Shown: positions 1 to 30,614 of the stretch, piece after piece | Layout: each line of letters starts with the position of its first letter | Position numbering within the stretch: position 1 is the first letter of the stretch | Origin: Prasinococcaceae sp. CCMP 1430 | Lineage: Eukaryota > Prasinodermophyta > Palmophyllophyceae > Prasinococcales > Prasinococcaceae | DNA: 30,614 bases | Reading direction: 5' to 3' | NCBI GenBank assembly: GCA_013416795.1 | Contig: RQSC01000974.1 | Location: 57,002-87,615 of the forward strand | The notes under the pieces: model-generated | Database searches by the model: none | Seen by the model: the letters and a program-made list of their open reading frames with translations, nothing else | Told to the model about the DNA's origin: nothing | Program-made: the position numbers and the translations under genes

Positions 1-1467
1 GGCGTCGCCGCGGCGGGCCTCGCCGCGGCCGCGCCCGCAGCCGCGCACACCGCTACGAGCGATCATGTGCACGGACCGGTTGACTTTACTTCGAGCAGCT
101 GCGGCTACGGCTACGGCTACGGCTACGGCTACGGTTACGGCTACGGCTACGGCGCGGCCCACAACGCGTACGGCTACGGCTACAGCTACCAGGATGACTT
201 CCTCTTCGGCCACTTCCCCTGCATCCCGCCGTCCGCGCCTCCGCCTGCGGCTGCGAATGCGCCTCCGCCTGCGCCCCCGACTGCGTCCCCGCCTCCGGCC
301 CCGACTGCGTCCCCTCCGGTGCCTGTCGCTGTCACCACCCCGCCGGCGGCTCTCTCCCCGCCCCCCGAGGAAACGACGCCGCCCCCGATGGCCGGTACGC
401 CGCCGCCCGCGCCTGCCCCCATGCCCGCTCCCGTCCCGTACAGCGACCTGGAGGACGATGACGGCTACGGTGACAAGCCGAAGGACGGCTACGGCGGCGG
501 CTACGGTGAGAAGCCTGTGCAGCCGAGCGACGACGACGATGATGATGACGAAGACGTGTGCTTGTGCGGTTTCGGTGGCGAAGACGCCGACAAAAAGTAC
601 GGCCTGTTCAAAAAGACAGGCGAACCTTGCGAGTGCGAAGAGGAAGAGGTCGATACTCCCGTGGTGCTCAAGGTGGTGTCGGCGACTACGACGCTCACTG
701 TCTCCAGCTTCGGCGACGTCGACATCACAGCGCTCAAGGCCGACCTGCTTGCGTCCATCTCTGAGTCGGCTGGCGGCGCCAGAATGACGGCGGTGGTCGT
801 GCTGACGGTGACCTCCGCGTACTCGTTCCCTGACGGCCTCGAGTGCGCCGTGATCAAGGCTTCCTACGCTACCGCCACGGGCCTCGCCTTGGACGACATC
901 TCGGTCGATTGCGAGGCGAGGAGGAGGAGCCGCCACCTGCTTGCACAGGAGATCACGTTTGTGGCGACTTTCTCGGAGGACGCGGGCGCTGATGCCGACG
1001 CGCTCGCGGCCTTGGACCCCATCGCCGGCATGGCCGCTGAGCTTGGCATCGACGTGGCCGAAATTGCGCAGACCATGGCGCCTGTCTCCGCGATGCAGAT
1101 CACGTGGACGGCGGAGATCACCGACGCCACCGCTGCCGGTAATGCGGATCTTGCGGGCACTATTGACGCCGCGGTTGGCGAAGTCGCGACGGACGCGGGT
1201 GTCGTGGCGACCACCAGCGAAATTACCGACGTCACACCGACGGACCCCGTAGACACGCCCGCCGAGGAAGCGGAGGAGGAGGATGGCGGGTCGGACCTGC
1301 CCATTGCACCGACGGACCCCGTAGACACGCCCACCGAGGAAGGGGAAGAGGAGGCGGAGGAGGATGGCGGGTCGGACCTGCCCATTGCAGCTATCGCAGG
1401 TGGTGCCGCCGGTGGTGTCGTCGTTCTCGCAGTGGGCGCCTTCATCGGCTACAAGTACAAGAAGTGA
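1..1467 (+). CDS. Secreted or surface single-pass membrane protein, 5' end outside the window
   Basis: The frame is open to the window edge, and the residues before position 65 are Ala-rich like the end of a signal peptide, so the start lies upstream; the ATG at 65 is in another frame. Order seen: a Gly-Tyr repeat (about 100-190), a Pro/Ala-rich stretch (220-440), Asp/Glu-rich and GYGG segments (450-650), a folded-looking region (660-1140) with the basic motif RRRSRHLLA near 920-945, then two acidic TDPVDTP repeats, and a C-terminal hydrophobic helix with a short KYKK tail. This suggests a type I membrane protein whose repeats project outside the cell. An arginine-rich motif followed by LLA recurs in algal surface proteins and may be a protease site; that is inference. 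No enzymatic domain is recognised. It converges on the VPS9 gene. Confidence 0.7.
   Translation, partial: GVAAAGLAAAAPAAAHTATSDHVHGPVDFTSSSCGYGYGYGYGYGYGYGYGAAHNAYGYGYSYQDDFLFGHFPCIPPSAPPPAAANAPPPAPPTASPPPAPTASPPVPVAVTTPPAALSPPPEETTPPPMAGTPPPAPAPMPAPVPYSDLEDDDGYGDKPKDGYGGGYGEKPVQPSDDDDDDDEDVCLCGFGGEDADKKYGLFKKTGEPCECEEEEVDTPVVLKVVSATTTLTVSSFGDVDITALKADLLASISESAGGARMTAVVVLTVTSAYSFPDGLECAVIKASYATATGLALDDISVDCEARRRSRHLLAQEITFVATFSEDAGADADALAALDPIAGMAAELGIDVAEIAQTMAPVSAMQITWTAEITDATAAGNADLAGTIDAAVGEVATDAGVVATTSEITDVTPTDPVDTPAEEAEEEDGGSDLPIAPTDPVDTPTEEGEEEAEEDGGSDLPIAAIAGGAAGGVVVLAVGAFIGYKYKK
113..150 (+). repeat. GGCTAC hexanucleotide repeat coding for Gly-Tyr
   Basis: Six-base units GGCTAC (one GGTTAC variant) run in frame and encode a GYGYGY tract. 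A second short run follows near 170-187. Such codon-level repeats change length easily. Confidence 0.9.
1235..1388 (+). repeat. In-frame tandem duplication, two acidic units
   Basis: Two nearly identical units begin with CACCGACGGACCCCGTAGAC (unit 1 near 1235, unit 2 near 1307) and end with the codons for SDLPIA. The second unit has a 12-base in-frame insertion of Glu codons. They form an acidic stalk just before the membrane helix. Confidence 0.85.
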
Positions 1468-1901
1468 GCGAGCGGCTGCGGAATGGTGCATGAGCGAATG
1501 ACCGCGGTGTGGGCAGCAGCCAGACATGAAATGGTAGCGCAGGCGGAGAACCTCCGAGCGCGCGCATCCTGCACGCACACACACTTGCGTGGCAGTGCAT
1601 GTGCACCGTGCTTCGCCGCCACAGATCACGCACGTCGTTCCTGCACCTAGTAAAGCCAAACATATGTTACATGTGCCACTCCGCAAAGCTCTCAGCAGCA
1701 CGCTCATGCATGAGCTCGCCGGCATTTCAGAGGGCGGAGCAGATAGAGGCGCTCGCACGCGACACGAGGCAGCGGTTGGCGAGCAGGTGCACTGCGTTGC
1801 CTGCCTTACAGGTGTGCAACGGCGAGTGCCTTGGCGTGTGGTGCGCGAAGGAATGGGGTGCACGCGCCGGCATGGGCTCGACGTAGCGGATGTCGATTAA
1901 A
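1468..1901. other. Convergent 3'-3' spacer, no gene seen
   Basis: The spacer lies between the stop codons of the surface protein and the VPS9 gene. It has no A or T run of 8 or more. The most AT-rich bits are near 1650-1670 and 1898-1906 and could mark 3' ends. Short open frames here have no recognisable protein. Confidence 0.5.
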
Positions 1902-3875
1902 TCAAAGCAGTGACGGTGGTTGTGGCGAGGCCGTCGGCTGGTGAGCTGGCGCCGCCCCCAGCGTCGGTGACACCGAATCGAGCGCCCCCGCGTCAATGAG
2001 CGGAGTCAACGCAGGCACGGACGATGGCGCGATCTCCTTCGCGGCACCGCCGCCGTCGATTCCGTCGAGTGGACGTGCAGCGTGTTGGGTCACAGGTGTA
2101 TTCTCCACTGCCTCCGTCAGCGATGCTGCCGGCGCATCCACTTCTATGGGCAGGGCAGGCGTCGCGGAGGAGGAGACATCGAGTGGCACCCTGTCATCGA
2201 ACAGTGACATCTCGGCGGTCACAGCAGCCACAGGAGCGCCACCCTTCAGCGCCACTGCAGGAGACGCTCCCTCGACCGCCGTTGCGGCCATAGGAGCTAC
2301 CGCTCGCGGAGCTGCTGCCAGGAACGGGTTCGGTACGTCTGGCGCGGGTGCTGCGGCTGCACCTTGCGAGGTCGCAGGCACGCGCGCGTCTTGCTGCGGC
2401 CCTGAATGTCCCGTTGGCGTACCGCTCGCCGCACCGGCCATGACACACGTGACACCTCTGGCGAGGGACTCATATCGCAGCACGAGCTCCTTGTACTCGG
2501 CTAGCAGCGTGCTCACCTCCCCAATTTTCAGCTTGTGCGGTGGTGTGAACAGGAATTTGTGACGCGCCAGCTCCCCTACCGATGCCGCTTGAACCACCTC
2601 CTCGCGCCCAATCATCTCGAGTTCCTCCACGGTGAGCTGTGGTACGCTCGGCGGGGCTACCTCATGATCGTGGAGGGGTTCCCGCTGCTGCTGCTGCTGC
2701 AGCTCCTCCTCCTCCTCCTCCCCTTCCTTTCCCTGCTGCTGCTGTTGATGCTGCTGGTGCTTCTGCGATGGTGGCATATGGAGTAAGTGATCCTGCGAAG
2801 CAAGCTGCATCTGCGAGTGGGGCTGTTGCCGCGGAAGCGGCGTCGCTGCACCTGCAGCCGCAGCTGTTGCCAGCGGGCTCAGCATCGCTGTCATTGGCGA
2901 AGAGCCCTCAGTTGCTGCAATTGTGCCTGCCCTGCCCTCTGCAGTCGCCCCGTGGCTGGGAAGCTCCACGATGGGGGACAAATCGCCGTCGAGGACCGTC
3001 CCCTGGGACGCCGCTGCCGCTCTCATCTCCTTCTCAAATTCCTCCGCGCTGATGGACAGGCTGTCTGAATTTGCTCTGTCGATGAAGGCATGCGCTGACA
3101 TCAGATTGGTGAAGAAGTACGCCGCCTCCGACACCAGCCTACTCTCCTTTCGAAAGCGCTCGATGTACTTCAGGTTGGCGTAGAGCTGGGGCACGCCGGC
3201 CTTCAGCACCACGAAAATCAGCACAGGGAGGAAGTCATCCGCGCCGGGCGGCTCCCCCTCGCTCTCGGCAGCGCTCACGTTGAGAAGGTTTGTGACCACC
3301 TTGCAGCAATTCAGCATGCAAACGAGCTTGTCTCTTGGCGCCTTGAACGTGTTTATTTTCTGAAGCTCGGCTCGCGCCAGAGTCCAGCTCCGCTCGTTCC
3401 TGTACCGCGCCGGCACATCCAGGTGCTCCGGTCTCACGAACGCAGCCAGCAAAGAGCGCCGCGCGTCCGAGCGCGCGTCGGCGAGGCGCTCCTCGGGGCA
3501 GAGCGCGAAGGCGCGCGCGTGCAGCTTGGTCATGAGGTACTTCTCAAGACCCTCGCCGGCGCCATCAAGCGCGGCGTCTGATGCGCCGGCCCACAGCGGG
3601 TGCGACCGGAACGCGGCCTCAGTCGACTCGAGAAAGGACTGCACCTTGACGGCATCCATGTGCGCGTCACTTGCATCTGCCGGTGCTGTGTCGCCGCTTG
3701 GAAATGCCGCGATGAATGCCTTGATGCTGCGAACAAGCTCCGAGGCGCTAGGCTGGCGCATCTTCTCCAGAAAATCGGAGAAAGTGATAGGCGCCGTCGA
3801 AGACGCGAGTTGGTCGACGCCCCCACCAGCGGTGGCGGCAGCGCCCGCCCCGCCATCGGTTGGTGCCGATGCCAT
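1902..3875 (-). CDS. VPS9-domain Rab5-family guanine nucleotide exchange factor, plant VPS9a-like
   Basis: This 657-residue protein starts at the ATG at 3875 and shows no intron. Residues about 30-275 match the helical bundle plus VPS9 domain: HPLWAG (92-97), GLEKYLMTKL (109-118), PRDKLVCMLNCCKV (180-193), GADDFLP (211-217) and EAAYFFTN (250-257). The family's catalytic Asp and the Tyr/Thr pair (Y253, T256) are present. VPS9 proteins load GTP on Rab5-type GTPases at early endosomes. Near the C-terminal third a segment (IGEVSTLLAEYKELVLRY) resembles the conserved tail of plant VPS9a. Between them is a Gln/Glu-rich low-complexity insert, which makes it longer than plant VPS9a. It is convergent with the surface protein gene; its 5' flank holds an A10 run and a CCACAC element. 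Family assignment is strong; the exact Rab partner is unknown. Confidence 0.9.
   Translation of the reverse strand: MASAPTDGGAGAAATAGGGVDQLASSTAPITFSDFLEKMRQPSASELVRSIKAFIAAFPSGDTAPADASDAHMDAVKVQSFLESTEAAFRSHPLWAGASDAALDGAGEGLEKYLMTKLHARAFALCPEERLADARSDARRSLLAAFVRPEHLDVPARYRNERSWTLARAELQKINTFKAPRDKLVCMLNCCKVVTNLLNVSAAESEGEPPGADDFLPVLIFVVLKAGVPQLYANLKYIERFRKESRLVSEAAYFFTNLMSAHAFIDRANSDSLSISAEEFEKEMRAAAASQGTVLDGDLSPIVELPSHGATAEGRAGTIAATEGSSPMTAMLSPLATAAAAGAATPLPRQQPHSQMQLASQDHLLHMPPSQKHQQHQQQQQGKEGEEEEEELQQQQQREPLHDHEVAPPSVPQLTVEELEMIGREEVVQAASVGELARHKFLFTPPHKLKIGEVSTLLAEYKELVLRYESLARGVTCVMAGAASGTPTGHSGPQQDARVPATSQGAAAAPAPDVPNPFLAAAPRAVAPMAATAVEGASPAVALKGGAPVAAVTAEMSLFDDRVPLDVSSSATPALPIEVDAPAASLTEAVENTPVTQHAARPLDGIDGGGAAKEIAPSSVPALTPLIDAGALDSVSPTLGAAPAHQPTASPQPPSLL
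2684..2763 (-). repeat. CTG/CTC trinucleotide tract coding for poly-Gln and poly-Glu
   Basis: CTG-rich and CTC-rich runs on the + strand read as CAG and GAG on the coding strand and give Q-tracts split by an E-tract in the disordered middle of the VPS9 protein. It lies outside the catalytic domain. Confidence 0.85.
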
Positions 3876-4639
3876 CCTATCGATTTGCGCTTACAGGCCC
3901 CACGCTGCTGCACCAACTACGCGGGCGGCGCCCGCCGGCAGGGGCAACGCGCAGGGGCGCCGCAGGCGGGGGGCGCGAGAGGGAGCGGCGGGGGAGAGAA
4001 AGTCCGCGCGCGGCTGCAGGCGGGAGCCGGCGCGCACCGCGGGGGGCGGCGGGCAGGTAGGCCGCGCTGGAGGAGACTGTCGAGTGGTCGCCCGCGGGTC
4101 TCCCCGCCCTGCGCTGCGCGAGCGCCACTCGGCGCACGCCGGGCGTCCGGGGGGCAGACGGGGGCGCGCCGTGTGGCACCGCCCCCGGCGGGCCCCTGGC
4201 GCGGCGCGCGAGCTTCCAACGCGGTGCAGCTCATTTGACGTAGTAAAAAAAAAACGGGTTCGCCCTCCGTCGAACCCGAACCCCCCTCGAGCACGTTCGA
4301 TGGAAAGAGCAGCAACTGCCGCATTTTCGCGGATGCGGCACGGGCGAAAGACGCCTCCGGAAAGTTGGCGGTGGTGCGGCTGCTCTCCTCTTCCTGCTCC
4401 TGCGGCGCACCCGTGCGCGCGCGCGCGGGCAAGGGGGGCGAGGAGGGGGCAGGCGCGCGCGCATCATCTGTGGGCGGGTGGGTGGACGGGGCCGGGGCGC
4501 GCGCGCGGGCGCGCTCGGTGTGCGCGTGCGCGGGGGCCTCTGCGGTGGTGTACGGCTGTTACAGATTTGGCTGTGTGGGGATGTGCTGTGGGTTGGGCGC
4601 GCCTGTGGCCTTGGGCGCAAGAGGGGCACGCCTGCGCTC
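3876..4639 (-). promoter_or_regulatory. 5' flank of the VPS9 gene and 3' flank of CFAP45
   Basis: No gene is seen. An A10 run lies at 4245-4254, next to an inverted repeat GGGTTCG/CGAACCC at about 4257-4279. On the minus strand GTGCCACACGGCGCGCC (around 4165-4181) resembles the element shared with other 5' flanks in this window. GC-rich simple repeats fill 4420-4530. Assignment as the VPS9 promoter is by position. Confidence 0.4.
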
Positions 4640-6175
4640 CTAGACGACGCGCTTGCGCGCCAGCTCGGCGCGGTACTTGACGGGCACGCCCTGCGCTTCG
4701 AGCTCCTTCAGCTTGCGTTCCTTGATGCCCTCGAGCACCTCGATCTCCTCGGCGTACTTCTCGCGCAGCAGCTCGCCCTCCCTGAGGAAGTCCTGGCGCT
4801 CCTTGAGCTTCTTCTCCTCGTTTGCCTTGATCTGCATGAGCACCTCGTCGCGCTGCTGGCGCCGCAGCGAGGCCGCAGTCTCAGCAGCGGACTTCTCTGC
4901 AGCCTCCTCAGCGCGCTGTGACGAGATGATGCGATAGTAGTCCGCGCGCTCCTGCTCGGCGATCTCCGCAAGCTGAGCCATCTTCATGGCGCGCTGGTCC
5001 TCGCGCGCGCGCGCGAGGTCTGCATTCATGTTCGCTACCCGCTCCGCCGACTCCCGCTCGCGCCTGCGCCAGTCGCGCTCGTACGCCTCGTGTGCCCTCT
5101 GCGCGCGCAGCTCATCCAGCTCCGCCTGCTTGTCGCTCATCTTCTCCTGTTTGGAGCGCATGCGTGCCAGCTCGAGCTCCTTCTCCTTAGCGATGTGGGC
5201 CTGCCTCTCCGCCTCCTCAGCCTCCTTGGCCTCCTTCATCTTGATGTACAGGGCAATGCGCTCGTCCTCCTCCTTCTCCTCCTCCAGGATGGCCTTCTTG
5301 CGTTCGATCTGCGCAAAGTTCGACTTCTGCACCTCGGCGAGCAGGCGCCGCCCCTGCTCACGCTTCTCCTCCATCTGGCGCTCCTCCTCCACGCGCATCC
5401 GCTCGATCTCTGCGAGGACGGCCTTGCGCTCCAACTCGCGTTTGTCCTCCTCCAATTGCCGTGCGCGCTCGCGCTCCTCGATCTGCCGCTGTAGCATCGC
5501 GGCGCCCTTCTTCCGGTCCTCGACGCGCTTGGCCTCCCGCTGTTCGTAAATCTCGAGCGTCTTGAGGCGCTCGATCTCCATCATGAGGTCCAACCGTCTG
5601 GTCTCGTCGGCCTCGTCTCCGCGTATGCACTGCTTCTCCTCGATCTGGTTGTCGCGGATGGTCACGCACTTGGCGTAGAGCATCATCTGGTTCATCTTTT
5701 TCACCTGATCGAGGTTCTCGTTGAGCATCCACTGGGCGCGGTCGCGGGTCTCAGCGTCAGTGGTTTGCTTGAGGAGCTCGGTCTCAGTGAGCCTCTTGGC
5801 GGCCTTCCCCTCCTCCTCCTTGAGGAGCATCATCTTCTTGCGCTCCATCGCCTGCTTGTTGAGCGCCTCGCGCTCGGCGAGAGCCGCTCTCCTGTCCCTT
5901 GCATCATCCTCGGCAGTGCGAATCTTGGAGCGCGCACGGATGGCGTCGAGCGTCGACGAGGTCAGCGTCGCAGAGTTTGCCGTCACCAACGGCGCCTTGA
6001 GGCGCGCCACTTTGCTGCCTTTCTTGGCCGTGACGGCCGCCTCGCCGCCTGCACCGTTCGCGCCAGGGCGACGGGTCGACCCAAAGAGCGTCTCGTCGAC
6101 CTCGGAGGTGTCGGCCACCTTCCTGTACACTTTGCGAGAGCCACGCGTGCTCGTGCTTGAGGCAACGGAGCCCGG
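4640..6175 (-). CDS. CFAP45: CFAP45 (CCDC19)-like axonemal microtubule inner protein, 5' exon not resolved
   Basis: About 511 residues of almost continuous charged coiled coil follow a short N-terminal region. The N-terminus carries a SEVDETLFG motif, the middle MLYAKCVTIRDNQIEEKQ followed by DLMMEIERLK, and the C-terminus IKERKLKELEAQGVPVKYRA. These order and match the hallmarks of CFAP45, a protein lining the lumen of ciliary doublet microtubules, so the organism has or had flagella. No in-frame ATG lies before the SEVDE motif. A CGCAG acceptor ends at 6176, so I place the exon start at 6175 (phase 0) and infer an upstream first exon; an ATG at 6329 (minus) with a GTGCCC donor is one candidate. 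Vertebrate CFAP45 is about 550 residues. The family call is strong, the start is not. Confidence 0.82.
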   Translation of the reverse strand, partial: PGSVASSTSTRGSRKVYRKVADTSEVDETLFGSTRRPGANGAGGEAAVTAKKGSKVARLKAPLVTANSATLTSSTLDAIRARSKIRTAEDDARDRRAALAEREALNKQAMERKKMMLLKEEEGKAAKRLTETELLKQTTDAETRDRAQWMLNENLDQVKKMNQMMLYAKCVTIRDNQIEEKQCIRGDEADETRRLDLMMEIERLKTLEIYEQREAKRVEDRKKGAAMLQRQIEERERARQLEEDKRELERKAVLAEIERMRVEEERQMEEKREQGRRLLAEVQKSNFAQIERKKAILEEEKEEDERIALYIKMKEAKEAEEAERQAHIAKEKELELARMRSKQEKMSDKQAELDELRAQRAHEAYERDWRRRERESAERVANMNADLARAREDQRAMKMAQLAEIAEQERADYYRIISSQRAEEAAEKSAAETAASLRRQQRDEVLMQIKANEEKKLKERQDFLREGELLREKYAEEIEVLEGIKERKLKELEAQGVPVKYRAELARKRVV

Positions 6176-6463
6176 CTGCGCGCGAGAGCGGAGGCGCAGA
6201 TGGCGAGCGCGACGCGTGCACGAGGCGTACGGCGAGTCAGCGTGGGGAGCCCACCTAGTGCTCGGAGGAGCACGGGCACCGAGCGTTATCCAGTGCCGCA
6301 AAGAAGCGCGCGGGGAGCTCCGCGAGCATGCGTGCTGCCGGACGCCAAGCACGCGGCCGCATCCGCGGCAGCCGGCTGGTGCAGCAGCGCACACGCGCCG
6401 CGAAGCCGCCAAACAGCCACGCGCTGGGCGCACGCACGGACGCGTGGCAGGCCTAGGCAATTC

Positions 6464-6483
6464 GCCGCGCCGTGTGGCGCGGC
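6464..6483. repeat. Perfect 8-bp hairpin with GTGT loop
   Basis: GCCGCGCC, loop GTGT, GGCGCGGC. Read on the minus strand it contains GCGCCACACGGCGC, the same core as the element upstream of the gamma carbonic anhydrase and zinc-knuckle genes, in the orientation of CFAP45. Confidence 0.7.
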
Positions 6484-6744
6484 ACTCGATGCTCGCAGCG
6501 CTGCCGCTGCGCGCTGCGCGCAGCCCATCGAATGCCCTCGAGCGCACGCGCGAAAACGCCGTGGGGGGGGGAGCAAGGGCGGACAGAACCGGCGCCAGGC
6601 AGGCATCCGCCACCCGCCCGCCCCCGCCCCGACACCCTGCGGCGTCACCCCGCGGGATTATGAGCGCGCTCGACCCCGCCGCCGGCGCCGAGCGCGCGCG
6701 CGCGCGCGCAGCCCTGCCCCGCTCGCACGCCGCGCGTGCCCCCG

Positions 6745-6764
6745 CACACCGCGCGCGCGGTGTG
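6745..6764. repeat. Perfect 20-bp palindrome
   Basis: CACACCGCGCGCGCGGTGTG equals its own reverse complement. With the bases after it, the minus strand reads GCGCGCCACACCGCGCGC, again the shared 5'-flank core. It could be a dimeric factor site for both divergent genes. Confidence 0.75.
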
Positions 6765-7437
6765 GCGCGCGCCGCGCCGGTTCGGGGAACTCGCCGCCCC
6801 GGCGCGAATTTCGGGTGCGGACCTTCCGAAAAGTGTAATCATTTTCATTTACAAAAGTGCATAACGCCCGATTTGCGTGAGTGTTAATCGTGAACTCCGT
6901 CTGAGCTAGTAGTTGGATCTGCAGGCAGTCAACAGGGGCGCCCCGTCGAGGGCGGGCCGCCGGCCGACCCTGATCTGCGTGAAGAAATACCGGGTCTTCT
7001 TCGCCGCAGACCCGATTCAAGAGGTGCAAACGCGCGCACAGACCGGGACCTTCGCCCGGGCTGGACGCGGGCCAGTGCAGGAGGTGGTGCGCAGTGCCGC
7101 GCGTTTATGGAAAAAGCGAGGCAAAAAAACGGCGGCGAGGAAAAAAATCAATGCGCGTACGCAATGTGGCGTCGCAAAAAAAAAAGAAAAGACGGAGAAA
7201 GTCGCAGGTCGCGTAAAAACACGCGGACGCGTGTCGGCGCGCTCAACGGCTTCGAAGAGGCGGAGGGCGCGGCGCTCGTGGGCTGGGCGATCCTGAGAGG
7301 CCCGGCGCCACCGGCCCTCGCCGCGCGCGCCCAGGCCTCGCGCACGACGCGGGCGAGCGCCTCCATCCCCCCCTTTTTTTTTTCAACGGCGCGGCAGCGA
7401 GATTTGGGGTTCGCACCCGCGGGGGGGAGCAGGGGGC

Positions 7438-7459
7438 CGCGCCACACAGCGCGCGCGCC
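7438..7459 (+). promoter_or_regulatory. Shared 22-base CCACAC/CGCG element upstream of gamma carbonic anhydrase
   Basis: Twenty-two bases around the core GCGCCACACAGCGCGCGC are identical to 9134-9155. Here the element lies about 60 bases before the ATG at 7499. An identical long string at similar distance from two starts suggests a core promoter or 5'-UTR element. Confidence 0.5.
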
Positions 7460-7498
7460 GCGGACAGCCCCCCGGCGCGCGGGGCGGGCACGCCCGCG

Positions 7499-8742
7499 AT
7501 GGCGACCGCCGTGCTGCGCACGCTCGGGGGAATTTTCAAGGAGTCCGGGCAGGCCCTCGAGCGCCTCGGCAGCGCGATGCAGGGCAAGTACGCCTTCCAG
7601 GAGCAGCGTACGTGCGCGAGCGCCGCCATCGGGTGCAAGCGGGCGCGCCTGCGCCGCTCCATGGCCACGGACGCCGGGGTGGAAAAGGAAGGAGGGGGGG
7701 GGGAGTGCTGCGCGTGGGGCTGGGGTGAAGGTTGCGCTGGTGGGGATAGCGGGCTGCGGCGACCGCTGCTGCCGCGCGACAAGCACGTGCGCCCCGCCGC
7801 CGCCGCTCGCCGCGGGCCACGCGCGAAGGAAGTTTTCGCTTACCCTAAAAACTCATGCGAGTCTGCACGCGCTTGGGCCGGAGGTGGATGGGACAGCGCG
7901 CGCGCGCGCGCGTTGCTGCCGGGATCGCCTGGAGCGGTGACCTGCGTACTCGCGAATAGGGCTTTGGAGCTGACAGGCGCCGCACACGCGTTCGCGTGCA
8001 CCGCGTGGTGCCCCGCGTGCTTCCCGCGCGCGCGCTTGCGACACCGTCGCCCATGCGCGTGCACGACTTAGTTTCTCGCCATCGCACGCTGATGAGCCTC
8101 GGCGACAAGATCCCCGCGGTCCACCCGTCTTCGTTTGTGGCGCCCTCTGCGGCGGTGGTGGGCGATGTGAAGGTGGGCGAGGGGTCCTCCATTTGGTACG
8201 GCGCGGTCCTTCGCGCAGACGTGAACTCCATCACCATCGGGAAGAACAGCAACATTCAGGACGGCACCATCATCCACGTGGCGAAGAACAACGCCAAGGC
8301 GTCCCTGCTGCCGGCCATCATCGGAAATAACGTCACAGTCGGGCACAAGGCGGTGCTGCACGCGTGCACCATCGAGGACAGCGCGCTGGTCGGGATGGGC
8401 GCGACGGTGCTTGACGGTGCCGTCGTGCGGTCGGGCTCGATGGTTGCAGCTGGGGCGCTGGTGACCTCGGGCACTGAGGTGAAGTCCGGGCAGCTGTGGG
8501 GAGGCGCGCCAGCGAAGATGATGAGGGAACTTACCGCGAAGGAGAAGGCGTTCCTCGACACCAGCGCTGAGGCGTACACTGCGCTGGCCGCTGGGCACAA
8601 GGTGGAGGCCGACAAGAGCTTCGAGACGCTGCTGGAGGAGGCCGACGAGCGGGAATATCTCACCACCCGCGACGAGCAGTACGATATCAGCCTGGGCGTC
8701 GTGAACACCAGCTCGAAGAAGGAGCACCCTGACCTGGTGTAG
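7499..8742 (+). CDS. Gamma carbonic anhydrase-like protein (mitochondrial complex I CA-domain family)
   Basis: Two exons: 7499-7607 and 8072-8742, giving 259 residues. The intron 7608-8071 runs GTACGT to TTAG in phase 1. Exon 1 encodes FKESGQALERLGSAMQG, typical of the plant gamma-CA N-terminus, and the join makes EQLSRHRTLM, a conserved stretch, which supports the splice. Exon 2 has the left-handed beta-helix repeats, SSIWYGAVLRADVN, NIQD and the three zinc-ligand histidines (H105 in IIHVA, H128 and H133 in VGHKAVLH), with the spacing of catalytic plant gamma-CAs rather than the ligand-poor gamma-CAL form. Plant homologues form a trimeric domain on mitochondrial complex I; carbonic anhydrase activity in vivo is debated. 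It is tandem with the zinc-knuckle gene. Confidence in family and gene model is high. Confidence 0.92.
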
Positions 8743-9216
8743 GCGACCTAATGATGCGTGCTCAGCGGGCGCCGCGCTAGGTCGGGTGAGGAAGAGCGCT
8801 GCGCAGAAGCGCACGCTGCGACCCACGCCTGGCACTGCACATTTCGCGTGCCGGCGGCAGCAGCGCGCGTTGCTGGCGCGCGCCCGCGCCGCAGCGGCGC
8901 AGCCTCCCAACCCGTCCGTAAGAGCATCGCTCCCTTTTTGTGTACACGCGCGACTGGAGAGCGCACGCTCGCGCGGGCCGCCGCACAGCTGGCGAGGCCG
9001 CTGCTCCCGCAGCGGGCGCGACGAAAAAAAAGGCTGGAAAAAAAAGTACAATCCACGTGCAGTACGTACCTGGCAATATGCCCATCAGTGGTCTGGCGAG
9101 GGCGAGCGCGAAAAAAAAGGGGCGCGCAGCCCTCGCGCCACACAGCGCGCGCGCCCTGCGCGCTGCACGCAGGGCGCGGCACGGCGCGCGCGACCGGAAG
9201 GCGGCGCGCGTGGGCG
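8743..9216 (+). promoter_or_regulatory. Tandem spacer: gamma-CA 3' flank and zinc-knuckle gene promoter
   Basis: There are three A8 runs (9024-9031, 9038-9045, 9111-9118), then the 22-base shared element at 9134-9155 about 80 bases before the ATG at 9217. A perfect 10-bp stem follows: GCGCCCTGCG, a 7-base loop, CGCAGGGCGC, at 9151-9177. No gene is seen. Confidence 0.55.
9134..9155 (+). promoter_or_regulatory. Second copy of the 22-base CCACAC/CGCG element
   Basis: Identical in 22 positions to 7438-7459 and in the same orientation relative to its gene. Its 3' end overlaps the 5' arm of the hairpin at 9151-9177. Confidence 0.5.
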
Positions 9217-9717
9217 ATGGCGGAGCAGTCAGAAACCCTGAAGGCGCTCCAGGCGCACCGCGCGGGCGACGCGGAGGCGACGCGCGGCGCGTGCCGTAAG
9301 TGCGGGCAGGTCGGCCACCTGTCTTTCCAGTGCCGCAACTTCATCAAGCTCGAGGCGACCGACGGCGCAGCGCCGGCGCCCGCGCCCGCGCCTGTCGACT
9401 CGCTGTCGTCTCTCTCGGACGGAAAAGATGGGGACACCGACAGCGATGCGGGGGGTGGGGCGCGGGGCGAGCGCGGGAGGGACCGCGCGGAGCGCTCCCC
9501 GCGGCGCGAGGACAGCGAGGAGCGCCGGCGACGACGTCGCGCGAGAAAGGAGCGCAGACGCGAGCGCGAGCACCGGGAGGAGCGCAGGCGCCAGCGCAGG
9601 AAAGACGAGAAGCGGCGCAGAGAGAGGGATCGGCGGGAGCGCCGCGACCGTTCGCGCAGCCCGCGTGCGGACAGGGGCCGCCGTCGAAGCAGGAGTCGCG
9701 AGCGCGATGCTCGCTGA
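9217..9717 (+). CDS. SREK1IP1-like CCHC zinc-knuckle / RS-rich protein
   Basis: This 166-residue protein starts at the ATG at 9217. A single zinc knuckle, C26-x2-C29-x4-H34-x4-C39, in the context CRKCGQVGHLSFQCRNF is close to that of SREK1IP1 (P18SRP), an SR-protein-interacting splicing regulator. Residues 48-75 are Ala/Pro/Ser linker; the C-terminal half is an Arg/Glu/Asp and RS/SR-rich tail typical of nuclear splicing proteins. The length fits SREK1IP1. It could instead be another small zinc-knuckle RNA-binding protein, but the RNF after the knuckle favours this family. It has no intron and converges on the TIGR01589 gene. Confidence 0.8.
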   Translation: MAEQSETLKALQAHRAGDAEATRGACRKCGQVGHLSFQCRNFIKLEATDGAAPAPAPAPVDSLSSLSDGKDGDTDSDAGGGARGERGRDRAERSPRREDSEERRRRRRARKERRREREHREERRRQRRKDEKRRRERDRRERRDRSRSPRADRGRRRSRSRERDAR

Positions 9718-9990
9718 GAAAGAGCGTGCTCGTGCTCCTAGCCGCTGCGCACGCGAGGTGAAGCGGATCTGCCTGCGTGGCTGGCCCTTCGGACCGCGCC
9801 AGCCGCAGCGTGTCCTGATAGGCGGCTGTGGCGCGAGAACGAGAGGCACTGACAAAAGATAATAGTAACTGGGCACCTATGGCCATATAGCACAATTCAC
9901 ACCGTGGTGGAGCGACGCGCAACTGGGGAGGGCGCTCGTGTGTACTAAGCCGTGTTTGGTCAGCGGCTCGCGCAGCCACAGCCAGTCAGA
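9718..9990. other. Convergent 3'-3' spacer
   Basis: No gene is seen. A locally AT-rich patch at about 9855-9895 (GATAATAGTAACT and CCATATAGCAC) stands out in this GC-rich sequence and may hold 3'-end signals for both flanking genes. No A or T run of 8 or more. Confidence 0.45.
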
Positions 9991-10980
9991 TCAGCCCTGC
10001 GGGCCGACGCCGAGCTGGCCAACGTCCAGCAAAGAACCGGCGTCCATCTGCCGGTCGAGCGCGAGAAGATTCTCTGTGGATGGCGACGCATCAAGGCCCT
10101 GCAGAAGTAGCGTCGTGTCCTCGCCGTTCGCATCGATGTGGTTGCTCAGATCGGCGCTCAGGTCGCTCAGACTGAAGGCGCGCGGCATGTTTCCGATGTC
10201 GCTGTTCACACGCTGCATGTCGACAGGCGGGTCGAATGTTCCGGGGCTGCCAATGCCCAGGAAGTCGCCGAAGCCGCCTCCCATCTGTGGCGAGTGCATG
10301 CCCGCGCCGCCCGCGTTGAAGGACCCCGCGGGCGGGCCCATGCTTCCGCCCTGCATCATCGCGTCGGACCCCCACCCCTGCTGCTGCTGCTGCTGTTGCA
10401 TGCCCATGCCTCCCATGCCACCCTGCCAACCGCCGTTGTAAGGCATGCCGCCACCCTGGCTCATGTGGCCATTGCCGCCGTTCATGCCGCTGCCCTGCGC
10501 CTGCCCCCAGCCACCGCCAGGGCTGCCCACCATGCCGCCGCCACCGCCGCCGCCCTCGGGGCCCATCTGATTGTACATGCCTGACTGCTGCATCCCACCC
10601 ATCATCCCGCCGCCCATGGGCCCGGGCCCCATCCGCATTTGCGACGAGCGGCTGCCGCCCCAGCCCCAGCCGAGCTTCTGCATGAGCTGACCCTGCTGCT
10701 CAAGCAGGTGGTTGAAGAGGATGATCTGATCCTTCACGCGCAGGCGCGTGTGGTAGGCCTTGAAGAACTCGGGGTTTTGCTCCTCGAGCTTCTGCCACAC
10801 GAGTTTAGTGAAGCCGGGCTCGACCTTGGCCTGGAACTGCAAGGTGTGGATGACCTCCGGCTGGTTCATGTACAGCTGCAGGCACCGCTCGACGAGGTTC
10901 TGCACCAGCTGAATGTCCTCACACGAAATCTTGCGCGCATCTGCGCCGCTGCTGGCCGTCGTTTTCTTGCTACCCCCACT
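9991..10980 (-). CDS. Plant-type TIGR01589-domain protein of unknown function
   Basis: The 10693-10923 part encodes the uncharacterised TIGR01589 domain: DIQLVQNLVERCLQLYMNQ, VEPGFTKLVWQKLEEQN, FFKAYHTRLRVKDQI and FNHLLEQQ. The middle is a long Gly/Met/Gln-rich, prion-like stretch with a Q7 tract. Near the C-terminus (about 10130-10190) is PRAFSLSDLSADLS, which resembles a motif at the end of plant members, so the architecture as a whole is conserved. Function is unknown; composition suggests an RNA- or condensate-associated regulator (inference). There is no in-frame ATG before the domain: the frame runs to a TTG at 11010, and a CGACAG acceptor just before 10980 suggests a short upstream first exon. 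The start is therefore uncertain. Confidence 0.78.
   Translation of the reverse strand, partial: SGGSKKTTASSGADARKISCEDIQLVQNLVERCLQLYMNQPEVIHTLQFQAKVEPGFTKLVWQKLEEQNPEFFKAYHTRLRVKDQIILFNHLLEQQGQLMQKLGWGWGGSRSSQMRMGPGPMGGGMMGGMQQSGMYNQMGPEGGGGGGGMVGSPGGGWGQAQGSGMNGGNGHMSQGGGMPYNGGWQGGMGGMGMQQQQQQQGWGSDAMMQGGSMGPPAGSFNAGGAGMHSPQMGGGFGDFLGIGSPGTFDPPVDMQRVNSDIGNMPRAFSLSDLSADLSNHIDANGEDTTLLLQGLDASPSTENLLALDRQMDAGSLLDVGQLGVGPQG
10378..10400 (-). repeat. CTG trinucleotide run coding for poly-Gln
   Basis: CTGCTGCTGCTGCTGCTG followed by TTG on the + strand gives the Q7 tract in the Gly/Met-rich region of the TIGR01589 protein. Confidence 0.85.
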
Positions 10981-11609
10981 CTGTCGGACGAGGACGGCAG
11001 ACGAGGTCAACGCGGGGTGGGAAGAGCGCGCGGCGCAGGCGGTGCGGTGCGAGGAAGGGTGGGGGCACGCAGCGCACGCGCCGCGGAGCGCGAGTCAGCA
11101 CCAGCCTGCGGCCCACCGTCGGTTTCAGCCCATACGATCGTGCCGGAGCGGCCTAGTTTCAGCCTCACCGGCCATCAGCGCGCGCCGGGCACCCGCTGCC
11201 GCCGCCTGTCGCGGCGCGGGCCACCCGCCACGCATGCCCTCGTGCTGCGCCGGCTCGCCTCCACCTGTGCGTTCGTGGCACTTCAAAAAAAAAAAAAGGC
11301 GTTCGCGCACGCGCACGCGACGCCCGCGCGAGCCAGAGCCGCGGCGCGAGCAGGTGCTGCGCGGCGCGGGACCGAGGGGGTGGTGGGCCACGCGATCGCC
11401 TCAACCCGACTCGCCTCACCAGCCTCCGGCGCGCGCGCCTCAGCGCGCGGTTGGGTGCCTCCGAGCGCCGCGCGCGCGCGCTGGCGTTCCCCTTTTTTTT
11501 TTTGCCTTTTTTTTTGCGCGCGAGAAACAGCCGCGCTGGAGCAGGCGCGCGCAGAAAGCCTCTGAAAACCCTCGCCGGCGGCACGGCGCGGCGCGGCGGC
11601 GCCCGCGCG

Positions 11610-11797
11610 NNNNNNNNNNNNNNNNNNNNNNNNNNNNNNNNNNNNNNNNNNNNNNNNNNNNNNNNNNNNNNNNNNNNNNNNNNNNNNNNNNNNNNNNNNN
11701 NNNNNNNNNNNNNNNNNNNNNNNNNNNNNNNNNNNNNNNNNNNNNNNNNNNNNNNNNNNNNNNNNNNNNNNNNNNNNNNNNNNNNNNNNNNNNNNNN
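11610..11797. other. Assembly gap (Ns)
   Basis: 188 unknown bases flanked on both sides by CG/CGG simple sequence, so the gap probably arose from an unsequenceable GC-rich repeat. Reading frames crossing it are meaningless. Confidence 1.
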
Positions 11798-12094
11798 CGC
11801 GCGCCCGCGCGGGATCCGGGTCCCGCGCGCGCGCGCGCCATTGAGGTTTTCCGCAATCAGGGTCCACAATTCGGGCGCGCCGCGCATGCGGAGTGATGCG
11901 CGATCCACCGATCCGCCCGCCGCGCCGCGCCCGGATCGTCGCCGCGCCCCGCGCATGCGCAGGTCTTTGCGGCGCAGGCCCGCGCGCGCGGATTTTGATT
12001 TAGATTTTTGCGCGGAGATCGGCCGGATCTGCGCACGCGTGTCAGAGTCAGATCCAGGCACATGCGCTGTGCTGGACTGTACAGCGAGGTCTCC

Positions 12095-12233
12095 AAAAAA
12101 AAAAATCGTCGACCTCGCCAGGCGAATTCGCGCCCGCCTAAAAGTAGTCCCGGCGCGCGCCGCTCGGCCAGGGCGCGCGCAGATTTACCCCGGCTACTCA
12201 TCGAGACTCTTCGCACCGACGCCGGGACAGTAT
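12095..12233 (+). repeat. Dispersed repeat, copy A
   Basis: Starting with an A11 run and TCGT, this stretch is similar to 25249-25393 along its length. Shared blocks include CCTCGCCAGGCG, GCGCGCCGCTCGGCCAGGGC, GGCTACTCATCGAGACT and ACAGTAT, with small indels. Both copies lie in 5' flanks and both start with an A run. No protein is encoded in common; it may be a short non-autonomous element. Confidence 0.75.
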
Positions 12234-12285
12234 CTGCCCCTCAGTTAGGGTTGACGGGAAATTTTCATCAAAAAGCGCGCGTTCA

Positions 12286-12294
12286 TATAAAAAA
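12286..12294 (+). promoter_or_regulatory. TATA-like box upstream of condensin
   Basis: TATAAAAAA preceded by GTTCA is the best TATA match in the window's 5' flanks. It lies about 475 bases before the first recognisable condensin exon, which would fit a promoter if the first exon is in between. Confidence 0.35.
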
Positions 12295-12761
12295 GGGTTT
12301 CGGTTTTGCCCCACCGCACCGTACCCCAAAAGGCAAAAACGAAGGAGGAACGCTCTTCATCGACGGAAAGGAGCGCGCCAAAAAAAAAAAAAAAAGGGCC
12401 GGCGTCGGCTGGCTGAAATGCGCGCCCCCGACCTGCACCCGCGTATTTCACATTGGGAGCGCCGACGAATCACCTTCCGCACATTGCAAACGTGATCAAT
12501 TAGACGAAGTAAAAGTGCAGAGCGCGCTTCGAAATTGGGGGTCATTGCGATGAAGAAAGTGGCCGTTGGGGCGAAGGTTCCCGTTGTTGCGAAGGGTGGG
12601 GAGCGAGGAGCGCGGCGTTCGAACGGGCGCGCGCGCGGGGGCGCGCGGGTGTGCGGGCGGGCGCGCGCGGGGGCGGCCAACGGGGGGCGGCGGCTGCCAC
12701 ACGCCGAGCGGAGGCGGCGCGCATTTCCCTCCCCTTCCCCTCCCCCATCCCCCCCCCCNAG

Positions 12762-15700
12762 GTGTTCGCCGCGTGCTATGCGATCGTCGGTCGCTTCGAT
12801 GAGCTCGAGCCGCACTCCAAGGCGCGCGTGCTCGACGCGCTCTCGTCGAACCTCGCCGTCCTCAACGCGGGCGCGGCGACCACGCTCGCCTCGAGCACGT
12901 CGCACATGGACGAGGACGTCGCGGCGCACCGCTGCGCGCTCAAGTGCTACGTCTTCCTCCTCCACCACCTCGCCGCCGAGCAGTGGGCGACCGTCGGCGC
13001 GGCCGCCGCCGCCGCCGCGGCCGTCGCCGCGCCGAGGGGCGCCAAGAAGGCCAAGAAGAAGGCCGCCACCGGCGAGTGGGAGTGGGAGGCGCAGTGCGAC
13101 AAGGTGCTGCGCCCGCTCGCGGGCGCGGTGGACCTCAATTTCGACCGCATGTTCGCGGCGGGGCAGATCGAGGACGCCTTCGTGATGCTCTTCACCAAGA
13201 CGGCCGTCGCAGCGCTTGAGCAGCCCGCGGTGGCGCGCCTCGCGGCGTGCCGCGCCGCCTCGCAGCACGTGCTCGCCAGCGCCGCGGTGCGCCTGGGACA
13301 GCGCGACGGCGTCGTCAACGCGCTCATGCAGACGCTGCACCGCCACGAGCACATGCCCCCCATCGTCGCAGGCATCTGCGCGCACGGCGCCGCGGCGCTG
13401 GGAGACACGGGGCTCGCCCTCGAGGCGCTGCAGGAGGTGAGCACCACCCCGCAGACCGACTTCGTCCGCGACGCCGCCGCGGCCAAGCACGTCGGCCTCT
13501 TCCTCACCGAGCTCGCAGACACCATGCCCAAGCTCGTGGGCACCAACCTCGCGCTGCTGCTTCCGCACTTCGGCTGCGAGGCGTACGGGCTCCGCTCCGG
13601 CCTCGTGCAGATGGTGGGCCAGCTCGTGATCCACATCCAGGTCATCTTCGGCGACGGCGCGTCGGCCAAGCAGGAGGAGGTGCGCGTCAAGTCCAAGCAG
13701 GCGCTCCTCGACCTCCTGATCGACCGCGCGCGCGACTCCAACGCCTTCGCGCGCGCGCAGTGCCTCCGCACCTGGGCGATGCTCTGCGAGGCGGAGGCGC
13801 TCCCCATCGGCCACTGGCAGCTTGTCACCGAGATGGCGATCGGCCGGGTGAGCGACAAGGCGTCGGTGGTGCGCCGCGCCGCCATGCAGCTGGTCGGCAC
13901 GCTCCTCACCTACAACCCGTTCGGGCCTTCGCTCCCAGTCGAGAGCCTGGAGGGCTCGCTCCAGTCGTACGCGGAGCGCCTCGAAGCCGAGGAGGCCAAG
14001 ATCGCCGAGACCACGCCGGACGAGGACGACGCCGACGAGGCCGTGCGTGGCCTGCACGAGGCCATCGAGGAGGCCAAGTCCAGCGACGACGAGGAAGAGG
14101 CGCAGGTGGGTGGCAAAGGCGCCGACCAGCTGGCGGCGATGCGCGCGCTCGTGGCGTCGCTCCGCACCGCCGTGAGCTTCGCCACCTCGCTGCGCGACGC
14201 GCTGCCGGCGGTGGTGGGCATTCTGCGCACCGGCACCACCCTCGACCAGGTCGAGGCCGTCAGCACGCTCATCCTCATGCAACAGTTCACCGTCGATGGC
14301 TCTGACGTCTCGGTGAAGGAAGCACTTCCGCTCATCTTCTCGCGCGAGCCCTCGGTGCGAGACGCGGTCATGGACGCAGCGACCACGCTCTACGTGCCGC
14401 AGGGCCTGGACTCGCAGGCCGCCGTGCTTCTGTCGAAGTTCGTTGCGACCGCCACCCTCGGTGAGCTCGCCTCGATGGAAGAGATCCTGGCGCAGATGAT
14501 CCGCACCGAGCGCTTCCCCGAGAGGATCGCGTCCTCGCTCTGGGACATGGTGCGGTCCACGCAGCTCTCTGCCTCTGAGCGATCCGCCGCCCTTGGCGTC
14601 ATCGGCATGATCGCGGGCGAGATGCCCGAGACTGTGAACATCGACCTGGTCGTCGAGGTTGCACTCGGGCCCCTCGCGCGGAAGGACGCCCTTCTGGCGC
14701 GCCGCGGCGCGCTGGTGCTCGAGCGCGCTGCCGCCGGCGACGCCGCGAGCGGCCTTGCCGCCGACCACGCCGCCTTCGGCGCTCTCTCCGCCATCATAGC
14801 CGGGGAGCCCGCCGCGCACCTGAGCGATGCGGCGTGGTACCCGGCCTGTGAGCAGTCCCTCGCGGCCGTGTACGCGCTCCACCAGTCGCCCGAAACGCTC
14901 ATCGCTGGCCTGATCACGACCATGGCCGCGGACGTCTTCGGTGAGGACGGTGCGTCGCTGGCGTCGGTGTCGACGCGCGCGCTCGCGCGCTTCCTTTTCG
15001 TGCTCGCCCACGGCGGCCTCCGCCATCTGGTGTTCGTGGAGGACACCGCCAAGGTGGTCCGGCGCGAGATGCTGGCGCGGGAAAAGGCCGAGGAGGAGCT
15101 GGCCGAGAAAGAGGGGCGTAAGCTGCCGTCCAAAGCAGAGACCGGCGCGCCTACGGTCGACGCCATCATCGACCAAGTTCGCGAGGGCATCGACTCCGAA
15201 ATGATGGCGGCCACGCCTGGCCAGGTCAACCTCATGGGCATGTTCGCGCCGTTGGTGGTGCATGTGGTGACCACGCCCGCGCTCATGGCGGCGGATCCAT
15301 CGCTGCGCTCCTCAGCCATGCTCTGCCTGGCCAAGATGATGGCCATCGACGGCGACTTCTGCGAGGCGCACATGGCCACCTTGTGCAACACCATGCAGAA
15401 CTCTAAGGAGGAGAGCGTGCGTTCCAACTGCATCGTGGCCATCGGTGACCTTGCGATGCGCTTCCCGAACGTGCTCGAGCCGTGGACCTCGCGGGTGTAC
15501 GCGTGCCTGCGCGACCCCACGCTCGCGGTGCGCAAGAACGCCCTGCTGGTCCTCACGCACCTCATCCTCAACGACATGATGAAGGTCAAGGGCCTCATCT
15601 CCGACATGGCTGAGCGCCTGGAGGACGAGTCGCCGCGCGTGGTTGGCCTCGCGCGCCTCTTCTTCTCCGAGCTCGCCGCCAAGTCGAACTCGCCCGTGTA

Positions 15701-16382
15701 CAACCTCATGCCGGACATGATCAGCCGCCTGAGTACCAACGATCAGCTGAGCGACGATGCCTTCCGCCGCATCATGAAGTTCCTGGTTGCGTTCCTAGAC
15801 AAGGACCGCCACGCCGAGGGGCTCAGCGATAAGCTCTGCTCGCGTTTCGCCAATGCGCGCGAGCCGCGCGTGTGGCGCAACCTGGCCTACGTGCTCAGCC
15901 AGCTCGCCCTCACCGAGAAGGCTGTCAAGCGCATGGCCGACCAGTTCAAGAACTACGCCGAGGCGCTGCTCGACCCGGAGGTGGCCGAGCTTTTCAAGGC
16001 GGCGCTCGGCAGGGCGCGCCGCTTCGCTTCGAGCGACAAGAAGAGCGCCGTCGAGGAGCTCGAGGAGCGGATCGCCAGCCACATCGCACAGGACGCTGGC
16101 GTTGACCTTGAGCAGGAGCAGGAGGGCGGTGAGCAAGCCGAGGCCGCCGCAGACGCTGCGGACGCGGGCGCCGAGGCCGATGAGGGTGAGGCGAAGGAGG
16201 TGGAAATGGACAAAGAGGTTGAGGGCGCAGAGGAGAGCGCTGAGGACGAGCCACCCAAGGCCGCAAAAGCGAGGAGTCGCGCGAGCAGCAAGGCGAAGAC
16301 GGGACCCAAGGAGGAGAGGGCGGCGGCTGCGCCCAAGCGACGCACGAGTAGACGGGCGCTGGCGGAGAACCAGGCGGCGTGA
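12762..16382 (+). CDS. Condensin complex subunit 1 (CAP-D2/NCAPD2), 5' exon(s) missing
   Basis: 1206 residues of HEAT-repeat protein are visible. The N-terminal part (FAACYAIVGRFDELEPHSK, then HRCALKCYVFLLHHL) matches the Cnd1 N-terminal domain. Around residue 925 is the family signature KNALLVLTHLILNDMMKVKG, followed by LARLFFSELAAKSNSPVYNL and RRIMKFLVAFLDKDRH. Together these identify the CAP-D2 subunit of condensin I, which helps compact mitotic chromosomes. The last 90 residues are an acidic then Lys/Arg/Ala-rich tail. The coding sequence begins right after a C-tract and AG (one base is N at 12759), an intron acceptor in phase 0, so the true start is upstream. CAP-D2 is usually 1250-1400 residues, so only about 50-150 are absent. 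No intron interrupts the rest. It converges on the ALKBH fusion gene. Confidence 0.93.
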   Translation: MFAACYAIVGRFDELEPHSKARVLDALSSNLAVLNAGAATTLASSTSHMDEDVAAHRCALKCYVFLLHHLAAEQWATVGAAAAAAAAVAAPRGAKKAKKKAATGEWEWEAQCDKVLRPLAGAVDLNFDRMFAAGQIEDAFVMLFTKTAVAALEQPAVARLAACRAASQHVLASAAVRLGQRDGVVNALMQTLHRHEHMPPIVAGICAHGAAALGDTGLALEALQEVSTTPQTDFVRDAAAAKHVGLFLTELADTMPKLVGTNLALLLPHFGCEAYGLRSGLVQMVGQLVIHIQVIFGDGASAKQEEVRVKSKQALLDLLIDRARDSNAFARAQCLRTWAMLCEAEALPIGHWQLVTEMAIGRVSDKASVVRRAAMQLVGTLLTYNPFGPSLPVESLEGSLQSYAERLEAEEAKIAETTPDEDDADEAVRGLHEAIEEAKSSDDEEEAQVGGKGADQLAAMRALVASLRTAVSFATSLRDALPAVVGILRTGTTLDQVEAVSTLILMQQFTVDGSDVSVKEALPLIFSREPSVRDAVMDAATTLYVPQGLDSQAAVLLSKFVATATLGELASMEEILAQMIRTERFPERIASSLWDMVRSTQLSASERSAALGVIGMIAGEMPETVNIDLVVEVALGPLARKDALLARRGALVLERAAAGDAASGLAADHAAFGALSAIIAGEPAAHLSDAAWYPACEQSLAAVYALHQSPETLIAGLITTMAADVFGEDGASLASVSTRALARFLFVLAHGGLRHLVFVEDTAKVVRREMLAREKAEEELAEKEGRKLPSKAETGAPTVDAIIDQVREGIDSEMMAATPGQVNLMGMFAPLVVHVVTTPALMAADPSLRSSAMLCLAKMMAIDGDFCEAHMATLCNTMQNSKEESVRSNCIVAIGDLAMRFPNVLEPWTSRVYACLRDPTLAVRKNALLVLTHLILNDMMKVKGLISDMAERLEDESPRVVGLARLFFSELAAKSNSPVYNLMPDMISRLSTNDQLSDDAFRRIMKFLVAFLDKDRHAEGLSDKLCSRFANAREPRVWRNLAYVLSQLALTEKAVKRMADQFKNYAEALLDPEVAELFKAALGRARRFASSDKKSAVEELEERIASHIAQDAGVDLEQEQEGGEQAEAAADAADAGAEADEGEAKEVEMDKEVEGAEESAEDEPPKAAKARSRASSKAKTGPKEERAAAAPKRRTSRRALAENQAA

Positions 16383-16593
16383 GCGTGTGCGCCCGTGCGC
16401 GCCGCCCGACGTAGCTAGGTCCACGTCCGGAGATGGGGACGCCCGCTTGGTAAGGCACAGCAGCACAAACGCGTGCGTGCGTGCTTCTTATGTGTGCACA
16501 TGCACTGGCCCACGCGCGTTATCGGCGATCTTCCCCGATCCGGCGGCGGCGATTTTCTCCAGCCCGGCGCTGTGCGCCACTGAAAGTGAGGCG
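16383..16593. other. Convergent 3'-3' spacer
   Basis: About 210 bases between the condensin stop and the ALKBH fusion stop. No long homopolymers and no gene. It is too short to hide a FAD-binding photolyase domain downstream of the fusion protein. Confidence 0.6.
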
Positions 16594-17853
16594 TCAGCAA
16601 ACGCCATCCCTGGGTAGCCACGTCGGCCAAGGCGGCAGCGCGAGCGGAAGAGGCGCATCTTCGGATCGTTCGAGGTTGTGCGCTCTCCCTGCGTGCCACA
16701 AAGTTCGCCCGCCGCCGTGGCCACCACCGCACGGTCGGACGCGACCTCCTGGAAGCGAGCGGAGAACTTTGCTCACCATCGCCGCCTCCGCCTCCTTGCC
16801 GGGAAGCTCATGGAAGCGCACTTCCACTGCCGTGCCGCCTTGTGTTGGCAGGTGGTCGGCCATGCGACGGGCTATCGCTGCCAGCGCTTGCGCCGGGTCG
16901 CCCCTGCGCACAACAAGCCCGCCTCCACGCGCTCTCAAGTCCGCGCGCAGCGCTTCTACACCCTCGACCTCAATGTCACCTCCGTCCTCCACAACCAACA
17001 CGCTCACCAACGCACAGACACGCGGACGGCCACGGTCGCTGCCTAGGTCAGCGTACAGAGCGTTGTCTTCGCATGAGCCAAGCGGACTTCGATGCCACGC
17101 GAGCACTGCTCTCGACGGCAGCGGTGACTGCGGGAGTGTCATTGTGGCCTCTGATTCGTGTGTTGCGGCCGCCGCCTCGGCCCCTTCGCTCGCCAGCGAG
17201 CGGAAGACAAGAGACGCACGCGGCGCAGTCGTGCGCGGCGCCTCTGCCGCCAACACAGCGTGCCTCCACACATCCGCCGCCGTGCCGTCGACGACCAGCG
17301 CGGATCTGGGCTCCAACACAAGCTCCTTGTACGCGCCCCCGTCGGATTCGTCTCTCACGCCTCCCTGGCCGTCGGCCACAAGCGCCTCGCCAAAGGCCAC
17401 ACGCGCCGCCGCGGGCCCCAGGCTAACGACCGCGAACGGCCTGGCGAAGGCGCGCGAGTCGATGTGCGGCGGAAGCCAGTTGCTGCCTTCGTACATGTTA
17501 ACGGAGCACGCCGTCGGGTGGGAGGGAAGGAGGCCTCTGGCGTGCAGCGCCTCCGCAATGTCCGCCATCGCCGGCGGCAAGGAAGGCATGCCGCGCGCCT
17601 CCACGCGGTTGGCGTGCACGCGCGCACCGTAGCACAGCTGCTCGCGCCCCTGCCCCCTCCGTGCCATCGCCGGCGGCGGCGGCGCGTAGCACCCCGACGG
17701 AAGGCCGCCCGCACGGCCCGCACACAGGGCGGCGCTCGCCTCGGCACTCGCACGCTCGCATAGCGCGGCGCTAAGGAACTCCTCCACCAGCAGCAGCCCC
17801 TCTGGGCCGGGCTGGCGGAAGGGCTGGCCGCCGGCGACGACGCCCACGCCCAT
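16594..17853 (-). CDS. ALKBH9/10-type 2-oxoglutarate/Fe(II) oxygenase fused to a photolyase/cryptochrome-like N-terminal domain
   Basis: The ATG at 17853 (context GCCATGG) gives 419 residues in one uninterrupted frame; the frame extends to an ATG at 18024, but that part looks non-coding. Residues about 15-222 match plant ALKBH9/10, the relatives of the RNA m6A eraser ALKBH5: ACSVNMYEGSNWLPPHIDSR with iron ligands H130 and D132, RPFAVVSLG, DVWRHAVL with H198, and R212/R218 in the RASLVFR segment that should bind 2-oxoglutarate. From residue 248 the protein resembles the alpha/beta antenna domain of photolyases and cryptochromes: AVLAWHRSPLGSCEDNAL, LVSVLVVED, VEALRADLRARGGGLVVRRG, RFHE, and weakly TLWH...ED...LPPW. 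The FAD-binding domain is absent. A possible GTGAGC donor at 16776 leaves the last 60 residues open. The gene is divergent from the S49 peptidase gene. The ALKBH call is strong; the photolyase-domain call is good but needs a profile search. Confidence 0.78.
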   Translation of the reverse strand: MGVGVVAGGQPFRQPGPEGLLLVEEFLSAALCERASAEASAALCAGRAGGLPSGCYAPPPPAMARRGQGREQLCYGARVHANRVEARGMPSLPPAMADIAEALHARGLLPSHPTACSVNMYEGSNWLPPHIDSRAFARPFAVVSLGPAAARVAFGEALVADGQGGVRDESDGGAYKELVLEPRSALVVDGTAADVWRHAVLAAEAPRTTAPRASLVFRSLASEGAEAAAATHESEATMTLPQSPLPSRAVLAWHRSPLGSCEDNALYADLGSDRGRPRVCALVSVLVVEDGGDIEVEGVEALRADLRARGGGLVVRRGDPAQALAAIARRMADHLPTQGGTAVEVRFHELPGKEAEAAMVSKVLRSLPGGRVRPCGGGHGGGRTLWHAGRAHNLERSEDAPLPLALPPWPTWLPRDGVC

Positions 17854-18047
17854 GGCCGCGCGCGCGAGGTGCCCGTCGCCCTCCCGCCAGCAAGGCCCTC
17901 GAACCTGCCGCCGCGCACGCGCTTGACCAACCCCTCCTCGGTGAGCTCCAGAGGTCGCAGCGCACGCCGCCGCCCGCCGCAACGCCGCCGCGCGCGCGCG
18001 CGCGCGCGAACCCTGATAAACCATCACCCTAATAATGACCCAACCAT

Positions 18048-18074
18048 AACCCTAAACCCTAACCCTAACCCCCA
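18048..18074. repeat. Telomere-like CCCTAA(A) tract
   Basis: AACCCTAAACCCTAACCC and following bases contain mixed seven- and six-base telomere-type units. The tract is only about 27 bases and lies between two genes, so it is an interstitial tract or a telo-box-like promoter site, not a chromosome end. Confidence 0.75.
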
Positions 18075-18121
18075 ATTTTTTGGCCATGTTTTGGCTCGAC
18101 ACCGGCGTACATCCCAGAAAT

Positions 18122-18159
18122 ACTCGGGCCGGCGCCGGGGGGGGGGGGTGAGCCCGAGT
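18122..18159. repeat. Hairpin with G-run loop
   Basis: ACTCGGGC (18122-18129) pairs with GCCCGAGT (18152-18159). The loop contains a run of about 12 G, which could form a quadruplex with flanking G tracts. Confidence 0.65.
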
Positions 18160-18266
18160 CAGCAGCGCAATGCCGGGGTACAACGCGCGCGCGTGGCGAC
18201 CTACGGGGGTGCGAGTCTCAGCCCCGGTTGGTACACTGTACCTCCCGGGTGTGTCGTGGCCGACCG

Positions 18267-18274
18267 TATTTAAA
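18267..18274 (+). promoter_or_regulatory. TATA-like TATTTAAA upstream of S49 peptidase gene
   Basis: TATTTAAA about 195 bases before the ATG at 18470, in an AT-richer patch that continues to 18310. Proposed from sequence only. Confidence 0.3.
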
Positions 18275-18469
18275 CCGAACGAGTCCCAAGTAAAATTCCA
18301 TTCCATTTCCACCCCCCAACGCGGGCGCGATTTGTTCGGCGGCGGCGGCGCGGGAGAGGGAGCAGCGGGCGCGAGCTGCTCCGTGTTGCCGGCACAGGGG
18401 GCCCGGCGCCACTGCAGCGGCGCGGCGCGGCAGTTGCGCGACGGCGGCGGCGGTGCGCGCACCGCCGGC

Positions 18470-19708
18470 ATGGCGCTCACCGCTGCCGCGCTCGCCGCGG
18501 GCGCGCGCCGCGCCTTCGGCGGTATGGTGGGCACGCCTCGAGCGCACGTCGCCGTTGTGCCCGTGGAGGGCGTCATTCAGCCAGGCAGCCGGACGGGCGC
18601 ATCGCCCAACGCCGACTCGCTGCGGGCGCCACTCGAGCGCGCGTTCTCCACCAGCGGCGTGAGGGCGGTGTGCTTGATGATAAACTCTCCCGGGGGGTCG
18701 CCGGTGCAGGCGAGCCGCCTCTTCCACGAGCTGCGCACGCTGTCTACCTGGCACGGCGTGCCTACCTTCGCCTTCGTGCAAGATCTGTGTGCAAGCGGCG
18801 CCTATTACGTCGCGTGCGCTTGCGATTCCATCTACGTGGGTACGCCGTCGCTGCCCCTCAACAACCACCTCAAGCGCAGTCCGATGAGCGCACGGCACTA
18901 GTCAGCTGCCGCACGCGCTAACTCTCGCGGCGCGCGCTAACATTCTCTGTCCCTCACTGACGAGCGACCCTCAGACAGGAGCAGTTTGGTTGGCTCTGTT
19001 GGCGTCATCGCCACGCCAGGCTTTGGCTTTGGCTTCGACAAGGTGCTCGAAAGGCTGGGCGTCGAGAGGCGGCGATACGTGGCGGGCGAGCGCAAGGCCG
19101 AGCTCATGGACCCCTTCTCGCCAGCGGAGCCTGAGGCAGTACAGAGGTTGCTCGAACTGCAGCGCGAGCTGCACGACGTCTTCAAGGACGTCGTGCGCGA
19201 GCGACGGGGCCGCGCGCTCGCCGCAGCTGAGACACCTGAGGAGGTGTGGGCTGACGGTGAGGTCTTCGCCGGGGATCACGCCGTGCGAATCGGCTTGGCA
19301 GACGATGTCGGAGGGATGCACGCGACGATGCGCAGTTTTTTTGGTGACGGCATTGAGTTTCGCACGTACGAGCGGCGCCCGCCGCGGTTGTCAGACTTCA
19401 TCGGCGCGTCAGCTGCTGGCGTCAGCAGAGACTTGGAGGACGCACCGGCGCCAGCACTACCGGCGGGACCGCACCTGTGGGGAGGGGCGCAGCAGGCCGT
19501 GGCGCGCGCCTTGGCAGCGGACCACGCGCGCGATGTTTTCTCAGGCGCATCAGCTGTGACGCTGTGCCTGCCTGTGTCTGCATGCGTGTCGCCTCTGGCA
19601 CAGCTCGCACATGCTGCGTGCCAGGATGGCATATTAGCGCACTGGGGAGGTGCGTGGGACTCGCAGTGGGAAGTGTTCGCATCGTCATGGCAAGACACGT
19701 ACGAGTGA
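18470..19708 (+). CDS. S49 family serine peptidase (SppA/SohB-like)
   Basis: Exons 18470-18839 and 18975-19708 give 367 residues. The intron 18840-18974 runs GTACGC to TCAG in phase 1. The join makes CDSIYVDRSSLVGSVGVI, which is the conserved S49 strand, and confirms the splice. Seen: NSPGGS (72-77), the catalytic Ser109 in CASGAYYVA, and the general base Lys164 in AGERKAELMDPF followed by LELQRELHDVF, as in the SohB-like form with a single S49 domain. The C-terminal 130 residues are not recognised. S49 peptidases cleave within or near membranes, removing signal peptides; the plant SppA acts in the thylakoid. The N-terminus is short and Ala/Arg-rich and could be an organelle-targeting stretch, but this is unproven. 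The gene is divergent from the ALKBH fusion and convergent with ALG7. Confidence 0.9.
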
Positions 19709-19969
19709 TGTTTGCCGGCAGTCCCGCCTCCGAGCATCCCGGAGCCTCGAAGCTTTGCATTAGGCAGTGAATGTATAGTCGCGACGCTTGCACGAGGTGC
19801 GGTGCACAGTGCAACGGCGCACGCGAAGCTTCTTCTACAGTAGACTAGTAAGCGTGGAGCAAGCGAGGTTGCAAAATGCCGTGACACGCCCCACCGCGCA
19901 GCCGCAGAAGCAAACCAGGTGGGACTTTGTGCTTTAAACTAGTATTATTAGGGGTGCCGCCGTCGCTGC
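19709..19969. other. Convergent 3'-3' spacer
   Basis: No gene. An AT-rich patch (CTTTAAACTAGTATTATTAG near 19932-19951) just beyond the ALG7 stop codon may carry 3'-end signals. No A or T run of 8 or more. Confidence 0.5.
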
Positions 19970-21211
19970 TCAGCTCTTCCAGTAGCCCGTGGACGATAGC
20001 GCTGCCCGCAGGCCGAATGCTCCGACCGCCGCGAGCACCTGGGCCACGATCAGCCGTATACACAGAGCGTTCTCGCCGCAGCTCCCACCCCAGCGCAACG
20101 CGAGGTTGACGAGGTTGCAGTTCATGTGCGCGCTGCCCGTGGGCGACCACAGCTTTGAGTTCACGTCGGTAGGCCGAAGCACGCCCGTCTTCACGTCGAA
20201 GCTCGGCAGCCGGTGCCTCGGACAGGGGAATCCGGGGAGCTTCATGAGCTGCGGCAACGAGTACAGGAAATTGACCACCTGTGGTGCGAAGAACACGAGG
20301 AGGGTCTCGCTGAAGTGGCCCAGTACGCCCGCGACGGCAAAAGTCATGCCCGCGAAGTAAGTGTACGTATCGCCGACGAACACTGTGCTGGGGTACCAGT
20401 TGAACAGCAGCAGCGCGGCGGTCGCGGCATAGAAAGGCCCCATCAAGAACACGCTCAAGAGGTGCGCCTCATAGCGCGCGCCGTCGACTGCCGGGTCGAG
20501 CCACGCCAGGTGCGACAGGTTGAGCACGAGCACCGCTGCCGACATCACGAGGCTCTGGCCTGCCTCGAGGCCGTTGACGCCCGCGTGGATGTTGATGCTG
20601 TTCGTGCAGAAGACGGCCAGCGCTGCTATGTACACCAGATACAACGGCCCCAACTCAAGCAGCTCAGGCAGCGCTCCGCCCGCCTGCGCGCCGCCCAGGC
20701 CCACCCAGCGCATGGCCGCGCCCGCCGCGGGCCGCAGCACGTGGGGGATGACGACCGCGGTGTGTCCCTTGTACGCGCCCAGCAGCGGCATCGCGCCGAC
20801 GAACGGCAGCGCGAGCTTGTACCTCCAGGGGATGTCCAGCATGTCGTCCACGAAGCCCAGCAGCAGCATGAAGCACACGCACAGCAGCGCGGCGTTGTAC
20901 TCGACCTGCCACGAGGCGTCCCCCACGCCATCGAGGCCCTCGGGCAGCGCCTGTTGCAGCGCGATCGTCGCGGCGAGCCACACCATGCCGCACACCAGCC
21001 CGAGCGATTCGGGCACGGGAACGGCGCCTCCGGGCGTACCGCGCTTGTTTATGTCCTTGCCGCAGTTGCCCTTGCGCTGCATGTACTCCATACACACCGG
21101 GATGCCGCGCCAGGTGGCGTAGAGCGCGAACGCCGACGCCGCCGCGCACATAGCGAGCGCGCGGCGCGTCGCCGCGTCGCCCACCGCCGCGGCACACGCG
21201 GCGAATCGCAT
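19970..21211 (-). CDS. ALG7: UDP-GlcNAc:dolichyl-phosphate GlcNAc-1-phosphate transferase
   Basis: The ATG at 21211 gives 413 residues, the usual DPAGT1/ALG7 size. The open frame runs further 5' but that part is low-complexity and contains homopolymers. The protein is polytopic with about ten hydrophobic segments. Diagnostic motifs: GKDINKRGTPGGAVPVPESLG (split across 51-71), LGFVDDMLDIPWRYK with D122/D123 for metal, CTNSINIHAGVNGLEAGQS (202-220), FVGDTYTYFAGM and CPRHRLPSF. The enzyme makes dolichyl-PP-GlcNAc on the cytosolic face of the ER, the first step of N-glycan assembly, and is the tunicamycin target. No intron is seen. It converges on the S49 gene and is divergent from HisG. Confidence 0.94.
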   Translation of the reverse strand: MRFAACAAAVGDAATRRALAMCAAASAFALYATWRGIPVCMEYMQRKGNCGKDINKRGTPGGAVPVPESLGLVCGMVWLAATIALQQALPEGLDGVGDASWQVEYNAALLCVCFMLLLGFVDDMLDIPWRYKLALPFVGAMPLLGAYKGHTAVVIPHVLRPAAGAAMRWVGLGGAQAGGALPELLELGPLYLVYIAALAVFCTNSINIHAGVNGLEAGQSLVMSAAVLVLNLSHLAWLDPAVDGARYEAHLLSVFLMGPFYAATAALLLFNWYPSTVFVGDTYTYFAGMTFAVAGVLGHFSETLLVFFAPQVVNFLYSLPQLMKLPGFPCPRHRLPSFDVKTGVLRPTDVNSKLWSPTGSAHMNCNLVNLALRWGGSCGENALCIRLIVAQVLAAVGAFGLRAALSSTGYWKS

Positions 21212-22663
21212 CGCCTGGGCAGCCGCCGCGCCCGCGCGCCCGCGCAGGTGTGCGGCGGCGCGCCCGCACGCCTGTGAGGGGGACGTCGACGCGCCAAGGT
21301 GTGTTCGAATCAGCGGCCGCGCTTTCGGAAAGGCGCGCGCTCCGCAAAGCGAGCTTTTGCCGAGGAGCGCGGCGCCATCAAACGGGGACGCAACGACGCC
21401 CACACCGCTCCGAGAAATCCGCCCCCCCCCCGGCGGGGGCCGGCCGCGGCCGCAGGCGTGGGTTGGTTGGGGTTGGGTTGCTTTTTTTTTTTTTCCGCCC
21501 CGCTGCTTTGTTGAGTGCGTTTGAAGGCGAGGAAGCCACCGCACCCCCCTGCGAAGATTTTTTGTTGGCACTTGCATGGCATTGCCCCCAACAACCAATT
21601 GGGAATCGGCGGAATGCCCCACACCCAACCGAACGAAATTCCGCTCCGCGCCGGCCGATGCGCGCGCGTGCGTGCGCGCGTGCCCTTTGCGGCTTCAGAG
21701 GGAGATCTTTTTTTTTTTTCCTTCGCGCGCGCGCGCTGAGGTGGCCCCGCGCTGCCCCGTGGGAGCAGGGGGGACGGAGCAGGGCATCGGTGCCACTGGG
21801 AGCGCGCGCGCGCAAACGGGCGTGGGGTGGAGGGAGAGCCCGTGAACACCCGCAGGCGCGCGCGGCACCGCCGAGGGCGCGCGCGCCACCGCTGCTCCCC
21901 TCGAGCGCCCGCAGGCGGCAGCGAGGGGATCGCGCGCCCCGCCGGGGGCGCCCCGGACCCCAACCCCCGCCCGCGTCGCCCGCGTTCGAAACGGCCTCCG
22001 AGGCGATGCGCGAGCAGACCCTCTCACACGTTTCACCGCAAACATCGGTGCGCGACACCCCCGATCCGCACCGGGCCCCGATCGCGGCGCCGCGCGAGCC
22101 GGCGGAGGACGCAAAAAAAAAAAACGCTCCTCCGTGCGTTTCGACGTGGAATTCGGGGGGCGGTTTTCCTTTTCCGTCGGAAAACCCGCGGGGTCGGAAA
22201 AAAAACGCGCGGCGCCGTTCCCCGGGGCGACGGGCGCGCGCGTTCGGAACCGCGCTTTGATCTGGTTTTCGTGACGGCAATCCGTCGAATGCGATCCTTT
22301 TCAGCTTGAAATGTGCGGATGCGCAGCGCGGCGGTTTTGCGTTTTCCCGTGTGTTTCCGCGGGTTTCGCGGCGAGCGGAGCGGGATTTCCCGATTCCGTC
22401 GATTTGGCGGCGGCTGCGTGGGCGGTGCGCAGGCGCCGGCCGGCTGCAGCGGGCGGCAGGTGGTGGGGTGGGTTGGGTGTGGTGTGTGTGTGTGGGGGGT
22501 GGCGTGCGTTTAAGGCGCCGAGCCACTCGCGCGTCGGCGACCCGCGGCCCCCGCCGCGCCCTTGCACCCCCGCGGCGCCCCACTTCCCGTCCCGAGCCAT
22601 GGCGGCGGCCGCGCGGGGAGCGCGGCCGCCCGCTGCGGCGCGCTGCACTCGGCGCCCGCGCAG
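21212..22663. promoter_or_regulatory. Divergent 5' region between ALG7 and HisG
   Basis: It contains T13 (21482-21494), T12 (21708-21719), A12 (22113-22124) and A8 (22198-22205), CG runs, a GGTTTTCC/GGAAAACC hairpin at 22162-22186 and a TG-rich simple repeat near 22463-22500. The first HisG exon, carrying the start codon and probably a plastid transit peptide, should be here but is not identified. Confidence 0.5.
22162..22186. repeat. 8-bp inverted repeat GGTTTTCC / GGAAAACC
   Basis: Perfect arms separated by a 9-base loop, in the divergent promoter region about 500 bases before the first recognisable HisG codons. Confidence 0.65.
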
Positions 22664-24084
22664 GCGGCCGTGTCGGGCGCGTACGTCGAGCGCACCAACA
22701 TCCGACTGGGGCTGCCGTCCAAGGGGCGCATGTCGGAGGACACCATGGAGCTGCTCGCCAACTGCCAGCTCAAGGTCAAGAAGCCCAACCCGCGCCAGTA
22801 CGTCGCCAACATGAACAACCTGCCGCAGGTGCGTGAGCGCCGCCGCCACCGCCAGCGCCGGCCAGCGCGAGGGAGAAGCGGGGAGAGAGTGCGGGAGGGG
22901 ACGAGAATGGCTGTACGCGAACGAGCGCGTGCGCGCGGCTGCGGACGCCGCGACGCACGGTGTGCCGAGCTCAGCTGGCACGGCGCGGCACGGCACGGCC
23001 TTGCATTGCGCTGCGCGACGCTGACGCTGACGCTGACACGCGCTCGGCGGCCACGCGGTCCGCGCGTCGCGCTCTGCAGGTCGAGGTGTGGTTCCAGCGC
23101 GCGACCGACGTGGTGCGCAAGATGGTAGCGCGCGACATTGACATCGGCATCGTCGGCTACGACATGCTCGAGGAGATCGCCGGCGAGCAGATGGACGATC
23201 TGGTCGTCGTTCACGACGCGCTGGAGTTCGGAGGGTGCCACCTCGCCCTGGCGGTGCCCGTGAGCGGGCAGTTCGCTGAGGTGCGCGCGCGCGCGCGCCG
23301 CTGCGCGCGTCACGCCGGTGCTGCGAGGTGCCCCTCAACCGCGCTCGCGCGGCCAACACGCTGACGCCGCCGCCGCCGCGCCCGCCTCTTGCTGCCGGTC
23401 GCGCCCCTGCAGGTGAACTCCGTGGCGGACCTGGCGGCGATGGGCTGGTCGGAGGAGCGCCCGCTGCGCGTGATCACGGGGTACACGGGGCTGGCGAAGC
23501 GCTTCTTCACTGCCGAGAACGGCTTCCCGCACGTGGTGGTCTCCACGGCCGACGGCGCCCTGGAGGCCGCTCCGGCTATGGGCACCGCCGACATGATCCT
23601 CGACCTGGTGTCCACCGGCGTGACGCTGCGCGAGAACAACCTCAAGCAGATCGAGGGCGGCACGCTCATGGAGAGCCAGGGCTGCCTCGTGGCCAACCGC
23701 AAGGCCATCACCGAGAGGCCCGAGGTGCTCCAGGTCGCCAAGGAGATGCTCGAGAGGCTCGAGGCGCACCTCGCCGCCAAGTCGCAGTATGAGGTCACCG
23801 CGAACATTCGCGCCGCGTCCAAGGCCGAGTGCGCCCAGGCAATCTTCAACAAAACGCAGCACGGCGGGCTCCAGGGGCCCACTATTAACGACGTTTACAC
23901 ACGCGGGGGGGAGAAGTACGTCGCTGCCACCGTCATGGTGCCGGCCACGGAGCTGTACGACTCTATCCGCGAGCTTCGCTCCATCGGCGGCAGCGGCATC
24001 ATCGTGAAGCCTGTGACGTACATCTTCGACGAGGAGCCGCTGCGCTGGCGCAAGCTGCTCGAGGAGCTCGGCATCGATGAGTAG
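22664..24084 (+). CDS. HisG: ATP phosphoribosyltransferase (histidine biosynthesis step 1), start not resolved
   Basis: Exons: about 22664-22828, 23080-23280 and 23413-24084. Introns 22829-23079 (GTGCGT..GCAG) and 23281-23412 (GTGCGC..GCAG) are both phase 0, and joining restores continuous HisG sequence (NNLPQ-VEVWFQRATD; SGQFAE-VNSVADL). Motifs: IRLGLPSKGRM at the N-terminus, RDIDIGIVGYDMLEE, VITGYTGLAKRFF, the PRPP-site stretch ADMILDLVSTGVTLRENN, and a C-terminal regulatory domain (TANIRAASKAECAQAI, GLQGPTI), so this is the long, histidine-inhibitable form. The enzyme joins ATP and PRPP; in algae and plants it sits in the plastid. The ATG at 22599 is in a different frame from the HisG codons and no donor lies between, so the true start must come from an upstream exon (acceptor CGCAG ending at 22663) or the region has an indel. 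Confidence 0.9.
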
Positions 24085-24345
24085 GCGGGGAGGCGTGCTC
24101 CAGGGATGGTCGCATCGACGTAATTCACACTACGCGAACCAATGGCGCGAAGGCTGGGCATGCGCTGCTCGCGAGCGCTGCTGCGAGCGCGTGGGGGCAC
24201 TCGGTGTCACGCACGGCGCGCCGCCGCAAGTCGAATACGAACCACCCGACCGAGGTCCGGTCGGCGCAGCGCACTCTGGGCGCGCGCGCGGCGAGGGTGT
24301 CCTCGGCGTCGCGGCAGTGTGGGACAGCGCGGTGGCTCTTACTGG
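24085..24345. other. Convergent 3'-3' spacer between HisG and the small gene
   Basis: No gene and no long homopolymers, as in the other convergent spacers here. Confidence 0.4.
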
Positions 24346-24614
24346 CTAGGCAGCTGCCTCCTTAGGCGCCGGGGGGTACGGATAGAGGGGCTCGTTCTTG
24401 AAGTGCTCGTTGTACCTGCGCGCGGCGATCGAGTGGGTGTCAGCTCAGCACGCGTGAAGGTGCGCAGGCCTACGTGCGCGCACGGGCGACCTTGGCTTCG
24501 CGCGCGCGCGGCGTGCCGCCGCCTCCCGCCTAGCTCTCTCTGGCGCACGTACACGATCCATGGCGCGAGCCCGCACACGAGCGCGCCCTCCGCCGGCTGG
24601 GGCACCGGCGGCAT
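24346..24614 (-). CDS. Small spliced protein with one possible membrane segment, unknown
   Basis: Proposed exons on the minus strand: about 24614-24553 and 24415-24346. The intron 24552-24416 runs GTACGTGCGC to CGCAG in phase 2; the donor is the same ten bases as that of the gamma-CA intron. The second exon reads YNEHFKNEPLYPYPPAPKE then AAA and stop, clearly protein-like and in a frame shared with no other gene; the first ends with PAEGALVCGLAPWIV. From the ATG at 24614 it is about 43 residues. An upstream exon beginning MFFMKAP (ATG at 24682) is possible and would lengthen it. Tiny single-pass mitochondrial or plastid complex subunits look like this, but I recognise no family. The lack of homopolymers on its 3' side and the T runs on its 5' side fit this orientation. 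Confidence 0.45.
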
Positions 24615-24721
24615 GGCGCGGACGTTGAGCTCTGCGGGCGTGGCGCCCGCGGCGGCCGACCAGGAGCCTTCATGAAGAACATGCCGCCACCACACCCAGC
24701 GCGCGCTGGCGCGCCGTCGCC

Positions 24722-24790
24722 CGCGCAGGTCAAAACGCACCCGCGCGGCCCCCACGCGCGGCGCTTAACGCGCAGGTCAAAACGCACCCG
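24722..24790. repeat. 22-bp direct repeat, two copies 47 bp apart
   Basis: CGCAGGTCAAAACGCACCCG, plus two flanking bases, occurs at 24722-24743 and again at 24769-24790 without mismatch, in the 5' flank of the small minus-strand gene. Confidence 0.85.
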
Positions 24791-25248
24791 AATCTCTCCC
24801 CGGCGCCCCAACGGCCACCAACGTTCGGCCGCGGGGCGCGCCTGCGTTTTGATGGCGTTTTTTGAAACCGCTTTTTTTTTGGCTTCGGGGGAGCTGACGC
24901 CAGTGGCCATCCATCCTTTCCTGGGTTAGGGGAAAAACGATTTTTTGAAAAAAAGAGGCGTCGAGGACGCGCGATACCGGAGTTTTGATGGGGTGTTGGG
25001 CGCGAGCCTCGTCTTGTTTCGCCCGAATTTTCGCGCCTTTTTTTTTTTTGAAACGCCCCGGGCGGTGCGCTGCGCGCGCCCCCATCAAACCGCATGCGAC
25101 GCAGACATCCAAAGAATTGAATTCAAACGCGTGCGGCAACGAAAGGACCCTGAATTAAAACCCTTAAAAGCGGAGCACACACCGAAACCTGCGGACGTAC
25201 AGCCGTGGACTACGACTGTCTGGACAGACTGACAGAGGACACACACAC

Positions 25249-25393
25249 AAAAAAATCGTACGCCTCGCCAGGCGGATGTACGCCCGGACAAAAATCGTTC
25301 CAGCGCGCGCCGCTCGGCCAGGGCGCGCAGGTGTACCCGGGCTACTCATCGAGACTTTGCGCGAGCCCGCCAGCCAGCCAGTTATTACAGTAT
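25249..25393 (+). repeat. Dispersed repeat, copy B
   Basis: Partner of 12095-12233, in the same orientation. It begins with an A7 run and TCGT and ends with ACAGTAT. The GCGCGCCGCTCGGCCAGGGC and GGCTACTCATCGAGACT blocks are identical in both copies. It runs directly into the tandem repeat at 25393-25487. Confidence 0.75.
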
Positions 25394-25487
25394 TATCCCG
25401 GCACCGCGCTGCTGCCTCGGGCACACCAGGTTTGAGTTCATTATTTATCCCGGCACCGCGCTGCTGCCTCGGGCACACCAGGTTCGA
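25393..25487 (+). repeat. Tandem repeat, about 43-bp unit with period 52
   Basis: TTATCCCGGCACCGCGCTGC and the following bases up to ACACCAGGTT are repeated exactly at 25393-25432 and 25445-25484. The second unit ends in GGTTCGAATG, which resembles a tRNA B-box, but no tRNA fold surrounds it. Confidence 0.85.
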
Positions 25488-25884
25488 ATGCCTTTGCGCA
25501 CGCGCCCGATTGGATGCTCGAGCTGTCGCGCGCGCGAGGATTCGGATTCGACTGCGCCGAAAAGCCCGTAAAACTGGAATTTCTGGCACGAAAAGCTCGC
25601 AGACTGGAATTTTTTCGATTCGGAATTGCGGCCGGTGCGCTGCGCGCGCGCGCGCGCGAGTTTTGCGCGCGAACAGCCGCCGCGGAGGAAGGGCATCCAT
25701 CCCATCCCCCCGCGGCGGTGTTGGCGAGGGAGGGGTGGGGCGGCACAGGCACAGCGCGCCCGCGCGGCGTCTCCCCCCCCAAGGGAGTGGGTGGGGCGTG
25801 GGAGGGGAGAGGGGGGTGGCTGACTGACGACGCGCCACGCGGGCCGCGGCGCGCGGCGCGCGGCCACGCGGCGCGCGCCGGTGC

Positions 25885-27265
25885 ATGCGCGCGGCAGCCC
25901 CGGGTGACGGCGACGAGTCGGCCGACGCCCTCGCGGGCACGGGCCAGTCCGCGGGAACGCCTGCGCCTCTACCGGGCGACTGGGCCGCGCTCCACGGCGT
26001 CACCATGGCGGTCGGAGGCTTGAACACGGTCCTCGCTGTCGCCGCGTGGTATGCCTCCAACATCGGCGTGCTCCTGCTCAACAAGATGCTTCTGAGCTAC
26101 CACGGTTTCAAGTTCCCGGTGACGCTCACTGCAATCCACATGATCGCGTGCAGCGTCATGAGCTACATTGCAATCGACCTCTTCAAAGTGGTGCCCCCCG
26201 CCAAGGCGCGGTCGCGGCAGCAGCTCTCCAAAATCGTCGTGCTCGGCTCGTTCTTCTGCCTGGCCGTTGTGCTGGGCAACGTTTCCCTCAAGTTCATCCC
26301 CGTAAGCTTCAACCAGGCCATCGGCGCCACCACGCCATTCTTCACAGCCGTCATGGCATTCGTCTTGCAGCGGCGGCGAGAGGGCTGGGTGACGTACCTG
26401 ACACTGGTGCCAGTCGTGCTCGGCGTCATGATTGCCACGCAGGCCGAGCCGTCGTTCAACATGGTGAGGACAGCTGCAAACCGCGTGCGCTGCCGACCCC
26501 GCCCGTCTTGGCCACGGCCCGATTCAGCGAGCGCGAGCCCTTGTCTCAGCGCTGCTGCGCCGCGCCTGCCCGCGACGGGCCCTGACGGCATCTCGCGCCG
26601 CGCTTCACACTCGCGCTCGTGCTTGCCTCCTCCGAACAGATCGGCTTTGTCGCGGCGGTGATGGCGACCGCGGCGCGTGCCCTGAAGTCCGTCCTGCAGG
26701 GTGCGCTGCTTTCGAACGATTCCGAGAAGATCGACTCGCAGAATTTGCTGCGCTACATGGCGCCAACTGCGGCGTGCCTGCTCGTGCCGGTCGCCCTGAT
26801 TGTGGAGGGCAAGCAGTTCATGGAGCTCGTGACAAACGACATGTCTGTTGGCCTCGGGCTGCTGCTACTGCTGAACGCGAGCGTTGCGTATGTACGTGGC
26901 GCCAGCGGTGTCAGGGCAGGCGCCCGCTCGTACGTACACTTTGACTGAATGCGCCGTGCCTGATGCGTGCGTGGTGCTGACAGGAGCCGGACGCGCCACA
27001 ACAGTTTGTCAACCTCACCAACTTCCTCGTCACGAAGTTCACGAGCCCGCTGACGCTGCAGGTGCTCGGCAACGCCAAAGGAGCGGTCGCGGTCGTTGTC
27101 AGCGTGGCGGTTTTCGGCAACCCGGTCACCGTGGCAGGCATTGTAGGGTACGGCATAACCATCCTTGGGGTGGTCGCGTACAGCGAGCAGAGGAGAAAGA
27201 GCGCGCTGCCGGCCTCTGCGATTCAAAGCTCACCGCAGTCAGGAAAGCTGAGCTCCGTGGTGTGA
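25885..27265 (+). CDS. Plant-type sugar-nucleotide / sugar-phosphate transporter (TPT domain, DMT superfamily)
   Basis: Exons 25885-26463, 26640-26891 and 27005-27265 give 363 residues. Both introns are phase 0 (GTGAGG..ACAG and GTACGT..ACAG). The second acceptor is chosen at 27004 because it joins NASVAY to [12 protein letters not shown], exactly the family sequence. About ten hydrophobic helices follow a 40-residue N-terminus. Motifs: [54 protein letters not shown] and [18 protein letters not shown]. These match the plant group annotated as probable sugar phosphate/phosphate translocators, some of which are Golgi UDP-uronic acid transporters. Substrate and membrane cannot be read from the sequence. 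It converges on the SET gene. Confidence 0.92.
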
Positions 27266-27497
27266 TCGAGCCATCGGCAAGCCGACGCTTCCGTGCAGAT
27301 ACGTCACGCCCGTCGTCGTTGGATGCGACGACCAAACCCTTATCAATCAACAGCGAGCAGCGCGCCGATGCCGCGCCCGCTGCTGCAGATGAGCCTCCCC
27401 CGCGCCGCCCCGCGAGCTTAATATGGTGCGCATAGTCGCCGAATTATATTACTCTGGTCGGTCGCCCGGCGCAGCCGCGCGCGCGCGTCCGGCCCTG
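27266..27497. other. Convergent 3'-3' spacer
   Basis: No gene. AT-rich patches at 27335-27350 and 27418-27455 (CTTAATATGG and GAATTATATTACTC) may be 3'-end signals. No A or T run of 8 or more. Confidence 0.5.
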
Positions 27498-28865
27498 TCA
27501 CCGCTTCCCGAAGCCTTTCGACGTCGCGGCACGAGGCGGGCGCTTCTCGCCGTCGCCGGCTGGCGCGGCCTTCTGCGAATCCCTAAGGTTGAGGTATTGC
27601 GTGTGCCTCTCCTGCCCCAGCTCGTCTGTCAAAACGGAGATGGCCGCGAGCAGCACGCGCTTCTTCCCAAGCCGGAAGCGCGCGGCGTTCATCTGCGCGG
27701 CGCTCATCTCGCGCGTGCCTGCGGCGGCCGCCTTCAGCTCCTCGAGATCCTCCTCGAGCGGTGTCGCGAAGCTTTGCAAGGTGAGCACGAGCTGCGACAC
27801 GACGAGAAGGGTGGCGTTGGTCTCGCCGCGGCCCTCGAGCGCCAGCTGACCGTGCGCGCCCTGCAGGTCCGCCTCCCGCTCCGCCGCGAGAACGCGCGCC
27901 GCCGCCACGAGGCGAGCGTCGACCTCCTTGCCCGGCGCAGCGCGGACCAGGAGCCTGCGGTCATCTGTGAGGCCGAGCTTTTCAAGGGCCTTGAGCTGCC
28001 ACGGGTGCGGCGAGCCGTCCGCCTTGAGGTTGGGCTCGGGCACCTGCGCGACCTGTGCGGCCGCGCTGAACATGCGCGGGTCGAAGGCCAGCTCCACCGC
28101 GTCGTGCGGATTGGCGTCCGCCACGAAGTGGTAGTCCAAGAGCAAAAAGTCGTTGGGAAGCTCGCCGTAGCAAAGCGAGAGCGGCTCGCCCTCGGCGACG
28201 GCGCGCTTCGTGACGACGGAGAGCGCGCCCGCCGCGCCGCTCTTCGCGTCCCCAGAGATGGCGCAGTTCGGGTCGAAGGAGTGGTTGCACATGTCGATGA
28301 GCGGCAGGCATGCGCCAGGCTGCGACGGGCCACCCGCGCGGAACGCGCGGCTGCTCGTCGCCGCAAGCGCCCAGCCGAGGCCGTTCACATCGACGCTGAC
28401 GCCGCCGAACGGATCCGCACCGGCGCCCTCGCCGCCGAGGACGTCGAGCTCACCCTTCGTGAAGTCCAGCAAGAACTTGCACCGCTTGGCGACCTGCGCA
28501 GCGAGGGGCGGGTACTGCAGCGCCTTGAGGTCTTCGGCGCCCCAGAAAATCGGGCAGCCGGGGTAGGACGCGGGGAGTGTCGCAATGTACGGCGCCCAAC
28601 GGGAGGCATCGCCCTTGGCGCGCTCGGCGAGCAGGGCGAGGGCGAGTCGCACCGACCAGAGCTCCTCGGGCACCTTGGCGATCATCGCCAACAGCGCGGG
28701 GTCGGATCCGGGACCGTACGTGAGGGCGAGCGAGCGCGGCAGAGTGATGAGCGTCTCGCCCGCGGCAACAGGCCGAGCGGCGGCGAGACCCCAGCCCGCA
28801 GCGCCCTCCGAGCGCATCGTCACATTGCCCTCGCACACGCCGCCGCCGTCGGTCACCAGGCGCAT
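27498..28865 (-). CDS. SET-domain protein lysine methyltransferase, Rubisco LSMT/SETD3-type, 5' end abnormal or incomplete
   Basis: From the first ATG at 28865 the protein has 455 residues. A split SET domain spans about 20-250: GAAGWGLAAARPVAAGETLI, the insertion region (60-150), DMCNHSFDPNC with the SAM-binding N194-H195, and CYGELPNDFLLLDYHF (232-247). The C-terminal 200 residues form the helical substrate-binding part. This class methylates lysines of plastid enzymes such as Rubisco and aldolase, or of actin and ribosomal proteins; the target is unknown. The conserved fold begins at or just before this ATG (ALMRLVTDGGG), so no room is left for a transit peptide. Immediately upstream the sequence changes to bacterial-type coding (28890-29316). 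The real first exon is missing, displaced or replaced. It is convergent with the transporter gene. Confidence 0.88.
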   Translation of the reverse strand: MRLVTDGGGVCEGNVTMRSEGAAGWGLAAARPVAAGETLITLPRSLALTYGPGSDPALLAMIAKVPEELWSVRLALALLAERAKGDASRWAPYIATLPASYPGCPIFWGAEDLKALQYPPLAAQVAKRCKFLLDFTKGELDVLGGEGAGADPFGGVSVDVNGLGWALAATSSRAFRAGGPSQPGACLPLIDMCNHSFDPNCAISGDAKSGAAGALSVVTKRAVAEGEPLSLCYGELPNDFLLLDYHFVADANPHDAVELAFDPRMFSAAAQVAQVPEPNLKADGSPHPWQLKALEKLGLTDDRRLLVRAAPGKEVDARLVAAARVLAAEREADLQGAHGQLALEGRGETNATLLVVSQLVLTLQSFATPLEEDLEELKAAAAGTREMSAAQMNAARFRLGKKRVLLAAISVLTDELGQERHTQYLNLRDSQKAAPAGDGEKRPPRAATSKGFGKR

Positions 28866-28889
28866 GAGAGCACGCGCCGGGTCTTCCGC

Positions 28890-29316
28890 GGGCGCCGCGC
28901 CGCCGGCGCCGCCAGCGCGATCCGCGTCTGGGCTACGCCCCGCCAGGCAAGCGCGTCGCCATTGCCGGGGGCGATCGCCAGCGCCTTGCCGGCGGCGGTG
29001 GCGCATTCGGTGCCGTTGCCGCTGCGGCATTCGGCTTCGGCAAGCAGCAGCTGCGCGTCGAGGTTCGCCGGATAGCGGGCGGCGTCGCGGCGCAGGCTAC
29101 GCAACCAGTCGTCGCGGTGCGCGATCGCGTCCTGTCGCGCCTTGTCCAGCTTCGGGTCCGTGGAAGCGGGCGGCAGCTCGACCCGCGAGCCGAGCTCGAG
29201 CCGTCCTTTCACAAAGGCGGCCTCGCCTTCGGTCAGCCGCCGCACGATCGGCTCGCCGGCGCGATCGGCAGGGTAGGACATCTGCTCGAATGGCAGCTTG
29301 ACGCCCCCCTCGCACC
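28890..29316 (-). pseudogene. Fragment of a bacterial-type TPR/DUF1570-like protein gene
   Basis: The minus frame reads EGGVKLPFEQMSYPADRAG, then EPIVRRLTEGEAAF, then DPKLDKARQDAIAHRDDWL, LRRDAARYPANLDAQLLLAE and AIAPGNGDALAWRGVAQ before dissolving into Arg-rich residues near 28900. A C-terminal tetratricopeptide stretch after a GGVKL segment is like the end of alphaproteobacterial DUF1570 proteins. Both ends are missing: the peptidase-like front part and the last TPR residues. The run of CGCG repeats so common elsewhere in this window is absent here, while GCGATCGC-type sites appear. It lies on the same strand as the SET gene and touches its first codons, but in a different frame. Either a transferred fragment or an assembly chimera; I cannot tell which. 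Confidence 0.5.
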
Positions 29317-30614
29317 GCCGCCGCGAGCGGCTGCGACACGGACGCCGGCCGTCTCGCCGCCGCGCCGACCGGATCGCGCCATCAAAAAACGTCTTTCAGA
29401 GTGCAATACTCTCCCGTGGGTACATATATCGCGTGCGTGCCTGTCTTCGGACGAGCACCCCGTGACTGACCCCGTGCACGCAGCACACATTCACGTCGAC
29501 ATTCACACGTGGGCGCTGGCAGTCCGGCGCGCGCTCGCCGCCGCAGCGGGTCGCGCTCCCCCACCCCCACCACCACCACCACACACACGTAGTACACACA
29601 CCTTCGCCCCCCCTCCCCTCCCCTCCCCGGGTCTCCTGCGCCGGCGCGCGGCACGCCGCACGCCTCCGCCGCCGTGGTTCACCGACGCGGGCGCGCCGGC
29701 CTGGTTCTGCCGCGTGCACAGTGTGGCACACGGCGCCCGCCGCCACCTCACCTCCTCCCCCGTCGCCTCCGTGCGTGTGCTGCTGCTACGTCCAGGAGCT
29801 GAAGCTCGCCACCCAAACCCTACGTGCAACATCTGGACCCTGAACCCTAAACCGAACCGGTACCCGCCGGTAACCGCGCGCGCGTGCGCGCGCGCGCTGT
29901 GCGCCGCCCCGCGCGCGCGCCGNCACCGGCGCTACCGCTGCGCGGTTGAAAGCATGCGTCGCGCGTCACAGCGTCCTGGCTGCGCCTCTCGCGATCACCC
30001 CCGGCGGGTGTGGTGATCGAGGCCGCGGGGAGGCGGGAAGGGAGGGGCGCCAACGGCCGCGCGACGTCGGCGGGAGGGGAGGGGAAGGGGCGGAGGCGGG
30101 GGCCCACGCGTGCGCCGCACGCACGCGCGCCGCGAGCGCCCGCTCACCCGCAGCAGCGCCCCCTTCCGACCCCCCCAAAGGTCCCCACGCCACACCCGAA
30201 CCCCACACCGCTCGAGGTCACGTTCAAAATGACATCCTTTCTCGCATTTAACAGACCCTACTCGCACAGAAACCCTTATTGCGTCCGCGCGCGCGTGGCG
30301 CCCGCGGCGCGGATCTTCATCGGCGGGCGCGCGGGCGTGTTAGGGTTTTGGAGCCTATTAGGGTCCACAGAGGCGGCGAGCGGCGCGTCAGATCGCATGC
30401 GTTTTGGTTTTTTGGGGTTGGGGTTGGGGGCGCGCGCGGGGCGCCCTCGGCGCCACGCGTGCGCGCGCCGCGCGCGCGCGTTACCGCCCGCGCCGTTTTT
30501 CCGGCGTGGCGCGGTCGCGAAATGCGCGGCCGCGAAACGCGCGGCGCGGGTGCGCTCCGATGGGGGCGGGCGCGCGGCGATTTCGCGGAGCGCGCGCGGC
30601 GAAATGGGGGCGCG
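29317..30614. other. No gene seen; simple repeats and telomere-like words
   Basis: It contains CA/CCA simple sequence at about 29558-29602, C-rich repeats to 29630, AACCCTAAACC-type words near 29838-29850, one N at 29923, CG runs, and TTAGGG words near 30338-30364. A minus-strand GTGCCACACTGTGCACGCG at about 29711-29730 resembles the 5'-flank element of the other genes and has the orientation of the SET gene. No open frame looks like protein. Confidence 0.45.

Follow-up and report, generated by a model that had tools for sequence, protein, structure and literature searches.

The minus strand of the window (the whole stretch of 30,614 nucleotides that we analysed, contig C144:57002-87615 of a 24.5-Mb, 145-contig genome, G000) carries a gene that probably encodes an ALKBH5/9/10-like Fe(II)/2OG oxygenase fused to a diverged, non-photochemical remnant of a photolyase/cryptochrome N-domain, kept as an accessory module. 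From the sequence comparisons we put the probability of this reading at roughly 55%. AlkB-type enzymes are a family that removes methyl groups from RNA or DNA, and photolyases are light-driven DNA-repair proteins. For the oxygenase half we expect demethylation of a nucleic acid, most likely RNA, with Fe(II) and 2OG as cofactors. The C-terminal module may have been taken over from a CRY-DASH-like gene and would act as a non-photochemical accessory in protein or nucleic-acid binding, or in domain stability.

The light-harvesting proteins of this genome are of the chlorophyll a/b type and match green-lineage LHC chains in the PDB; the gene is nuclear, in a green-lineage photosynthetic microalga. 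No ALKBH-photolyase fusion was found in the literature searched, and no fusion relatives of the encoded protein (P0001) were found in viral contigs, prokaryote genomes, phages or the PDB. If expressed and conserved, the gene would give an ALKBH demethylase an undescribed domain partner and would show a photolyase domain of the antenna type put to new use in the absence of its flavin partner. It would then be a concrete candidate for studying the control of RNA or DNA demethylation in algae. As it stands, it is an unusual domain combination and not a demonstrated light-controlled enzyme.

Gene model and neighbourhood

The sequence-only reading had located the gene correctly at 16594-17853 and had left out its strand. 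The frame runs uninterrupted for 419 codons (477 if counted from the first GTG) and is single-copy in the genome; its parts are listed in Table 1. The plus strand of the same interval contains stops and gives no relevant Pfam match or comparable domain, and coding on that strand was rejected for this reason. Over 16770-17160 the other two minus-strand frames have 7 and 4 stops and the ALKBH frame has none; the probability that 130 codons stay open by chance is near 0.02, although frames of the plus strand are open as well. The ALKBH frame (frame 0) also has the top minus-strand codon score across nearly all of residues 1-355.

Table 1. Features of the fused frame. Positions refer to the window, residues to the 419-aa product.
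Feature	Position	Strand	Details
Whole frame (P0001, 419 aa)	17853..16594	minus	ATG 17853, TGA 16596-16594
AlkB-type Fe(II)/2OG core, residues 71-218	17200..17643	minus	PF13532; N119, Y121, H130, D132, H198, R212, R218
Linker, residues 219-248	17110..17199	minus	no GT 17208-17128; internal methionine (Met 238)
Photolyase/cryptochrome N-domain-like region, residues 249-331	16861..17109	minus	beta1-alpha1-beta2-alpha2-beta3-alpha3; hhalign, MSA-guided model
Strongest photolyase-like segment, residues 297-331 (EGVEALRADLRARGGGLVVRRGDPAQALAAIARRM)	16861..16965	minus	PF00875 positions 53-87, E=4e-5
Residues 332-365	16759..16860	minus	possible beta4-alpha4 in model; sequence support not significant
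Tail, residues 366-419	16597..16758	minus	coding signal lost; pLDDT < 50

There is no stop codon between the ALKBH and photolyase-like halves. The last GT ahead of the photolyase-like block, at 17208, falls within the oxygenase's conserved V-F-R strand, and the one after it is at 17128, so that a GT-AG intron cannot begin in the linker stretch between them; an intron starting there was rejected on this ground. Because a usable splice donor is absent between the halves, a single fused gene is the simplest gene model. The GC content at third codon positions (GC3) drops at the junction: it is about 0.85 over the ALKBH part and about 0.65 over the photolyase-like part, as would be expected if the tail were of different (foreign) origin or less constrained.

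The stop at 16594 may not be the true 3' end, since the coding signal is gone past about residue 365 and, beyond residue 375, the codon score of frame +1 exceeds that of the main frame. Residues 366-419 are probably a non-conserved tail, or else the real 3' end lies elsewhere. Another open frame, some 86 codons long (EVASDRAVVATAAGELCG...), occupies 16491-16778 on the minus strand, in frame +1, following a GTGAGC...TTCCAG pair 28 nt apart; this frame has no Pfam match. An intron between these two signals (16776-16749) was discarded as too short; it would lead into this other open frame, which lacks a Pfam match.

On one side the gene is flanked by a convergent condensin Cnd1 gene on the plus strand that ends at 16382, and on the other by a divergent Peptidase_S49 (SppA-like) gene; a Glycos_transf_4 gene is also nearby. 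At 18038-18072, in the interval that separates the ALKBH gene from its divergent SppA-like neighbour, we noticed a brief series of plant-type telomere repeats (CCCTAAA/CCCTAA). The match spans 13 bases, more than chance would be expected to give, and could represent either a telo-box in a promoter or a telomeric repeat of the interstitial kind.

The oxygenase core

ALKBH5 and the plant proteins ALKBH9B and ALKBH10B are m6A RNA demethylases of the Fe(II)/2OG AlkB family. By its motifs, the algal oxygenase is plausibly closest to this ALKBH5/9/10 RNA demethylase type. Pfam assigns PF13532 to residues 71-218 with E=1.9e-9 and 38.5 bits, above the cut-off of 31.2. The iron triad H-x-D...H (H130, D132, H198) and the 2OG pair R-x5-R (R212, R218) are intact and lie where the sequence-only reading had put them; N119 and Y121 are also present. 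The algal protein shares with ALKBH5, ALKBH9B and ALKBH10B the AlkB fold, as judged by PF13532, and the N-x-Y, H-x-D, H and R-x5-R elements at nearly the same spacing. Unlike them, it has a C-terminal photolyase-like extension; m6A in RNA would be its putative substrate by motif resemblance.

Elsewhere in the genome there are about ten AlkB-type loci (13 exon-level matches). Among all AlkB-type loci of the genome, the pattern P-P-H-I-D...F-x-R-P-F occurs only in the fusion gene, where it reads P-P-H-I-D-x3-F-x-R-P-F, a motif that we take to resemble plant ALKBH9. In the PDB, a phmmer search with the protein found no more than weak similarity to ALKBH6/8 (E 0.11 and 0.19). In human ALKBH5, the 2OG and iron residues are N193, Y195, H204, D206, H266, R277 and R283 (PMC9289625). 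All seven are matched in the algal protein, with identical intervals in N-x-Y, from Y to H (9) and from R to R (6), while the two loops are extended by 6 and 3 residues.

A whole-genome profile search found no match to the m6A writer family MT-A70 or the m6A reader family YTH; because it was run without a positive control, this absence is only a caution, a weak negative. For MT-A70 nothing appeared even at E <= 10, and the ALKBH, LHC and photolyase families were found readily in the same genome. If the absence is real, the alga may be without the canonical m6A machinery.

The photolyase-like region

The C-terminal part had been described as a photolyase N-domain for which a PF00875 match was to be expected. 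The comparisons point to a photolyase resemblance beyond chance or composition for residues ~249-331 (beta1 to alpha3), and it is this portion of the claim that stands; the whole domain does not align. PF00875 is matched with E=4.1e-5 for the protein and E=1.4e-5 for the domain alone, at 24.0-25.5 bits, just below the curated cut-off of 26.6 bits, and the alignment spans just 34 of the 164 profile positions. When all six frames of the genome were searched with this profile, the gene scored E=2.4e-4. A home-made HMM of 36 photolyase sequences gives the domain 16.6 bits, and none of 5000 shuffles scores above 2.6. With hhalign, the match to 23 photolyase N-domains reaches a probability of 94.4% over 76 columns (the gene's own ALKBH half, used as control, 0.3%), and its score of 48.8 compares with 12.0 +/- 2.2 (max 21.0) in 300 shuffles. 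This alignment pairs LAWHRSPLGSCEDNALYADL with L-x-W-F-R-x-D-L-R...A-L at profile position 2, followed by helix 2, strand 3 and helix 3.

Pairwise comparisons give z values of 5 to 6.6 against several independent photolyases, including L030, L040 and P0003. The latter is a close relative from within this genome, where it belongs to a complete DASH-like photolyase gene that has its FAD domain. When 220,000 residues of this genome's six-frame ORFs were scored for photolyase similarity, only the genuine photolyase loci and the fusion gene matched. The first block by itself is marginal (p = 0.01 to 0.07); against P0003, in a post hoc comparison, its pairwise shuffle p is 0.0015. Residues after 331 behave as noise in the photolyase comparison (p = 0.39 to 0.58), and a phmmer search of the domain against the PDB gave no photolyase. 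End-anchored alignment of the flanks was uninformative because it penalises the natural linker deletion. The earlier statement that spacing and residue classes agree is not confirmed for a complete domain, of which half is recognisable and in which the motifs are eroded, and we found no support for RFHE as a photolyase motif.

A single-sequence AF2 prediction of the C-terminal part reached a pLDDT of 40, with no photolyase among the Foldseek matches listed and no match that could be interpreted. Guided by an alignment of nine photolyases, AF2 produced a beta-alpha-beta-alpha-beta-alpha-beta-alpha model with a core pLDDT of about 80. Its best Foldseek match is the Thermus photolyase 2j07 (E=1.9e-4), the family having been imposed by the alignment, and VIA-align gives this photolyase-biased model a Z of 9.5 to Arabidopsis CRY3. 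Other HUP-fold proteins score alike in VIA-align, with ArtA in the top row (Z 9.9). Since the alignment imposed the photolyase family, the guided model suggests that the C-terminal residues are compatible with a photolyase fold and is not proof of one.

The module resembles the N-domain of CRY-DASH and photolyases (PF00875) in its predicted beta1 to alpha3 portion of a Rossmann/HUP-like fold and in the motif L-x-x-L-R-A-x-G-x-x-L-V-V-x-x-G-D-P. It differs from them in lying C-terminal to another enzyme, in its shorter linker before helix 2, and in having no R-x-D-L-R, no N-x-x-Y-x-P(x4)R-D, no recognisable second half and no FAD_binding_7 domain.

Light sensing and the origin of the tail

In photolyases, the N-x-x-Y-x-P(x4)R-D segment helps to form the antenna site. 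This segment is unrecognisable in the tail, the R-x-D-L-R signature and the N-x-x-Y-x-P motif are eroded, and the tail does not amount to a full domain of five strands bearing W-F-R-x-D-L-R and N-x-x-Y-x-P. Pfam detects no FAD-binding domain (PF03441) in the frame, although the DASH-like photolyase gene L005 of the same genome has one; that this domain is missing and that a condensin gene converges on the fusion gene had both been rightly noted from the sequence. As the FAD domain, the R-x-D-L-R signature and the antenna-contact segment are all lacking, photochemistry is not expected. Light sensing by the fusion protein is therefore not supported by its sequence, and the same losses speak against the light-linked or cofactor-sensing module proposed in the sequence-only reading. 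A structural or binding role for the tail, or none, is more likely than photochemistry.

The photolyase-family ancestry of the tail would fit a light- or flavin/folate-gated RNA demethylase, as first suggested, and photoreceptor domain fusions exist in algae, for example the dualchrome of Pycnococcus (PMC12558739). However, with the FAD domain absent, the antenna-contacting segment unrecognisable and the light-related residues all lost, we give this explanation next to no credence. It is also highly improbable that the gene stands for a class of enzymes conserved among algae, namely ALKBH RNA demethylases under the allosteric control of an orphan photolyase-type alpha/beta domain that binds nucleotide, folate or deazaflavin and makes RNA demethylation respond to redox or light state. 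Two adjacent genes, in which Met 238 would start a photolyase-like protein of its own and the link to ALKBH would be due to an assembly error or to missed splicing or a missed stop, seem very unlikely. The methionine does lie 11 residues ahead of the photolyase-like block and GC3 shifts near the junction, but the halves have no stop between them, the linker offers no GT donor, and an independent 180-residue gene placed 3' of ALKBH without a spacer would be unusual.

A serious, if unlikely, alternative is that an ordinary ALKBH gene reads into a decaying DASH-like photolyase gene that has lost the FAD domain and the 3' half of the N-domain, so that the tail would be a relic without selected function. 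The recognisable stretch is limited to beta1 to alpha3, R-x-D-L-R is eroded, GC3 is lower and the coding signal fades past about residue 365, and the nearest relative in the genome, P0003, belongs to a complete DASH-like photolyase gene. Yet about 120 photolyase-like codons persist without a stop or obvious frameshift where the other minus frames have stops, and helix 2, strand 3 and helix 3 retain a good match. If this explanation holds, the gene would be a minor case of gene fusion and decay. It is also conceivable, though rather unlikely, that an Ala/Arg-rich alpha-beta-alpha piece of an ALKBH C-terminal extension mimics photolyase helix 2 to helix 3 by coincidence. The sub-threshold Pfam score, a strong signal confined to ~35 residues of GC-rich composition, the missing photolyase in the phmmer search of the PDB and the marginal first block would all agree with this. 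Against it, composition-preserving shuffles fall far short of the observed scores, the E-value of the whole-genome six-frame search is low, and a collinear N-terminal block with W-x-R aligns to profile position 2. An oxygenase carrying a diverged photolyase N-domain remnant as an accessory is the explanation that we favour.

Other fusions have been described in microalgae. The dualchrome of Pycnococcus provasolii is a phytochrome-cryptochrome fusion; like it, the present gene, also from an alga of the green lineage, combines photolyase/cryptochrome-family sequence with a domain unrelated to it (PMC12558739). Dualchrome has kept a light-sensing cryptochrome, whereas here only a degenerate half N-domain is left. 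For microalgal ALKBH networks, a nucleotide-diphospho-sugar transferase domain and a HotDog domain have been reported (PMC11312118).

Further members of the photolyase/cryptochrome family were observed in this genome. In L005, on the minus strand of G000:C82, long low-complexity stretches separate the PF00875 and FAD_binding_7 domains. L007 (G000:C108:98143-101349) is a partial second copy of the plant-type cryptochrome-like gene L004 with in-frame stops upstream, and looks like a duplicate in decay or a misassembly. The sole phytochrome match of the genome is on contig C69, and the cryptochrome matches lie on other contigs.
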